This document shows, in pieces, positions 1-64,000 of a stretch of DNA of 64,000 bases. The translations under genes were made by a program, and so were the position numbers. Source of the stretch: Methylophaga sp. Its GTDB lineage: Bacteria > Pseudomonadota > Gammaproteobacteria > Nitrosococcales > Methylophagaceae. The stretch covers positions 1-64,000 of the forward strand of contig NZ_JAUSCC010000140.1 of assembly GCF_030651745.1 (NCBI RefSeq), read 5' to 3'. Position 1 is the first letter of the stretch, and each line of letters opens with the position of its first letter. The notes beneath the pieces are model-generated. The model saw only the letters and a program-made list of their open reading frames with translations. It had not been told where the DNA came from and ran no database searches.

Positions 1-73
1 TCAACACATACATCATCACCGAAAAGCCAATAATGCCGGCCCAGATAATCACTAAATCAAATGGCTGTTCCAT
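1..73 (-). CDS. cydB: Cytochrome bd-type quinol oxidase subunit II, 5' end only
   Basis: Only the first 24 codons lie in the window; the gene runs off the left edge. The visible N-terminus (MEQPFDLVIIWAGII) is the start of the first membrane helix of a CydB/CioB protein. The order cydA then cydB on the minus strand supports this. The start could be the ATG at 76, which overlaps the cydA stop as ATGA, or the ATG at 73; the GGAGG site sits six bases before the latter, so 73 is preferred. The product pairs with CydA to form the terminal quinol oxidase in the inner membrane. Confidence 0.8.
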   Translation of the reverse strand, partial: MEQPFDLVIIWAGIIGFSVMMYVL

Positions 74-1470
74 CATAGACCTCCGTCTAAATTGGCATTG
101 GCTGCGGATATCGGCCGTTGGGCTTTTTCAACATCAGAATCAGTTTGTTCAGCATTGGCTGTTTCCAGTCCGCCACGGAACACGCTCATCAAATAAAACA
201 CCCCAGCACTGAACACCATGGCATAAACCAGCACATAACCAATCAAGGTAAACAAGGCCATGCCACCGGTAAGTGATGGGGTTAATCCCTGTGCATGCGT
301 CATCTGCTCATAGATTAACCAGGGTGCCCTGCCAGTTTCTGTCACAATCCAACCAGATAACACAGCAATAAACGGTGACAGACTCATCAGCCGTAAACCA
401 TTGAGGAAGGGTTTGTTTTCAAGATAGCGATCACCTCTACGCAACCACAGCCCTGCCAACCCGAATAACACCATCAATAATCCCATTGCCACCATCACCC
501 GGAAAGCCCAGAACACAATAAACACAGGGGGCTGCATTTCCGGAGCAACTTCATTTAGTCCTGGTACTTCACCGTCCCATTCATGGGTCAAGATAAAGCT
601 CGCCAGTTTAGGGATTTTGATTTCAAAAAGATTCTGCTGATTCTCTTGATCAGGTAAGGCAAACAGCAACAATGGCACACCGGTTCCGGTTTCCCAGTTG
701 CCTTCCATCGCCGCCACTTTCATCGGCTGATGTTTGAGTGTATTCAATCCATGAAAATCACCGATCACCACTTGGGTCGGAGCCAGAATCAAAATCAACC
801 ATAATGAAATAGACAATGCTTTTTTATTCGCTTCCAACTCGCGTTTTTGCATGACAAACCAGGCCGTAACGCCGGCCACTACAAAGGAAGCGGTTAAAAA
901 TGAGGCAACGGCCATGTGCAGGAAGCGATAACCAAATGAAGGATTGAAAATCGCATCGCGCCATGAAACAACATAATAAAGGCCATCACGTAGCACCAGA
1001 CCATCCGGTGTATGCATCAATGAGTTGGCGGCCAATATCCAGAAAGAAGAAATAAAGGTGCCAAGCGCCACCATCATCGCGGCAAATAAATGCACGCCTT
1101 GTGGGACTTTATCGCGACCAAATAACAACACGCCAAGAAATGCGGCTTCTAAAAAGAATGCAGTGATAACTTCGTAGCTAAGTACCGGTCCGAGGAAGTT
1201 GGCGGTTGAATAGGAAAAATTACTCCAGTTGGTGCCGAACTGGAATGACATCACAATGCCCGACACCACACCCATACCAAACACGACGGCAAACACCTGG
1301 ATCCAGAACTTTGAAAGCCGCTGCCACAACGGATTGCCGGTCTTTAATGACAAGGCTTCTAATACAGCAATGAAGCTCGCCAGACCAATGGTAAAGACAG
1401 GAAAGATGGCATGAAAACACACCACGAACGCAAACTGAATTCGTGATAGTAAGAGCGGATCGAGTTCCAT
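73..1470 (-). CDS. cydA: Cytochrome bd-type (cyanide-insensitive-like) quinol oxidase subunit I
   Basis: Catalytic subunit of a bd-family terminal oxidase, 465 residues, with about nine membrane helices. It oxidises quinol and reduces O2 to water. The early helix carries His20 (CFHAIFP), the usual high-spin heme ligand, and GYRFLHMA holds another heme-ligand His. The conserved GRxPW signature reads GRAPW, and the Q-loop is short; both are typical of the CioA (cyanide-insensitive) branch rather than the long-loop E. coli CydA. It is translationally coupled to cydB. An FNR/Anr-like box lies about 110 bases upstream. In Azotobacter a bd oxidase gives respiratory protection of nitrogenase; that role here is inference. 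Confidence 0.93.
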   Translation of the reverse strand: MELDPLLLSRIQFAFVVCFHAIFPVFTIGLASFIAVLEALSLKTGNPLWQRLSKFWIQVFAVVFGMGVVSGIVMSFQFGTNWSNFSYSTANFLGPVLSYEVITAFFLEAAFLGVLLFGRDKVPQGVHLFAAMMVALGTFISSFWILAANSLMHTPDGLVLRDGLYYVVSWRDAIFNPSFGYRFLHMAVASFLTASFVVAGVTAWFVMQKRELEANKKALSISLWLILILAPTQVVIGDFHGLNTLKHQPMKVAAMEGNWETGTGVPLLLFALPDQENQQNLFEIKIPKLASFILTHEWDGEVPGLNEVAPEMQPPVFIVFWAFRVMVAMGLLMVLFGLAGLWLRRGDRYLENKPFLNGLRLMSLSPFIAVLSGWIVTETGRAPWLIYEQMTHAQGLTPSLTGGMALFTLIGYVLVYAMVFSAGVFYLMSVFRGGLETANAEQTDSDVEKAQRPISAANANLDGGL

Positions 1471-1580
1471 GGTGACTCCAGTTTAATAATGCTGCAGACA
1501 GATCTGATAACACGCACAGCTTAAGCTACGTTTACATTCAAATTTCAGACTCAAAATATCATAAGAAGTGCGACACATAA

Positions 1581-1594
1581 TTGACTGGGATCAA
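1581..1594 (-). promoter_or_regulatory. FNR/Anr-like box upstream of cydA
   Basis: The sequence TTGAC-TGGG-ATCAA matches the FNR/Anr dyad TTGAT-N4-ATCAA with one change. It lies in the 339-base gap (1471-1809) between the divergent cydA and the membrane-protein gene at 1810, about 110 bases before the cydA start, as expected for an oxygen-regulated oxidase. The rest of the gap is AT-rich; I see no gene in it. Just before 1810 there is a strong GGAGGAAGG ribosome-binding site. Confidence 0.5.
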
Positions 1595-1809
1595 CTTTTT
1601 TTCAGTTACACCAATAAACTGCACTTAAACATAGGTTAAGCAAGCCGAGTAATGAATTGTTTATCCTGACAGTTGTCATGGTTATATAAGACATTGTTAT
1701 GAACAACGTCTTTTATTATCGATTTTGAAACGTTATTCGCTGATAACACTGCTAACCTGAATCAAGTTCACCGAATGAATAATGTTTATGTATCTCAGGA
1801 GGAAGGAAT

Positions 1810-2334
1810 ATGGAAGTAGAAATTCAAGATGAAAAACATACTGGTCGTGTAGCTGCCGTCTATAACAATGAAGCAGCGGCTAAAGCGGCCAAACAAAAAC
1901 TCATCGATAATGGTATTGCCCCCGGCATCATTAATATTGTTAGACCTGATGACAGCAATATCAGTAAAAAAATTGAACCCGAGAGTCATGGCATTGCCAA
2001 AACCATCGTTAAATCACATGGTTGGCTGGGTTTGATTGGGATGATTGCCGGTATTTTGATAGCGACGATTTTAGTGACCAGTGGCCCTGAAATGACCCAG
2101 TCCAGCCCGATGTTTACTTACATTGTATTTATCTTTTTCGGTTTGATTTTCGGCATGATGCTGGCGGGTTTGATTTCAATCCGTCCGGACCATGATCCGC
2201 TGATAACCAAAACCATTGAAACCAGTCAGGAACATCGTTGGACGGTCGTTGTGCAAACAGACGATCAAGATGATATCGATTTGGTTAAAGAATTATTGGA
2301 AAATTCTGCCGTCTCAACGAGCGAAACCCTCTAA
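1810..2334 (+). CDS. Small membrane protein of unknown function
   Basis: A 174-residue protein. Residues 1-65 form a soluble, alanine- and lysine-rich segment (RVAAVYNNEAAAKAAKQKL) like the alpha/beta domains in YflT/general-stress-17M-like proteins. Two membrane helices follow (about 74-92 and 104-126), then a soluble acidic C-terminus with VVVQTDDQDDIDLVKELL. It looks like a stress-associated membrane protein, but I recognise no named family with certainty. It is a single gene with a strong ribosome-binding site (GGAGGAAGG) and is followed by a hairpin. Confidence 0.75.
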   Translation: MEVEIQDEKHTGRVAAVYNNEAAAKAAKQKLIDNGIAPGIINIVRPDDSNISKKIEPESHGIAKTIVKSHGWLGLIGMIAGILIATILVTSGPEMTQSSPMFTYIVFIFFGLIFGMMLAGLISIRPDHDPLITKTIETSQEHRWTVVVQTDDQDDIDLVKELLENSAVSTSETL

Positions 2335-2354
2335 CTTTTGGTATTTTCATCTCC

Positions 2355-2382
2355 CAACGAGTCGGTACTTTCCGGCTCGTTG
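2355..2382 (+). terminator. Hairpin downstream of the membrane-protein gene
   Basis: CAACGAG(T)CGG pairs with CCG(G)CTCGTTG across a six-base loop, an 11-bp stem with one G-T pair, starting about 20 bases after the stop codon. There is no clear T-run after it, so termination is likely but not certain. Confidence 0.5.
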
Positions 2383-2508
2383 AGGAGAATGACCACAAGT
2401 TGTTCTCATATACCCGCCACAATAAAAAAATAATTTATTTCATCACCAAATTGGATCACTTTCGGTGATCGCGCATGACATCTCAGTTACCGCCCGATCA
2501 CCCTAAAG

Positions 2509-2517
2509 TTATCCACA
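2509..2517 (+). promoter_or_regulatory. DnaA box upstream of nrdA
   Basis: TTATCCACA matches the high-affinity DnaA consensus TTATNCACA exactly. It lies about 150 bases before nrdA. E. coli nrdAB is also controlled by DnaA boxes. A perfect inverted repeat, TGCACA-N5-TGTGCA, follows at about 2523-2539. The 325-base gap 2335-2659 holds this box, the inverted repeat and the NrdR boxes, and no gene. Confidence 0.6.
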
Positions 2518-2566
2518 TCTAATGCACAATTTATGTGCAACTTATCCCCTTGCTAAGACTTCAAAA

Positions 2567-2614
2567 ACACATTATCTTGTGGTTCAATCACGTTGTGACC
2601 ACAATTTGTTGTGG
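2567..2614 (+). promoter_or_regulatory. Tandem NrdR boxes controlling nrdAB
   Basis: Two 16-bp dyads, ACACATTATCTTGTGG (2567-2582) and CCACAATTTGTTGTGG (2599-2614), match the NrdR box. They are separated by 16 bases, so their centres are 32 bp apart, about three helical turns, which is the known spacing of paired NrdR boxes. They lie 45-95 bases before the nrdA start. NrdR represses ribonucleotide reductase genes when dATP is high. Confidence 0.85.
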
Positions 2615-2659
2615 TTTACCGTTTTTTAAGTCTTACCACACAATGCAGGGAAAATCACT

Positions 2660-5527
2660 ATGGCGAGCGAAGCAGAAAACTACACCCAACCCTCCTCTGA
2701 AACCGGCTACAAAGTTATTCGTCGTAACGGCAAAGTCACCGAGTTTAATAGCAGCAAAATTGCTGTTGCTTTGACCAAAGCTTTCTTAGCTGTCGAAGGT
2801 CAAGCAGCAAAAGATAGCCGACGTATTCACGAAACGGTTGCCGAACTTACCAGCCAAGTCAGTGAAAATCTGCTGCGTCGGTTAGACGATGGTGGCACCG
2901 TGCATATCGAAGATATTCAGGATCAGGTTGAACTCGCTTTGATGCGTGCTGGTGAATACAAAGTCGCCCGCTCGTATGTGGTTTACCGTGAACAACAATC
3001 ACAAAAACGTGCTGAAGAAGAACGCAAGCACCCGCAACCTGCCAACGAATCTACACTGCACGTTACGTTAGCTGATGGCACTCGCCAGCCATTAGATATC
3101 GAACGTCTGCGCAACCTGATTGATGAAGCCTGTGAAGGCCTTGCTCAAGTGGATAACGCTGCCATCCTGCGTGATACCCAACGTAATATCTTTGATGGTG
3201 TGTCTGAAAAAGACGTCGAAAAAGCGCTGATCATGTCAGCCCGTACGTTTATCGAAAAAGATCCTGCCTACAGCACCCTGGCTGCTCGCCTGCTGATGGA
3301 CAGCATCCGTCGTGAAGCATTGAGTTTTGTTTACAAAACACCTCGCCAAGCCTCACAAGGTGAAATGGCTGATCAATACAAAGACTATTTCAAAACCTAC
3401 GTTCGCACTGCCATTGAAAACGAACTGATCGACTCAGAACTGGGTTTATATGATCTGGAACGCCTGGGTAACGCTTTGAAACCGGAAAACGATTTCAGCT
3501 TTACTTACCTCGGCCTGCAAACGTTGTATGACCGTTATTTCATTCACTTTGACGGCACCCGTTTTGAATTGCCACAAGCCTTTTATATGCGTGTCGCAAT
3601 GGGTCTGGCTATCAACGAAATCGATCGTGAAGCCCGCGCCATTGAGTTCTACAACCTGTTGTCATCTTTCGACTTCATGAGCTCAACTCCAACATTATTT
3701 AATGCCGGTACCTTGCGTCCACAATTATCGTCTTGCTACCTGACAACCGTGCCTGATGATCTGAGCGGTATTTACAGTGCTATGCGTGATAACGCCCTGC
3801 TGTCTAAATATGCCGGTGGTCTGGGTAATGACTGGACCCGTGTGCGTGGCCTGGGTGCTCATATCAAAGGCACCAACGGTAAATCACAAGGTGTTGTACC
3901 GTTCCTGAAAGTCGCTAACGACACTGCTGTTGCGGTTAACCAAGGTGGTAAACGTAAAGGTGCGGTTTGTGCGTATCTTGAAACCTGGCACATCGACGTT
4001 GAAGAATTCCTGGATCTGCGTAAAAACACTGGTGATGATCGTCGTCGTACCCACGATATGAACACTGCCAACTGGATCCCTGATTTGTTCATGAAACGTG
4101 TGGCTGAAGAAGGTCCATGGACATTGTTTTCACCAGAAGAAGTGCCAGATCTGCATGATCTGACCGGTCTGGGTTTTGAAAAAGCTTACGCTGAATACGA
4201 AGCCAAAGCCGCTCGCGGTGAAATCCGTAACTTCAAAACCATGCCTGCCACCGACCTGTGGCGCAAAATGCTCGGCATGTTGTTTGAAACCGGCCACCCT
4301 TGGATCACGTTCAAAGATCCTTGTAACCTGCGTAGCCCGCAACAACATGTTGGTGTCGTTCACAGCTCAAACCTGTGTACCGAAATCACCCTGAACACAT
4401 CTGATCAAGAAATCGCGGTGTGTAACCTCGGTTCGGTCAATATGGTTCAACATATTGATGCCAGCGGCAAACTGGACAAAGAAAAGCTTAACCGCACGGT
4501 AAAAACCGCGATGCGTATGCTGGATAACGTTATCGAATACAACTATTACAGTGTGCCGCAAGCTCGTCATTCCAACCTGCTGCACCGCCCTGTTGGTCTG
4601 GGCATCATGGGCTTCCAGGATGCGTTATATAAACTGCGTATTCCTTACAGCACCGAAGAAGCCGTGAAATTCGCTGATGAATCAATGGAAGCAGTCAGCT
4701 ACTACGCCATCGATGCGTCTTCTGATTTGGCTGCAGAACGTGGCAAATACAAATCTTACGAAGGCAGCTTGTGGAGCAAAGGCATTCTGCCGATTGATTC
4801 CATCAAGATCCTTAAAGAAGCGCGTGGCGAGTATCTGCAACAAGACGAAAGCAAAACCATGGATTGGGATGCGCTGCGTGACAAAGTCAAACGTCAAGGC
4901 ATGCGTAACTCAAACACTATGGCGATTGCCCCGACTGCCACTATCTCGAATATCTGTGGTGTCAGCCAGTCGATTGAACCGACTTACCAAAACCTGTTTG
5001 TTAAATCGAACCTGTCTGGCGAATTCACTGTTATCAACCCGTACATGGTTGAAGATTTGAAAGCACGCGGTTTGTGGGATGATGTCATGATCAATGACCT
5101 CAAATACTATGATGGCAGCCTGCTGTCGATTGACCGTGTTCCAGCTGAACTGAAAGCGTTGTACACCACCGCTTTTGAAATGGATGCACGCTGGTTGATT
5201 GAAGCTGCATCACGTCGTCAAAAATGGCTGGATCAGGCTCAAAGCTTAAACCTGTACATGGCTGAACCATCCGGTAAGAAAATGGACAATCTGTACAAAC
5301 TGGCGTGGGTACGTGGTCTGAAAACTACTTATTACCTGCGTTCAATGGGCGCAACCGGTGCCGAGAAAACCAGCACCGCGCCGACTACTGCAACAACAGC
5401 TAAACCGTCTGCACCACCTGTGTTAAAGCCGGTTGCCAAACAAGAAGATGACTTTATTTCAGGTGAAGGTATGGACGCACCGAAAGCCTGTTCAATCTTG
5501 GAACCAGACTGCGAGGCTTGCCAATAA
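2660..5527 (+). CDS. nrdA: Class Ia ribonucleotide reductase, large (alpha) subunit
   Basis: A 955-residue catalytic subunit that reduces ribonucleoside diphosphates. The N-terminus carries two ATP-cone domains in tandem (about residues 18-110 and 130-225), as in Pseudomonas NrdA, which is longer than E. coli NrdA (761 residues). Active-site cysteines appear in SSCYLT, in NLCTEI (thiyl-radical Cys with the partner Glu) and in VCNLGSVN. The C-terminal shuttle pair is CEAC, two residues from the end. The ATG at 2660 lies just after the NrdR boxes. The stop overlaps the nrdB start by one base. Confidence 0.97.
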   Translation: MASEAENYTQPSSETGYKVIRRNGKVTEFNSSKIAVALTKAFLAVEGQAAKDSRRIHETVAELTSQVSENLLRRLDDGGTVHIEDIQDQVELALMRAGEYKVARSYVVYREQQSQKRAEEERKHPQPANESTLHVTLADGTRQPLDIERLRNLIDEACEGLAQVDNAAILRDTQRNIFDGVSEKDVEKALIMSARTFIEKDPAYSTLAARLLMDSIRREALSFVYKTPRQASQGEMADQYKDYFKTYVRTAIENELIDSELGLYDLERLGNALKPENDFSFTYLGLQTLYDRYFIHFDGTRFELPQAFYMRVAMGLAINEIDREARAIEFYNLLSSFDFMSSTPTLFNAGTLRPQLSSCYLTTVPDDLSGIYSAMRDNALLSKYAGGLGNDWTRVRGLGAHIKGTNGKSQGVVPFLKVANDTAVAVNQGGKRKGAVCAYLETWHIDVEEFLDLRKNTGDDRRRTHDMNTANWIPDLFMKRVAEEGPWTLFSPEEVPDLHDLTGLGFEKAYAEYEAKAARGEIRNFKTMPATDLWRKMLGMLFETGHPWITFKDPCNLRSPQQHVGVVHSSNLCTEITLNTSDQEIAVCNLGSVNMVQHIDASGKLDKEKLNRTVKTAMRMLDNVIEYNYYSVPQARHSNLLHRPVGLGIMGFQDALYKLRIPYSTEEAVKFADESMEAVSYYAIDASSDLAAERGKYKSYEGSLWSKGILPIDSIKILKEARGEYLQQDESKTMDWDALRDKVKRQGMRNSNTMAIAPTATISNICGVSQSIEPTYQNLFVKSNLSGEFTVINPYMVEDLKARGLWDDVMINDLKYYDGSLLSIDRVPAELKALYTTAFEMDARWLIEAASRRQKWLDQAQSLNLYMAEPSGKKMDNLYKLAWVRGLKTTYYLRSMGATGAEKTSTAPTTATTAKPSAPPVLKPVAKQEDDFISGEGMDAPKACSILEPDCEACQ

Positions 5528-6678
5528 TGTTTAACTGGGACGATCCACTTGCCGAAAAACCGGCAACCGATGTTGTTGACAACGCACTGTTGCCGCCGTC
5601 ACAACAAGCCGCCAATGAACTCGACACGCCTGAGCCAACCAAAGCCAGTGTCAGTGAATTGCCGCCATTAAACGCAAAAGCCGTTAATGCTGATGACAAA
5701 CGTGTAGTGAATGGACAAGCTGATATCAATCAGCTTGCCCCGTTCAAATACCCGTGGGCGTGGAACTACTTCTTAAATGCCAACAAAAACCACTGGACGC
5801 CACTTGATATCAACATGGCGCAGGACGTTCACGACTACCGTCATAAACTGACGTTAGAAGAACGTCATGTTTATGAAAACGTACTGTCATACCTGACCAC
5901 CTCCGATATTCTTGCGATGCGTAATATCGGTCTGGCGGTTATGGAAAAAATGACCGCACCGGAACTGCAGATTTACCAAGCCCGTCAGGTTTATGAAGAA
6001 GCGCTGCATACCTGGACCTACCAGCACTGCATCGAAACCATCGGCCTGGACCAAGGTGAAATCTACAACCGCTATCGCGTAGTGCCGGAGATTTACCAAA
6101 AGATCAAACTCGCCAATGACCGTCTTAGTACAGTTATGCGTAGTGATATCGATCTGCGTGATAAAGACGAACTGGAAAACTTCGTCATGTCTTACGCGTT
6201 CTTCGCTGGCATTTTCGAAGGCAGCTGGTTCTACAACGGCTTCTCACCGATCTTTGCATTGCAACGTCGCGGCCTCATGAAAGGTACTGGCGAACAGCTG
6301 CAATACATCATGCGTGATGAAGTCATGCACGCCTCGTTTGGTATTCGTGTGTGCAGACAAATCATCAAAGAAGAAAACGTCAAACTGGATCCAAAGAAAA
6401 TCCAGACCATGTTTGAAGAAGCCGATGCAGCAGAAGCAACCTACGCAGGCTACATTCTGCGTGACCCGATTTTGGGTTACTCAAAAGAAGCCCACCACGG
6501 CCAATTCCGCTACACCGCCAACCGCCGTGCCAAACAACTCGGCTTTGAAGAACCTTTCCCCGGCGCAGAAGCCACCCTGCCCTGGTTGGATGAACAAGCC
6601 AACATGCGGAAGGAGAAAAACTTCTTCGAAACCAAGGTCACCGAATATCAAACCGGTGGCGGTTTGAAATGGGATTGA
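5527..6678 (+). CDS. nrdB: Class Ia ribonucleotide reductase, small (beta) subunit
   Basis: The radical-generating subunit, 383 residues. Iron ligands and radical site are visible: Asp127 in TTSDI, Glu158 and His161 in EEALHTWTY, with Tyr165 at the tyrosyl-radical position, and Glu and His in RDEVMHASFG. I use the ATG at 5527, which overlaps the nrdA stop (TAATG) and has GAGG about ten bases upstream; an in-frame TTG at 5518 lies inside nrdA and is unlikely. The first 65 residues form a variable, proline-rich leader. A strong terminator follows. Confidence 0.96.
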   Translation: MFNWDDPLAEKPATDVVDNALLPPSQQAANELDTPEPTKASVSELPPLNAKAVNADDKRVVNGQADINQLAPFKYPWAWNYFLNANKNHWTPLDINMAQDVHDYRHKLTLEERHVYENVLSYLTTSDILAMRNIGLAVMEKMTAPELQIYQARQVYEEALHTWTYQHCIETIGLDQGEIYNRYRVVPEIYQKIKLANDRLSTVMRSDIDLRDKDELENFVMSYAFFAGIFEGSWFYNGFSPIFALQRRGLMKGTGEQLQYIMRDEVMHASFGIRVCRQIIKEENVKLDPKKIQTMFEEADAAEATYAGYILRDPILGYSKEAHHGQFRYTANRRAKQLGFEEPFPGAEATLPWLDEQANMRKEKNFFETKVTEYQTGGGLKWD

Positions 6679-6690
6679 TTGTTTGATTAG

Positions 6691-6716
6691 AAAGCCGACT
6701 TTATGTCGGCTTTTTT
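6691..6716 (+). terminator. Rho-independent terminator of nrdAB
   Basis: AAAGCCGAC and GTCGGCTTT form a perfect 9-bp stem around a five-base loop, followed by a run of Ts. It starts 13 bases after the nrdB stop and ends the nrd operon before the TIR-DnaB gene. Confidence 0.92.
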
Positions 6717-6734
6717 ATTCGCCAAGGATTGCTT

Positions 6735-8402
6735 ATGGATGAATACGCTGTCTCTGTTTTTTGTAGTTACTCTCATAAAGACGAGGAGCTCAAAAATAAG
6801 CTTCTTAATCACTTAGCAACGCTGAAAAGGCAAAAGCTAATTGATGAGTGGAACGATAGAGCAATTGTGCCCGGAAAAGATTGGCAAAGAGAAATTGACG
6901 ATAAAATAAGGACTGCTGATCTAGTACTTTTACTGGTTAGTTCAGACTTTATTGGTTCAAATTATTGTTATGAAAAAGAATTATCCATAGCCTTAGAAAG
7001 ACATGATTCAAATCTATCTGTGGTTCTGCCAATAATATTAAGACCTTGTGATTGGCATGAAACAACCTTTGCGAAGATTCAGGGTCTTCCGACAGATGGC
7101 CTCCCAATAACAAAATGGAACAACGAGGATGAAGCTTGCCTTAATGTTATTGAAGGAATAAAGAAAACCATTGCAGAAATAAAAAAATTCAAAAAAAGAG
7201 TTGGAGAAGGAGCTGGCTTACTGAGCATAAGGGATGTTCTATCAAGAGAAATTGATCGTATTGATACAGTTTTTGAAAAAGTAGACTCGGAAAAGTGTAG
7301 CGGCCTATCAACAGGGATTTCGGATCTAGATTATGTTATTGACGGCTTACACCCCGCAGAGTTAATCGTATTGGCATCTAGGCCTGCAATGGGTAAAACT
7401 GCCCTTTCTCTGAATTTTGCTGCGAATATAGCTATTCATGAAAAGGAAGCCGTAGCTTATTTTTCGATGAACACACCTGTAGAACATACGACAAGGAGAT
7501 TGATGTCTCTAGTTGGAAGTATTGATAGTAATGATCTACTTAGAGGAAATCTAAAGGATGATGACTGGCCTAGATTGACATCAGTAATTGCACTACTTAA
7601 TGAAGCTCCACTATTTATAGATGAAAGCATATTATCCTCTGTAGATGAGCTTCGTCTTAAGTTGATAAATTTCAAGCAAAAGCACAACCTCAAAGCGGTA
7701 ATAATTGATTCATTACAAGACTTGGCCTACCGAGAAAAATCTCTGAACACGGACCTTTCATATTCTGAGTATGCACATAAGCTTAAGCACCTAGCTATGG
7801 AGGTGCAATTGCCAATAATTTTAACTGTATCTCTACCTAGATCAGTAGAAAACAGACCAAATAAGCGTCCTCACTTGAATGACCTTTCCGAATTCGAAAA
7901 CCTAACAAACTGTGCTGACATAATTGGTTTTATATACAGAGGAGAAGTCTACGAAGATTATGATTTTATGGATAATGCTAATGCAGAAATCATCATAGCC
8001 AAAAATAACAATGGTCATATTGGAACTATCCGACTTTTATATCAGACAAGGTACTCAAGATTTTCAGATCTCATAAAATCTGAAACTTCAGATGTAGAAG
8101 GCATGAAAATAGATTTAAATAACCCTGAGGAATTCAATAAAAATAATCTTGCCAGACTTTTAGCTAGTAAGGATGACTCTCAACATCGGCAACTAAGAGT
8201 TACAAAATCCGGAGAGTTATATCTATCCGATGAAGTTGGTAACCTAAATACAAATGATCTGGCTTTTAGAATCGAAACACTATGTGCAGGGAATGGATAC
8301 GTAGGTGAAATTGCAGCTAAAGACGATGAGTGGATTGAGAGAGTGTACACACTCATTTCAGAGAATTGGCCAAACCCTAAAAATAGTCATATCGAAATGT
8401 AA
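6735..8402 (+). CDS. TIR domain fused to a DnaB-like helicase motor (putative defence protein)
   Basis: A 555-residue two-domain protein. Residues 4-150 form a bacterial TIR domain (VFCSYSHKDEEL, then SSDFIGSNYCYEKEL, then PIILRPCDW); Glu82 is the likely NADase catalytic residue. Residues 185-450 resemble the C-terminal RecA-fold domain of the replicative helicase DnaB: STGISDLDYVIDGL, Walker A ASRPAMGKT (Lys221), Walker B AVIIDS (Asp325), LNDLSEFENLTNCADII and AKNNNGHIG. The DnaB N-terminal domain that binds primase is absent; TIR takes its place. The KxRNG motif of DnaB reads KNNNG. About 100 unassigned residues follow. The ATG at 6735 has AAGGA six bases upstream. The gene is visibly AT-rich against nrdAB, suggesting transfer. 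An anti-phage role is inference from the TIR family and the context. Confidence 0.85.
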   Translation: MDEYAVSVFCSYSHKDEELKNKLLNHLATLKRQKLIDEWNDRAIVPGKDWQREIDDKIRTADLVLLLVSSDFIGSNYCYEKELSIALERHDSNLSVVLPIILRPCDWHETTFAKIQGLPTDGLPITKWNNEDEACLNVIEGIKKTIAEIKKFKKRVGEGAGLLSIRDVLSREIDRIDTVFEKVDSEKCSGLSTGISDLDYVIDGLHPAELIVLASRPAMGKTALSLNFAANIAIHEKEAVAYFSMNTPVEHTTRRLMSLVGSIDSNDLLRGNLKDDDWPRLTSVIALLNEAPLFIDESILSSVDELRLKLINFKQKHNLKAVIIDSLQDLAYREKSLNTDLSYSEYAHKLKHLAMEVQLPIILTVSLPRSVENRPNKRPHLNDLSEFENLTNCADIIGFIYRGEVYEDYDFMDNANAEIIIAKNNNGHIGTIRLLYQTRYSRFSDLIKSETSDVEGMKIDLNNPEEFNKNNLARLLASKDDSQHRQLRVTKSGELYLSDEVGNLNTNDLAFRIETLCAGNGYVGEIAAKDDEWIERVYTLISENWPNPKNSHIEM

Positions 8403-8423
8403 GGCTTCACTATATGAAACTAA

Positions 8424-8519
8424 ATCAAACAGTAATCCCGTAAGTTGGGTTGAAGAATGAAACCCAACATTCGCCATTCGTTAAGTTTCGAGCAAGTGAA
8501 TTATTACTGTTCGTTTGAT
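8424..8519. repeat. REPIN-like / small inverted-repeat element, copy A
   Basis: An element of about 96 bp bounded by an inverted repeat (AACAGTAAT at 8428-8436 and ATTACTGTT at 8503-8511, with further partial pairing outside). Inside is a perfect hairpin, GTTGGGTT (8444-8451) with AACCCAAC (8461-8468), around the loop GAAGAATGA. Its internal sequence resembles copy B at 9103-9186. The 136-base gap 8403-8538 consists almost entirely of this element. REP-like elements of this type are moved by RAYT transposases, one of which lies nearby. Confidence 0.65.
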
Positions 8520-8538
8520 ATTGGACTATTAATCAATT

Positions 8539-9102
8539 ATGGATAATTTTTTAACAATCATTGTGGCGATTGCTGGGATATTCGGCATTTTCAAAATAGT
8601 TAATGAAATCACGTTATCACGAACCTCAAAACACAGAGATGACTATGAATTCACTAAAAACTATTTAGATGATTTAAATAATCCAAATACACATAGATTT
8701 ATTATTGAGAAAGGATTTCGAGCACTTACTAATAATAATTATTCTGTTGAAGAGATAAAGTATCTTTTATCCCAGGATGAACCTATGGAGCTAATTTACC
8801 TTCGGGCATCTAGTAAAAAAATCGTATATTTTGACTTAGAAACACAATTGTACATTTGGAATGGTATTTATAAGAGATCGTGGTTTAGAAAAATAATATC
8901 TGAACTTTTAGTTATGACTTATACAGTCACAGCATTTTTAGCAGTAATGCTTTTTCTATTAAACCATGACACCAATCTGCTGGATTTAAAATTTTTTATT
9001 ATTTCGATATCATTAGGATTTTTTGCAGTTTTGGCCCTTATAAAGCGATCTGATTTCAACGACGCAGTAGATTTTATGAATATGTTAGAGAATGAGAAAT
9101 AG
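8539..9102 (+). CDS. Membrane protein of unknown function, possible partner of TIR-DnaB
   Basis: A 187-residue protein with one predicted membrane helix at the N-terminus (about 3-22) and a hairpin of two near the C-terminus (about 117-140 and 148-167). Between them is a charged, asparagine-rich cytoplasmic region of about 95 residues. I recognise no family. It is AT-rich like the TIR-DnaB gene, on the same strand, and separated from it only by a repeat element. No strong ribosome-binding site is seen before the ATG. Small membrane proteins often accompany TIR or ATPase defence genes, but a functional link here is inference. Confidence 0.65.
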   Translation: MDNFLTIIVAIAGIFGIFKIVNEITLSRTSKHRDDYEFTKNYLDDLNNPNTHRFIIEKGFRALTNNNYSVEEIKYLLSQDEPMELIYLRASSKKIVYFDLETQLYIWNGIYKRSWFRKIISELLVMTYTVTAFLAVMLFLLNHDTNLLDLKFFIISISLGFFAVLALIKRSDFNDAVDFMNMLENEK

Positions 9103-9186
9103 TAGGTAAGATTGAAGAATAAAGCCTAACCCTTTATTAATGAAATAACATTCTGGATTTGTTGGGTTTCGCAAGCTCTACCCTAC
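9103..9186. repeat. REPIN-like element, copy B
   Basis: It begins GTAGGTAAGATTGAAGAAT and ends TTTCGCAAGCTCTACCCTAC, giving imperfect terminal inverted repeats of about 10 bp. It shares the TTGAAGAAT...GTTGGGTTTCG layout with copy A at 8424-8519. It ends 36 bases before the RAYT pseudogene at 9223, the usual arrangement of REP sequences flanking their transposase. Confidence 0.6.
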
Positions 9187-9222
9187 ATTTATTTATTTTT
9201 ATAATCACATGGATGGTGATTG

Positions 9223-9725
9223 ATGCAATATCGACGGACTTTTGTTGCCGGTGGGTCTTATTTCTTCACGGTCAATCTGCTGGAACGAAATAAATCATGC
9301 TGACTGCTCATATCGATCTTTTAAAAACCGCATTTCGCAAAGTTAAACTCGCCCACCCTTTTGATATTGATGCGATCGTAGTGTTGCCTGATCATCTTCA
9401 TACTATCTGGACTTTACCTGTAAATGATGCGGATTTTGCTACGCGCTGGCGATTGATTAAATCGAATTTTTCTCGCGGTCTTCCCTCTACCGAACGAATC
9501 AATAACTCACGAAAACAAAAATCTGAACGCGGCATCTGGCAACGCCGGTATTGGGAACATTTAATCCGTGATGATTTGGATTATCAAAGACATGTTGATT
9601 ACATTCATTTCAATCCGGTGAAACATGGTTATGTCGATAAGGCGGTTGATTGGCCTTATTCCAGCATTCATAGCTTTATTAAGAAACACATTATTTCAGG
9701 CGATGGGGATATGATAAAACTCTGA
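9223..9725 (+). pseudogene. REP-associated tyrosine transposase (RAYT, Y1/HUH family), frameshifted
   Basis: The normal RAYT N-terminus is encoded from the ATG at 9223 (MQYRRTFVAGGSYFF...) but meets a stop near 9299. The remainder is open in another frame from 9297 to 9725. One missing base near 9296-9299 would restore the expected sequence through NKS-LLTAHI. Downstream, the HUH motif (DHLHTIW) and the catalytic region (DYQRHVDYIHFNPVKHGYV) are intact. Translation from the internal ATG at 9297 would give a 142-residue protein without the first beta strand, probably inactive. It probably mobilised the adjacent REPIN elements. Sequencing error is an alternative. Confidence 0.85.
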
Positions 9726-9747
9726 ATGATATGGATGTCGGTGAAAC

Positions 9748-10014
9748 TTAGGCTGTTGTATCCCGGCGTTTAACCAGTTTGGGATCTGCTGTTATTTGAC
9801 GATATATTTCTACTCTATCACCCTCTTTAACCTCAGCATCAAGTTTAGCGATTTTTCCAAAAATACCCACTTTCTGATTGCTGAGATCGATCTCCGGATA
9901 CTGCTTCAAAATCCCCGATAGTTCGATTACTTTTTCAACATTACTCCCATCTGGTACTTCTAATCTCATCCATAATTGACGCTCTGCTTCGGCATAACAT
10001 ACACCAACGTTCAT
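9748..10014 (-). CDS. rnfH: RnfH, ubiquitin-fold protein of the Rnf operon
   Basis: An 88-residue protein of the RnfH/RatB family, a beta-grasp fold. The opening VGVCYAEAERQLWMRLEVPDG and the core VGIFGKIAKLDAEVKEGDRVEIYR are typical. It is the last gene of the minus-strand operon rnfABCDGEH, nine bases after rnfE, as in the rnf1 operon of Azotobacter vinelandii. Its exact role in Rnf assembly or function is not established. Confidence 0.9.
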   Translation of the reverse strand: MNVGVCYAEAERQLWMRLEVPDGSNVEKVIELSGILKQYPEIDLSNQKVGIFGKIAKLDAEVKEGDRVEIYRQITADPKLVKRRDTTA

Positions 10015-10023
10015 ACGTTACTC

Positions 10024-10713
10024 CTATACAACTGGTGCTAATAGAGCGCGTTTTATAGCCCATTTTCTATCGAGAATACGTTTAGCCGCGATGATAAAGC
10101 CAAGCATGATAAAACCGCCCGGAGGTAATGCCATCAATAGAAAACCTTGATAGTCTGGAATTAACTTGAGTTCAAGAAAGGCAAAACTGTCACCAAGTAA
10201 CAAGGTGGCATTGGCAAATAAGGTACCTGCTGATGTTATTTCGCGTGCCGCGCCCAAGACAACTAAAACCAGGGTAAAGCCTAAGCCCATCATTACACCA
10301 TCCCAAATTGAATAATGGATAGGTTGACGAGAAGCATACGATTCAGCACGACCCAAAATGGCACAGTTCGTTACAATTAACGGTATAAAAAGCCCTAATA
10401 CTTTATGCATTTCATGCATCCACGCATTCATGCTCATATCGACTAATGTCACCAAGGTAGCTATTAACAATACAAAAATAGGAATTCTTACTTCAGCAGA
10501 AATAATATGCCTATTGAGTGACACGATAGCATTAGAACATACAAGAACAACCAGTGTTGCCAAGCCCATTCCCAGGCCATTTGTTGCTGTACCCGTCACG
10601 GCTAATAAGGGACACAATGCCAGGTTCTGACCCAGAACAACATTATTGTTCCAAATCCCATCTTTACTGATTTTTTTGATTGTTTCGACTAGTGCACTCA
10701 TGTTCTGACTCAC
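10024..10713 (-). CDS. rnfE: Rnf complex membrane subunit E
   Basis: A 229-residue integral membrane subunit of the Rnf electron-transport complex, which uses ion-motive force to reduce ferredoxin for nitrogenase. It has six predicted helices. Characteristic segments are NNVVLGQNLALCPLLAVT near the N-terminus and IVTNCAILGRAES in the middle, each with a Cys conserved between RnfA and RnfE. It is related to RnfA (14463-15041), as expected for these inverted-topology partners. One base separates it from rnfG. Confidence 0.95.
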   Translation of the reverse strand: MSQNMSALVETIKKISKDGIWNNNVVLGQNLALCPLLAVTGTATNGLGMGLATLVVLVCSNAIVSLNRHIISAEVRIPIFVLLIATLVTLVDMSMNAWMHEMHKVLGLFIPLIVTNCAILGRAESYASRQPIHYSIWDGVMMGLGFTLVLVVLGAAREITSAGTLFANATLLLGDSFAFLELKLIPDYQGFLLMALPPGGFIMLGFIIAAKRILDRKWAIKRALLAPVV

Positions 10714-10714
10714 C

Positions 10715-11344
10715 CTATGATGCTAATAATTCGACTTGATGACGTTTGAAAAACTCAAGCCCGCGATACACCGCATGAACAATTGCTCTTGGTGTGATGG
10801 TTGCCCCACTGAATTGATCAAACTCGCCACCGTCTTTCTTTACAGTCCATTGCTTCTTTGTCAGATTGTCTAATGAGCGGTTATTAAAACTCAAAATCCA
10901 ATTCGATTTATTCTCTTCAATCTTATCGCCCAAACCGGGTGTTTCAGCATGGGAGAGCACTCGAACCCCGAGTACATTGCCTTCCTTGTCTATACCCATG
11001 ATCAGAGAGATAGCACCAGAATATCCATCCGCTGCAACCAATCGAAAAGACACGGCGTTAACCTTGCCATTCTTGCGTGCAAGATAAACCAAGACCTGAT
11101 CGCTTCCCAGGTTGGCACCTCTTGCATCTATATAAGTGGTCTCAGCAAGCAAATCGTTGTCATAAAACACTTGAGGAATCACCTGCGCCAATGAGGCACG
11201 CAGATCTTCTTCCATTCGTAAGTTAATCTCGTCTCGCGTGTTGTAATCAGCAAAACCCAATAGTGCACTGGCCAACAAGGCAAAACCACCCAATAACAAA
11301 CCTTGATAACTGACGCGTGATTTAAGTTCTGCTAACTTGCTCAT
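10715..11344 (-). CDS. rnfG: Rnf complex FMN-binding subunit G
   Basis: A 209-residue protein with one N-terminal membrane helix (about 13-30) and a periplasmic FMN-binding domain. The flavinylation motif is FSGATITPRAIV near residue 185, where the second Thr of SGATIT carries covalent FMN in known RnfG proteins. LSHAETPGLGDKI is also typical. The gene overlaps the end of rnfD by four bases, indicating translational coupling. Confidence 0.95.
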   Translation of the reverse strand: MSKLAELKSRVSYQGLLLGGFALLASALLGFADYNTRDEINLRMEEDLRASLAQVIPQVFYDNDLLAETTYIDARGANLGSDQVLVYLARKNGKVNAVSFRLVAADGYSGAISLIMGIDKEGNVLGVRVLSHAETPGLGDKIEENKSNWILSFNNRSLDNLTKKQWTVKKDGGEFDQFSGATITPRAIVHAVYRGLEFFKRHQVELLAS

Positions 11345-12405
11345 TGTTCACTCTCCAAGGGTAGACCTTTACGATTCCGGCCATAGATCCGAGGTTTAAT
11401 ATAGTGATCAATTAATGGCGTCATTGCATTCATCAATAACACTGCAAAACCAGCACCTTCAGGATATCCCCCCCATGTGCGGATGATAAAAATCAAGCCG
11501 CCACAGCTAAAACCAAATACCAATTGTCCTACTGCCGAGTTGGGTGATGTGACGTAGTCCGTTGCAATAAAAAAAGCCGTCAAGATTAACGCCCCAGAGC
11601 TCAAATGTATCCAGGGACTCAAATAATGTTGGGGATCTATCCAGTGAAACACGGATGCAAATACAAATACCGCCGATAACACGGCAAACGGGATCTGCCA
11701 CTTAATGACGCCTTTATATAGCAGCCAGACACCACCAAGAGCTAATAAAAGTGCTGAAGTTTCACCCAAGCTGCCCGGCATAAACCCAAGCCATGCCTGA
11801 GGTTGCTGATACATTCCGTTGAGACTTTCGGGTAATAAACGATCTTGCAGTAATTCAGTTTTGACATGGCCCATTACCGTTGCACCAGTATAAGCATCGG
11901 GCTGTCCTAACCCCATGAACGTGATCTGCAGGCCTTGAATAAAGTCGGGGGCTTGGGAGGTAAACAAAGGTGTTACATTCGCCCATGTTGTCATTTCAAC
12001 CGGAAACGAAATAAGTAAGGCCACACGAGCCAACATTGCCGGGTTAAATACGTTTTGGCCCAAGCCACCAAACACATGCTTGCCGAGTATGATCGAAATA
12101 CCTGCCCCAACAACACCGATCCACCAGGGAGCCCATGGCGGTAACGTCATCGCCAACAACCAGCCAGTTAACAGTGCTGAATTATCACGAAGGGTGATCG
12201 TGGGTTTATCGGCTAACCGTAAACACAAAAACTCAAAGACCACTGCCGATACCAGCGTGATAACAAATAAATTGATTGCAGGCCAACCAAAAAAATACAG
12301 GCCAAACAAAGTAGCCGGTATCAGTGCAAAAATGACTTGCAGCATAATGTCACTAACATGACTTTTAACACCAGTATGAGGCCCAATAATCGGTTGAACC
12401 TTCAT
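11341..12405 (-). CDS. rnfD: Rnf complex membrane subunit D
   Basis: A 354-residue membrane subunit with eight to nine helices and a covalently bound FMN in known members. The flavinylation motif reads YTGATVMG, with Thr in place of the usual Ser of SGAT. Other family segments are FGGLGQNVFNPAMLARV and DYVTSPNSAVGQLVFG. It overlaps rnfC and rnfG by four bases on either side. Confidence 0.95.
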   Translation of the reverse strand: MKVQPIIGPHTGVKSHVSDIMLQVIFALIPATLFGLYFFGWPAINLFVITLVSAVVFEFLCLRLADKPTITLRDNSALLTGWLLAMTLPPWAPWWIGVVGAGISIILGKHVFGGLGQNVFNPAMLARVALLISFPVEMTTWANVTPLFTSQAPDFIQGLQITFMGLGQPDAYTGATVMGHVKTELLQDRLLPESLNGMYQQPQAWLGFMPGSLGETSALLLALGGVWLLYKGVIKWQIPFAVLSAVFVFASVFHWIDPQHYLSPWIHLSSGALILTAFFIATDYVTSPNSAVGQLVFGFSCGGLIFIIRTWGGYPEGAGFAVLLMNAMTPLIDHYIKPRIYGRNRKGLPLESEQ

Positions 12406-13895
12406 ACTGCAACACCTTGTTCTTGTTCTGCTTTGGCACGATCTCTAGCTTCTTTTTCAGCTTTCCGACGAGCGGCCTCCTCTTCTTTTTCCTGCTCTAT
12501 TTTTTCCAAACGCTTACGACGATCATCAGCTAATTTTTTGGTCTGTTCAGATTTATGCTGCAATTGTTGACGTGAGACCAACTCACCCGAGGCATACTTG
12601 AAATAATGAACTAATGGGATATGCGATGGGCACACATAAGAACACGAGCCACAACTGATACAATCCTTAAGACCTATATTTACAGCAGAATCTAATTGGT
12701 TAGACCGAATCAAATTCGCCATATCCACTGGTAACAAGCCAACTGGGCAAGCCTGAATACAACGTGCACACCGAATACATGGCGCTTCTTCAGCAACGGT
12801 AATTTCATCAAGAGTTAATGCCAACACACCACTGGTTGCCTTAACAATAGGGATATCACTATGTGGTAATGCCTCCCCCATCATGGGCCCCCCCATGACG
12901 ATACGGACTGTATTTTCTTTGTCAGTCAAACAAATATCGAATATGTCTGAGATTAACGTCCCGATTGCGACTTCAATATTCATGGGTCTTTTAGTTGCGT
13001 TACCACTAATGGTAACGACACGACTCACCAATGGCTCTGCTTTTCTAAGGGCACGATGAATTGCATAAGCTGTCGCCACATTATGCATAACCATACCAAT
13101 GTCAGTAGTTCGTGATTCAGCAGGTACTTCCTTACCCGTCATAAATCGAATTAACTGTTTTTCCCACCCCATTGGATAACGTGTTGGTACCGTTACGACC
13201 TCAATCTTGTCATACGGCTGACATGCCTTAGTCATTGCCCTGATGGCTTCAGGTTTATTACTTTCAATACCAATTTTGGCAATGTTTGCTTCCATGCCAT
13301 GTAACATCAATCGAATACCATCAATGATGGCATCTGCACGTTCCTGCATTAATCGATCATCACACGTCAGATAAGGTTCGCATTCACCACCGTTGATAAG
13401 TAAGGTATGGATCTTATTCTGTCGACCTAAATTCAACTTTACCGCCGATGGAAATGTTGCCCCGCCTAAGCCTACGATTCCTGCCGCAGCTACTCGTGCG
13501 GAAATTTCTTCCGGTTCTAATGCAAAAGGATCAGCTACAGGAACACGTTGAATCCATTGTTCTTTGCCATCAGTGGTAATAACAATTGTCCGTATCGGTA
13601 AAGCTGAAGGATGCGGAGCCGGATAAAAATTGATATCGGTAATTACACCAGAACTGGGAGCATGCACGGGGGCAGAAATCAGGCCTTGGCTATGGGCTAA
13701 CAGCTGACCTTTTAAAACGCTATCCCCCACTTTCACAATCGGCTCTGCTGCTTTTCCAATATGTTGTTGCAAAGGAATATAGAGCTTTTTGGCAACCGGA
13801 AAACTCGATACGATAGGAAGCTCTAACGTGGCATCTTTACGCTCTTCAATATGGACACCGCCGCGAATTCTTAATAGCTTCAACCAGTTTGTCAT
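12402..13895 (-). CDS. rnfC: Rnf complex NADH-dehydrogenase-like subunit C
   Basis: A 497-residue peripheral subunit with NADH/FMN-binding folds and two 4Fe-4S clusters (CIRCARCIQACP and CISCGSCSYVCP, about residues 370-425). The glycine-rich segment GIVGLGGATFPSAVKL is typical of the nucleotide/FMN site. The C-terminus is a short charged tail (EKEARDRAKAEQE), much shorter than the long repeats of E. coli RsxC; this short form is common in nif-linked Rnf1. It overlaps rnfB by four bases. Confidence 0.96.
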   Translation of the reverse strand: MTNWLKLLRIRGGVHIEERKDATLELPIVSSFPVAKKLYIPLQQHIGKAAEPIVKVGDSVLKGQLLAHSQGLISAPVHAPSSGVITDINFYPAPHPSALPIRTIVITTDGKEQWIQRVPVADPFALEPEEISARVAAAGIVGLGGATFPSAVKLNLGRQNKIHTLLINGGECEPYLTCDDRLMQERADAIIDGIRLMLHGMEANIAKIGIESNKPEAIRAMTKACQPYDKIEVVTVPTRYPMGWEKQLIRFMTGKEVPAESRTTDIGMVMHNVATAYAIHRALRKAEPLVSRVVTISGNATKRPMNIEVAIGTLISDIFDICLTDKENTVRIVMGGPMMGEALPHSDIPIVKATSGVLALTLDEITVAEEAPCIRCARCIQACPVGLLPVDMANLIRSNQLDSAVNIGLKDCISCGSCSYVCPSHIPLVHYFKYASGELVSRQQLQHKSEQTKKLADDRRKRLEKIEQEKEEEAARRKAEKEARDRAKAEQEQGVAV

Positions 13896-14446
13896 GCAGC
13901 GGCCTCTAACTTGTCATTAGCAACAGGTTTGTGCCAGCGCCAGTTTTTCAACGTAATTTCCACCGGATGCATTTGTAAACATTCGGTTGGGCAAACATCA
14001 ACGCACTTATTACAACCAGTGCAGGCGTCGGCTACAACCGAATGTATTTGCTTAGGTGCACCGACTATTGCATCGGTAGGACAAACTTTGAAACAACGCG
14101 TACAGCCAATGCAGGTTTCTTCGCTCACTCTAGCAACCAATAACTCTGGTTCTGCAATGCCTCTTAAATCAATTTCAACCCCTAAAATTCTGGCAAACTG
14201 TTCCGCTAGAGCACTCCCCCCCGGCGGACACAAAGTAACCGGAGCATTACCTGAAGCAACGGCTTCTGCAGCAGGTCTACAACCAGGATAGCCACACTGA
14301 CCACATTGTGAACCTGGCATCAATGCTTCAAGTTCATCAACAACCGGACTACTTTCAACTTTTAAATAACGTCCGGCAAAAGCCAACAAAAACCCCAGTG
14401 CCAAGCCAACTGAAGTGAGGCTAATAATAGCTGAATATACATACAT
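13892..14446 (-). CDS. rnfB: Rnf complex ferredoxin subunit B
   Basis: A 184-residue subunit with an N-terminal membrane helix, then a 4Fe-4S domain with CGQCGYPGC and a later Cys (LCPPGG), and two ferredoxin-type clusters (CIGCTRCFKVCP, CTGCNKCVDVCP). I use the ATG at 14446 (MYVYSAI) because GGGAGG lies nine bases before it; a longer in-frame ORF begins inside rnfA at 14482 without such a site. It passes electrons towards ferredoxin. Confidence 0.95.
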   Translation of the reverse strand: MYVYSAIISLTSVGLALGFLLAFAGRYLKVESSPVVDELEALMPGSQCGQCGYPGCRPAAEAVASGNAPVTLCPPGGSALAEQFARILGVEIDLRGIAEPELLVARVSEETCIGCTRCFKVCPTDAIVGAPKQIHSVVADACTGCNKCVDVCPTECLQMHPVEITLKNWRWHKPVANDKLEAAA

Positions 14447-14462
14447 GATTATTGCCTCCCGG

Positions 14463-15041
14463 TTATTTATATAGGCCTGCAAAACCCATAAAGGCTAACG
14501 ACAAAATCCCTGCCGTGATAAATGCGATGGGAGTACCTGCAAAAGTTTCGGGAACCGACATTAATGCCAGACGCTCACGAAGACCTGCAAAAATAATCAT
14601 TACCAAGGTAAATCCGGCTGCAGCACCAAAGCCAAAAAACAAACTTTCAGTAAAGTTGTATTGCTGCTGCACATTGAGTAAAGCAACCCCCAATACTGCA
14701 CAATTGGTGGTAATTAATGGCAAAAAAATACCCAAAACCTGATAAAGCACCGGGCTGGTTTTATGAATCACCATTTCAGTAAATTGCACAACAGCAGCAA
14801 TCACCAAAATAAATCCGATAATTCTGAGAAAGCCAATATCCAACGGTATTAAGACCAAGTGCTCGAGTAACCAACTGGCTGCTGCAGCCAGAGTCAGAAC
14901 AAAAGTTGTTGCCATTCCCATCCCCAAGGCCGTATCAAGCTTGTTTGATACCCCCATAAATGGACATAAACCCAGGAATTTAACCAACACTACGTTGTTA
15001 ACTAATGCCGTCCCAAAGATAAGTAATAAATATTCAGTCAC
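14463..15041 (-). CDS. rnfA: Rnf complex membrane subunit A
   Basis: A 192-residue integral membrane subunit with six helices, first gene of the rnf operon. The start is GTG at 15041 ([11 protein letters not shown]), which matches the family N-terminus and has AGGA nine bases upstream; an in-frame TTG at 15050 is too close to that site. Signature segments are [19 protein letters not shown] and TTNCAVLG. A sigma-54 promoter lies 36-51 bases upstream. Confidence 0.95.
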
Positions 15042-15076
15042 AGTGACCAATCCTGATTGCTGTTTTTCTGGAACTC

Positions 15077-15092
15077 AGCATCAACCATGCCA
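15077..15092 (-). promoter_or_regulatory. Sigma-54 promoter of the rnf operon
   Basis: On the minus strand it reads TGGCATGGTTGATGCT, with GG and GC spaced as in the -24/-12 consensus. The predicted transcript starts near 15066, about 25 bases before the rnfA GTG. It lies in the 371-base gap 15042-15412 between divergent rnfA and nifL. That gap also holds the NifA site at 15199-15214. No convincing sigma-54 promoter points towards nifL. Confidence 0.8.
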
Positions 15093-15198
15093 AATCATGC
15101 TTCTCGCTACACCGTACTAATTTTGTGCGTTCCACATCCATTTTTTGTGCATATTCATGTCGTAATAAGCACATAAATTACTGATCATTAGGTTTTTT

Positions 15199-15214
15199 TG
15201 TAGCAAACACGACA
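15199..15214. promoter_or_regulatory. NifA upstream activator site for rnf
   Basis: TGT-AGCAAACACG-ACA matches the NifA site TGT-N10-ACA. It lies about 135-150 bases upstream of the predicted rnf transcript start, a normal distance. The 18-base core TGTAGCAAACACGACAAT recurs identically at 45670 and with one change at 58022. Confidence 0.85.
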
Positions 15215-15412
15215 ATTATTATTCGCGTGGAATAAGACCATGGTTTGTTTTAAGAGAGGATAAATAAGGATTGCTAGATGATTTGATATAACCGCACAAA
15301 TTGTGGCGTTGAAATTGCAATGCAACAGCTATAGCAAAGGTGTTGTTCTTAAAATTGACTCAAACGACAGTCTCTTCGTTTAAATTCAGTGCATACAAGG
15401 TAATGGCAAGCT

Positions 15413-17026
15413 ATGGAAAAAACCTCGCTGAAATATCTGGAAATTCAAAGTGAAATTGAAAAGATCATCAACGATCTTGAACCGGGCCTGTTGAGTGCCA
15501 GCCAAGGCAATATCATCACGAAAATCAGCAATAAACAAAAAAAACTATTGCCAGCCTGGTTTTTTGTTGAAGCCGTTGAACAAGCACCTGTTGCCATATC
15601 CATTACCGACAAAAAAGCCAATATTCAATACGTTAATCAAGCATTCAGTGAAGCAACCGGTTATCTGGCTGATGAGCTCATAGGCAAAAACCAGTCGGCT
15701 TTATCCTATAAAAAAACACCCAGACATATTTATTATGATTTATGGCATACCATTAGCCGGAAAAAAATCTGGCATGGCCAGCTGTTAAATAAACAAAAAA
15801 ATGGTGAACCCTATATCGCTGATCTGACAGTTGCTCCTATGTTAGATTCAGAAAAGAACATATCTCACTATTTGGGCATTCATCACAACATTACAGAGCA
15901 CTATCAAGCCAAGAAAAAGCTGGAAAATCAAAAGCATCTGATCGAATCGGTGATCAATGCCTCATCCGTGGCGATGGTTGTTATAGACGAAAATAACCGC
16001 GTTGTAATGGACAACTTACAGTACAAATCTTTGGTAAGTGATCTCGACAATCAAGAACCAGCCAACCTGTTTATTGATTTACTGACACAAGATTTTGGGA
16101 ATATTCATAGCTATTTAGCAAAACATCCTGAAGGCATTAATAACTATGAGGTCAGAATAGACGGCCGACTCAACCATGCTCCGCAGTGGTTTTCATGTTC
16201 CAGTAAAATTTTTCAGGAACAGGCTATTACCGCAAGCAACTTTTTTGAAGATACCCGTCAACATTACTTGTTATTAAGTATTTCGAATATAACGAATCAT
16301 AAACAGCAACAAGAAAAAATTCATCTGAATTCACTCAAAATAATGTTATCTGAAGAAGAACAAATCCGCAGCATTCGAGAAACGTTACTGGGCACGATTC
16401 ATCAAGTCAGACAACCGCTTAATCAAATTCAAGCGGCCATTAATTTAATGCAACAAAAAAATGAACATGGTCACTTACTTGATTTACTGAAACAGCTGGA
16501 AACAAGCTGCCTCAACACCGTTAAAACGTTAGATAACTGTGTTCCTGAAATTGTTACAGCAGCCGTTATACCGGTTAATTTAAACCAGATTCTTCATGAA
16601 ATATTGTCACTTAATAATTCGAAATTTTTAGCCAATAGTATTGTTATTGAATGGGCGCCTTCAGCCGTTTTACCAAAGATTATAGGTGCTGAAAACAAAT
16701 TAAGAATGTTATTTAAGCAATTGATTGATAACGCCATTAATGCAATAAATCACAGTAATGCTATTGAACGATGTATTCGAATTAAGACCCATACATCCAA
16801 CGACAAAGTTGTTGTATATCTCGAAGATACAGGGCCAGGCATTCCCCTTAATCAGCACGCTAAAGTCTTTGAACCGTTTTATTCAACGTTGAAAAGAGGT
16901 AGCACACAAGCAGGTATGGGCTTAGTGATGGCAAAAGAAATCGTATATCAAATGAACGGTAGTATTGAAATAGACCGTAACTATAAAGATGGTTGCAGAT
17001 TTATTCTTACTTTCCCAGTCGATTAA
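15413..17026 (+). CDS. nifL: NifL, redox- and nitrogen-sensing anti-activator of NifA
   Basis: A 537-residue protein built as in A. vinelandii NifL. PAS1 (about 50-165; FAD domain, NQAFSEATGYLADELIGKN) senses oxygen, PAS2 spans about 175-295, then an H-box-like segment (TIHQVRQPLNQIQ with His330) and a GHKL ATPase domain (LIDNAINAIN, DTGPGI, GMGL). NifL binds NifA and blocks it under oxygen or fixed nitrogen; it does not act as a true kinase in studied species. The ATG at 15413 has a weak AAGG site 12 bases upstream. nifA follows after 30 bases. It is some 20 residues longer than the A. vinelandii protein, mainly at the N-terminus. Confidence 0.95.
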   Translation: MEKTSLKYLEIQSEIEKIINDLEPGLLSASQGNIITKISNKQKKLLPAWFFVEAVEQAPVAISITDKKANIQYVNQAFSEATGYLADELIGKNQSALSYKKTPRHIYYDLWHTISRKKIWHGQLLNKQKNGEPYIADLTVAPMLDSEKNISHYLGIHHNITEHYQAKKKLENQKHLIESVINASSVAMVVIDENNRVVMDNLQYKSLVSDLDNQEPANLFIDLLTQDFGNIHSYLAKHPEGINNYEVRIDGRLNHAPQWFSCSSKIFQEQAITASNFFEDTRQHYLLLSISNITNHKQQQEKIHLNSLKIMLSEEEQIRSIRETLLGTIHQVRQPLNQIQAAINLMQQKNEHGHLLDLLKQLETSCLNTVKTLDNCVPEIVTAAVIPVNLNQILHEILSLNNSKFLANSIVIEWAPSAVLPKIIGAENKLRMLFKQLIDNAINAINHSNAIERCIRIKTHTSNDKVVVYLEDTGPGIPLNQHAKVFEPFYSTLKRGSTQAGMGLVMAKEIVYQMNGSIEIDRNYKDGCRFILTFPVD

Positions 17027-17056
17027 TTACGACGATTATTTAAGTGAGTATGATGC

Positions 17057-18586
17057 ATGAATGATCGTTGCTATCTAATCGAAACTGAATTAGAAACCTT
17101 ATTTAAAGTTAGCCAAATATTAAATGGCACTTTAGAGTTAAGGGCAACACTCCGTCAAATTCTTCAAGTGCTGCATACTGAAGCCAATATGCTTTCCGGC
17201 ATGGTCACCTTACGCGATATGACAAACGATAGTCTTAGCGTCTGCGAAGTCCATGCAGAAAATATAGATACCTCAATAAAATATAAAGCAGGTGAAGGTT
17301 TAGTCGGTACTATCTTAGATGCTGAAATGACTCTGGTTGTGGATAAATTATCTGACGAGCCACGTTTTGCCAGTCGCCTTGATATATATGATATGGAGTT
17401 ACCCTTTATCGGTTCTCCAATAATGGCTGACGAAAGCCAGGTTGTTGGTGTGCTTACTGTACAGCCAGATAATGCTGAATTTCTTGGAGAAAAAGCCCGC
17501 TTTCTCGAAATGATTGCAAAACTGATTGCTCATAGTGTAAACACACTGCGTACTATCGAGAAAAAACATGAAGAACTCACAACTGAACGTGACAATCTCA
17601 AACAAACCTTAGTCAAAAATTATCGTTTTGAAAATATTATTGGTCATTCAGAACCAATGCTCAAAGTATTTGACGTTATCCGCCAAGTAGCCAAATGGAA
17701 CACTACCGTTTTAATTCGCGGTGAATCAGGTACGGGTAAAGAAGTGGTTGCCAATGCCATTCACTTTAATTCAAGTTGCAGCAACGGACCCTTTTTGAAA
17801 CTGAACTGTGCCGCCCTTCCAGACACCTTACTTGAATCAGAATTATTTGGTCACGAAAAAGGCGCTTTTAGTGGTGCTGTCAGCATGCGTAAAGGCCGAT
17901 TTGAACTTGCTGATAATGGCACCATCTTTCTTGATGAAATTGGTGAAATATCAGCTTCTTTCCAAGCAAAACTGTTACGTATCCTACAGGAAGGTGAATT
18001 TGAGCGTGTTGGTGGCAGCAAAACGCTTACCACTAATATTCGAATTATCGCCGCCACTAATCGTAATTTAGAACAGGCCGTCGCCAATGGTACATTTAGA
18101 GAAGACTTGTATTATCGTCTTAATGTAATGCCAATCCATATGCCTGCACTGCGTGACCGAATCGTCGACATTCCAGAATTATCTAAATTTCTTCTTGATC
18201 GTTTATCCAGGCAACAAGGTGGCAGACCACTAGAAATCAAAGAGAGTGCCTTACGTATTCTGATGAAATATAACTGGCCAGGTAATGTACGAGAGCTGGC
18301 AAACCGACTCGAACGGGCTGCCATTATGAGTCACGACGGCATCATTGATCGTGATGTGATCAGCCTAAGTGGCCTTGACGATAAAATTAACCTGGCCCCT
18401 GCTTCACAGCAACAAACACTTAATGTCGATCTTCAGGATGAAAACCTTGATGATCGTGAACGCGTTATCGCAGCGTTAGAACAAAGTGGTTGGGTACAGG
18501 CTAAAGCAGCAAGATTGCTTAATATGACACCACGTCAAATTGCCTATCGCATTCAAACCTTGAATATAAATCTTAAACAAATTTAA
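17057..18586 (+). CDS. nifA: NifA, sigma-54-dependent activator of nif genes
   Basis: A 509-residue bacterial enhancer-binding protein. An N-terminal GAF domain (about 20-165) is followed by the AAA+ domain with Walker A GESGTGKE (222-229), ESELFGHEKGAFSGA and Walker B TIFLDEIGE (Asp293, Glu294), and a Fis-type helix-turn-helix at the C-terminus (VQAKAARLLNMTPRQIAYRI). The linker between AAA+ and HTH has no cysteines, as expected for a NifA controlled by NifL rather than directly by oxygen. The sigma-54-contacting loop reads GAFSGA (269-274) instead of the near-universal GAFTGA. Confidence 0.97.
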   Translation: MNDRCYLIETELETLFKVSQILNGTLELRATLRQILQVLHTEANMLSGMVTLRDMTNDSLSVCEVHAENIDTSIKYKAGEGLVGTILDAEMTLVVDKLSDEPRFASRLDIYDMELPFIGSPIMADESQVVGVLTVQPDNAEFLGEKARFLEMIAKLIAHSVNTLRTIEKKHEELTTERDNLKQTLVKNYRFENIIGHSEPMLKVFDVIRQVAKWNTTVLIRGESGTGKEVVANAIHFNSSCSNGPFLKLNCAALPDTLLESELFGHEKGAFSGAVSMRKGRFELADNGTIFLDEIGEISASFQAKLLRILQEGEFERVGGSKTLTTNIRIIAATNRNLEQAVANGTFREDLYYRLNVMPIHMPALRDRIVDIPELSKFLLDRLSRQQGGRPLEIKESALRILMKYNWPGNVRELANRLERAAIMSHDGIIDRDVISLSGLDDKINLAPASQQQTLNVDLQDENLDDRERVIAALEQSGWVQAKAARLLNMTPRQIAYRIQTLNINLKQI

Positions 18587-18652
18587 ACATCATTCTTCGA
18601 TTAGATAGCCTTTGCTATTTGTATCTATTCAAACAAAACACCACATTTGCAT

Positions 18653-18668
18653 TGTTAGTTGTAAGACA
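18653..18668. promoter_or_regulatory. NifA upstream activator site for nifB
   Basis: TGT-TAGTTGTAAG-ACA matches the NifA site. It lies about 80-95 bases before the predicted nifB transcript start. It shares only the outer triplets with the TGTAGCAAA-type sites. Confidence 0.75.
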
Positions 18669-18719
18669 ATCTGAATAAACAAAAAATACATTTCCCTTAT
18701 AAAACATATAGTTAAATAT

Positions 18720-18735
18720 TGGCACACCCCCTGCT
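18720..18735 (+). promoter_or_regulatory. Sigma-54 promoter of the nifB operon
   Basis: TGGCACACCCCCTGCT matches the -24/-12 consensus TGGCAC-N5-TTGC with correct spacing and one mismatch. It lies 37 bases before nifB, with the transcript starting near 18746. Confidence 0.9.
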
Positions 18736-18771
18736 ATATACCTTGTACAAAAAAACTCAAGAGGTGTATTC

Positions 18772-20259
18772 ATGGAACTGCCAGTACTCAATGACCAACC
18801 TGCAACTGAAAGTAAGGGTGGCTGCTCAGCCGGCTCATGTGGTTCAACCGACGATCAGTTAGCCCATCTTGCAGATAACATTCGTGAAAAAGTGCAAAAT
18901 CATCCCTGTTATTCAGAAGATGCACATCATTATTTCGCACGTATGCACGTGGCTGTTGCCCCAGCCTGCAACATTCAATGTCATTACTGTAATAGAAAAT
19001 ATGACTGCGCCAACGAGTCCAGACCCGGTGTCGTATCCGAACTGCTTACACCACATCAGGCAGTTAAGAAAACCATGGCTGTTGCAGCAAACATACCTCA
19101 AATGACGGTATTAGGCATTGCTGGCCCCGGTGATCCATTAGCTAACCCAGAACGTACATTTGAAACATTCAGAATGCTCAGCGAACAGGCACCTGATATC
19201 AAGCTATGTGTTTCTACCAATGGCCTGGCCCTGCCTGATGCTGTTGAAGAATTATCCCAACACAATATCGATCATGTAACGATCACTATCAACTGTTTAG
19301 ATCCTGAGGTGGGCGCAAAAATTTACCCTTGGATCTACTGGAACAACCGCCGGATCAAAGGCAAAAAAGCTGCAAAAATACTTATTGAACAACAACAGAA
19401 AGGCTTGGAAATGCTGGTTGCCAAAGGCATTTTAGTAAAAGTTAACTCCGTCATGATTCCAGGTGTTAATGATCAACATCTTGCTGAAGTTAGCCGTGTT
19501 GTAAAAGAAAAAGGTGCTTTCCTGCATAACGTGATGCCACTTATTGCTGAAGCAGAACACGGCACATTCTATGGTGTGATGGGACAACGCGGGCCAACAG
19601 CTGATGAGCTACAGGATCTACAGGATGCCTGCTCTGGTGACATGAACATGATGCGTCATTGTCGTCAATGTCGAGCTGATGCTGTGGGCATGTTAGGTGA
19701 AGATCGTGGTGATGAATTCACGCTCGATAAAATTGAAGAGATGGACATCGATTATCAGGCAGCGATGGAAAAACGCAAAGTGATTCACCAGGCCATCGAA
19801 GCTGAAATGAATGAGAAACGTCTGGCTAAAGAACAACACAAACCAGATGTGCCTGAACTCACCACTCGTCCAGTGTTAATGGCAGTTGCAACCAGTGGTC
19901 AGAGTTTGGTCAACATGCACTTTGGTCATGCCAAAGAATTCTTAATTTATGAAGCATCACCAACTGGGGTGCGCTTCATCAGTCATCGTAAAACAGAGCT
20001 TTATTGCAGTGGTGATGACAGCTGTGGTGATGCTGAAACAGCACTGGAACGTAATATTCGCACTTTAGCGGGTTGTGAAGTCGTGCTCTGTTCAAAAATT
20101 GGTTATGAACCATGGGAGCAATTAGAACAAGCCGGTATCCAGCCTAATGGTGAACATGCCATGGAAGACATCGAACAAGCCGTTATGGCTGTCTACCTTG
20201 AAATGGTGGCTGCAGGAAAACTGGATGATTCAACTGAGCAACGACGTATCTCAGCTTAG
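18772..20259 (+). CDS. nifB: NifB, radical SAM enzyme making NifB-co
   Basis: A 495-residue enzyme that builds the 8Fe-9S-C precursor of FeMo-co. The radical-SAM cluster motif is CNIQCHYC (Cys66, Cys70, Cys73), and further Cys lie near the N-terminus (GGCSAGSC) and in RHCRQCRADA. A C-terminal NifX-like domain follows (from about residue 365, with NMHFGHAK). AGAGG lies before the ATG. It heads an operon through nifQ. Confidence 0.97.
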   Translation: MELPVLNDQPATESKGGCSAGSCGSTDDQLAHLADNIREKVQNHPCYSEDAHHYFARMHVAVAPACNIQCHYCNRKYDCANESRPGVVSELLTPHQAVKKTMAVAANIPQMTVLGIAGPGDPLANPERTFETFRMLSEQAPDIKLCVSTNGLALPDAVEELSQHNIDHVTITINCLDPEVGAKIYPWIYWNNRRIKGKKAAKILIEQQQKGLEMLVAKGILVKVNSVMIPGVNDQHLAEVSRVVKEKGAFLHNVMPLIAEAEHGTFYGVMGQRGPTADELQDLQDACSGDMNMMRHCRQCRADAVGMLGEDRGDEFTLDKIEEMDIDYQAAMEKRKVIHQAIEAEMNEKRLAKEQHKPDVPELTTRPVLMAVATSGQSLVNMHFGHAKEFLIYEASPTGVRFISHRKTELYCSGDDSCGDAETALERNIRTLAGCEVVLCSKIGYEPWEQLEQAGIQPNGEHAMEDIEQAVMAVYLEMVAAGKLDDSTEQRRISA

Positions 20260-20270
20260 GAGTGTGACCT

Positions 20271-20549
20271 ATGGCCTTATCAATCATTGCTTCATGCGTA
20301 AATTGTTTTGCCTGTGAACCCGTCTGTCCCAGTGATGCTATTTATGAAGCGGCACCGCATTTTTTAATTGATAGTAAAAAATGTACCGAATGTGAAGGTG
20401 ACTTTGCAGAGCCGCAGTGTGCAAGTATCTGTCCGATTGAAGGTGCAATTTTGAATGCTGCCAACGAAGCTGTTAATCCGCCAGGTTCATTAACCGGTAT
20501 ACCACCTGAAAAAATGGCAGAAGCCATGGCTGAACTGCAAGCACATTAG
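20271..20549 (+). CDS. fdxN: FdxN-type 2[4Fe-4S] ferredoxin
   Basis: A 92-residue ferredoxin with two cluster motifs (CVNCFACEPVCP and CTECEGDFAEPQCASICP), the second with the longer loop typical of nif ferredoxins. It lies 11 bases after nifB, as fdxN does in A. vinelandii, where it supports NifB in FeMo-co synthesis. The C-terminal 25 residues are an extra proline-rich and helical tail. Confidence 0.92.
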   Translation: MALSIIASCVNCFACEPVCPSDAIYEAAPHFLIDSKKCTECEGDFAEPQCASICPIEGAILNAANEAVNPPGSLTGIPPEKMAEAMAELQAH

Positions 20550-20551
20550 CT

Positions 20552-20977
20552 ATGGCACAAATCATTTTTTACGAGAAGCCCGGCTGCATTAACAACACAA
20601 AGCAAAAAAAACTGCTTCGTGAAGCCGGGCACTGTGTAATTGCAAAAAACCTGCTTACTGAAAACTGGTCTGAAAACCCGTTAAATCTAATGACTTTTCT
20701 TAATAAATTGCCAGTCAGTGAATGGTTTAATCGCAGTGCACCAGCCATTAAACAAGGCATTATCAACCCAGAAGCATTAGATCTGCATCAAGCAATCAAT
20801 GTGATGTTGTCTGATCCATTATTAATTCGCCGTCCATTGATACAAGTTGGCAATGAAAAACGCGCCGGTTTTAATAAACAAGACATAGAACACTGGATTG
20901 GTCTGAACAGTAATCGTGACACTTCTGATCTAGAAAATTGCCCAAAAACACACAACAAGGTAGCCGCTCATGGTTAA
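20552..20977 (+). CDS. nifO: NifO, ArsC-family nitrogenase-associated protein
   Basis: A 141-residue protein with an ArsC/Spx-like thioredoxin fold. The start IIFYEKPGCINNTKQK has a single Cys, and the later RRPLIQVGNEKRAGF segment is typical of the family. Its place between fdxN and nifQ matches nifO in A. vinelandii, where it affects molybdate use. It starts two bases after fdxN and overlaps the next gene by eight bases. Confidence 0.88.
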   Translation: MAQIIFYEKPGCINNTKQKKLLREAGHCVIAKNLLTENWSENPLNLMTFLNKLPVSEWFNRSAPAIKQGIINPEALDLHQAINVMLSDPLLIRRPLIQVGNEKRAGFNKQDIEHWIGLNSNRDTSDLENCPKTHNKVAAHG

Positions 20978-22253
20978 AGCTGACGATGCCCTTGGTGAGT
21001 CAAACACACCAACTGCTGTAGCAATATCGGAGCGTGTTTATTGGATTGGAGCGTTTGATCCTACTTTACGCAACTTTGACATTATTCTAAAAACAGCCAA
21101 TGGCACTACCTATAACTCCTATTTGATTCGTGGCAGTGAAGGTGTTGCCATCATCGATACTGTCAAAGAAAACTTTTCAAATGATTTCTTTAGTCGACTC
21201 AGTTCAGTAGCCGACTATTCTGAAATCAAAGTTATCGTTTTAAACCATCTAGAACCCGATCACACGGGTGCTTTACCAGAGTTAATGCGTCGTGCACCAC
21301 AAGCACAGCTTTATATCTCGCAAAAAGCACAATCGATGCTGAAGGCATTATTAAAACAGGAAAACTTAAATTACACCCCTGTTCTCACTGGTGATGAAGT
21401 CTCACTAGGAGATCGCACGCTTAGATTCCTGCATACGCCCTATCTACATTGGCCAGACACCCAGTGCACCTATTTACCTGAAGAAAAAACCTTATTCTCA
21501 GGTGATGTCTTTGGTTGTCACTTCTGTGATACACGGCTATTCAATGATCTATCTGGTGATTTTCGTTTTTCGTTTGAATATTACTACGCACACATCATGC
21601 GACCGTTCAAAGAATACGTGATTCGTGCATTGAAACTAATCGAACCATTACAACCGGATCTGATTGCACCAACGCATGGCCCGATCTTACGGGATCGTCC
21701 CATGCGTTATGTACAACGTTATCACGAGATGTCACAGCCATCGCTTGCTATAGAAAGTTTGCAAAATCAGAAAACATTACTGATTTTTTACATCAGTTCT
21801 TATGGCAGTACACGCCGAATGGCAGAAGCAATTTATGAAGGTGCTATGTCTGTTGCCAATGTTCGTGCCTCACTTTATGACTTGGAAGGCAGTGAAATAG
21901 AGCCTTTCATTGATCTGATTGAAGATGCTGATGGCATTTTATTTGGCACACCAACCATTAACGGTGACTCGGTCAAACCCGTTTGGGATCTGCTGTCATC
22001 ACTCACCGTTATCAATCTGAAAAACAAACTTGGTGGCGTATTTGGATCCTATGGTTGGACAGGTGAAGCAGTCACCCTTGTTGAAGATCGTTTACGCGGC
22101 TTGAAACTACGTGTTCCGATTAAAGGTTTACGTATCAAATTGATACCGACCGACGAAGAGCTAGAAAACTGCACCCGATTTGGACATGAATTAGCAGAAG
22201 AACTCATGGGGCTGAGACAAGCCAAAATGATCGATTTTGCTGAACTAGTCTGA
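20970..22253 (+). CDS. Flavodiiron protein (A-type flavoprotein, O2/NO reductase family)
   Basis: A 427-residue protein with an N-terminal metallo-beta-lactamase-like diiron domain and a C-terminal flavodoxin domain (from about 265; LIFYISSYGSTRRMAEAI). All diiron ligands are present: His93, Glu95, Asp97 and His98 in HLEPDHTG, the His in YLHWPD, the Asp in SGDVFG and the His in PTHGP. There is no rubredoxin domain, so an external donor is needed; the two ferredoxins just downstream are candidates. Within the nifB operon it probably removes oxygen; that role is inference. Confidence 0.93.
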   Translation: MVKADDALGESNTPTAVAISERVYWIGAFDPTLRNFDIILKTANGTTYNSYLIRGSEGVAIIDTVKENFSNDFFSRLSSVADYSEIKVIVLNHLEPDHTGALPELMRRAPQAQLYISQKAQSMLKALLKQENLNYTPVLTGDEVSLGDRTLRFLHTPYLHWPDTQCTYLPEEKTLFSGDVFGCHFCDTRLFNDLSGDFRFSFEYYYAHIMRPFKEYVIRALKLIEPLQPDLIAPTHGPILRDRPMRYVQRYHEMSQPSLAIESLQNQKTLLIFYISSYGSTRRMAEAIYEGAMSVANVRASLYDLEGSEIEPFIDLIEDADGILFGTPTINGDSVKPVWDLLSSLTVINLKNKLGGVFGSYGWTGEAVTLVEDRLRGLKLRVPIKGLRIKLIPTDEELENCTRFGHELAEELMGLRQAKMIDFAELV

Positions 22254-22571
<318 letters not shown>

Positions 22572-22604
22572 GCAATAACTCATCTATATCCCAAGGAGAT
22601 CACC

Positions 22605-22952
22605 ATGGCCGTCGTAACCTTTACCAGTCCAGAATACAAAGATAAATCCGTCTATGCCACTGCTGGCAGCCACACCCAAACTATCTTGAAATTAGCCAGA
22701 GAAAATAAAATTCCCATTGATTTTGAATGCGAAGATGGCGAGTGTGGCACCTGTGTTGTCAAAGTCACCAGCTTGGATGACAAAGGCTTAATGGGTGGCC
22801 CACTCACTGAAAAAGAAAAATCCGTATTAAGCTCCATGGGAAAATTATCAAAAGCTGAAATGGAACAGATGATCGTTGACGATCTACCAACACCATGGCG
22901 TTTAGCATGCCAAATGATTGTACGTGATGAAGATATTCGCATCGAATACTAG
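22605..22952 (+). CDS. Shethna FeSII-like 2Fe-2S protein (nitrogenase protection)
   Basis: A 115-residue 2Fe-2S protein with Cys42, Cys47, Cys50 and Cys102. Between the third and fourth Cys it has the long insert LTEKEKSVLSSMGKLSK...DDLPTPWRLACQ, which matches the architecture of Azotobacter FeSII and is absent from ordinary ferredoxins. FeSII binds oxidised MoFe and Fe proteins and shields them from oxygen (conformational protection). AAGGAG lies before the ATG. A role in oxygen protection is likely by homology. Confidence 0.85.
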   Translation: MAVVTFTSPEYKDKSVYATAGSHTQTILKLARENKIPIDFECEDGECGTCVVKVTSLDDKGLMGGPLTEKEKSVLSSMGKLSKAEMEQMIVDDLPTPWRLACQMIVRDEDIRIEY

Positions 22953-22964
22953 GTCAAATAAACG

Positions 22965-23558
22965 ATGCTCCCCCCCTTAACGGCCACGCACTCTGCCCTC
23001 CCGACAGACAGTAGAGAAGACATTGTTGAGCGACTGTTAACGACAACACACCCCAGTCCAAATCAACCCTGGCTGGCAAAAATAATTGCATCATGGTTAA
23101 CCGGTAATAGTGTGCTACCTGATTTTATAGGACTGGAACCAGAACAGTTTAAGGCCTTGTGTCAGTTCTATTTTGCTGATGCTGACATTTCAACAAAAGC
23201 GGTATCAGGTATCGTGCCTGATTATCGCCGTATGCCTGAAATAGATGATCTGATCCAGTTATTACAAGCTTACAGCCGAACCCGTGATCAAGAAAATGAT
23301 TGGATCATCAGCATAATCGTCATCGCCTGCATGGGACTTGATCACTTATGGGAGGATCTTGGTCTATGGCAACGTTCAGAACTTAGCGCCTTAATCAGTT
23401 ACAACTTTCCTCAATTAGCTGAAAGCAACAGCAAAAACATGAAATGGAAAAAATTCATCTACAAAAAGCTATGCGATGCCGAGGGTATTTACCTTTGTCG
23501 TGCGCCTTCCTGTGAAGTATGCACTGATTATGCAAAGTGCTTTGGTCCTGAAGATTAA
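22965..23558 (+). CDS. nifQ: NifQ, molybdenum donor for FeMo-co
   Basis: A 197-residue protein. The C-terminal cysteine motif CX(6)CX(4)CX(2)CX(5)C (LCDAEGIYLCRAPSCEVCTDYAKC) is the NifQ signature, which holds a Mo-Fe-S cluster, and it is preceded by the basic segment MKWKKFIYKK. It closes the nifB-fdxN-nifO-FDP-ferredoxin-FeSII operon, 12 bases after the FeSII-like gene. Confidence 0.93.
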   Translation: MLPPLTATHSALPTDSREDIVERLLTTTHPSPNQPWLAKIIASWLTGNSVLPDFIGLEPEQFKALCQFYFADADISTKAVSGIVPDYRRMPEIDDLIQLLQAYSRTRDQENDWIISIIVIACMGLDHLWEDLGLWQRSELSALISYNFPQLAESNSKNMKWKKFIYKKLCDAEGIYLCRAPSCEVCTDYAKCFGPED

Positions 23559-23649
23559 TTGAGCGTAACCCTCTCCCAACTATCTCATTAGACTGCGTGT
23601 TGATCTGAACACATCATTTTCCTGAGAGTAATTGATAAGGAAAAACTGA

Positions 23650-24309
23650 ATGTCTAATACACGTGACAACTATCTCTGGTTGCAACTATGGCAAGAAAAC
23701 CATACCGCTTTCCATCAAACATCCGTCAATGCCCTATTAACAAAATATTGGCCTCAATTTGACGCCAATAAAAACAGCCGGGTGTTTATCCCATTATGTG
23801 GAAAAAGCCTTGATATATTATGGCTTGCCCAACAAGGTCATCAGGTGATTGGAGTCGAATTAAGTCCCATCGCCGTCCGTGCTTTTTTTGAAGAAAATAA
23901 CCTGGTCTCTACACAACAAAAGTCCGGACTTTTCACTCTGTGGCAACACCAAAATATCAGTATCTTATGTGGTGATTTTTTTGCTTTAAGCCAAAGCGAT
24001 TTAGGCCATATTGATAGTGTTTATGATCGCGCCGCCTTAACCGCCTTGCCGGAAGATTTACGCCAGCCGTATATCCACCATCTACACACATTAATACCCA
24101 CTAGCTGCAATATATTTTTGCTAACCGTTGAAGATATTGAACAATCCACCACCACCTCACTTATCGATAGTGAAATCACCACTCTCTATTCAAGCAAATT
24201 CGATATCAAACTGACTTGTGTTGAAAATGCTATGGGGCTAGTCCCTACAGTAGAAAATGTACTCCATGATACTGAATACAAAGTGTATGAACTTATTCAT
24301 AAAATATAG
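23650..24309 (+). CDS. tpm: Thiopurine S-methyltransferase-family protein
   Basis: A 219-residue SAM-dependent methyltransferase. WLQLWQENHTAFHQ at the start, VFIPLCGKSLDILWLAQQGHQVIGVELS in the SAM-binding region and YDRAALTALP are clear TPMT signatures. In bacteria these enzymes methylate selenium or tellurium compounds and thiopurines. It lies 91 bases beyond nifQ. No nif promoter is seen before it; the link to nitrogen fixation is unclear. Confidence 0.92.
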   Translation: MSNTRDNYLWLQLWQENHTAFHQTSVNALLTKYWPQFDANKNSRVFIPLCGKSLDILWLAQQGHQVIGVELSPIAVRAFFEENNLVSTQQKSGLFTLWQHQNISILCGDFFALSQSDLGHIDSVYDRAALTALPEDLRQPYIHHLHTLIPTSCNIFLLTVEDIEQSTTTSLIDSEITTLYSSKFDIKLTCVENAMGLVPTVENVLHDTEYKVYELIHKI

Positions 24310-24447
24310 TTAATGAGCTTAATCTTACCGATTACCTAGTAGTAACGGGTGTTCAAACTGGCGGCTTTAACTTGTATATTCAAGCGCTCAGCTGCTGTCA
24401 GTTTGAGCCTGAAGCGGGTTTCAGATATGTCGAGCTAAGTCGGGGCA

Positions 24448-26052
24448 CTAACGTTGCGACTGCAGATGATAATAAGCTGGCAATGTCTCAATACGTGCAT
24501 CTTCAAAAGGTTCACCAACGGTAAAATGATATAGGCTCTGCAGTTCATCAGTGTCGATGCCAAGGATACGGTGAACATCATCATCAAAAAAACAGCCGAT
24601 ACCTGTCCCTCTATACTTAACGGCCTCAGCTTCTAAATATAAGATTTGTCCCAATAGGCCACATTCCCAAAACAGCCTCCGGTAATACCAGGCTTGCTGA
24701 TGAATGTTTTGATGAAACTCCGCTATCATTGCCAAACTAAAAACGCCATCCGCAGCGATTGCCTGATGACACGATAGCTTCTTGGCAACGTGTCTCACAT
24801 CAGCCTGATACAGCAAATAAAGCTGAGGAAAAGCCGCTACTGGCTGCCAGAGAAACTCCGGTTTCATACTTCGTTTTAAGGTGTTAATGCCCAACTCTGA
24901 TCGTGGCAAGCAATACAAACCTGGAGCCAAACCTTCAACATTGTGGACAAACAAACACAGATGTACGGCTGGCGCCCACGGCCAACTGCCTAATACAACA
25001 TTATTACGGACTGATAAGGCCGATAACATCCTAAAAAATGCTGGCTGGCGCATTGCAGTCATATTAGGGATAAAACGCTGGGCACTGCGACGTTGGCGTA
25101 TTAATGTTATGGCTAATTCAGTTGAATCTGTTTCAAGCAGTTGAGCAGATCCTGCATGCCATTTCTGTGGTGCGTCAGGATCATATTCAGTGTCTGCAGG
25201 CTGTTTTTGAGTGGCTTGTGAGACTTGTTCAATCACTGGCCAGTCAAATACATGACAGGCACCTAATGATCTGGCTTTACCCTGCCACTTTCCATCTTCA
25301 GCCAAGGTTAATAAGTCTGGTTTGTGTGTAGGTTCTGCTTCATTATTGTAATTAATGCGACAGATAAGCTCCGCGGTTTCATATTCTTTGGCTACAAAGT
25401 CGTCAGTACGATTTAAGCCTAATATCTGTGCTATATCGTCATCCGAAAAACCTGTTACTAATTCAACGCGCCAACCTAATGTGGCAGCAGCGTACTGTAT
25501 CGCGGCAACGGCATGTCCCGTATCTAACTGACAATATCGATATGCCCTTTCACCATATTTCCATGCTTCACGCCAATGTATTGAGCTTAAACCGATTAAT
25601 AATTGATTTGAAACAACGTGACTTTCAAAAAGACAGCGTTGTTCTAGCATATGGTCATGGCTGACATAATGATATACACCTGCTGGTAACAGCTGATCAT
25701 TCTCTGTAATGAGATAGGCTTCGGTTGGATGTAAATTACCACTGGATGGATTATTACGTACTGCCCACCGGTCCGGCCCCACCTGCTTCCACGCAGATAA
25801 GCCAAACGACAGTTCTAATAATAAGCCTAGATTTTCCAGATTAAGCTCAGCGGGCTTGACCGTGTTGGCGTGTATCTGTGACCAGCTCACCATTCGCTGC
25901 TGACCGGGTGCGGGTAACTTGATGTTCGGACAACCTTCAAAATAACGAAACGCATTGGGTTGGTCATCCCAATCTAAGGTTTCAGGTCCTCGTGCATAGC
26001 CATGTTGCAAGCTATGTTTGGTACGCTGATGATAGGCTGTGATTGACTTCAT
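24448..26052 (-). CDS. SagB/ThcOx-family double nitroreductase
   Basis: A 534-residue protein with two FMN-dependent nitroreductase-like domains in tandem. The N-terminal half has RNNPSSGNLHPTEAYLI and GHAVAAIQYAAATLGWRV; the C-terminal half starts near LIRQRRSAQRFIPNMTAM and ends with LEAEAVKYRGTGIGCFFDD. SagB-type dehydrogenases oxidise thiazolines and related substrates; the substrate here is unknown. It follows the NifZ-like gene by three bases, divergent from the iscA-nifU operon. A NifA site lies in the shared upstream gap. Confidence 0.82.
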   Translation of the reverse strand: MKSITAYHQRTKHSLQHGYARGPETLDWDDQPNAFRYFEGCPNIKLPAPGQQRMVSWSQIHANTVKPAELNLENLGLLLELSFGLSAWKQVGPDRWAVRNNPSSGNLHPTEAYLITENDQLLPAGVYHYVSHDHMLEQRCLFESHVVSNQLLIGLSSIHWREAWKYGERAYRYCQLDTGHAVAAIQYAAATLGWRVELVTGFSDDDIAQILGLNRTDDFVAKEYETAELICRINYNNEAEPTHKPDLLTLAEDGKWQGKARSLGACHVFDWPVIEQVSQATQKQPADTEYDPDAPQKWHAGSAQLLETDSTELAITLIRQRRSAQRFIPNMTAMRQPAFFRMLSALSVRNNVVLGSWPWAPAVHLCLFVHNVEGLAPGLYCLPRSELGINTLKRSMKPEFLWQPVAAFPQLYLLYQADVRHVAKKLSCHQAIAADGVFSLAMIAEFHQNIHQQAWYYRRLFWECGLLGQILYLEAEAVKYRGTGIGCFFDDDVHRILGIDTDELQSLYHFTVGEPFEDARIETLPAYYHLQSQR

Positions 26053-26055
26053 GTT

Positions 26056-26307
26056 TTAAGCTTCAAGTTTTAAATCCTCTTTTAAACAACCAATCGGGCT
26101 GCCTAAAACTAACGCTTCGTTTTCAAATCGAACAAGAAACACTGCTGTGGTGGGTTGCTCTTCCAGATGACCTAAATTTACAACCACACCACGTGAACCT
26201 TTCTCTGCCAGGATATCCCCCATTTCTTTGTCAGGCATTGAGCCATCGTCAACAATATCATGGGCTGCATAGACCACATCCCCAATTTCCAAATCTTCAA
26301 ATTTCAT
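26056..26307 (-). CDS. Short NifZ-like protein
   Basis: An 83-residue protein with a single NifZ-type SH3-like fold: IGDVVYAAHDIVDDGSMPDKEMGDIL lines up with VRITRNVRNDGTYPGKEIGELL of nifZ at 32240-32710. NifZ helps P-cluster maturation. This copy has one domain only. AAGGGGA lies six bases before the ATG at 26307. It is cotranscribed with the double nitroreductase gene. Confidence 0.78.
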   Translation of the reverse strand: MKFEDLEIGDVVYAAHDIVDDGSMPDKEMGDILAEKGSRGVVVNLGHLEEQPTTAVFLVRFENEALVLGSPIGCLKEDLKLEA

Positions 26308-26319
26308 CGCTTTCCCCTT

Positions 26320-26335
26320 TGTAGTAAATCTTACA
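26320..26335. promoter_or_regulatory. NifA upstream activator site for iscA-nifU
   Basis: TGT-AGTAAATCTT-ACA matches the NifA site. It lies about 120-135 bases before the predicted start of the plus-strand iscA-nifU transcript, and only 13 bases before the NifZ-like start codon on the other strand. Confidence 0.7.
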
Positions 26336-26429
26336 AAAACATCTGAATTGTTATTTATGTCCTGTTAGCTCCAAAACAATACGAACACATTATTTATCAA
26401 AATCAGCACCTTACAGTTTATTTTCGAGA

Positions 26430-26445
26430 TGGCACACTGGTTGCA
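26430..26445 (+). promoter_or_regulatory. Sigma-54 promoter of iscA-nifUSV
   Basis: TGGCACACTGGTTGCA matches the -24/-12 consensus fully. The transcript should start near 26457, about 37 bases before iscA. Confidence 0.93.
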
Positions 26446-26493
26446 AAAGGGTAATTACAAAAACAGTGCCAAGCCATTTTGCAGGAGATAAAC

Positions 26494-26850
26494 ATGATTA
26501 CATTGACCCAAAACGCCATTACTGCTGTAAGCCGCTATCTCGAGAGTGCTAACAAACCCACTGCCGGATTACGCATCGAAGTAACTGATGGCGGGTGTTC
26601 TGGTATGCAGTATGGTCTCCGTTTGGAGGATCAGGCTGGTGAGAACGACACGGTTACAGAATACGGTGCAGTAAAAGTATTAATTGATGCAGAAAGCATG
26701 CCCATGCTTGATGGTATGACAGTTGATTTTGTCGATAGCTTAGATGGTTCCGGCTTCAAATTCACTAACCCGAATGCAGTTAAAAGCTGTGCTTGCGGTA
26801 CATCATTTTCAACTGAAGATAATGGTCAACCTACCAAAACCTGTTCTTAA
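26494..26850 (+). CDS. iscA: Nif-specific IscA/HesB-type Fe-S carrier
   Basis: A 118-residue A-type Fe-S carrier. The conserved cysteines are in DGGCSGMQY and SCACGTSF. I use the ATG at 26494 (MITLTQNA), with AGGAG seven bases upstream, rather than an in-frame TTG at 26479. It lies directly before nifU, as iscA-nif does in A. vinelandii. It has an extra C-terminal tail (STEDNGQPTKTCS) with a further Cys. Confidence 0.94.
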   Translation: MITLTQNAITAVSRYLESANKPTAGLRIEVTDGGCSGMQYGLRLEDQAGENDTVTEYGAVKVLIDAESMPMLDGMTVDFVDSLDGSGFKFTNPNAVKSCACGTSFSTEDNGQPTKTCS

Positions 26851-26868
26851 GATATAGAGGAAATCGAC

Positions 26869-27771
26869 ATGTGGGATTATTCAGACAAAGTTAAAGATCA
26901 TTTTTTCAACCCTAAGAATGCCGGTGCTGTTGAAAATGCGAATGCCATCGGTGAGGTAGGTTCTATCAGTTGTGGTGACGCATTGCGCCTGACATTAAGG
27001 GTTAATGATGAAACTGAAATCATTGAAGACGCAGGTTTTCAGACCTTTGGTTGTGGTTCTGCCATTGCTTCATCATCAGTATTAACTGAAATCATTAAAG
27101 GGATGACGGTTGATCAGGCACTGGAAGTCACTAACCAGGATATTGCAGATGAACTGGAAGGATTGCCACCTGAAAAAATGCACTGTTCCGTAATGGGCCG
27201 TGAAGCCTTACAGGCAGCAGTTGCAAACTACCGTGGTGAAGTGTGGAAAGATGATCATGAAGAAGGTGCATTAATTTGCAGGTGTTTTGCTGTTGATGAA
27301 CCGATGATTCGTGATGTCATCATTAAAAATAATCTGAGCACCGTTGAAGAAGTCACTAACTATACCAAGGCTGGTGGCGGCTGTAGCTCTTGCCATGAAG
27401 GCATTGAAGAAATACTGGCTGATGTATTAGCTGTCCGTGGTGAATCATTTGATGCGACAGCTAAACCTGCAGCACCTGCTGCTAAATCGACACCAGCAGT
27501 AGCACCTTTGACCACCGTGCAAAAAATCAAAAGGATTGAAATGGTGCTGGAAAGCATGCGTCCTATGCTAAAAGCCGATGGTGGTGACGTTGAACTGGTA
27601 GACGTCGTTGGCAATACGGTTTACGTCAATATGATTGGTGCGTGTAGTGGATGCCAAATGGCTTCTGCAACACTTGGTGGTGTTCAACAACGTTTGATTG
27701 AAGATTTAGGTGAATTCTTCAAAGTCGTTCCAGCATCACAAATGCCTACACAAATTGCTGCAGGAGCCTAG
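26869..27771 (+). CDS. nifU: NifU, Fe-S cluster scaffold
   Basis: A 300-residue three-domain scaffold. The N-terminal IscU-like domain has Cys35, Cys62 and Cys106 (with Asp37 in CGDALR). The central domain has the permanent 2Fe-2S ligands Cys137, Cys139, Cys172 and Cys175. The C-terminal Nfu domain has Cys259 and Cys262 (CSGC). An Ala/Pro-rich linker (about 195-213) precedes the Nfu domain. It builds clusters for nitrogenase with NifS. A 220-base gap follows before nifS, with no supported gene. Confidence 0.97.
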
Positions 27772-27991
27772 GGGTAGATGCTCTTTCATATACGCCTCAC
27801 CTGGTTGCTGTTTTTGTGCTTAACAAGCTGTAAGGCACACAATGTAGGAACTCTACATAAAAAATTGCGCCAGTCCGCAAGGTTGTATCTGAAACAGCCC
27901 CTCTCTGTGTTACTCGTCATACATTTAGCACAACTAAACTTTATTCCTCGTGCCTTGACAGGTGCTTTTTTAGATTACAAGAGAGGCGTAT

Positions 27992-29230
27992 ATGAAAGTA
28001 CAACAACCCCTTGTTAGGTCAGATATCTACCTCGACAATAATGCAACCACCATGGTCGATCCATCAGTGGTTGAAGAGATGTTGCCATTTTTCACAGAAC
28101 AATTTGGTAATCCATCTTCCATCCACAAGTTTGCTGATGGTGTGGGTAAAGCCCTGAAAAAAGCTCGTCAGCAAGTTCAGGCGCTTATTGGTGCCGAGCA
28201 TGATTCAGAAATCGTGTTCACATCCTGTGGTACAGAGTCTGATTCAACTGCCATTTTGTCAGCGTTAAAAGCACAACCAGAACGTAAAGAAATTATCACC
28301 ACGGTGGTTGAACACCCTGCGATTCTAAGCCTATGTGACTATCTGGAAAAAGACGGCTACACCATTCATCGTATGAAAGTTGACAAGGTGGGTCGACTGG
28401 ATCTCAATGAATACAAAAAGCTGCTAACAGATAAGGTCGCTATCGTATCTGTGATGTGGGCTAACAATGAATCCGGCACCATTTTCCCAGTTGTTGAAAT
28501 GGCAGAGATGGCCAATGCAGCAGGCATTATGTTTCACACTGATGCAGTGCAAGCGGTCGGTAAAATCCCCATGAATCTGCAAGATACCAAAATTGATATG
28601 TTGTCTATTTCAGGCCATAAATTACATGCGCCTAAAGGTATTGGTGTGCTTTATCTTCGTCGCGGTACCCGTTACAGACCCTTGCTTCGTGGTGGTCATC
28701 AAGAACGCGGACGTCGTGCCGGAACTGAAAACACCGCCTCAATAGTCGCCTTAGGGAAAGCCTGTGAACTCGCCCAAGAACATATTGAATTTGAAAACAC
28801 TCACGTTAAAGCAATGCGTGACCGTCTGGAACAAGGAATCCTTGATTCAGTACCGTATTGTTTTGCCACGGGTGATATAACAAACCGCTTACCTAATACC
28901 ACTGATATTGCGTTTGAGTATATTGAAGGTGAAGCCATCTTGATGCTGCTTAACAAAGCCGGTATTGCAGCATCAAGCGGTTCAGCGTGTACATCCGGTT
29001 CTTTAGAACCTTCTCATGTAATGCGTGCAATGGATATTCCTTACACGGCGGCACATGGCACGATTCGCTTCTCATTGTCTCGCTACAACACAATGGAAGA
29101 AATGGAAGCTGTAATTGAAGCTGTGCCACAAATCGTTGCCACGCTACGCAAACTCTCACCCTATTGGGATAGCGTGAACAATGAGCCGGTGACCGATCCT
29201 GAAAAAGCCTTTGCACCTACTTACGCTTAA
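27992..29230 (+). CDS. nifS: NifS, cysteine desulfurase
   Basis: A 412-residue PLP enzyme that supplies sulfur to NifU. The PLP lysine is Lys210 ([10 protein letters not shown]), the stacking His is His108 (VVEHPA), and the active Cys is Cys333 ([10 protein letters not shown]). The ATG at 27992 is preceded by GAGAGG. It is separated from nifU by 220 bases, unusually far for this pair, but no terminator or second promoter is evident between them. Confidence 0.97.
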
Positions 29231-29237
29231 TTACGCC

Positions 29238-30362
29238 ATGACTAGTCAAGTTCGCACAGTCACCATTGACGACACCACCCTACGAGATGGTGAACAGTCT
29301 GCCGGAGTTGTGTTTTCTCTCGAGGAAAAGATCACCATAGCATCGAGCCTGGTCAGTATGGGGGTACCTGAATTAGAAATCGGGATCCCTGCTATGGGAG
29401 CCCAGGAATGTGATGAAATTAATGCCATCGCAGACTTGAACTTGCCATGCTCATTAGTGGTTTGGTCACGTATGACGGACAAAGACATCGAATTTTGTCG
29501 TCATATCAAAGCAGATATGGTGGATTTATCCATTTCCGCTTCAGATCAGCATATTCAGCACAAACTTGCTAAATCACGTGATTGGGTTTTAAAAACCTTG
29601 CACCATCATGTTAGCAAGGTATTGGATTTTGGCTTTGATGTGTCCGTTGGTATGGAAGATGCCTCTCGTGCTGATCCTGACTTCCTGGCATTAATGACAG
29701 AAACAGCACAAAACGCTGGTGCCAAGCGTATTCGCTTTGCTGACACTGTCGGCATTATGGAGCCCTTCAGGGTGTTTGAATCAATACGTCGGTTGCGTGC
29801 CATTACTGATCTTGAAATCGAAATGCATGCTCATGATGATTTGGGTCTGGCCACGGCTAATACCTTGGCGGCTGTCGTTGCTGGTGCCAGCCATGTGAAT
29901 ACAACTGTTAATGGTTTGGGCGAACGTGCAGGCAACGCGGCATTAGAAGAAATTGTGGTTGGATTAAAACAACTCTACAACATCGACACCAATATTGAAC
30001 TACACAATTTCAGTGCCCTATCTGATTTTGTAGCAAAAGCTTCGGGTGACACGATTGGAAGTCGTAAAAGCCTGATCGGCCGTGATGTATTCAGCCATGA
30101 AGCCGGCATTCATGTTGATGGATTTTTAAAAAACCCTCTCAATTATCAAGGAATTGACCCAGCAATAGTTGGCCGTCAACACCAACTTATTTTGGGTAAG
30201 CATTCAGGCAGCAAAGGCATTATTCACGCCTATCAGCAAATTGGCATCACACTAAACAAAATGCAGGCCAGTTTGTTGTTACCCGTAGTGAGGCAATTTG
30301 TGGCAGATCATAAACGGTCTCCACAACAGCAAGAACTGAACGAATTTTTAGCTGTATTTTAG
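29238..30362 (+). CDS. nifV: NifV, homocitrate synthase
   Basis: A 374-residue enzyme that condenses acetyl-CoA with 2-oxoglutarate to homocitrate, the organic ligand of FeMo-co. [17 protein letters not shown] and [17 protein letters not shown] are the DRE-TIM metallolyase signatures. The start is the ATG at 29238 ([12 protein letters not shown]), seven bases after nifS; an upstream in-frame TTG at 29211 lies inside nifS. Confidence 0.96.
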
Positions 30363-30374
30363 GAGGTAGTCATC

Positions 30375-30551
30375 ATGGCAACTGTTCAGAAATGGGATCA
30401 AGCAACACGCCTTGAGCAACACAAAGAATTGTTGGTCGACAAACTCTATCGTTTGTTTTCCAGAATTAAATACTCTGATGCCTCTTATAAACTTTCCAGC
30501 ATTCCGACCGGAACAACTATCTGGAACATCACTTTTCTGAAGAGTGACTGA
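30375..30551 (+). CDS. Small 58-residue ORF between nifV and cysE, unknown function
   Basis: A short reading frame, MATVQKWDQATRLEQHKELL through WNITFLKSD, stop at 30549-30551. It has a strong AGGAGG ribosome-binding site at 30361-30366, eight bases before the ATG, and ends three bases before the cysE ATG, so it is tightly packed in the operon. The first half is charged and helical, the second half has no Cys or obvious domain. I do not recognise it. Confidence 0.75.
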   Translation: MATVQKWDQATRLEQHKELLVDKLYRLFSRIKYSDASYKLSSIPTGTTIWNITFLKSD

Positions 30552-30554
30552 GTC

Positions 30555-31316
30555 ATGAACGCCAGTCCATCACGTCAATCCTTATGGAGCCAATGGTCTG
30601 AAGACATAAAATGTGTATTCGACCGTGATCCGGCAGCACGTAATACATTTGAGATCTTACTTACCTATCCCGGTGTGCATGCACTTTTAGTCAATCGGTT
30701 AACCCATCGATTATGGCAAGCAGAATTCTTTGGTTTAGCCCGCTTCCTGGCATTTTTATGCCGCACCATAAGTAATGTTGATATCCACCCTGGGGCAACT
30801 ATTGGACATCGTTTATTCATCGACCACGGTGCAGGAGTCGTCATTGGTGAAACCGCTGTTATTGGTGATGATGTCACGCTTTATCATGGTGTGACATTGG
30901 GGGGCACAACGTGGAACAAAGAAAAACGTCACCCAACCTTGGGTAATTCAGTGCTCGTCGGTGCCGGTGCCAAAATTCTTGGCAATATCACGCTTGGCGA
31001 CAGTGTTCGCGTTGGGGCGAACTCAGTCGTTGTTAAAGATGTACCTGCATGCTGCACCGTGATTGGTATTCCGGGGCGGATTATTCAACGTAAAGGCTTA
31101 AAAATTAAGCTTGATAACGGTATCGACCTTGATCACCATCTGGTGCCAGATCCTGTTGGCAAGGCGATTAGTTGCTTAATAGAACGTATCGATAAGCTTG
31201 AAGCTGCTCAAAAAAACTTTGCCGTTAAACCGGACGAATCCTGTGAGCGGTGTGAAGCTGACGATGTCTGCAAAAGCCAATCCGAACCGGCTATTTTGGA
31301 AAAGGCGGTAGGTTAA
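30555..31316 (+). CDS. cysE: Nif-linked serine O-acetyltransferase
   Basis: A 253-residue enzyme making O-acetylserine for cysteine synthesis, with the left-handed beta-helix of hexapeptide repeats ([47 protein letters not shown]). Its place after nifV matches cysE1 in A. vinelandii, which boosts Cys supply for NifS. The C-terminus ends in a Cys-containing tail ([12 protein letters not shown]) beyond the usual length, an unusual extension. Confidence 0.94.
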
Positions 31317-31318
31317 CA

Positions 31319-31846
31319 ATGGACTTACTACTCGACTTTGATCCAACAGCTGAATTGTACTTTCAAAAAGAAGACAGTGTTGAAGTACAGCAGTTGATTC
31401 AACAAGCAGGCTCATCCTATGCAGATGGTGATGCTGAATTACCGTTATTAAAGGCATTTTTTCATGCCCCAGATTCGCTCAATGTCTTGGTGGCATTAAA
31501 TCGATTTTATTACTACCAACATCGATTGTCTGAAGCCCTTCTCACCTCTGAGAAAGCCTTGAAGATCATAGCCAGCAATATTGATTTTCCGACAGATTGG
31601 CAACAAATCGATGGTGACGCAATAACGTCTGCTCCCAAAGACCAATTAACCTGGATACGGCTTTATTTATTCACGCTTAAATCCATAGGGTTTCTCAAAA
31701 TGCGATTGCACGATTTAGATACCAGTAAACAAATTTTTGAAAAACTTAATGGACTCGATCAGGAAAACCGCATTGGAGCCAGTGGTTTACTGGACATCGT
31801 TAATCGAAAGATTAATGAAAATAACAATATCTATAACCTTGGCTAA
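31319..31846 (+). CDS. TPR-like protein, nif-associated, copy 1
   Basis: A 175-residue, mostly helical protein that resembles degenerate TPR repeats (RFYYYQHRLSEALLTSEKAL, LKSIGFLKMRLHDLDTSKQIFEKL). It is a paralogue of the gene at 52725-53225; shared blocks include FPxDxxQ, LKxxxFxKxR and the C-terminal LDxExxxGAS. It starts two bases after cysE. The function is unknown; a scaffold or assembly role is inference. Confidence 0.8.
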   Translation: MDLLLDFDPTAELYFQKEDSVEVQQLIQQAGSSYADGDAELPLLKAFFHAPDSLNVLVALNRFYYYQHRLSEALLTSEKALKIIASNIDFPTDWQQIDGDAITSAPKDQLTWIRLYLFTLKSIGFLKMRLHDLDTSKQIFEKLNGLDQENRIGASGLLDIVNRKINENNNIYNLG

Positions 31847-31925
31847 ATTATGAGCAGTAACAACTAGCCTAATTTACGTTCAAGTGCATTACTTGACTCG
31901 ATTTTAAATTTTAGAGGCGGACGAA

Positions 31926-32243
31926 ATGATGAGTTTTGAAGATGATTTAGAAGATTTGGAGTCAGCAGAAGACTTTTTGAATTATTTCAAATTGGATTAC
32001 GACCAACATATTGTTCATGTTAACCGCTTGCATATTCTGCAACGTTTCCATGACTATCTTTCACAGTCAGCCGATGCCATACCTGATGATGAAGAATTAC
32101 AAAAAGCGATATATACCAAGCTTTTACTTCAGGCATACAACGATTTTGTTACGTCTGATGCACAAACTGAAAAAGTATTTAAGGTCTTCAAAATGGGCGA
32201 ACCACAAACAGCCTTTGTTGCATTGGAAGACATTCAGTCATGA
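31926..32243 (+). CDS. nifW: NifW, nitrogenase-stabilising protein
   Basis: A 105-residue protein (104 if the second ATG is used). LEDLESAEDFLNYFKLDYD and VNRLHILQRFHDYLSQ are typical NifW sequences. NifW interacts with MoFe protein and takes part in its maturation or protection. GAGG lies eight bases before the first ATG. It overlaps nifZ by four bases. Confidence 0.93.
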   Translation: MMSFEDDLEDLESAEDFLNYFKLDYDQHIVHVNRLHILQRFHDYLSQSADAIPDDEELQKAIYTKLLLQAYNDFVTSDAQTEKVFKVFKMGEPQTAFVALEDIQS

Positions 32244-32710
32244 ACCCCGATCGTTATGATGAAGGCCGCTTTGACTATGGTGAAGCAGTCCGTATCACAC
32301 GCAATGTACGAAATGATGGGACCTATCCCGGTAAGGAAATAGGTGAGCTACTAATACGCCGGGGTTGTATAGGCAATGTCATTGAAGTGGGTACATTCTT
32401 GCAAGATCAGATTATTTACACCGTGCATTTTCTAGATGAAGGACGCATGGTGGGCTGTCGGCTTGAAGAGCTTATCGGTGCCGATGAACCCTGGAACCCA
32501 AGTATTTTTGAGTTCAGGGACAAGGTGCTTAGTGCCTTTGATTTTTCCATTGATGGCGAAGTACGTGTTGCCAAAGGTACCGAAGGTGAGATCGAAAAAG
32601 TCATTAGGGATTCAGATCCCATTCTCTATCACGTGCGTTTTCCTGGCATCACATTGCAAATACCTGAACCATCGTTAGAACCAGGGTTAACCGGGAAAAA
32701 CACCGAGTAA
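32240..32710 (+). CDS. nifZ: NifZ, P-cluster maturation protein
   Basis: A 156-residue protein with two NifZ-type domains; the first has VRITRNVRNDGTYPGKEIGELL and the second VRVAKGTEGEIEKV. It helps form the second P-cluster of the MoFe protein. It overlaps nifW by four bases, and nifM follows after 12 bases, the A. vinelandii order. Confidence 0.94.
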   Translation: MNPDRYDEGRFDYGEAVRITRNVRNDGTYPGKEIGELLIRRGCIGNVIEVGTFLQDQIIYTVHFLDEGRMVGCRLEELIGADEPWNPSIFEFRDKVLSAFDFSIDGEVRVAKGTEGEIEKVIRDSDPILYHVRFPGITLQIPEPSLEPGLTGKNTE

Positions 32711-32722
32711 TTCGGAGACATT

Positions 32723-33598
32723 ATGACTACAGCAGTAAAAAAATCAGATATTGATAGTTACAGTTTATTGCGTTCGGCATTGGCAATCTTCAAACGCACC
32801 CCTGGAGATTTAGATGATGAAGAGCTAGAGATCATCAAACAGCAAGCTCGTAACGAACATGATCTGGAATTAAGAGTATTAACGTCAAAAGAAGCCGAAT
32901 CGGTTGTTGTTAATGACATAGAAGTAGAAAAAGCCGTACAGCAGATTCGTGAACGCTTTGAAGATGAAGAAAGTTTTCTGTTCGTTCTTCAACAAAACGA
33001 GCTTGATATCACCTCTTTGAGAGAAGCCTTGAAACGTCAATGTAAAGTAGAGAATGTGCTCAATATTGTTGGCTCTAAAAGCGCTCGTATCTCTGATGTA
33101 GAAGTTGGTATTTTTTATCATCTACACCCAGAAAAATTCCGCCGACCTGAACGTCGAAATGCCAGTCATATCCTCATTACTATCAATGATGAATATACGG
33201 AAAATCAACGTGATAAAGCATTGTCCCGCATTACAAGCATTGCCAGAAGTTTACAAAAAACTCCCTATAAATTTGCTGATTTAGCGATGTTACATTCGGA
33301 ATGTCCCAGTGCCTTGCAAGGGGGTGAACTCGGCACATTTCCTAAAGGGCAACTCTATCCGGAAATTGATGCTGTGTTGTTTACATTGAAAAAGGGCCAG
33401 ATCAGCGATGTTCTTGAAAGTGAAGTCGGTTTCCATATTGTGAAATGTAACAACATTGCACACGCTGAAACTATTTCGATGAAGAAAGCGAAACCAAAAA
33501 TTCTGAAACTGATGCAAGAACGTTCGCAACGCAATTGCCAACGTGCATGGCTGGCAAGTTTGCCACCAGTGACACCACATAAACAAATAACTGATTAA
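32723..33598 (+). CDS. nifM: NifM, peptidyl-prolyl isomerase for Fe protein
   Basis: A 291-residue protein. An N-terminal helical domain is followed by a PpiC-type parvulin domain (about 140-250; [44 protein letters not shown]). NifM is needed to fold and mature NifH. GGAG lies before the ATG. It sits between nifZ and the nif-linked clpX. Confidence 0.95.
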
Positions 33599-33612
33599 AA
33601 AGAGGTTGGATT

Positions 33613-34893
33613 ATGGCTGAGAAAGATTTAAAACACTGTTCATTTTGTGATGTAGTGCAATCCCCTTCAACACCTCTTATTGCAGGGACCGATGGTTATA
33701 TATGTGAAGCTTGCGTCAACCTGGCAAGCCAGGTTGTCAACAGTTGGGGCCGTAAAAAAGTGCTTAATGAAATGCAAGAGCCCCTACGCAAACCCAAAGA
33801 GATTAAAGACATGCTGGATCAGTATGTCATTGGGCAAGATCTGGCCAAAGAAATCCTTGCTGTAGCTGTTTATAACCATTTTAAACGTCTTAAATTTGAT
33901 AATGGCGATAACGGTCTAGGCAAACTTGATAAAGACGTAGAAATTGGTAAGTCTAATCTGCTGTTAATTGGTCCATCCGGTACAGGTAAAACCCTACTCG
34001 CCAGTACCTTGGCTAAAATTGTTGGTGTGCCTTTTGTTATTGCCGATGCAACAACACTGACTCAAGCAGGTTATGTCGGTGATGATGTCGAAAACATTCT
34101 GGTTCGCCTACTGGATGTTGCTGAAGGTCAGGTCGAAAAAGCTGAATGGGGCATCGTCTATATTGATGAAATTGACAAGATAGCCCGTAGTCCAGAATCA
34201 CACTATGGTACCCGTGATGTTTCTGGAGAAGGTGTTCAGCAGGCGTTGTTAAGGCTTGTTGAAGGTTCACAGGTAAAAGTCACCAGTAAAAGTCGCAGAA
34301 AAGACGGCAGCAACGCTGACCACACGGTCATTGATACCAGCAATATTCTGTTTATTGCCGGTGGTGCATTCCCTGAACTTGAAAAACACGTACAAAAACG
34401 CTTGCTGCCTAAAGATACGGCTATTGGATTTCACGCAACGGTGAGTAATCCTGATCTTAAACCTGATATAGAAGACATGCTTAATGCCACTGAACCTGAA
34501 GACTTGAAACGCTTTGGTTTGATTCCGGAGTTTATTGGCCGCTTCCCTGTTCTGGCACCACTAGAACCACTTGATGTTGATGCACTGATACAGGTGTTAA
34601 CCGAGCCCAAAAATGCCTTAGTCAGACAATATCAACAACTCTTTGCCTACGAAGGCGTTGCTCTGGAATTCACTGACGAGGCATTAATTGCCATTGCAGA
34701 AAAAGCTATTGATCGCGATACCGGTGCCCGTGGTTTGCGTAGCATTATGGAACAAATCCTACGAAAAACGATGTTCGAATTACCTTCACAGCACGGTATT
34801 GAAACCTGCCTGATTAGTGAACAAGTTGTTAAAGGTGAAGCAGAAATAGAACTTATTCATAGTGAAAATACTGAACAACAAGTCGCTGTATAA
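33613..34893 (+). CDS. clpX: Nif-associated ClpX-type unfoldase
   Basis: A 426-residue AAA+ unfoldase. The N-terminal zinc domain has CSFCDVV and CEACVNLA (about 10-40). Walker A is GPSGTGKT and Walker [12 protein letters not shown]; the ClpP-binding loop reads IGF (residues near 276). The place after nifM matches clpX2 of A. vinelandii, which is linked to NifB and NifEN turnover. A second nif-region gene, clpP at 42575-43216, could be its partner. Confidence 0.96.
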
Positions 34894-34919
34894 ACCCGCC
34901 TGGCAAACTGGAATAAACC

Positions 34920-35531
34920 ATGAATACACAACAAAAGATTGAAAGACAGTTAAGTGAAAATCCCATTATCCTGTACATGAAAGGTGTGCCCGACAATCCT
35001 GAATGTGGTTTTTCAGGCAAAGCAGTTGCGGCGTTAAAAGCAACCGGTATTCCCTTTGCTTTTGTAAATGTATTAGCTTCACCTTTTATTCGAGAAGGCC
35101 TACCCAAAATTTCACGCTGGCCGACTTTCCCACAATTATTTATCCGTGGTGAACTTGTTGGCGGCAGTGACATCATTGAATCAATGGCCGCAGAAGGTTT
35201 ATTGCTACCGGCATTACAAGAAGCTGTTGCAGACAGTGATGACAGAGAAATCATTTCAGTCGGCGAGATTGAACGCTTAATCAAAGCTGATTATGACGAT
35301 GCCACTGTTTATATCAATGGTGAAGGTTGTTATTTAGAAGTTACAGTTGTGAGTTCACTGTTTGAAGGTTTAACCATGGTCAAACAGCAACAAGGTGTGA
35401 TGGCAGCATTGGAAGCACCATTAAGCTCCGGGCGGTTACATGCTGTCACTGTAAAAACCTATACACCGGAAAAATGGCAGGAAATACAAGGCGCGAATGC
35501 TGACCAGAATGGTTTGTTACAAATTCAATGA
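34920..35531 (+). CDS. Monothiol glutaredoxin fused to a BolA-like domain
   Basis: A 203-residue protein. Residues 1-105 are a Grx4/GrxD-type monothiol glutaredoxin with the CGFS motif and the WPTFPQLFI and GGSDII segments. Residues 120-195 resemble BolA (VYINGEGCYLEVTVVSSLF, VKQQQGVMAAL, LHAVTVKTYTPEKW). Grx4 and BolA form a 2Fe-2S heterocomplex in many organisms; here they are fused, so a stoichiometric cluster carrier is plausible. The final residues (NADQNGLLQIQ) are extra. It lies after clpX in the nif operon. Confidence 0.85.
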   Translation: MNTQQKIERQLSENPIILYMKGVPDNPECGFSGKAVAALKATGIPFAFVNVLASPFIREGLPKISRWPTFPQLFIRGELVGGSDIIESMAAEGLLLPALQEAVADSDDREIISVGEIERLIKADYDDATVYINGEGCYLEVTVVSSLFEGLTMVKQQQGVMAALEAPLSSGRLHAVTVKTYTPEKWQEIQGANADQNGLLQIQ

Positions 35532-35591
35532 TAAGCAATCACATGAGATCGCTTGGGCTATGATTAAAATCATTATGAGCATGCTAACAAG

Positions 35592-36020
35592 ATGATTGAA
35601 CAACAGGTTAAGGTGAAACGTGTTGATGGCAATCGTATCACTGTCGAAAGCCTGCAAACGAGTGCCTGTGAACAATGCGCACAAAAATCATCTTGTGCCT
35701 CATCGTTATACACCAAACTATTACCGCGAAGACAAATGCAACTTAGCTCCACGATTCCAGTAAACGTAGGAGACACCGTTGTTATCAGTATCAGTGAAAC
35801 AGGGGTATTGCGAGCATCGATACTGCTTTATTTATTACCAATCATCATTATGCTAATCATCGTCGGCCTATACGATGCAAGTTCAGCTGAGACTAATGAA
35901 ACCATCGCTGCTTTGTTGGCATTTGGAAGTTTGGCAGTCTGCTTATACCTTATCCACCGCATTCAAGCGTATTTCATTCACTTTTTTATGGCGGCTCCAA
36001 CCCTCTTAAGAAAAGACTAA
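35592..36020 (+). CDS. rseC: RseC-family membrane protein
   Basis: A 142-residue protein of the RseC/MucC (SoxR-reducing) family. The N-terminal soluble domain has a Cys cluster (SACEQCAQKSSCASS). Two membrane helices follow (about 80-96 and 103-124). RseC works with the Rnf-related Rsx complex in E. coli. In A. vinelandii and others an RseC-like gene can lie near nif; here it follows the Grx-BolA gene. A role with the Rnf operon at 9.7-15 kb is inference. Confidence 0.88.
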   Translation: MIEQQVKVKRVDGNRITVESLQTSACEQCAQKSSCASSLYTKLLPRRQMQLSSTIPVNVGDTVVISISETGVLRASILLYLLPIIIMLIIVGLYDASSAETNETIAALLAFGSLAVCLYLIHRIQAYFIHFFMAAPTLLRKD

Positions 36021-36023
36021 GCG

Positions 36024-36329
36024 ATGAACGTTTGGGCCATTAACAAAGCCGTAGCCATTAAACTGTTTTTAATCGAATTAGTGCACCGTTATGGCGAAAA
36101 CATGTTTTATCTGGATGGAGACAGTCAACAATTTCAAGCTGTAGAAATTTATTCAGCGACTAATCCTGACATCAGCGTTTATGTCTATACCTTTGCCCAA
36201 CCGCTCGATAAATATGCTGTCGATTTGAAATATCCCCTGCCCGAAAACGACATCATTGGGGAAAATGAAAACCTGAGCCTCGAACAACTTATTTCCATCG
36301 TTACTATTCATTTTGAGTTAACAGACTGA
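36024..36329 (+). CDS. Hypothetical protein, end of the nifUSV operon
   Basis: A 101-residue protein, starting three bases after rseC. It begins MNVWAINKAVAIKLFLIELVHRYG and then has a beta-rich stretch (ISVYVYTFAQPLDKYAVDLKYPLPE). No family is recognised, and there are no Cys residues or membrane helices. It is the last gene of the long plus-strand operon before the nifF promoter. Confidence 0.7.
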   Translation: MNVWAINKAVAIKLFLIELVHRYGENMFYLDGDSQQFQAVEIYSATNPDISVYVYTFAQPLDKYAVDLKYPLPENDIIGENENLSLEQLISIVTIHFELTD

Positions 36330-36362
36330 CATCTAGGGTCTGTTGAGCTGCCCCGATTAGTT

Positions 36363-36462
36363 TGTCCAACATCTAACAGACATTGAACGTTACGATGTCT
36401 TGTTACTGACATCTTTGAGAGCTTGCTTACATTCATTATGTTTTTTTGTCTGTAACGCAACA
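36363..36462. promoter_or_regulatory. Three NifA upstream activator sites for nifF
   Basis: Three TGT-N10-ACA matches lie at 36363-36378, 36396-36411 and 36447-36462. Their starts are 33 and 51 bases apart, close to three and five helical turns, so they could act on one face of the DNA. They lie about 80 to 180 bases before the predicted nifF start. One match is expected by chance about every 4 kb, so three within 100 bases is unlikely to be random. Confidence 0.7.
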
Positions 36463-36514
36463 TTTATTTGTCGTCATTTTTATATAAATCAATAACATAC
36501 CATCGCTCAGCGAC

Positions 36515-36530
36515 TGGCATTTATTTTGCT
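36515..36530 (+). promoter_or_regulatory. Sigma-54 promoter of nifF
   Basis: TGGCATTTATTTTGCT has the correct -24/-12 spacing. The transcript should start near 36542, 23 bases before nifF. Confidence 0.88.
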
Positions 36531-36564
36531 CATACACTGTTATTGCGTATTGAAAAGGTGATGT

Positions 36565-37125
36565 ATGAGCAAAATTGGTATTTTTTTCGGAACAGAAACG
36601 GGTAGCACACGTTTAGTCGCCAAAAAAATCTATAATCAGTTAGGTGACCAACTCGCTGATAAACCTAAAAATATTAATCGCACCAGTCCTGATGAACTGG
36701 TGCAATATGATGTTCTGATTGTAGGTACCCCAAGTTACGGGATTGGTGATTTACCCGGGCGGGCGGTTGATTGCCTCGAAGCTAATTGGGCTGAGTTTGC
36801 TCCTCATTTAGAGAGTTATAGCCTTAAAGGTAAAAAAGTCGCTCTGTTTGGTTTAGGTCATCAAGAACGTTACCCCGATCGGTTTGCCAGCTCATTGATA
36901 AAACTGTATCAACTGTTTTATGGGAATGGCGCTGATATTATCGGCCGCTGGGCTACTGATGGTTATCAATTTAATCATTCTGATGCGATCATTGATGGTG
37001 AATTTGTTGGCTTAGTGCTCGATCAACGTGGTCAGGCTGATTTGACTGATGAACGCATAAAAGTCTGGTTGGCTGGCATCTTACCTCAACTGTTAAGCAC
37101 AGATGTTACGGTTGAAGTTGTCTGA
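36565..37125 (+). CDS. nifF: NifF, nitrogenase flavodoxin
   Basis: A 186-residue long-chain flavodoxin that donates electrons to NifH. The FMN phosphate loop is FFGTETGSTRLVAKK; PSYGIGDLPG and FGLGHQERYPDRF are flavin-binding segments. AAAGG lies before the ATG. It has its own sigma-54 promoter and three NifA sites. dadA is convergent downstream. Confidence 0.95.
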   Translation: MSKIGIFFGTETGSTRLVAKKIYNQLGDQLADKPKNINRTSPDELVQYDVLIVGTPSYGIGDLPGRAVDCLEANWAEFAPHLESYSLKGKKVALFGLGHQERYPDRFASSLIKLYQLFYGNGADIIGRWATDGYQFNHSDAIIDGEFVGLVLDQRGQADLTDERIKVWLAGILPQLLSTDVTVEVV

Positions 37126-37279
37126 GATTCCAAGTGTATGATGAACAAGATGTGCCCGGCCCGACCCATTCTCAAGATGTTTTCCGGGGACGAGACTCGA
37201 CTTTATTACTGACGATATTGTTATGGCCCTACAACGTTGCAATGGCTTATCAGCGTTGTCTGTTTTCCAGTGTTAAAAA

Positions 37280-38560
37280 CTAGTGATATCGACTTAAATT
37301 AAGATCATCAGCATAAATTTCTGGTGACTGATTCGCGACTAAATCCGCCAAAATCTGAGCCGAACCACACGCCATTGTCCAACCTAATGTGCCATGTCCG
37401 GTATTAAGCCAAAGATTGGCATGCTCTGGTTTATCAGATACCCGGCCTATGATCGGTGTTCCATCTGGTGTCATCGGACGCAAACCTGTCCAGAAATCGG
37501 CGCTGGCAATGTCACCACCATAAGGAAATAAACTTTCTGTCACCATTTCCAGAGTCCGACGCCGTCGTTGATCAAGTGTTAAGTTAAACCCTACTAATTC
37601 AGCCATTCCCCCCACCCTAATCCTATTATCAAAACGGGTAATTGCGACTTTGTAAGTTTCATCCATAACGGTCGAGACAGGAGAAGCTTTTGCATCAATT
37701 ATAGGGATAGTCAATGAATAGCCTTTAACTGGGTAGATCGGAATTTTAATAGCAAATGACAGCAACAATTGGCGCGAATAGCTACCTAATGCGATCACAT
37801 ATTGATCCGCGTCCAATAGCTCAGTCTCATCACCATCATTAATAAAGACACCTTGTATTTTGCCTTGTTGGGTCGTCAACAGACTTTTAATGGTGACATT
37901 CTGACGAAATTGCACGCCAAGTTTGATCGCTTCTTCCGCCAAATGAGTTGTGAACATTTGGCAATCGCCAGTTTCATCTTTTAATAAACGAAGCCCACCG
38001 ACCAAGCGTTCTTTTACCAATGCTAATGCAGGTTCAGCTTGTGCACAGCCATCCCTATCCAATAACTCAAATGGCACATTACATCGTTGTAAAACGGTGA
38101 TGTCTTTTTCAGCACTATCAAGTTGTTTTTGAGTACGAAACAGTTGTAGTGTGCCTTGGCTTCGGGCTTCATATTGAATGCCTAGATTGTTACGCAAGTC
38201 ATCCAAACAATCACGACTATATTCAGCTAATCGCACCATTCGTTCTTTGTTACGGTTATAACTCGCCGCATTACAGTTAAGTAAAAATTGATACATCCAC
38301 TGCCATTGCCACAAACTGCCATCAGGCTTAATGCTGAGTGGTGCATCCTTAATAAAAAGCCACTTTAATGCTTTTAGAGGAATTCCCGGGGCCGCCCACG
38401 GTGCAGAATAGCCAGGTGAGACTTGACCGGCATTGGCATAACTGGTTTCCATTGCTGGCATCGGTTCACGATCAATAACGGTAACTTCATAGCCTTTTTT
38501 TGCTAAATAATAAGCACTGCTGACCCCGACCACCCCTGCCCCAAGTATTAATACACGCAT
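37280..38560 (-). CDS. dadA: D-amino acid dehydrogenase
   Basis: A 426-residue FAD enzyme. The Rossmann start [32 protein letters not shown] and [14 protein letters not shown] are DadA signatures. It oxidises D-amino acids to oxoacids at the inner membrane. I use the ATG at 38560, with GAGGAA just before it, rather than the ATG at 38572, which overlaps that site. It is convergent with nifF, and no nif promoter is seen. It appears to be a non-nif gene inside the cluster. Confidence 0.94.
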
Positions 38561-38669
38561 AACATTCCTCATATAAAAGCGAGAACAATGGCTTTAAAGT
38601 GCCCTGACAACTTCCAGCAAAATATGGATTAGCGTTCTGCAGAACCTGGTGTTTGATAAAACTTCATGG

Positions 38670-39032
38670 TCATTGTTCATGTTCCAAAGCTATTATTTCG
38701 ACTAATCCCTGCTCACGAATCATAGTTTTGAATTTTTTCATCACGGGACGTGAAATTCGAGTTTCAGCCAATACCCGCATTTCATAGAGGTTATTTTTCA
38801 TGGCCTCATCCATGCCGGCCACAGCAACCGAGATAAGGTGGTGACATTCACTACCCAGCAATATTCCCTGCAAATGCTTAACTTGCTGGTATAGCTCAGC
38901 CATAATGACTTTCTCATCAGCTTTCATTTTGCACTTGCCATCAAGAATTTTAAGCATAACAGCAATAACACAATCAATCTGTTGAGGTGATAAGCAATGG
39001 CATGCCAACCATGCCTCAACATGTGCTTTCAT
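38670..39032 (-). CDS. Small helical protein downstream of the AAA+ ATPase
   Basis: A 120-residue, mostly helical protein (MKAHVEAWLACHCLSPQQIDCV...), with Cys in the N-terminal third and no recognised domain. The ATG at 39032 overlaps the AAA+ stop by one base (TAATG), indicating translational coupling, so the two probably act together. It is the last gene of the selO operon. The function is unknown. Confidence 0.75.
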   Translation of the reverse strand: MKAHVEAWLACHCLSPQQIDCVIAVMLKILDGKCKMKADEKVIMAELYQQVKHLQGILLGSECHHLISVAVAGMDEAMKNNLYEMRVLAETRISRPVMKKFKTMIREQGLVEIIALEHEQ

Positions 39033-40723
39033 TATGAGTCCATGCCTCGAAACACCGCACAACGTTTAAACACATCCAGAGTCGGATCCAAGCGTTTTTG
39101 TTGACAGAACTTGGCTGCCAGTTTGGTTAAACCTTTAATTTCACGCCCCGTAGCCTTCGGGAAAATGTCGGCAAGTTCCGGAATAAGCTTCGGTTCAACA
39201 TTAAGGCCAAACTGATCTGCCATCACTTGCCAGATTTTAACCCTGTCCTCCCGTTGTGGTGGATGATAATTAATCATGGCAATACAGCGTGAAATAATGG
39301 CTTCATCAATATCATCGATGCGGTTTGTTGTTAGAAACAACAGGCCATTAAAATATTCCAGCACACGTAAAAACACGCCCACAACGGCATTTGATTCCAG
39401 ACTATCGCTACGTCTACGGATATAAACATCGGCCTCGTCAATCAACATGACGGCCCCCCACCGTTGGGCACGTATCAGGGTTTCTTTTAAGGTTTTTTCC
39501 ATTTCGGCCACATTTAAACCTAATTGACCCGAATGAACCCGATAAAGTGGACGTTTGATGATTTCTGAATAGACTTCTGCTGTCAGGGTTTTACCCACGC
39601 CAGCCGGGCCAGCACATAACACGGTAGTGCCACCAGACTTTCCGGCAACAATGTCGTCCATTAACACATCCATTTCTGCCGTGAGGATGTCAATTAAATC
39701 AATCTGTTCGGCCGGTAATACCAGCTTGTCTTTTAATTCAGGTTGATACTGGTAAGGCTGCATCGTATCTACATGCACCCAGACATGATGATGCAGTTCC
39801 AGATGAAACATTAAGATATAACCGTGTACTGGTAATTCGGTGAATAAGCCCTTAGGTATGTCGGCTTTTGATTGTTCGACTTGTTTTTCTATGTCGAGAT
39901 CATAACGGGCACTTTTACCGGCACGGCGTAAGAAACCACCCAAAATATCGCCTGAGGCATCCAGAGTTAAGACACGATCACTCAAAATATCTTCATCATT
40001 AACCAGTCGCGCTTCACCGCCACCAGAAGACAATACAACACTGTTTTTACGAGTCCAGTCACTGCTACGATGTGTTGCTGCAGGATCATCGGTGTATATT
40101 CCTATACCACTGGCTGAAAACTGTTCGCCATAACGTGATCGCCAATCAAAATAACGGCCTATTGATTCATCATAAGCCGCCATCAGTTCAGCTGTTTCCT
40201 TGATATACCCCTTCATCAAAAAGAGTTCGCTAATTGAATTATGATTGATATCTTTGGTTCTTATAATCAGATTTTCAATAGCAATTTTGCCTTTCGTGTT
40301 TGCCTTAAGCTCAATCAAAATGCGCCCGGCATCTTCTTCTCCGGGCGGGGTGTAATCGAGGCGTGTGATCAAATACGGCATGGTCGCACCAGAAGCATCA
40401 ACCTGAAATAACCAGCCTTTTAACGCATCTTTAAGCAAATATTGAGTAATTGCTGGAACGAGTTTTTCCAGATCATCTTGCGCATATTTGATGTCGTCAT
40501 CGTGACGTGACTGCTGTAACGTTTTGACCAATGCGGCCTGACTGGTCATGGACGAACCAGACTCTTGATACAGAGTATGTAAGAAGCCTAATTGCTCATC
40601 GGATAAATGGGTAAATAACACTTCTGCTTTATTCCCAAAGCGCAATTGGTCTTTAAGGTGCGTTAATGCAGGAAACTCAATCAGCATTGCATCAACGTAA
40701 CTTTTTTCAATCTGCAACTTCAT
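39032..40723 (-). CDS. AAA+ ATPase of unknown function
   Basis: A 563-residue protein. The N-terminal 340 residues are unassigned. The AAA+ domain (about 345-510) has Walker A GPAGVGKT (372-379), Walker B VMLIDEAD (Asp429, Glu430), sensor 1 TTNR (Asn467) and ISRC with Arg479. The architecture resembles single-ring, non-protease AAA+ ATPases that remodel proteins. It lies 12 bases after selO, with GAGGAA before the ATG. Its position behind a sigma-54 promoter suggests a role under nitrogen-fixing conditions. Confidence 0.85.
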   Translation of the reverse strand: MKLQIEKSYVDAMLIEFPALTHLKDQLRFGNKAEVLFTHLSDEQLGFLHTLYQESGSSMTSQAALVKTLQQSRHDDDIKYAQDDLEKLVPAITQYLLKDALKGWLFQVDASGATMPYLITRLDYTPPGEEDAGRILIELKANTKGKIAIENLIIRTKDINHNSISELFLMKGYIKETAELMAAYDESIGRYFDWRSRYGEQFSASGIGIYTDDPAATHRSSDWTRKNSVVLSSGGGEARLVNDEDILSDRVLTLDASGDILGGFLRRAGKSARYDLDIEKQVEQSKADIPKGLFTELPVHGYILMFHLELHHHVWVHVDTMQPYQYQPELKDKLVLPAEQIDLIDILTAEMDVLMDDIVAGKSGGTTVLCAGPAGVGKTLTAEVYSEIIKRPLYRVHSGQLGLNVAEMEKTLKETLIRAQRWGAVMLIDEADVYIRRRSDSLESNAVVGVFLRVLEYFNGLLFLTTNRIDDIDEAIISRCIAMINYHPPQREDRVKIWQVMADQFGLNVEPKLIPELADIFPKATGREIKGLTKLAAKFCQQKRLDPTLDVFKRCAVFRGMDS

Positions 40724-40735
40724 CGCTTATTCCTC

Positions 40736-42211
40736 TTACATCATGACTTCGTTTGATTTTTGAAAAACTGCTGATCCCATGGCTACTGCTTGGCCTGGCT
40801 GTTGTTCAAGGTCTGCCTGGTGGTAACGAAATGGATTTTGCAATTGATGCATCACATTGATCAGTTCTGAAAAGTCTCCGTTATTGGCTGCTTTAATAAC
40901 AGAACTCAACATATCTTCTCGCAAGATAACCTGCGGATTAACCGCTTTCATCATGGCTTGTCGGTGTAACTCAGATTGTGATTCACGCCCCAAACGAGCG
41001 CGATAGTGTTGCAACCAATTTTCAAGCAATGCTCGATGCTGACCAGTTTCAAATAAGCTCTGATTATCATCATTGGGGGCGGCTGAAAACTGAGATAAGT
41101 CGATAAAGAAATTACTATAGTCACACCTCGTTTGACTAATGATGGCAAGTAAGGCTGAAATCAATTCAGCATCATGATGCTCGTTTTGTTGTAAACCTAA
41201 CTTGGCTCGCATCAATGCTAAATAGTGCTGTTGATAGGTTTGTCTAAAAAGGCGTAATAAATTTGCAGGTACAACAGGTTTGGGTAGCAAAGGTGTTAAT
41301 GCCTGAGCTAATGCCAAGCAGTTCCAGCGACCTATGTCTGCTTGTTGATCAAATTGATAGCGACCGAATTCATCTGAAGTATTAGGCGAAAACCGGGGAT
41401 CATAATTCGTTATAAACCCATATGGGCCCAAGTCTAATGTATCGCCACTGATTGCCATGTTGTCAGTGTTCATCACCCCATGTGTGAAACCAAGACTTTG
41501 CCACTGTGCGATAAGTTTCGCGGTGCGAACAATAACGATTTCCAGGAACATTAAAGGTCGATCACGTACGGTTTGTTTTAATAGTTCAGGAAAATACTGA
41601 TCAACCACAAAGTTAAACAATCTTGTTAAGCCATCAATATCATCGCGATGATAATAATATTCAAAATGACCGAAACGAATGTGAGTTGTGGCAACTCTTA
41701 CCAGTAAAGCAGCTGTAGTGCCATTCTCATCAAGTGTAGTCTTACTGCCAATAAGGCAAAGTCCCATGGCAGAGGGAACACCAAGCGCCTTTAAAGCAGC
41801 ACTTGCCAAATATTCACGAATCGCCTCAGCCAAAGCATAGCGCCCATTCATAACACGAGAATATGGCGTTAATCCGGCACCTTTAACCTGCAAATCATTG
41901 CATTGGCCATCAGTGGCTTCTATTTGACCCAGCAAAATGGTACGACCATCACCTAAAGTTGCGGTATAGATACCAAATTGATGTCCAGCATAAGCTGTCG
42001 CGATAGGTCGCAGTTGAGGAAATACTGTTTCACCATTAAAACAAGCCAGTGACGTTTGGCTCATAACGGTATCAACATCCAAGCCTAAGGATTGGGCTAC
42101 TAGCTTATTGCAATGAATAAAGTAGGCTGAATCTAGCGGCGTTGGCGTCACATGCCGATAAAACCTGTCAGGACATTGCTGCCAATTGTTGTACCACGCG
42201 CGTGTTTTCAT
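40736..42211 (-). CDS. selO: SelO-family protein AMPylator
   Basis: A 491-residue pseudokinase-fold enzyme of the SelO/YdiU (UPF0061) family, which transfers AMP to Ser, Thr or Tyr of target proteins. Conserved segments are YAGHQFG, GDGRTILLGQI, LQVKGAGLTPYSR, the HGVMNTDNM catalytic loop and LDLGPYGF. It is the first gene of an operon with a sigma-54 promoter and NifA site. In E. coli SelO acts in redox stress; a link to nitrogen fixation is new to me. Confidence 0.93.
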   Translation of the reverse strand: MKTRAWYNNWQQCPDRFYRHVTPTPLDSAYFIHCNKLVAQSLGLDVDTVMSQTSLACFNGETVFPQLRPIATAYAGHQFGIYTATLGDGRTILLGQIEATDGQCNDLQVKGAGLTPYSRVMNGRYALAEAIREYLASAALKALGVPSAMGLCLIGSKTTLDENGTTAALLVRVATTHIRFGHFEYYYHRDDIDGLTRLFNFVVDQYFPELLKQTVRDRPLMFLEIVIVRTAKLIAQWQSLGFTHGVMNTDNMAISGDTLDLGPYGFITNYDPRFSPNTSDEFGRYQFDQQADIGRWNCLALAQALTPLLPKPVVPANLLRLFRQTYQQHYLALMRAKLGLQQNEHHDAELISALLAIISQTRCDYSNFFIDLSQFSAAPNDDNQSLFETGQHRALLENWLQHYRARLGRESQSELHRQAMMKAVNPQVILREDMLSSVIKAANNGDFSELINVMHQLQNPFRYHQADLEQQPGQAVAMGSAVFQKSNEVMM

Positions 42212-42241
42212 AACACCCCTGCAATCTAATAACAGGGTATG

Positions 42242-42257
42242 AGCAAAATAGATGCCA
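42242..42257 (-). promoter_or_regulatory. Sigma-54 promoter of the selO operon
   Basis: On the minus strand it reads TGGCATCTATTTTGCT, which has the correct spacing and is almost the same as the nifF promoter. The transcript should start near 42231, about 20 bases before selO. It lies in the 363-base gap 42212-42574, together with the NifA site at 42362-42377; otherwise I see no gene there. Confidence 0.8.
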
Positions 42258-42361
42258 GCAAATTATTTAATGTATCCAGTTGATTTATAAAGATATAAAT
42301 ACGGTTCAATGTAGTGATGTAGGCAAAAGCCACACAACGAATGTAAACAAACTCTCAAGGA

Positions 42362-42377
42362 TGTAGCAAGTAAGACA
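42362..42377. promoter_or_regulatory. NifA upstream activator site for selO
   Basis: TGT-AGCAAGTAAG-ACA matches the NifA site and shares TGTAGCAA with the sites at 15199, 45670 and 58022. It lies about 130-145 bases upstream of the predicted selO start. Confidence 0.75.
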
Positions 42378-42574
42378 ACGTGCATTTGATGTCAGTTAAA
42401 ACTATGGCAAATTAATGGTGACAGCAGTTTGACCAGTGAGATTCTCAGGTGCGGGGTGATGAACTGGAACTGATTCAAGCAGTGACAAATTGACGGGCAT
42501 GAACACTGACTACGTTGATCACTGCTCATCAACTGCCATAGCATTTGCAGCAGCCAACTGGCTAATTGAACGGT

Positions 42575-43216
42575 TTATGACTCTTCAGGCAAAGCCCGGT
42601 TTTCCATCACGTTATCAATCAGTCCGTATTCAACAGCATCATACGATGTTAAGAAGTTGTCACGATCGGTATCTTGTTTAATTTTTTCAACGCTTTGCCC
42701 AGTGTGAGTTGCCAGAATATGATTAAGTTTTTCACGAATACTGAGGATTTCCTGAGCATGAATGGCGATATCAGATGCCTGACCTTGAAAACCACCTAAT
42801 GGTTGATGAATCATCACTCGTGAATTAGGCAAACTATAGCGTTTACCTTTTGTGCCAGCAGTCAACAACAAGGATCCCATACTTGCTGCCTGACCAATGC
42901 ACATCGTACTGACATCAGGTTTGATAAATTGCATGGTGTCATAAATCGCCATACCAGCAGTGACCGAACCACCAGGTGAATTGATATAGAGGTGAATATC
43001 TTTATCAGGGTTTTCAGACTCTAAAAACAATAATTGAGCCACCACTAAATTCGCCATATGGTCTTCGACTTGACCCACCAGAAATATCACACGTTCTTTA
43101 AGTAAACGTGAATAAATATCAAATGAACGTTCACCACGGGATGTTTGTTCGATAACCATCGGCACCAGACCACCGGCCGCATAAGGAGGCATAAATTGAC
43201 TATGCAAATCACTCAT
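42575..43216 (-). CDS. clpP: Nif-region ClpP protease subunit
   Basis: A 213-residue serine peptidase subunit. Catalytic Ser112 lies in GQAASMGS, His137 in MIHQPLGG, and the Asp in DTDRDNFL. It differs from a housekeeping clpP by its place in a nif operon after nafY, without clpX beside it; clpX lies at 33613-34893. Together they could form a nif-specific ClpXP. It is the last gene of the operon starting at 45486. Confidence 0.95.
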
Positions 43217-43227
43217 TGTTATTCCTT

Positions 43228-43938
43228 TTATGCTTCTTCATAGTGAAAGCGTTTACGTGCTTCAGGTGAAACACCTAAGATCTTGGCAAACCACGGTGGG
43301 GGGGAATCAAAGACTTGCTGAAATATTTTTAGCTGCTCTGGTGCTTCAATTACATCAGGCACTTTTAACGGGTAAATATCTGCTCGCACCACTTTCGCCG
43401 CCGCAGGACCACCAATAGACTGCACAAAAACAACATGGCAATCTTTAATCAAATTCACTCTATATAGATTTCGATCATCCGAGTCATCGGCCCCAAATGC
43501 AGAACGAATATCAATCAAGCGCATGTCATTTTTTGATAATTGATATACCAGATAACGCAGACAGGAACCGAAATGACCATTTAATGTAGCACCACTATTT
43601 GATGAAATAGCAACACGTATCGATTCAGGAATATCACCATCTTTATACAGTTGAATTTCTGGGATCTGTTCATCTTCGGCCTCTTCCCCCCAAAGATAAC
43701 GCACAGCTAATTTGATGTTTTCAAGACCGATACCTATGTCTTCACCATCCTCTTCACCATCGTGACTGCCTATGCCTGTTTTCAAATTAGTTACTGTCAC
43801 GGATTTGAGTTTTTCATCGTCTAAGGGTGCGCCAACACGTTCGTGTAATATGCTGACCAGATCTCCGACAGAAACACCGGGCAAAATACGTGAAGCAAGT
43901 GCAATACGTAAGGCCAGGTCACGATCCAACTGTTCCAT
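43228..43938 (-). CDS. nafY: NafY-type FeMo-cofactor-binding protein
   Basis: A 236-residue two-domain protein. An N-terminal helical domain (about 1-85) that in NafY binds apo-MoFe protein is followed by the NifX-like cofactor-binding domain, with LNGHFGSC bearing the conserved cofactor His. The C-terminus ends [12 protein letters not shown] use the ATG at 43938 ([10 protein letters not shown]), with GAGG six bases upstream. The paralogue at 60167-60886 is nifY. Compared with it, this copy has an acidic insert ([12 protein letters not shown]). Confidence 0.85.
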
Positions 43939-44083
43939 AAAAAACCTCTTATTCAAGGGTTAACGGGATAGCAGTTATTGCCTATGCCCATATTACAGTT
44001 CGCAATAATTTCGGCGATCCATGTGATATCACCATAAATCGCAACCATCTCAATCTGGTTTAACAATGCTGTCTTTTCGATGC

Positions 44084-44110
44084 GGTATCGGCTAAAGCAG
44101 CCGTATTACC
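44084..44110. other. Intercistronic hairpin before nafY
   Basis: GGTA-(T)-CGGCT pairs with AGCCG-(TAT)-TACC across a five-base loop. It lies just after the rhodanese gene in transcript order, in the 174-base gap 43939-44112. It may trim or stabilise the transcript; it lacks a T-run. Confidence 0.4.
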
Positions 44111-44112
44111 CG

Positions 44113-44439
44113 TTAATTTCTGCTAGTCGATTGAACCACCGTTTGTTGCTGCCACTGTTCATATCCGCCTTGAAGACTGAATACATTTTTATATCCAAAG
44201 TCAGCGAACATCTCAGCTAAATGTTCGCTTGAATGACCGTGGTAGCAATAAATAATCAATTTTTTGCTTTTATCTGCTTTTTTTAGCAAAGATTCTTTCA
44301 AATCTTCATGCATAAACATTGCGTTATCAATGTGGCCTGCTCGATAATCTTGCAATTTTCGACAATCTAGTAACATCACTGCGTCGTCTTGCAACATGGT
44401 TTGCATATCTGGCACTGTGATCGTTTGAAACTTTGCCAT
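44113..44439 (-). CDS. Single-domain rhodanese
   Basis: A 108-residue sulfurtransferase. The active-site loop CYHGHSSEH holds the catalytic Cys. The LLDCRKLQDYRAGHIDNA segment is typical. A. vinelandii has a nif-linked rhodanese, RhdN, near nifB-nifQ; this gene may be its counterpart. It lies in the nafY/clpP operon. Confidence 0.9.
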   Translation of the reverse strand: MAKFQTITVPDMQTMLQDDAVMLLDCRKLQDYRAGHIDNAMFMHEDLKESLLKKADKSKKLIIYCYHGHSSEHLAEMFADFGYKNVFSLQGGYEQWQQQTVVQSTSRN

Positions 44440-44466
44440 ATTTGCCTCGTTAATATTGTCTTGAGA

Positions 44467-45042
44467 TTAAACGGGACCTACAGCCAGATCTTTTTCCACA
44501 ATAAAGGTTTTATCCAACGCATCAGCAAAACTCAATGTATCTGCTTTAATAGCAAAGTCTTTTGCTGCGTCATAAGCAACAACAACTTTGTCCTCAGCCG
44601 ATTGCCCTTTCAAATCACTCTTTTCAACATAAAGTTGTTCTAGCATTTCATTCCAGACCATGCCGCCTACATAAGGTAGTAATTGGAAGCTAAAGCCTTG
44701 GTATTCAACAACCATTTTTTCGCTGATATTTTCAATGTAAAGCAACACCAGTGTATCGGCCGTTAAGTCCGCTTTAAACTTATCCACAAAAAGTGCCAGA
44801 GTACCTAACTCATAGAGTAAGCCATTAACAAATACCAACTTATCGTTGTCAGTTAAGATGGCGGCCTGGTGGAGTAAAAATTCAGGTGGTTTACGATCTT
44901 GCTCTCTTTCAGAGCCGGAACGCATTTCACCTTCTTTCAAAATCAAGTCACCACGAAATGCAAACAAATCACTGGTCGATGTTGCACCTAATACCGAAGT
45001 AATAGATAACAAACCTTGACTACTGTATGTATCCAGTAACAT
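44467..45042 (-). CDS. Hypothetical protein in the nafY/clpP operon, 191 residues
   Basis: A soluble protein of 191 residues with no membrane helix and no Cys. It begins MLLDTYSSQGLLSITSVLGA. The segments LVFVNGLLYELGTLALFVDKF and LVLLYIENISEKMVVEYQG suggest alternating helix and strand. No family is recognised. It starts directly after the previous gene, separated by no bases beyond the stop, so it is cotranscribed. Confidence 0.72.
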   Translation of the reverse strand: MLLDTYSSQGLLSITSVLGATSTSDLFAFRGDLILKEGEMRSGSEREQDRKPPEFLLHQAAILTDNDKLVFVNGLLYELGTLALFVDKFKADLTADTLVLLYIENISEKMVVEYQGFSFQLLPYVGGMVWNEMLEQLYVEKSDLKGQSAEDKVVVAYDAAKDFAIKADTLSFADALDKTFIVEKDLAVGPV

Positions 45043-45486
45043 TTACATTCTCCTGAGTGAGATTTGATGAATCGACGGTTCTACACTATGTTTAGTCGTC
45101 ATTATGTCGATTAGCTGTAGATAATCCTCACGTTCAAACTTAACTTTGTTTGCTTCAAAAAAATCATAAGCCCCATCAATCGCATCTTGCATTGCTGCTA
45201 CTACATAATGTTTTGCATGTGTGGATTGAATCATTTGTTTTGGCACGGCAGATTCAATTTTCAATGTATTAGAAGCAACATCAAATGAATGAAAACGCAT
45301 TCCCTCAAAATCAGGTTTTTCTTCTCGGCCGGGCATGAGAAAAAATAAGCTGATATTGGGCTTATTTAATTGCAGTGGATGCTGTCTGAACTGAGCCAGA
45401 TCAATAGCAACTCCTGTTAATGCTTTGCAGAATGAACTTGCGTCTAATTCAATGTCAGGTAAACATGCGCCGATAGATAAAGTCAT
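45043..45486 (-). CDS. Hypothetical protein, first gene of the nafY/clpP operon
   Basis: A 147-residue soluble protein (MTLSIGACLPDIELDASSFC...). I use the ATG at 45486, with GAGG eight bases before it, rather than the GTG at 45495. No family is recognised. The segment ISLFFLMPGREEKPDFEG and the C-terminal helix (KVKFEREDYLQLIDIM) are its clearest features. It lies directly behind a sigma-54 promoter. Confidence 0.72.
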   Translation of the reverse strand: MTLSIGACLPDIELDASSFCKALTGVAIDLAQFRQHPLQLNKPNISLFFLMPGREEKPDFEGMRFHSFDVASNTLKIESAVPKQMIQSTHAKHYVVAAMQDAIDGAYDFFEANKVKFEREDYLQLIDIMTTKHSVEPSIHQISLRRM

Positions 45487-45524
45487 GATAATCACCTCAA
45501 AAAAGTTGGTTTCATTGGATGAAT

Positions 45525-45540
45525 AGCAAGACGCTTGCCA
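45525..45540 (-). promoter_or_regulatory. Sigma-54 promoter of the nafY/clpP operon
   Basis: On the minus strand it reads TGGCAAGCGTCTTGCT, with the correct -24/-12 spacing. The transcript should start near 45514. The 356-base gap 45487-45842 holds this promoter, the NifA site at 45670 and the divergent promoter at 45791. Confidence 0.83.
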
Positions 45541-45669
45541 TCTGAATATATTTTTTCAAAATTATCCAAAACAAACTTAAAAACACTTATTTATCAAATA
45601 ATTAAGATCACATCGATGGCATTGCCAGTATAAAGTGAACCTCGTATTACAGCTGTAGCAAGTTGATTT

Positions 45670-45685
45670 TGTAGCAAACACGACA
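45670..45685. promoter_or_regulatory. Shared NifA upstream activator site
   Basis: TGT-AGCAAACACG-ACA, identical over 18 bases to the site at 15199. It lies between two divergent sigma-54 promoters, about 140 bases from the plus-strand start and 160 from the minus-strand start, so one site could serve both. Confidence 0.85.
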
Positions 45686-45790
45686 ATCTTAAAAAGATCA
45701 TTTGCTAGGTTAACGACAAACTGACAGAGCAACTTCGTTTATCGCCGAGTAAATTGCACCCATAGCTCACTCTTCCGACTAGCATACGTC

Positions 45791-45806
45791 TGGCATAGAG
45801 CCTGCT
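45791..45806 (+). promoter_or_regulatory. Sigma-54 promoter of the hemerythrin gene
   Basis: TGGCATAGAGCCTGCT has the correct spacing. The transcript should start near 45818, 25 bases before the hemerythrin gene. Confidence 0.83.
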
Positions 45807-45842
45807 TACTATGGATTAGTATTTACATGGTGGAATATCAAT

Positions 45843-46226
45843 ATGAGATTAATTGAGCAATCAACTGTATTTAATCTGTCCTACCCCGAACTAGACGATG
45901 ACCATGCTCAATTTGTAGAGTTTATTAATCGACTTAATCAGGCTGGTAACACTGAATTTAAAGCGTTGTTTGTAGACTTAATGGTACATACACAAACACA
46001 TTTTGATCGTGAAAACCTATTAATGGATAACACGCATTTTCCCGCACGCACCGAACATAATGCTGAACATCAAAGAATCCTTAACGAATTTAAGCAATTT
46101 CATCGACGGGTTGACAAAGGACTGATTCAATTTGGTCGTTCATTTGTGACGGAAAGCCTGCCGGCTTGGTTTGATCTGCATGTTAAGACAATGGACAGCG
46201 CCCTGGTTGCTCATATCAAAAGGTAA
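45843..46226 (+). CDS. Bacteriohemerythrin
   Basis: A 127-residue O2-binding protein. The diiron ligands are present: His21, His53 and Glu57 (HFDRE), His72 and His76 (HNAEH), and His113 and Asp118 (HVKTMD). It is a single-domain soluble hemerythrin with no signalling domain. It has its own NifA/sigma-54 promoter, so it is probably made during nitrogen fixation, for example to scavenge or deliver oxygen. That use is inference. Confidence 0.92.
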   Translation: MRLIEQSTVFNLSYPELDDDHAQFVEFINRLNQAGNTEFKALFVDLMVHTQTHFDRENLLMDNTHFPARTEHNAEHQRILNEFKQFHRRVDKGLIQFGRSFVTESLPAWFDLHVKTMDSALVAHIKR

Positions 46227-46286
46227 CAAGGTCTTATTTACGACTGAGAAACGAAAGACCAGCTTTTTGTAAGCTTACTTCTAAAA

Positions 46287-46302
46287 TGTTTCATTCCTTA
46301 CA
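46287..46302. promoter_or_regulatory. NifA-like site upstream of nif11
   Basis: TGT-TTCATTCCTT-ACA matches TGT-N10-ACA, about 160-175 bases before the predicted nif11 start. It lacks the TGTAGCAAA core, so it could be a chance match. Confidence 0.45.
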
Positions 46303-46435
46303 CAATTTCTTGTGTCTATCACCATCATATTTATGGCTTACCCATATTTTCATATCACCATGATCTGAATATTTTATTTAATTATCAATTTGTTAAAAAC
46401 CTTAAAAGGCATTCAGCATCATATTGCAATTGAAC

Positions 46436-46451
46436 TGGTTCGGAATTTGCT
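46436..46451 (+). promoter_or_regulatory. Possible sigma-54 promoter of nif11
   Basis: TGGTTCGGAATTTGCT keeps the invariant GG and GC at the right spacing but lacks the CA after TGG. The transcript would start near 46463. Confidence 0.5.
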
Positions 46452-46501
46452 TTTCGGGCTAAGTGAAAAGTTTATATCACGTTATAACAGAGGAAATTTA
46501 C

Positions 46502-46720
46502 ATGTCAGTTGCCGTTATTAAAGAATTTTCGGAAAAAGCAAAAGCAGATCCTGTATTGGCTGAACAGTTAAAAGCATGTCAAAAAATGAAGGAGCTTTTT
46601 GCTGTAGCAAAAGAACATGGCTTTGAACTTCATGAAGATTCACTGTATCCACCAAATGAACCACAATTTACCGAAGATCAACTTTCAGAAAGATTAGTAA
46701 AAGCCTTATTACGCGTATAG
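46502..46720 (+). CDS. Nif11-family small protein
   Basis: A 72-residue protein. The start VIKEFSEKAKADPVLAEQLK and AVAKEHGFELHEDSL fit the Nif11 family, found in diazotrophs and in leader peptides of some RiPPs. The ATG at 46502 has AGAGGAA before it; an in-frame start at 46463 has no such site. No RiPP-modifying enzyme or Gly-Gly cleavage site is seen nearby, so a nitrogen-fixation role is more likely. A long inverted repeat follows at once. Confidence 0.8.
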   Translation: MSVAVIKEFSEKAKADPVLAEQLKACQKMKELFAVAKEHGFELHEDSLYPPNEPQFTEDQLSERLVKALLRV

Positions 46721-46721
46721 T

Positions 46722-46791
46722 TTCTGCCATCAAGATATTAAGACTCAGTTATATCCCATTGTGGTTAAACTGAGTCTTAATATGGGCAGAA
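46722..46791 (+). terminator. Long inverted repeat after nif11
   Basis: A perfect 16-bp stem, ATATTAAGACTCAGTT (46735-46750) with AACTGAGTCTTAATAT (46768-46783), is extended by TTCTGCC (46722-46728) with GGCAGAA (46785-46791), a bulge of six bases between. It starts two bases after the nif11 stop. It is long for a terminator and has only a short T-run. The 372-base gap 46721-47092 holds this repeat and the mod promoter. Confidence 0.75.
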
Positions 46792-46929
46792 GCTTTTCAC
46801 TGCAGTTTGACCTCTGATACTAAGCCGATTTACAACGAGCAATCCTATTTTCCAAGCTATTAGTCAGCATTACCAGTGAACGTGCCGCAGCTGTGGTAGC
46901 TGCCAATATTGTCTCGCCGTTTATGAATT

Positions 46930-46945
46930 GTAATGTTTACGACAA
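46930..46945. promoter_or_regulatory. NifA upstream activator site for modABC
   Basis: TGT-AATGTTTACG-ACA matches the NifA site, about 70-85 bases before the predicted mod start. The trailing TTTACGACAAT resembles the shared core at 58022. Confidence 0.65.
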
Positions 46946-46988
46946 TTCAATATCAACAAATCCTATTGTTTTTCAACCACTTGAATCA

Positions 46989-47004
46989 CGGCACTGAACT
47001 TGCT
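46989..47004 (+). promoter_or_regulatory. Sigma-54 promoter of modABC
   Basis: CGGCACTGAACTTGCT differs from TGGCAC-N5-TTGCT only at the first base, and the spacing is right. The transcript should start near 47016. Confidence 0.72.
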
Positions 47005-47092
47005 TAGACGCTTTTACAACCTTGTCTAGCGTTCAGCAGTGTTGTCATCCTCAACCTGTTAACCATAGGCATTATTTAGAGAATAAAAAATA

Positions 47093-47851
47093 ATGACTAC
47101 ATTAAAAAAAACCTGGTTTGCACTTGTTCTGCTTATACAACTCTTCACTGGGGTTTCTTATGCCGACATTGTGAATGTTGCCATCGCAACAAACTTTACT
47201 GCCCCAATGAAAGAAATTGCTATTGAATTTGAAAAAGACACCGGTTACAAAACGTTGTTGTCTTTTGCTTCGTCAGGAAAGCTATTTGCACAAATTAACA
47301 ACGGGGCTCCATTTGACGTCTTTCTCTCTGCAGATACTCACAAACCGGAACAACTTGAACTAGGTGGTCTTAGCGTAACCGGGTCACGGTTTACTTATGC
47401 TATAGGGGCATTGGTTTTATGGTCGCCAATCAGCGGTATTGTCGATAAAAATGGTGATGTTTTATTTAAAAATCAATTTCGGCATATTGCGATAGCTAAT
47501 CCTAAAGTGGCGCCTTATGGCGCTGCAGCACAACAAGTCATGGAAAAACTTGGTGTCTGGACCGAGCAGCAAAGCAAATTGGTTCAAGGTGAGAATATTG
47601 CTCAAACCTATCAATTTGTTGCATCAGGTAATGCACAAATTGGCTTTGTAGCACTCACTCAGGTTATGGCTAATGGCAAAATAACTACAGGCTCGGGTTG
47701 GATTGTTCCAGCGTCGATGCATTCCCCGATCAAACAAGATGCAGTGTTACTCAATTTTGGTAAAAACAACCCCGTTGCTTTGGAGTTTCTTGATTACATG
47801 AAGTCAGACAAAGCGAAAACGATTATCCAATCATACGGGTATAGCTTGTAG
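47093..47851 (+). CDS. modA: Molybdate ABC transporter, binding protein
   Basis: A 252-residue periplasmic protein with an N-terminal signal peptide (cleavage after SYA, about residue 24). ATNFTAPMKEIA, FASSGKLFAQI and APYGAAAQQV form the molybdate-binding segments. It delivers molybdate to ModB. It is the first gene of modABC behind a sigma-54 promoter. Confidence 0.95.
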   Translation: MTTLKKTWFALVLLIQLFTGVSYADIVNVAIATNFTAPMKEIAIEFEKDTGYKTLLSFASSGKLFAQINNGAPFDVFLSADTHKPEQLELGGLSVTGSRFTYAIGALVLWSPISGIVDKNGDVLFKNQFRHIAIANPKVAPYGAAAQQVMEKLGVWTEQQSKLVQGENIAQTYQFVASGNAQIGFVALTQVMANGKITTGSGWIVPASMHSPIKQDAVLLNFGKNNPVALEFLDYMKSDKAKTIIQSYGYSL

Positions 47852-47881
47852 CTAAATAGACGATGAAACACGGGAGTCATC

Positions 47882-48556
47882 ATGCTGAATGAGGCTGATT
47901 GGGTAGCGATACAACTGACAATAAAGCTTGCCACTATTGTCACAATACTATTGCTGTTAATCAGCACACCTATTGCCTGGTGGCTGGCACATACCCGATG
48001 TCGTCTAAAAGTGGTGATTGAATCACTGGTTGCACTACCGCTTGTATTACCACCCTCTGTTCTCGGCTTTTATCTATTAATTGCTATGGGAACACATGGA
48101 CCTGTCGGTCAATTTACCGAGGCTATTGGCCTTGGAACCCTGGCATTTAGCTTTTCCGGATTGGTTATTGCGTCAGTATTTTATTCCCTACCGTTTGTTG
48201 TTCAGCCTATTCATATCGCGTTTGAAAATATTGGCAGATCATACTATGAGGCCGCTGCAATGCTTAGAGCGGGTCCTATCGATCGTTTTTTTAGTATTGC
48301 AGTCCCAATGGCCTTGCCAGGTTTTTTAACGGCGGCAGTATTAGGCTTTGCACATACTGTTGGTGAGTTTGGAGTGGTTCTGATGATAGGCGGCAATATT
48401 CCTGGAGTAACACGTGTCGTTTCGGTTCAGATCTACGATTATGTCGAAGCAATTGAATATGGCGAAGCGCATAATTTAGCTATGATAATGCTGATGTTTT
48501 CTTTTGTGACTTTGTTATTGCTTTATACCTTTAACCCAAATAAACGCAAAACCTGA
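47882..48556 (+). CDS. modB: Molybdate ABC transporter, permease
   Basis: A 224-residue inner-membrane permease with five to six helices. The EAA loop is YYEAAAMLRAGPIDRFFSIAVPMALPG. GGGAG lies before the ATG. It overlaps modC by one base (TGATG). Confidence 0.95.
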   Translation: MLNEADWVAIQLTIKLATIVTILLLLISTPIAWWLAHTRCRLKVVIESLVALPLVLPPSVLGFYLLIAMGTHGPVGQFTEAIGLGTLAFSFSGLVIASVFYSLPFVVQPIHIAFENIGRSYYEAAAMLRAGPIDRFFSIAVPMALPGFLTAAVLGFAHTVGEFGVVLMIGGNIPGVTRVVSVQIYDYVEAIEYGEAHNLAMIMLMFSFVTLLLLYTFNPNKRKT

Positions 48557-49635
48557 TGTCAGTGTCCTCAGGTATCAACGCTAATTTCAAACTCGATTAT
48601 TCCGAATTTTCTCTTAATGTAAATGTCATGCTCCCTGCTCATGGCGTTACCGCAATATATGGCCCTTCTGGTTCGGGTAAATCCACACTACTCCGATGTA
48701 TTGCCGGATTAGAAAAACCGCAGGGACAGTTGATTGTTAATGGTGAGGTTTGGCAGGATGACAAGTTTTTTTTAGCCCCTCACAAACGCCCTATTGGCTA
48801 TGTATTTCAAGATGCCACCTTATTTCCACATTTAACGGTAATGGCTAATCTCAATTATGGTTTCAAACGTCAAACACTGAATCACAATGGCTTCTCAATG
48901 AATCATATCATTGACTTATTAGGCATATCGCTGCTGTTAAACCGGAAGCCTGACACGCTATCAGGCGGGGAAAAACAACGCGTTTCTATCGCCAGAGCCC
49001 TAGCCGTTAATCCTAAATTATTACTTATGGATGAACCATTATCGGCTCTGGATATGGCTCGTAAACGTGAAATTCTACCGTTTCTGGAAACGCTACATAA
49101 TGAACTCGAAATGCCGGTGATATATGTGACTCACTCACACAATGAGGTTTCAAGGCTGGCAGACCATGTCGTTATCATGAATCAAGGCAAGCTAATTTCC
49201 AGTGGAGGCCTGAATGAAACTGTGTCACATATTGATTTACCAATTCAGTTAACTGACAAGGCTGGCATCATTGTTGAAACCACCATTACGGAAATTCAAC
49301 AGCAGTGGCATTTGGCCTTCGCCTCATTTGATGGTGGGGGGATCTGGGTTCGTGATATGAATTTTGTGATAGGCCGGCAAGTACGTTTTCGAATTATGGC
49401 AAGTGATATCAGTATCTCGTTGTCACAGGAAACTGACAGTAGTATTTCCAATATGTTACCTGCCAAAGTTGAAGAACTCTGTCCAGGCGAACACCCTGCT
49501 ATTACCATAGCCAGGCTCAAAGTCGGCGCTAATTTTTTATTGTCCCGTCTGACCAATCGCTCGTTGGATAGTCTGGGTATTAAGGTTGGTGATAAAGTCT
49601 GGGCTCAGGTCAAATCAGCGGCGATTATCGAATGA
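48556..49635 (+). CDS. modC: Molybdate ABC transporter, ATPase
   Basis: A 359-residue ATPase. Walker A is GPSGSGKST, the signature LSGGEKQRV and Walker B LLLMDEPLSALD. A C-terminal TOBE/MOP domain (from about 290) binds molybdate and regulates transport. It is the last gene of modABC, convergent with the operon ending at 49663. Confidence 0.95.
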   Translation: MSVSSGINANFKLDYSEFSLNVNVMLPAHGVTAIYGPSGSGKSTLLRCIAGLEKPQGQLIVNGEVWQDDKFFLAPHKRPIGYVFQDATLFPHLTVMANLNYGFKRQTLNHNGFSMNHIIDLLGISLLLNRKPDTLSGGEKQRVSIARALAVNPKLLLMDEPLSALDMARKREILPFLETLHNELEMPVIYVTHSHNEVSRLADHVVIMNQGKLISSGGLNETVSHIDLPIQLTDKAGIIVETTITEIQQQWHLAFASFDGGGIWVRDMNFVIGRQVRFRIMASDISISLSQETDSSISNMLPAKVEELCPGEHPAITIARLKVGANFLLSRLTNRSLDSLGIKVGDKVWAQVKSAAIIE

Positions 49636-49662
49636 GTTAAGTCCTTATCACCTGAGCACTGG

Positions 49663-50937
49663 CTAAAGCTGATTTGCGATTAATGTAATCGGGTGGATTA
49701 TTTGTACCATGCTTGCATTCGACTTAGCTGCCATCAAATGCAGTGCACAGCCAATATTAGTTGTCGCCACATAATCCCCTTGAGCATGAGCAATATGGCG
49801 CCATTTCATAGTACGTAAAGCATCGGCACTGTCTGGATGCGTTAACATGTAACTGCCCCCTGCTCCACAACACAGGTGATTATCTGCCAATGTATTGATG
49901 GTTATTGATGGAATTTTGGCCAATAGCTGATACACAGCAGCCTGATTTTTCAGTACATTACGATGACTACATGGCTCATGAACCAATACATGTTTGTTTG
50001 TCGTGTGGAGTGTCAAAGAGGCTGGCCAGTTTTGTAAAACAAAGTCACTTATTTCAGTGAGCTTTTGATGAAACTCCGTAACATCATCCTGCCCTTCTAA
50101 TAGAATCTGATAGTCAGTTAACTGGCTTCCACAACCACTTGCACAATAAACAATGGCAGTGACCGTCGATTGAGCAAACTGGTTTACATTTTTTGTCATC
50201 ATTGCCTTAGCCGTAGCATGTTGACCATTATGCCAATGCATTGCACCACAGCATGTTTGCTGCTCCGGCACGATCACGCTAAAACCAATAGCATTTAACA
50301 CAGTGATTGCCGCCTCGAGAGTTGTCCGATCAAACCGATCACTAATGCATCCAGCAAATAATGCGACCGTTCCTCTTGACTCACTTACGGGATACTTGGA
50401 CTTTATTGGCTTGAGCACGGGCTTGACAGTTGCCAGTTGCTCAACCCGCTCAAAACCCAACTTTTTTATAATGCCAATATTTCTGGACAGTTTCTGTAAG
50501 CCACTGTTTACATATAGTTTTATAAGTGGCAAAAACACATTAAATACCGCTTTATGTTGAATCAGCCATAAGCCAGTTTTGGCTTTAAATGAAAGTATTT
50601 TATTGGCTGATAACTGCTGTTGGGCCTGATCAAATAATAGCGAATAATCCATTTGACTTGGACAAATGGCTTCACATGCCCGACATTGAATACAGTTTTG
50701 TAAATGCTCCAACGCTTGGGGGGCGACCACCTTATTTTCTATGACTAATGTATTTAATGTTCTAATTCTTTGACGAGGCCCTTCTTGTTCATCTTGAGTC
50801 AATATGTAAGTTGGACATTGACGAAGACATAGGCCACAACGCATACAATCCATAACGTCAGGAACATGAGGGCCAGATGATTGATAAGACAGATCAGCAT
50901 TATCATCCATAATGAAATCAAACATGCTGTCACTCAT
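49663..50937 (-). CDS. GlcF-like Fe-S oxidoreductase, end of the nifENX operon
   Basis: A 424-residue protein with two 4Fe-4S motifs (CMRCGLCLRQCPTY and CIQCRACEAICPS) and two CCG domains (CCGAMHWHNG and CCGAGGSYML), as in the glycolate oxidase Fe-S subunit GlcF and heterodisulfide reductase B-like proteins. No GlcD or GlcE gene lies nearby. It overlaps the previous gene by one base (TAATG). In this setting it probably passes electrons in a nif-linked reaction; the partner is unknown. Confidence 0.85.
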   Translation of the reverse strand: MSDSMFDFIMDDNADLSYQSSGPHVPDVMDCMRCGLCLRQCPTYILTQDEQEGPRQRIRTLNTLVIENKVVAPQALEHLQNCIQCRACEAICPSQMDYSLLFDQAQQQLSANKILSFKAKTGLWLIQHKAVFNVFLPLIKLYVNSGLQKLSRNIGIIKKLGFERVEQLATVKPVLKPIKSKYPVSESRGTVALFAGCISDRFDRTTLEAAITVLNAIGFSVIVPEQQTCCGAMHWHNGQHATAKAMMTKNVNQFAQSTVTAIVYCASGCGSQLTDYQILLEGQDDVTEFHQKLTEISDFVLQNWPASLTLHTTNKHVLVHEPCSHRNVLKNQAAVYQLLAKIPSITINTLADNHLCCGAGGSYMLTHPDSADALRTMKWRHIAHAQGDYVATTNIGCALHLMAAKSNASMVQIIHPITLIANQL

Positions 50938-51362
50938 TAGCCTTCCATTAACACCGTGTAAGCACGGCGTAATAATTCCATTTCCGTTGGTAAACGTCCC
51001 ACAAGTTCAGTTAGTCGCAGCAGCTTTGCATTGTTCTGAAGCACAATCTCATTTGGTGGGTCTAATATCTTAAAGCGTGCCAAATAGACTGTGGCAATAC
51101 CTTTGGCGGTTTCAATTTGCTGATAAAAACCCGGTTCTGGCACGACTAATTCATCATCCAATCCCCAAAGTTCATTGATTTGTTTGATTAATTTGGTGCC
51201 GTCTAAATCCATCACTTCAGGTTGAACGTCACCTGCGTCCAGGATTGAACTTAGTTTAGGTAAAGGTGGATAACAAATTCCGCCATCCTCAAACTGACAA
51301 AATAATGTCAACGCACTGATATCACCTTTGTAATAAAGCATGATATGGCTGGTAGTATTCAT
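50937..51362 (-). CDS. Hypothetical protein in the nifENX operon
   Basis: A 141-residue soluble protein (MNTTSHIMLYYKGDISALTLFC...). The C-terminus has LTELVGRLPTEMELLRRAYTVLMEG. The ATG at 51362 overlaps the previous stop (ATGA), so it is translationally coupled between the DUF364 gene and the Fe-S gene. I recognise no family. Confidence 0.75.
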   Translation of the reverse strand: MNTTSHIMLYYKGDISALTLFCQFEDGGICYPPLPKLSSILDAGDVQPEVMDLDGTKLIKQINELWGLDDELVVPEPGFYQQIETAKGIATVYLARFKILDPPNEIVLQNNAKLLRLTELVGRLPTEMELLRRAYTVLMEG

Positions 51363-52324
51363 TTTTGTTGTGAGTCCCATAAGGTTTTATAGGCACTGTC
51401 CATGCGTGACAGTCGTTGATTGATATCGTTAAGTTGATCATATTGAGGATAGCGTTTGCAGTGACCTTGGCCATACCACTGTTCCATTTCGCTGGTTAAT
51501 GTTTGTTTGGCTTGATAACTGTCAGAAATTCCGCATTTCAACCAGTCGAGATTGTGTTGTTGTGATAGTTCAACAATGTTGTAGCGCACACCGGTTTCAA
51601 AAATACGTACGCCACCACCTTCGCATGCCGTTTGATATAAGGCTTCAGCATCAACTACCTTCACGCCGGCCAGATAATCAATGCCAAATTGATATAGCTC
51701 CGGCAACCATGGTGTGGTTGGCCCCATTAATACCGTTGTTGCTGATTGTGCTAACTCTGCCAATCGTGGGAATGTTTTATTAGGAATAGTGCTGGCAGAT
51801 AAAAACACCCAATCAGCATCAGGAATGATAAATTCACTGGCAGGATCTGGATAATCACCATTGACCGGACTACGTTCCAATACGGTCCAACCATACTGTT
51901 CAACATAAGATTCAATGCCGGGATAATGGCCGATTACGACCACTTTTTTGTCTATAGTCTGTGGCAGAAAGTGTTCAAATACATTCAGATTAGCAGCACT
52001 GGATTGAACATCCAGAATGATGCCCTTTGGCTGTTTAATAACACTATTGATACCGCAGTTTATTGCTGCCATCCCAACAGTTGCCAGTGAAGGCTGCCAA
52101 TCATTAACCCAAGCTGCAATGTCTTTAAGTGGGCGTCCAACCAATGTACCCGGCCATTGCAAGGTTCGTGATGCCAAAGCAGATGTCATTGCTAAACCAG
52201 AGCTTAGCTTATCGTCATCTCGTGTTTGACAGACTGTCCAGACCTGTCCAAGTGCGATGCGTTGTATTGTCTGGCTACTGCAATAGTCTAATAAACAGTC
52301 ATAGAGTCGTTTGGGATCATCCAT
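51359..52324 (-). CDS. DUF364/DUF4213-type putative heavy-metal chelation protein
   Basis: A 321-residue protein with the two-domain layout of DUF4213/DUF364 proteins. LGQVWTVCQT and LKDIAAWVNDWQPSLATVGMAAINC lie in the N-terminal half, VVVIGHYPGIE and DADWVFLSASTIPNKTFPRL and LMGPTTPWLPELYQFGIDYLAG in the C-terminal half. This family is proposed to bind metal. In a nif operon a Mo or Fe role is plausible but unproven. Confidence 0.82.
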   Translation of the reverse strand: MDDPKRLYDCLLDYCSSQTIQRIALGQVWTVCQTRDDDKLSSGLAMTSALASRTLQWPGTLVGRPLKDIAAWVNDWQPSLATVGMAAINCGINSVIKQPKGIILDVQSSAANLNVFEHFLPQTIDKKVVVIGHYPGIESYVEQYGWTVLERSPVNGDYPDPASEFIIPDADWVFLSASTIPNKTFPRLAELAQSATTVLMGPTTPWLPELYQFGIDYLAGVKVVDAEALYQTACEGGGVRIFETGVRYNIVELSQQHNLDWLKCGISDSYQAKQTLTSEMEQWYGQGHCKRYPQYDQLNDINQRLSRMDSAYKTLWDSQQK

Positions 52325-52336
52325 CAGATTCGGACA

Positions 52337-52723
52337 TCACGCTAACGATGGTAACAATTTAGGTTCTGTTTTAATGAGGTCACGATTACCCCATGCACTT
52401 ATTCCTTCCACAAACCACTGGTTTTTAGTGGGATGTGGCTGAACAATGTCATATTCAGCATAAAACGATCCATCACTGTTAAATTGAATTTGTCCGATGC
52501 GTTGCCTGTTTTTGTCATACCAGATACCGGTTAAATTATCGTCTGCAGTATAGGGATCTGTCGTTAAACTGAATGTTGCATGACTAAACACAGGTAGTTC
52601 TGTAACGATGCCATCTTTAAACCCAAGCTTATCTATGGCCTCGTTCATGGTTTGACAGACATGATTTCCATAGTCTTTCATGTTGTCGATAGTGTCTGCT
52701 AATGAGTCTGTAGTTGTATTCAT
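52337..52723 (-). CDS. Hypothetical protein in the nifENX operon
   Basis: A 128-residue soluble protein. An N-terminal helical part (MKDYGNHVCQTMNEAIDKLG) is followed by a beta-rich part (LTGIWYDKNRQRIGQIQFNSDGSFYAEYDIV). No family is recognised. It lies between the TPR-like and DUF364 genes. Confidence 0.72.
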   Translation of the reverse strand: MNTTTDSLADTIDNMKDYGNHVCQTMNEAIDKLGFKDGIVTELPVFSHATFSLTTDPYTADDNLTGIWYDKNRQRIGQIQFNSDGSFYAEYDIVQPHPTKNQWFVEGISAWGNRDLIKTEPKLLPSLA

Positions 52724-52724
52724 A

Positions 52725-53225
52725 TTAATCTTCTTCTATCGCTGAGGCGATGGTGATCACAACCGATGCACCGGACTTATCCTCTGGATCAAGTTTTTTG
52801 ATAATCGCTAATATTATTTGTGCCTGTATAATTTGTTCGCGGCGTAACTTAATAAATGCCAAAGCTTTTAGACAATATAGATAAAACAATCTGGCCTTGT
52901 TTTCATACATGTTCCACTGTGCATTTTCCCGAAACAGTTGATGATAATCCGATGGAAAACCATCTTGTGTCGCCGCTTCTTCCATACCAGCTAATACAAA
53001 ATATTCCGCTTCAAGAAACTGCTTGTGATGAAAATGAAACTTATACAAGGCGTAATAGGTTTGTAAGCAATGTCGATCCAATTGATAGGCCTGTCTGAAT
53101 AACAGTTCGGCCTTAAGTTTGTTTTGTCTGGTTGCGACGACTCCTGCTTGTAAGAGACTGTTTACTGAATCAGGAATATTGATATCAAACACTACTGCTT
53201 CATCAGTAAACGCTACCTGATTCAT
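52725..53225 (-). CDS. TPR-like protein, nif-associated, copy 2
   Basis: A 166-residue helical protein with degenerate TPR features (LLQAGVVATRQNKLKAELLF, YALYKFHFHHKQFLEAEYF). It is a paralogue of the gene at 31319-31846. It lies four bases after the FeSI-like gene and one base before the next gene. The function is unknown. Confidence 0.8.
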   Translation of the reverse strand: MNQVAFTDEAVVFDINIPDSVNSLLQAGVVATRQNKLKAELLFRQAYQLDRHCLQTYYALYKFHFHHKQFLEAEYFVLAGMEEAATQDGFPSDYHQLFRENAQWNMYENKARLFYLYCLKALAFIKLRREQIIQAQIILAIIKKLDPEDKSGASVVITIASAIEED

Positions 53226-53229
53226 ACTG

Positions 53230-53553
53230 CTACCAAATCTCCGTTGGAACGAGTAATTTTTCTACCGGTTTATCACCAAGCAGATGTTCCACTATGATTG
53301 TTTTCACATCGTCTTTTGTCACCTTTCCATAGAGCACGCCTTCCGGATATACCAGAACACTCGGTCCCAGTTTGCATGGGCCTATACAACCTGTATTGGT
53401 TAGGCCGATTCTGTCAAACAGGTTTTGAGATTGAATCTCACTCATGAATTCATTCATAACATCTGCACAGCCATTACTTACACATGATCCGCGAGGATGG
53501 CCTTGAGCTCGGTTTTGGGTGCAAATAAACACATGTTTTTCAGGTTTAGGCAT
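53230..53553 (-). CDS. Thioredoxin-like 2Fe-2S ferredoxin (FeSI type)
   Basis: A 107-residue 2Fe-2S protein of thioredoxin fold, with Cys11, Cys24, Cys56 and Cys60. KHVFICTQNR, GHPRGSC and TNTGCIGPCKLGPSVLVYPEGV match the Azotobacter Shethna protein I family. I use the ATG at 53553, with GGGG upstream. It lies 10 bases after fdxB. Confidence 0.9.
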   Translation of the reverse strand: MPKPEKHVFICTQNRAQGHPRGSCVSNGCADVMNEFMSEIQSQNLFDRIGLTNTGCIGPCKLGPSVLVYPEGVLYGKVTKDDVKTIIVEHLLGDKPVEKLLVPTEIW

Positions 53554-53563
53554 GATAGTCCCC

Positions 53564-53869
53564 CTATGCAGCTTGCTTGTGTTGGTGAGTGAAACAACTT
53601 TTTGGACAGACTTTTGAGCAAGCTTCACAGCCTATACAATCATTGCGATTTTTCAGACTCATCACCATCGTGTTGTCATCGTCGTCAAAATCATCATCAA
53701 AATCTTCCGAATCGAACGCTTCTGATTTCTCAATTAGATCAAACACATCACGTGGACATACTTTGAAACAACGTCCACAACCTATGCAGGTAGTCTGATC
53801 TAAATCCGATACATACGATGGCGTCCACTCGGTGCCGCCATAGGTCACGCCCGTGACTACATTGACCAT
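53564..53869 (-). CDS. fdxB: FdxB-type nif ferredoxin III
   Basis: A 101-residue 2[4Fe-4S] ferredoxin (CIGCGRCFKVCP and CIGCEACSKVCP), with an Asp-rich insert (SEDFDDDFDDDD) between the clusters. It fits the nif-specific ferredoxin III family, found with nifENX. It starts one base into the previous stop. Confidence 0.92.
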   Translation of the reverse strand: MVNVVTGVTYGGTEWTPSYVSDLDQTTCIGCGRCFKVCPRDVFDLIEKSEAFDSEDFDDDFDDDDNTMVMSLKNRNDCIGCEACSKVCPKSCFTHQHKQAA

Positions 53870-54084
53870 TATCGATCTCCTGCGCCCGCATTAACTAAAG
53901 CTTGATTTGCTTCATCCCAAGCTTTACATGCATCAAATGTTGCCTGAGCAATTGGCATTAACTCTTTATATGCATCCGGCAGGCGATCTTCGATCAAATC
54001 ATGAAGTTCCATCGCTTGTTCACTGGCTAATCGTTTTGTTTTTTTAACTGTTTTTTCGAGTTTTTTGAGTTCTTCCGGGCTCAT
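53869..54084 (-). CDS. CCE_0567-family small nif protein
   Basis: A 71-residue helical hairpin protein. LEKTVKKTKRLASEQAMELHD and LPDAYKELMPIAQATFDAC match the CCE_0567 (DUF683) family, which is associated with nifX and DUF269 genes and may bind metal. It overlaps fdxB by one base. Confidence 0.88.
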   Translation of the reverse strand: MSPEELKKLEKTVKKTKRLASEQAMELHDLIEDRLPDAYKELMPIAQATFDACKAWDEANQALVNAGAGDR

Positions 54085-54146
54085 GTTCCACCTCTAAATC
54101 TGCTACAGCGTTGTTTATATTTTCAACACGCTCTTATGCTTTGCGA

Positions 54147-54620
54147 TCAATCTGTTGCGGCATTGTGATACTTCTCAACCAGCTCCTTGGCTCTCGCAAT
54201 CAGCTTGTCGCTTTGTTCACACATTTCTTCCAATGTACGGAAACCGAATCGGTGTATGTCACGCAACACTTTATCGACAACAATTAATTTGCCGATCATG
54301 ATCAAGGCACGACCAAAACCTTCATGAGATATATTGACTAACGACACCGCCATTAAACCTGTTTCTCGTTCAATACTGGCTGCCAGAGCACTGTAATAGG
54401 CTTTGACCCGTGCAATGGTGATCTCATCAGGGTCACCAATTATTGGAATAGCTTGTTTACGTTCTTTTGTCAGCACTAAAGGATCAACAATCTTTGCTTT
54501 TGACCAGCCGTCATAGGTGCCGTAAGAATCTAAAGCGTTTAACTGTTGGATCATTTGATCAACAAAATACTTATCTAAATATGGATCGTTTTCTGCTACT
54601 ACTAATTGTGCTGAACCCAT
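54147..54620 (-). CDS. NifX-associated protein (DUF269)
   Basis: A 157-residue protein. FVDQMIQQLNALDSYGTYDGW, FGRALIMIGKLIVVDKVLRD and FGFRTLEEMCEQ are typical of the DUF269 nif family. It lies 51 bases after nifX. Its function is unknown, but it is constant in nifENX operons. Confidence 0.92.
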   Translation of the reverse strand: MGSAQLVVAENDPYLDKYFVDQMIQQLNALDSYGTYDGWSKAKIVDPLVLTKERKQAIPIIGDPDEITIARVKAYYSALAASIERETGLMAVSLVNISHEGFGRALIMIGKLIVVDKVLRDIHRFGFRTLEEMCEQSDKLIARAKELVEKYHNAATD

Positions 54621-54671
54621 GTGACTTCTCCTGATTAATAGTTAATTTTTGCTAAAACAATTGGGCGTTAT

Positions 54672-55103
54672 TTATTCTTGCCAATCATCATTGGCCATTT
54701 CTTCAAAACGTCCCATATCGCTTCCGCTTTGTTGTTTTATTGCTCTGGCAAGCCAGCTTGATGGCCCTGAACGTAATTCGTTTCTTAAATCGTCTAATAA
54801 GACTTTTATAGAACTGTCATCATTAACTTTGACAGGCTGTATGCCTTTCCCAACTAACTGTTTCACCGCAGAGGCCCCCACCGCCAGGCAATAAACTGCA
54901 GCACAGTCTTTTAGTAAATCAAACTTAACGGCCAGCTTGTCTTCGTTACCATCCTGTTCTTGCATGCCAAACTGTGCCGCCTCAATAAATTCTGTTTGTT
55001 CGGGGTTCACAGCATAAATAGCAAACGATTTGGCCGAGCCAAAATGCTGATTGACATGTTTCATATCAGTTGTAGCAAAAGCTACTTTTATAGAAATATC
55101 CAT
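54672..55103 (-). CDS. nifX: NifX, NifB-co and VK-cluster carrier
   Basis: A 143-residue protein with a single NifX-type domain. VNQHFGSAKSFAIY holds the cofactor-binding His. I use the ATG at 55103 (MDISIKVAF), with GAGGA before it, rather than upstream in-frame starts that lie in the nifN end. It is 44 bases after nifN. Confidence 0.93.
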   Translation of the reverse strand: MDISIKVAFATTDMKHVNQHFGSAKSFAIYAVNPEQTEFIEAAQFGMQEQDGNEDKLAVKFDLLKDCAAVYCLAVGASAVKQLVGKGIQPVKVNDDSSIKVLLDDLRNELRSGPSSWLARAIKQQSGSDMGRFEEMANDDWQE

Positions 55104-55147
55104 AAAAATCCTCTGTGGTTCACTGTGAACCACGTACATACGTCTAG

Positions 55148-56536
55148 TTAATGACATGACGGTGTTTTTTCATGTAATGGTTTCTGGTCATAGACCGAGT
55201 GATAAACGGCTATATCTTCATGAGCAAAGTTAATGACTAGATTGGCTATATCAAATAAGGCTTGGCGAGTACCTCGATAACCAATCCACGTTTTTTGATA
55301 ACCGCCAATTACATCGTATAGTGGAAAACCTGCTCTCAATATAGGTACAGCAAGACGTTCTGCCGTATCAACTGCATGTGAATTACCAATCAACAATTGG
55401 GCTTTGTTGTCTTTGGCAATAAACTCTAGATCTTCTAAATCACCAATTTTCACGCTTGAAATTGGCAACTGGCTTAAGCTGTCAGCCATACTTGGGGCAA
55501 CAGCTGCCACCACTTCTGAACCCATTTCCTGCAGTAAATGCGTAAAGGCATTGAGTTGATCCGGATCGGCTGCAATCGCAACTCGCAGCTGACCTAACAT
55601 GAAGTGGGTATCTAGCATGGCATCTTGTAACTGCATACGCTGACGTTCAATACGTTCAGGTACCTGATTGCCACTGATAGTTGCGAGTGCAGCAACCAAT
55701 GCATCATTGGCTGCCAGGCCATAAAGATGATCAAACTGATAACTCGGCACACCGGTTTTATTTGCTAATATTTCACCGGCTTTTTGCAGTGATGCACCAA
55801 TCACAATACTTGCTTTAGCATCCCCTAATGTTGCCAGTTCAGAAACCGCCGTTCCGCCAATTGTCACTGGTGAAAACTCTTCTTCGGTCAATGAACCATC
55901 TAAAGAATTGGCAATATCGGGAATAAATACCGGACGCAGATCAAATTGTTCAATCCATTCTGTCAGTGATTCAATGTCACTGGGCGTCAGCATCGCGCTG
56001 CACAGCACATTGACCTGACGTTTTCGATACCCAGGCTTGGTGCCAGCATCCTTAGCATCCGGCACTAAGGTTTTAATGATTTCAGTGATCGTTGCGGCAT
56101 AACCCGTTTCAACACAGCCACTGAAGTCAGGTGTATTGACGGCCACCACGGCTACATCGGCAAATTGTGGATAAGTGTTTCTAAACACTTTGACACTTCC
56201 ATGTACATCTGCGCCTTGTGTTTCTGCCAGGCCAGTAGTAAGCACTGTGATTAAAGCTGGATGATTCTTTTCCGCAATTGCCCGCAAACCTTCAACCACA
56301 TTTTCATCAGCGCCCATAACGGAACTACCTTGATCCATGGCAGTAGACTGCAGAGGGATTGGCTCGCGAAAATGACGAACAAAAAACACTTTTGCAAAGG
56401 CAGTACAACCTTGTGAACCATGCAACATAGGCATTGCACGATTAAACCCTAAGGTTGCCAAAGAGCCACCAATAGGTTGACTGGCTTTTAATGGATTAAC
56501 CGATAAGGCTTTGTTACGTTTGATGATATCGGCCAT
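55148..56536 (-). CDS. nifN: NifN, FeMo-co scaffold subunit beta
   Basis: A 462-residue protein, homologous to Nif[21 protein letters not shown] holds the conserved cluster-ligand region. With NifE it forms the scaffold that converts NifB-co to FeMo-co precursor. It follows nifE by one base. Confidence 0.96.
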
Positions 56537-56537
56537 A

Positions 56538-57929
56538 CTACGCCGCCTTATCTTTATGCCAGGGGGCTTTTGCTCGAACCGCAGGCCAGACGGGGCTTTC
56601 TATGGTTAACGCTAATTGGCGTACCAATTCCAACATGCCATCGTAGCCAGCGTAACCAAACTCGCGTTCCTGGTTAATATCTAAAAATGGCACTTTGGCT
56701 TTTAAGGCGGTGTACATATTGCGTCCACCAGCAATCAATATGTCGGCTTTATAGTCTTTAACTACCTGCAATAATGCTTTCGGGCTGCCATCTTCTAACA
56801 TCAATGTGTCTTCACCCATCAATTCACGAATTCTGGCTTTATCTTCTTCGGTAGACTTTTTGGTACCCGTTGCAACAACGACCATACCCAGATCTTGCAA
56901 GGCTGAAATAACCGACCAACTCTTAACACCACCAGTAAACAACAGCACTCGTTTACCGTTCAACCGTTGCTTCCAGGGGATCAGTAATTCCCGAATCCGT
57001 GTTTCTTCACGTTCAATAAGCGCTTCAGTACGTGCAGTCAAACCCTCATCGTTAATGACTTTAGCAAAATCACGTAATGCTTGGCTGGTATCAGTAATGC
57101 CATAGAAACTGCCTTCAAACCAAGGAGTACCAAACGCTTTTTGCAGTTTGCGAGCAACATTGATCATGGCTTTTGAGCACACCATCATGTTGACTTCGGC
57201 TTTATGCATGGTTTGCACTTCACGAAAACGTGCATCACCCGACAATGTACACAGCACACGTAGGCCTAATTCATCAAGCAACGGTAATACATGCCAGAAT
57301 TCACCAGCAATGTTGTATTCACCGACTAAATTGACATCATGGACTGTAATGCCTGGTCGTTGTGTCCCTTCCGGTAAGGGATCGGGATCGCGTGTGCCCA
57401 TGACATGATTAAACATGGCATCACCAGCAATACGATTACCTAGATTCTTGGTGCCATAAAAGCCAGCAGAATCAATTGGGATAACCGGAGTTCCCCATTT
57501 TTCCTGTGCCGCTTTACAGATTGCATTGATGTCATCACCAATCAGCGCTGGCACACAGGTGTTATAGATAAATACGGCAGGAGGATTATAGGTATCAATC
57601 GCCTGTTTGATTGAATGAAGCAAGCGTTTTTCAGCACGCCCCATAATGATGTCTTGCTCGGTTAAATCCGTAGTCATACCAATACGGTACAACTGGGATC
57701 CTGATGAACGTGTACCACGGTTGTCCCATGAACTACCAGCACAGGCAATAGGCCCATGAACTATATGTGCCACATCTGCAATGGGTAACAAAGCAATTTG
57801 AGCACCATCAAATGCACAGCCTCCAGCAGCAGAACCCGGCTTAGGTTTTGCACAACCTGATTTCTCCTTTTTGTTGTGCTCACATGCCGGTTCATCCAGT
57901 AATTCGGCAATGTCTTTGCTTGACTTCAT
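56538..57929 (-). CDS. nifE: NifE, FeMo-co scaffold subunit alpha
   Basis: A 463-residue protein, homologous to NifD. The N-terminus has [44 protein letters not shown] and [17 protein letters not shown] are typical. It is the first gene of the long nifENX operon, behind a sigma-54 promoter and NifA site. Confidence 0.97.
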
Positions 57930-57961
57930 AGCACCATACCTAAATTGTTTAATAGAGGTAT

Positions 57962-57977
57962 AGCAACCAGTGTGCCA
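57962..57977 (-). promoter_or_regulatory. Sigma-54 promoter of the nifENX operon
   Basis: On the minus strand it reads TGGCACACTGGTTGCT, a full match to the consensus. The transcript should start near 57951, about 22 bases before nifE. The first 15 bases are the same as in the iscA-nifU promoter at 26430. Confidence 0.93.
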
Positions 57978-58021
57978 CTTGATAAATTGCTGTTTTTATT
58001 GGGGTTTGGCGTATTTTGTTT

Positions 58022-58037
58022 TGTAGCAAATACGACA
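58022..58037. promoter_or_regulatory. NifA upstream activator site for nifE
   Basis: TGT-AGCAAATACG-ACA, one base different from the sites at 15199 and 45670. It lies about 70-85 bases before the predicted nifE start. Confidence 0.85.
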
Positions 58038-58203
58038 ATTTAAGCTTTTTCGTGTGACATCAACAATGACAGCAGCTGCAAAAATCTGCGTTGTCTTTGT
58101 TTCAATTAACGGTTTATAGCTTTGTATAAGGAGAGATCACCGTCGATCGCTTTAGGGAACCAATAAACGATGCCCTGCTTCTCCAGGTTGATCATAGTGA
58201 TGG

Positions 58204-59160
58204 TTAAACGTTATAGGGCATGGCTATCCATGATTTAAGCACCGCTGCATCGCGTTGTGGTAGATACGCAAAATCACCCGAAATATCTTGATAAACCGCT
58301 TCGCCATTATGAGCCGATACCAACATCCCTTTCACCATGTAGAAATACCATGCAAAGCTATAACCTGCTTTACGATCAAAGCGTGTCAAAAGACTATGCA
58401 GATTATTGCCTTGTTTATCTACGAAATCTTCCAGCTGCGGTAAATTAACGGAGGTTAAATTCACAATATCAGCATTGATGATTTGTTCACCATAACGTCC
58501 CGTATGGAAGTAAGGCTGAATGATCCAATAATTGCAGAAATGTGCGGCAGTTGCAGATGTACTATTATTCCAATCATCCAGAAAGCGTTTCACTGGATGT
58601 TCGTTGTGGTGTGAATTCAAGGTGCTAATAAACAGTGCCATATCGGTTTTACGTCGGTATTGATAGTGCGAATGTCCGACATTAAATTGTTCGATTAATG
58701 CAGGTGTAATTGGATCGATAATATCTTCTAAATCTTCTGGCAACGCATCTTCATTCATCAGAAGCCTGTCGGCAACTTCATGGGTTTTATCAATTTCGAT
58801 TAAGATAAACTGTTGTGCTGTAAGACCGGTTTCTACAACAAAATACAGGGTGCGTCCTATATGTTTGGTTGCGATATAATCTTGCTCTAAACCATATTCG
58901 ATCAGGGTTTGAAAATTCTGACCACACTCCAGAAAGCTGCGTTCAACCCATTCGGTTAAATCACCGGCTATACGTTTACCTCTACGGTCAACGACACCTC
59001 CGAGTTTATACCATTCATCGCTGGTGCGAGCTAAACGAACTGGATAGTCACGGCAGACTTTCTGTAATTTAATCAGTAACGATGCGTCATCTTTCGTCGC
59101 AATCAGATCCTTACATAGATGACTGATCTGTTGTCCTGTTAACTGTAATGCTTCACTCAT
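58204..59160 (-). CDS. Hypothetical protein, end of the nifDKTY-lrv operon
   Basis: A 318-residue soluble protein. The central part has GLTAQQFILIEIDKTHEVADR and the C-terminus has WYFYMVKGMLVSAHNGEAVYQD. No Cys cluster is obvious. No family is recognised. It overlaps lrv by eight bases, so it is coupled to it. Confidence 0.78.
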   Translation of the reverse strand: MSEALQLTGQQISHLCKDLIATKDDASLLIKLQKVCRDYPVRLARTSDEWYKLGGVVDRRGKRIAGDLTEWVERSFLECGQNFQTLIEYGLEQDYIATKHIGRTLYFVVETGLTAQQFILIEIDKTHEVADRLLMNEDALPEDLEDIIDPITPALIEQFNVGHSHYQYRRKTDMALFISTLNSHHNEHPVKRFLDDWNNSTSATAAHFCNYWIIQPYFHTGRYGEQIINADIVNLTSVNLPQLEDFVDKQGNNLHSLLTRFDRKAGYSFAWYFYMVKGMLVSAHNGEAVYQDISGDFAYLPQRDAAVLKSWIAMPYNV

Positions 59161-59893
59161 CTTTTGCTTCCAAACGTTGTTTTGCTAACAGTCTGATATC
59201 TTGTTCTTCATCATTTAATACGTGTGTTACCGCAGTTAATGGCACATGTTGAGCGGCGGTATAACGGACTAACCAGTCTTCATCATCAAGAAAACACACG
59301 GCTTCTTCATCTGACATTCGCTGGGCAATGATGCGTCTGACTTCGGGAGCTGGGTCGTCTTTCATCAGGCCCAGGCTGACATCTGGTATTTTTTCGGCCA
59401 CCACTTTTCTGATTTGCAAATCAGGATCGTTAATAAAGCGGAATAAACGCCCAGGCTGCAGTCGCCTGGCAACAGTCAGTCGCACCAGATAGTCTTCATC
59501 ATTTGCCAGTAGCTCTACATCTTGACTTTCAATGCGATCAGCAACTGTCATTCTGACTTCACGATCAAGATCATAAATAAAGGCTTTCAGTTTATGTGCA
59601 GGTAGTCGATAAACAACGGCACGCCGTACTACCTCATCTTCATCATCCATCACTACTTTTAATGCTGATAAAGGCACATAACGCACAGCAATGGCACGTC
59701 GTTCCCAAAATTCATCTTGTAAATAAAGCTGTGCGTATTCTGGGTTTATTCTGAAAAAACGATCTATTTGGCGGCCACTCTCAACAGCAACACAGGTATC
59801 CCCCGGCATACAGCGACCGGCTAGCAGGGTTTTCGACCTAAACCGACAAAAACTACAATCAGCTATTGATGGAGGTAGTGGGATATCCGCCAT
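59153..59893 (-). CDS. LRV-type leucine-rich repeat variant protein
   Basis: A 246-residue protein of the Azotobacter LRV family. An N-terminal Cys motif (CSFCRFRSK, then RCMPGDTC) binds a 4Fe-4S cluster in the known protein. About seven repeats follow with the pattern DxDxxVRxxVAxRL. I use the ATG at 59893 (MADIPLPP). It lies downstream of nifY as in A. vinelandii. The function is unknown. Confidence 0.9.
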   Translation of the reverse strand: MADIPLPPSIADCSFCRFRSKTLLAGRCMPGDTCVAVESGRQIDRFFRINPEYAQLYLQDEFWERRAIAVRYVPLSALKVVMDDEDEVVRRAVVYRLPAHKLKAFIYDLDREVRMTVADRIESQDVELLANDEDYLVRLTVARRLQPGRLFRFINDPDLQIRKVVAEKIPDVSLGLMKDDPAPEVRRIIAQRMSDEEAVCFLDDEDWLVRYTAAQHVPLTAVTHVLNDEEQDIRLLAKQRLEAKDE

Positions 59894-59903
59894 AGAGTTT
59901 TGC

Positions 59904-60170
59904 TTAGTCCTGATAAATTTCGGCAACAACAATGCCTGTTGCATTTTCGAAACTATTGGTTAAGCACATGCAATGATCATGACCATCAACCAGGTATAAA
60001 TTGAAACCATCATGTTCGACCACTGGCTCATTATTCGGGATGTCATCATCATTGCAGTAGGTAAAATGAATGCCTTTATACTGGCTTCGTAAAGACGATA
60101 TGATGGTTTCATCAAGACCACTGTCTGCAATTGAGCTGACAATTTCTGTTAGTGTTTGCGGTTCAATCAT
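59904..60170 (-). CDS. Hypothetical protein between nifY and lrv
   Basis: An 88-residue protein. An N-terminal helix (LTEIVSSIADSGLDETIISSLR) is followed by a beta-rich part (HDGFNLYLVDGHDHCMCLTNSFENATGIVVAEIYQD) with two Cys. It overlaps nifY by four bases. No family is recognised with confidence. Confidence 0.78.
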   Translation of the reverse strand: MIEPQTLTEIVSSIADSGLDETIISSLRSQYKGIHFTYCNDDDIPNNEPVVEHDGFNLYLVDGHDHCMCLTNSFENATGIVVAEIYQD

Positions 60171-60886
60171 ACGGTTACTTTCTCTGTTTTCAGTAAGACT
60201 TTTTTTGGCGTCAAGCCCATTATTTTGGCTAACCAGGGTGGCGGTGATGTAACTAATACCTGCTGAAGTTGTGCAATGATGTCGGCTATTTCTGCCTGAC
60301 CACTTATTTTCATCGGGTGAATGCCTTGCTTAACCACTTTTGCTGCAGCCTGCCCACCGATAGCAATGCCATAAAGCACCTGACAATCTTGAATTAACTC
60401 AGCACGATATTGTTGCTTTTGCTCGGCTTTCAGAGTTGGATCCACATCGACTTTTCTAATATCTATCAGGCGTTGTTCCTGGGACGATAGCTGATAAATA
60501 TAGAACTGCTCACAGGTGCTGAATTGACCATTGATGTTAATACCGTTATCGCTGGCAATGGCTAAGCGAATGGAATATGGGATATCGCCATCCTGGTAGG
60601 CTTTAATGGTTGGCAGATGTGAGTGCTGCTCGTCGGCAACATGAATCGAGTGAAGGTAATCGAGTGAGTTTGATAGTATTGCTTGACTGTATTGTTCGCT
60701 GGCTGTTTGCTCTAACAAAGATTGGTACTCTGATACAGTCAAAGCATGCAGTTTTGGTGCAGTTAATGGCAGACCCAAAGCTTTAGTCAATCTAGTAACC
60801 AGCTGCTTAGGATCAGTATTGGGCAATGCCCTGGCAGCAAGCCCAATACCTAAAGCCAGTTCCCGTGATAAGGTTGACTGGCTCAT
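60167..60886 (-). CDS. nifY: NifY, nitrogenase accessory protein
   Basis: A 239-residue protein with the same two-domain layout as the nafY product at 43228. The cofactor domain has YQDGDIPYSIRLAIAS. At the position of the cofactor His (NGHFGSC in NafY) it reads NGQFSTC. Its place after nifT and a ferredoxin matches nifY in A. vinelandii. Confidence 0.9.
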   Translation of the reverse strand: MSQSTLSRELALGIGLAARALPNTDPKQLVTRLTKALGLPLTAPKLHALTVSEYQSLLEQTASEQYSQAILSNSLDYLHSIHVADEQHSHLPTIKAYQDGDIPYSIRLAIASDNGININGQFSTCEQFYIYQLSSQEQRLIDIRKVDVDPTLKAEQKQQYRAELIQDCQVLYGIAIGGQAAAKVVKQGIHPMKISGQAEIADIIAQLQQVLVTSPPPWLAKIMGLTPKKVLLKTEKVTV

Positions 60887-60890
60887 AACA

Positions 60891-61091
60891 TCAAGCCTCC
60901 AAAGGCAAAATGCAATTGTCTATAGGGCATACCCGAACACATTCAGGTGAATCAAAATCATCCTTACATTCGGTGCAAGTTTTAGCATTTATGGCAAAAA
61001 CAATTGCACCTTCTTTAATGGATACCGTTGGGCAAACTGGTTCACAATCACCACAGGAAATACACTCTTCTTCAACAATATATAAAGCCAT
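60891..61091 (-). CDS. Small 2[4Fe-4S] ferredoxin after nifT
   Basis: A 66-residue ferredoxin (CISCGDCEPVCP and CTECKDDFDSPECVRVCP), resembling the fdxN type without a tail. I use the ATG at 61091 (MALYIVEEE), with GGGGG before it. It lies between nifT and nifY. Confidence 0.92.
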   Translation of the reverse strand: MALYIVEEECISCGDCEPVCPTVSIKEGAIVFAINAKTCTECKDDFDSPECVRVCPIDNCILPLEA

Positions 61092-61110
61092 TTTAAATCC
61101 CCCACTGATA

Positions 61111-61323
61111 TTAAATACGCTTAGCACGTAAGGTAATCGGAATGACAGGCGGTGGACTCATTGGCTCGAAGTAATAACGTGAATCATCGCCTAACACGAC
61201 TTCCCCCCCCCATTTTTCTTCAGTATCAAATTCAATTGATTCAACCGTTTCTTCGAGATCTTTTTTAGCAACATAAAAAAGTAACTTGCCGTCATCTCTT
61301 TTTCTTAACATTACACTAGGCAT
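61111..61323 (-). CDS. nifT: NifT/FixU
   Basis: A 70-residue protein. MLRKRDDGKLLFYVAKKDLEE and WGGEVVLGDDSRYYFEP are typical of NifT/FixU. Its role is unknown. It follows nifK by 67 bases, which contain a strong hairpin. Confidence 0.95.
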   Translation of the reverse strand: MPSVMLRKRDDGKLLFYVAKKDLEETVESIEFDTEEKWGGEVVLGDDSRYYFEPMSPPPVIPITLRAKRI

Positions 61324-61344
61324 AACACAGTCCTTAAGTAGGAT

Positions 61345-61375
61345 ATCTACCGGACTTAAAAAAAGTCCGGTAGAT
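61345..61375 (-). other. Hairpin between nifK and nifT
   Basis: A perfect 13-bp stem (ATCTACCGGACTT with AAGTCCGGTAGAT) around a five-base loop. There is no T-run after it in the direction of transcription. It probably stabilises nifHDK mRNA or reduces read-through, so that nifTY and lrv are made at lower levels. Confidence 0.78.
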
Positions 61376-61390
61376 GATTAGATCTAATAA

Positions 61391-62962
61391 CTAGCGAATT
61401 AAATCGTAGTTATAGTCTGTTGTTCCCATACCCATTGTTTCTTTGTCGAGTTGCTCCAGTACGGCATTAACCAAAGTCGTTAATATATAAATAGCACCTT
61501 CATAACCTAGCGTAGTCATACGATGTAAGTGATGACGATCAAAGATTGGGAAGCCAATACGGATTAATGGCACCTGGAACTCAGCTCCTTTATGAAACGT
61601 GTCACGTTCAATAAATTTGCCGTATGAGTTGCCAATCATAAAATCAGGTTTGTTCGTAAAAACTAATGACCGGAAATGCCATAAATCTTTACCAACGTGT
61701 ACTTTAGAATCCTGACCGTATGGCGATGCTTGTAACATCGCATCCATTGCTTTCATCCAGCGTTTGTTAGCATGGTTGCACAGAATATCTGTTGGTTCTG
61801 CACCTAATTCCAGCAAGAATTTAGTCATACCCATCACATAATCCGCATCACCGTACAGAGCAAACTTTTTGCCATGTAACCATGCATGTGAGTCGGTAAT
61901 CATATCCACTAAACGTCCGCGTTCAACTTCTAAGGATTTAGGAATTGGTTTACCGGTAAGTTCAGATACCGTCATCAAAAACTCATCAGTCCATTGCAGA
62001 CCCATTGGGATATTGATGGCTGTTGCAGGCTGATTCATAACGCCTTTAACATACTTTTTCGTTTTATCTAACTGCCACGGTTGCAACAATAATGTATCAA
62101 TCGCATTTGGTGCATCTTTGATTTCATCCATTGTTGTACCACCGGCATACATACGGAATTCACCGTCGGCTGGTGTATCTAATACTTCAGTTGGATCGCT
62201 TAACAAGGTGTAGTCAACGCCCATTTCTTTCATCATGCGATGCATGACTCGGTAGTTGCCCAAATAGGTTTCAAACCCAGGAACAAGATTGATTTTGCCA
62301 TTTGAACCAACTTCTTTGTCGTCCATATAGTTACGAGTGAAGTAACTTAAAATACCTTCAAACATATTGTCCCAACCGGTTGTATGACTCCCAACAAAAC
62401 TGGGGGTATGTGCAAATGGAACCGGGTATTCCTGTTCAACATAGCCTTCTTTTTTACTGTTATTGATGAACGCATTCAAATCATCACCGATAACTTCTGC
62501 CATACAGGTAGTGGAAACAGCAATCATGTCTGGTTTGTATAATGCTTTAGCATTTTCTAAACCATTCATCATGTTTTTCTGACCACCAAATACCGCAGCA
62601 TCTTCTGTCATAGAATCAGATACACATGAAACCGGTTCTTTAAAATGACGATTGAAGTAAGTACGGAAATACGCAACACAACCCTGAGAACCATGAACAT
62701 AAGGCATTGTTTTTTCAAAACCTAATGCACACAACACCGCACCCAGAGGTTGGCATGCTTTAGCAGGGTTAACCGTTAATGCTTCACGGTTGAAGTTAAT
62801 TTCTTGATATTCAGCAGTGGTTGTCCAATTAAATATCTCATTAATTCTGTCATCAGAATGACGTTCTTCATACGCTGCACGTTTGTTTGCCAAATTTTCC
62901 TTATATTCATCATTTCTGAATAAGGGGTAACTTGCTTTAATATTTTCAACATCTTGACTCAT
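61391..62962 (-). CDS. nifK: NifK, MoFe protein beta subunit
   Basis: A 523-residue subunit. The P-cluster ligands lie in CQPLGAVLC, HGSQGCVAYF and STTCMAEVIGDD. It binds the alpha subunit to form the MoFe protein. It lies 131 bases after nifD. Confidence 0.98.
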   Translation of the reverse strand: MSQDVENIKASYPLFRNDEYKENLANKRAAYEERHSDDRINEIFNWTTTAEYQEINFNREALTVNPAKACQPLGAVLCALGFEKTMPYVHGSQGCVAYFRTYFNRHFKEPVSCVSDSMTEDAAVFGGQKNMMNGLENAKALYKPDMIAVSTTCMAEVIGDDLNAFINNSKKEGYVEQEYPVPFAHTPSFVGSHTTGWDNMFEGILSYFTRNYMDDKEVGSNGKINLVPGFETYLGNYRVMHRMMKEMGVDYTLLSDPTEVLDTPADGEFRMYAGGTTMDEIKDAPNAIDTLLLQPWQLDKTKKYVKGVMNQPATAINIPMGLQWTDEFLMTVSELTGKPIPKSLEVERGRLVDMITDSHAWLHGKKFALYGDADYVMGMTKFLLELGAEPTDILCNHANKRWMKAMDAMLQASPYGQDSKVHVGKDLWHFRSLVFTNKPDFMIGNSYGKFIERDTFHKGAEFQVPLIRIGFPIFDRHHLHRMTTLGYEGAIYILTTLVNAVLEQLDKETMGMGTTDYNYDLIR

Positions 62963-63034
62963 GATAAACTCCTCCGCGCCACTAATCTGTGGACGACGTA
63001 TTAAGAGAAATGGTAGCTAAGCTACTTTCAATTA

Positions 63035-63070
63035 TCTGTGTGGGGTACGGCAACCGCACCCGACTACAGA
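63035..63070 (-). other. Hairpin between nifD and nifK
   Basis: TCTGT...GGGT-A-CGG pairs with CCG-C-ACCC...ACAGA around the loop CAA, with short internal loops. The 131-base gap 62963-63093 also holds a second hairpin (GTAGC-TTA-GCTAC on the minus strand, near 63013-63025). They probably tune relative nifD and nifK expression. Confidence 0.55.
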
Positions 63071-63093
63071 CATTTACCTTTTTTAAAAAAGTA

Positions 63094-63999
63094 TCAGGCA
63101 CTTGCAGCAACAGCGACATCAGTTGCCACGTCTTGCTTCCAAGGTGCTTTAATACTTTTCCAACATGGATTATTAATAGTCATATCCATATCGCGGGCAA
63201 AAATAGCGAAGCCATCGTAACCATGATAAGGGCCTGAATAATCCCAAGAGTGCATCTGACGGAAAGGCACACCCATTTTTTGGAATATGTATTTTTCCTT
63301 GATGCCTGAACCGATAAGATCTGGTTGAACTTTTTTAACAAATTCCTCGAATTCATAACCAGTTACATCATCGTAAAGCAGGGTTGCATTACCCATTTCT
63401 TTGATAGTGCGATCGTAGTCATCGTTATGACCAAACTCGTAACCGGTACCGACAACTTCCATCCCTAAGTCTTCATAAGCACCGATGACGTGACGAGGAC
63501 GCAGACCACCAACGTATAACATCACGCGTTTGCCTTGTAGACGAGGTTTGTACTTAGCAATAACCGCGTCGTATTCAGCTTTATATTTTTCAATTACACG
63601 TTCTGCACCTTCTTTGATTTTGTCATCAAAATGCGCCGCAATTGCACGTAAGGATTCAGCGATCTTGGTTGGGCCAAAGAAGTTATACTCGATCCAGGGA
63701 ATGCCATATTTCTCTTCCATATGACGAGAGATATAGTTCATTGAACGATAACAATGAATAAGATTTAATTTAACTTTTGATGTGTTTTCAATTTCAGCAA
63801 TCGTGCCATCACCAGACCATTGAGCCACAACGTTCAGGCCCATATCTTCTAATAATGTGCGTGAAGCCCACGCATCACCACCGATGTTGTAGTCACCAAT
63901 AACAGCAACGTCATATGGTGACGTTTCATAGGGTGTTTCTTTTTCAGCAGCAGGATCCAGGACCCAGTCACGTACTGCATCATTCGCAATATGATGACC
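63094..63999 (-). CDS. nifD: NifD, MoFe protein alpha subunit, 3' part
   Basis: The C-terminal 301 residues are in the window; the reading frame stays open to the right edge ([15 protein letters not shown] upstream of the first internal ATG at 63843). [24 protein letters not shown] and [25 protein letters not shown] include the FeMo-co ligand His region. The rest of nifD and presumably nifH lie beyond the edge. Confidence 0.97.
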
Positions 64000-64000
64000 T

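Follow-up and report, generated by a model that had tools for sequence, protein, structure and literature searches.

TIR effectors are paired with many kinds of sensor module, and a gene on a contig of Methylophaga sp. (within 64,000 nucleotides of DNA that were analysed as a whole, hereafter the window) raises the question of what such an effector does when the remainder of the protein derives from the helicase DnaB. A first-pass annotation had put the product forward as a candidate defence protein in which a helicase motor might sense stalled forks or single-stranded DNA (ssDNA). The account favoured here, to which we give a little better than an even chance, is that of an anti-phage TIR-effector protein on a disarmed DnaB scaffold. 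The features of the locus are:

5524..6678, + strand, nrdB, upstream edge of a variable slot
6735..8402, + strand, TIR-DnaB fusion gene, 555 aa plus stop
6735..7124, + strand, TIR domain, residues 1–130 (Pfam TIR_2 at 8–116)
6978–6980, + strand, codon of Glu82, catalytic-type, in the TIR domain
7125..7289, + strand, helical linker, residues 131–185, including the DnaB linker helix
7302..8069, + strand, DnaB C-terminal (RecA-type) domain, residues 190–445, catalytically degenerate
8103..8399, + strand, C-terminal add-on, residues 457–555, of a small unnamed family
8539..9102, + strand, predicted membrane protein of 187 aa and unknown family, other slot cargo
9297..9725, + strand, REP-associated tyrosine transposase (RAYT; NCBIfam NF047646, E 1.2e-51), the frame beginning inside the model

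The reading frame of the fusion starts with the ATG at 6735, with AAGGA at 6724–6728; an alternative TTG start at 6729 would give a product of 557 aa. From its N terminus, the protein joins a TIR domain to the linker helix of DnaB and then to the entire C-terminal motor domain of that helicase, the DnaB_C profile being complete (Pfam; E 1.5e-67, residues 190–445, profile positions 1–255 of 255). The DnaB N-terminal domain (PF00772) is absent at E ≤ 0.1 in the Pfam scan, and the TIR domain occupies its place. DnaB sequences from the PDB align from residue 131–165 onward, linker helix included (a predicted helix at 165–181, with E. coli DnaB 183–194 mapping to 166–177), and the match to DnaB models of NCBIfam starts near residue 130 but stays far under their cut-offs (the TIGR00665 equivalog gives 250.8 bits against a cut-off of 385.25). 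A predicted model of the full-length protein (pLDDT 75.6, pTM 0.54) returns DnaB-type helicases as all 50 matches listed; it is confident within the domains but not, as the pTM indicates, in their layout, and is poor in the last hundred residues.

The TIR assignment is equally firm at the level of the profile (TIR_2, E 5.6e-16; 59.6 bits against a curated cut-off of 28), and a model of residues 1–164 (pLDDT 80.7) matches TIR structures, among them Cat1 (E 6.5e-5) and plant, Toll and AbTir TIRs, at TM-scores of about 0.5–0.64 in the top rows. Glu82, which we take to be the catalytic Glu, lies within a C-x-x-x-E motif, aligns with a Glu of Cat1 and is conserved in all 34 family members readable at this position (the remaining one, P0133, has a gap). 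Across the family, conservation is highest in the TIR domain, where column entropy averages 1.34 (motor, 2.01). The domain is matched by the PADLOC ThsB model PDLC00420 (E 1.9e-52), and its subfamily occurs with many other modules among the 120 matches listed when proteins were searched with the TIR part. It is probably an NAD+ hydrolase; TIR domains are activated by being brought together. The domain assignments of the first-pass annotation (an N-terminal TIR with Glu82, a DnaB-type RecA domain with Walker A and B, and no DnaB N-terminal domain) are therefore upheld, and the predicted structure contains the TIR fold on which that annotation had made its case depend.

The DnaB-derived part has a different character. 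Walker A K221 and Walker B D325 are intact in the window protein; N246 replaces the Glu, S366 the motif-3 Gln, S385 the ssDNA-loop Arg and N425 the arginine finger. These positions were compared with 95 ordinary DnaBs, which are the best-scoring non-fusion rows of the profile search and not a random sample; the Walker A Lys, the Glu (E. coli 262, after the motif FS-x-E), Gln 384, Arg 403 and Arg 442 are invariant in all 95. We take E. coli DnaB residue 262 to be the catalytic Glu, 442 the arginine finger and 403 an ssDNA contact. Among the fusions, the catalytic Glu is present in 4 of 35 rows, the motif-3 Gln in 4 of 33, the arginine finger in 7 of 33 and the ssDNA-loop Arg in 1 of 33 (P0126), against 95 of 95 ordinary DnaBs in every case. 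Rows P0033, P0124, P0126 and P0132 retain both the catalytic Glu and the arginine finger. The Walker A Lys persists in 28 of 35 fusion rows (95 of 95 ordinary DnaBs) and the Walker B Asp in 33 of 34, and ATP binding is probably retained in most family members.

The linker helix and C-terminal domain are the ring-forming part of DnaB, and we infer that the fusion protein also forms a ring, although its linker helix is no better conserved than the rest of the domain (canonical residue in 0.33 of rows, against 0.37). Because the residues for hydrolysis and ssDNA contact have been lost, the DnaB part is more likely a holder or bait than a motor; judged from its residues, it is probably a ring-forming or bait module. 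DnaB belongs to a class of enzymes with a catalytic glutamate, and an arginine finger is named in the H. pylori enzyme (PMC8421360). The replacement of the catalytic Glu, arginine finger, motif-3 Gln and ssDNA-loop Arg, which the first-pass annotation had missed, speaks against its proposal of a working helicase that senses forks or ssDNA, and the helicase as motor was rejected as the leading reading.

TIR-DnaB fusions form a real but rare and patchy family of at least 35 distinct sequences. Two protein searches, the first with the TIR part and the second with a profile, together yielded at least 27 other database proteins with both domains (at least 13, and at least 14 new). When 84,980 species genomes were scanned, the best 80 of 271 confirmed single-motif matches included ten fusion loci (L001–L010); the DnaB part is present in only those ten of 86 loci, plus the window (hmmsearch). 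With the window included, the set comprised 38 rows, 35 without copies and 31 clusters at 90% identity, and a single domain order runs across the 35 distinct sequences. Named hosts in the genome scan include Methylophaga, Marinobacter, Shewanella, Massilia, Caballeronia and Cellvibrio; the fusion also occurs in metagenome-assembled genomes of Burkholderiales, Oxalobacteraceae and Geobacter (genome scan) and in Pseudoalteromonas (TIR-part search). Of 57 genomes from the family to which the window belongs, 2 contain it, and order-wide draws of 399, 394 and 390 genomes matched only in the three starting genomes and in G388, which is probably the same genome as L005 (its 582-residue frame has the length of L005). 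A close relative is L001 (Methylophaga UBA2689), with 416 of 448 positions identical to the window fusion. The nrdB of the window likewise resembles Methylophaga, sharing 99% identity with the gene of a genome from the same genus as L001.

The TIR part had zero matches among 50,697 phage records, and two IMG/VR scans gave no fusion, one of them yielding six TIR-only loci (hmmsearch); a phage origin was rejected. Among plasmids, 1245 records match, none covering 80% of the query, and the 30 matches listed are DnaB only. All nine genomes searched encode at least one DnaB apart from the fusion, which in G001 is split into two pieces lying at contig ends; a role as a core replication gene was rejected on this ground and on the variability of the slot described below. 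The literature searched as full text, with subscription papers and preprints outside its coverage, contains no description of a TIR-DnaB protein, in agreement with the earlier remark that no characterised system is known to have this architecture; the variant is new as far as searched, and an NAD-linked effector joined to a sensor or ring is of a known kind.

The motor-domain tree (computed without L098 and L105, with 31 ordinary DnaBs thinned from the 95) places 29 of 31 fusion rows in one group beside proteobacterial DnaB, at a support of 91/86, which is below star level. Left out of the tree were P0012, P0014 and P0130 (identical to or contained in loci), the partial P0013 and P0131, and the near-copies P0002 (447 of 447 positions) and P0004 (446 of 447). 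The earliest branches within the group are P0126 and P0124, both of which retain the catalytic Glu and the finger; the other 27 rows form a group of their own (support 100/99) in which every row is without the catalytic Glu. The simplest reading of these sequences is that a working helicase would have been captured, its hydrolysis then lost once, and the product then spread. P0033 and P0132, both on long branches, fall apart from the other fusions and may represent a second capture; a single clade of all fusions is not rejected (AU p 0.184), and a TIR tree made by a quick method needs two changes. Between the window and L001, dN/dS is 0.067 for the TIR, 0.079 for the linker and 0.099 for the motor; purifying selection thus acts on all three alike, and the disarmed motor is therefore still needed. 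A pseudogene reading was rejected on these values.

The gene lies directly downstream of nrdAB. In relatives within Methylophaga, what follows nrdB on its 3′ side varies: the slot is a hot spot for defence genes, with cargo that differs from genome to genome (15 loci: L131–L143, L145, and L146). PADLOC was run on 12 proteins from 7 of the 15 loci read, the 7 having been picked by eye, and gave matches in 6 of the 7: CBASS genes at three loci (L141, L142, and L145), type I restriction at L139, and weak matches to Avs1b in L132 and DrmB in L146. The one protein tested from L138 had no PADLOC match and by Pfam is a member of a Tn7-like set (TnsA, TniB, TniQ). Slot cargo in relatives also includes STAND and Tn7-like elements; genes of the latter lie near nrdB at L138 2692–8869, L135 2126–4812 and L145 3782–4438, all three with a TnsA profile, and L138 has TniB and TniQ and a TnsA gene that starts about 110 bases past nrdB. 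The end of nrdB may thus be an insertion site. The membrane protein at 8539–9102 has a partial relative, 31% identical, at L143 8227–8421, in the same slot of another genome.

Two statements of the first-pass annotation about this setting stand in part. The position in an island beside nrdAB is borne out, but the repeats around the fusion gene have little length or strength; two 29-nt copies, at 8440 and 9102 and 76% alike, are consistent with REP elements belonging to the RAYT. A hairpin seen by eye between nrdB and the fusion gene is absent from the output of a terminator scan and is given no weight here. The gene is indeed AT-rich (GC 0.32–0.38 at 7–9 kb, against 0.42–0.49 at 1–7 kb and 10–15 kb), but its low GC alone is weak evidence because the window has other AT-rich stretches (15–17 kb and 45–47 kb, GC 0.36–0.38).

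Of the ten fusion loci in other genomes, eight do not adjoin nrdAB; L002 carries the fusion in the same nrdB slot as the window, and the L001 contig breaks off on the 5′ side of the gene. The core replication operons that the first-pass annotation had named as counter-evidence thus do not appear. Among 28 neighbours scanned at the ten loci, strong PADLOC matches were found at 4 of 10, namely three ThsB-type TIR genes (L010), a retron II-A (L007), DRT5 with a kinase (L008) and DarG (L009); the scanned neighbours at the other 6 (L001–L006) include no strong match, that of L001 being only of a NERD domain to PglW (2.8e-10). The defence context that had been proposed is supported by these four loci and by the matches in the nrdB slot of relatives. 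In L010 (Cellvibrio UBA7671) the three ThsB-type genes (7205–9377) are consecutive and upstream of the fusion. Neighbours of an ADP-ribose-removing type occur at 2 of 10 loci, as an ADP-ribosylglycohydrolase (L002 4194–5132) and a DarG macrodomain (L009 4689–5138), and may be linked to the product of the TIR enzyme.

The last hundred residues of the window protein are treated here as recent cargo outside the core design. In L001, residues 457–555 correspond to a separate 100-aa gene (1813–2115) just 3′ of a 448-aa fusion, a point absent from the first-pass annotation. The tails of window and L001 diverge far beyond the fusions (dS about 3.5 against 0.41), and the tail therefore has its own history, probably acquired by recombination. 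Searched alone, the add-on has no Pfam family and no PHROG, and its best PDB match has an E of 0.0072; its relatives comprise 11 clusters in the protein database, one phage record (Dolichospermum phage) and three IMG/VR contigs. A search of 29 genomes gave no match to it in 28 of them, and it is in no other fusion row of the collected family. This family of about 100 residues, with the motif ASKDDS...RQLRVT, is cargo moving in bacteria and phages (window 8103–8399; L001 1813–2115; L151–L154), and in L153 and L154 the gene lies among apparent P2-type tail genes, as judged by eye. A second kind of add-on, a C-terminal DUF3775, is found in the 582-aa fusion of L005 (707–2455).

In the mechanism that we propose for the disarmed scaffold, the TIR domain, which stands in place of the N-terminal collar of DnaB, is carried by the linker helix and C-terminal domain, and the DnaB-like part would assemble into a full or partial ring, keeping several TIR domains in an inactive arrangement. 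Infection would alter this ring, most likely because a DnaB-binding phage replication factor engages it, or because another DnaB-type helicase mixes in; the TIR domains would then pair, NAD+ would be destroyed and the infected cell would stop. NADase activity, abortive infection and the trigger are inferred, and a phage factor that binds DnaB is our leading guess for the trigger.

The readings that compete with or sharpen this proposal differ mainly in what the DnaB part is for. Phage proteins that bind DnaB have lambda P as their type case, and one specific form of the favoured explanation, a form that we think less likely than not, is an integrated decoy: the disarmed DnaB part would mimic the host helicase, and phage loaders or inhibitors bound to it would switch on the TIR. 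The positions within 10 Å of lambda P in E. coli DnaB were taken from a figure legend of PMC6391071, and at the positions that this legend gives, the canonical residue is retained more than elsewhere once DnaB's own variability is corrected for (difference 0.147), a value reached by 1 of 272 circular shifts, which constitute no formal probability. When columns of canonical entropy under 0.3, 0.6, and 1.0 were removed, 0 of 211, 3 of 183, and 6 of 138 shifts were as high. The lambda P face thus appears to be kept while active-site and DNA-loop residues are lost, as a decoy would predict, but the uncorrected values lie close together (0.42 against 0.35) and the linker helix inside the footprint is not better kept. 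Ring assembly, moreover, predicts the same pattern, since lambda P covers part of the interface between DnaB subunits. Rather unlikely, in our estimate, is a fusion that co-assembles with active host or phage DnaB-type subunits and poisons or monitors the ring; its linker helix and motor are homologous to DnaB, most members have Walker A and B, and the rim is retained, but a motor only about 33–46% identical to DnaB makes mixed rings uncertain.

Slightly less probable again is a Thoeris-like arrangement in which the TIR domain would synthesise a cyclic nucleotide that signals to a separate effector. The ThsB model match and the three ThsB-type genes of L010 speak for it; against it, no ThsA was detected among the 28 neighbours scanned at the ten fusion loci of relatives or in the window, where the scan covered the ORFs at 8539–9102 and 9297–9725, and the same TIR subfamily is joined to many modules. 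That the protein is after all a working helicase-type motor sensing ssDNA or stalled forks is improbable, with the catalytic Glu missing from the window protein and 30 other rows of 35 and the ssDNA-loop Arg confined to P0126. K221, D325 and the four rows with Glu and finger count in its favour, and some ATP-driven action is possible, since the Walker A Lys and Walker B Asp persist in most members and the catalytic Glu in four. A decaying gene or functionless chance fusion, to which the degenerate motor and the recently joined C-terminal part might point, is very improbable given dN/dS of 0.07–0.10 over TIR, linker and motor and one domain order in 35 distinct sequences.

The disarmed-scaffold reading also sets the protein among known systems. 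With TIR NADases and effectors (ThsB class, Cat1, AbTir) it has in common the TIR fold and conserved Glu; it differs from them by the attached DnaB motor, and among the 120 rows listed in the TIR search none lacking PF03796 shares its layout. With DnaB it shares the linker helix and full C-terminal domain, but it lacks the N-terminal domain and has the four motor residues replaced. In TIR-NB-ARC/TPR, TIR-NACHT and other TIR-sensor proteins (including L011) the same TIR subfamily stands N-terminal to a P-loop NTPase or repeat module, but their P-loop part is of STAND type, whereas that of the fusion is DnaB-derived. HerA is ring-shaped. The nearest working analogue is Nezha (SIR2-HerA), in which, according to PMC11559045, an effector that degrades NAD+ acts against phages together with a helicase partner of the RecA/FtsK type; unlike the fusion, it consists of two proteins, with SIR2 rather than TIR and HerA rather than DnaB.

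A core replication enzyme that was captured, disarmed and kept as the sensor module of a TIR effector would be new, and intermediate stages (P0126, P0124) are still preserved. The decoy form of this account would be a bacterial counterpart of integrated-decoy immune receptors, in which a copy of the host's helicase, without catalysis or DNA binding, would serve as bait for phage proteins that capture or inhibit DnaB, and their binding would trigger a TIR NADase. Were the bait reading true, bacteria would be protecting the replication fork by means of a copy of what is attacked, and the family would offer a direct route to phage proteins that attack DnaB; even if the motor domain is only a scaffold, it would be an unusual case in which a hexameric helicase has become a platform for signalling.
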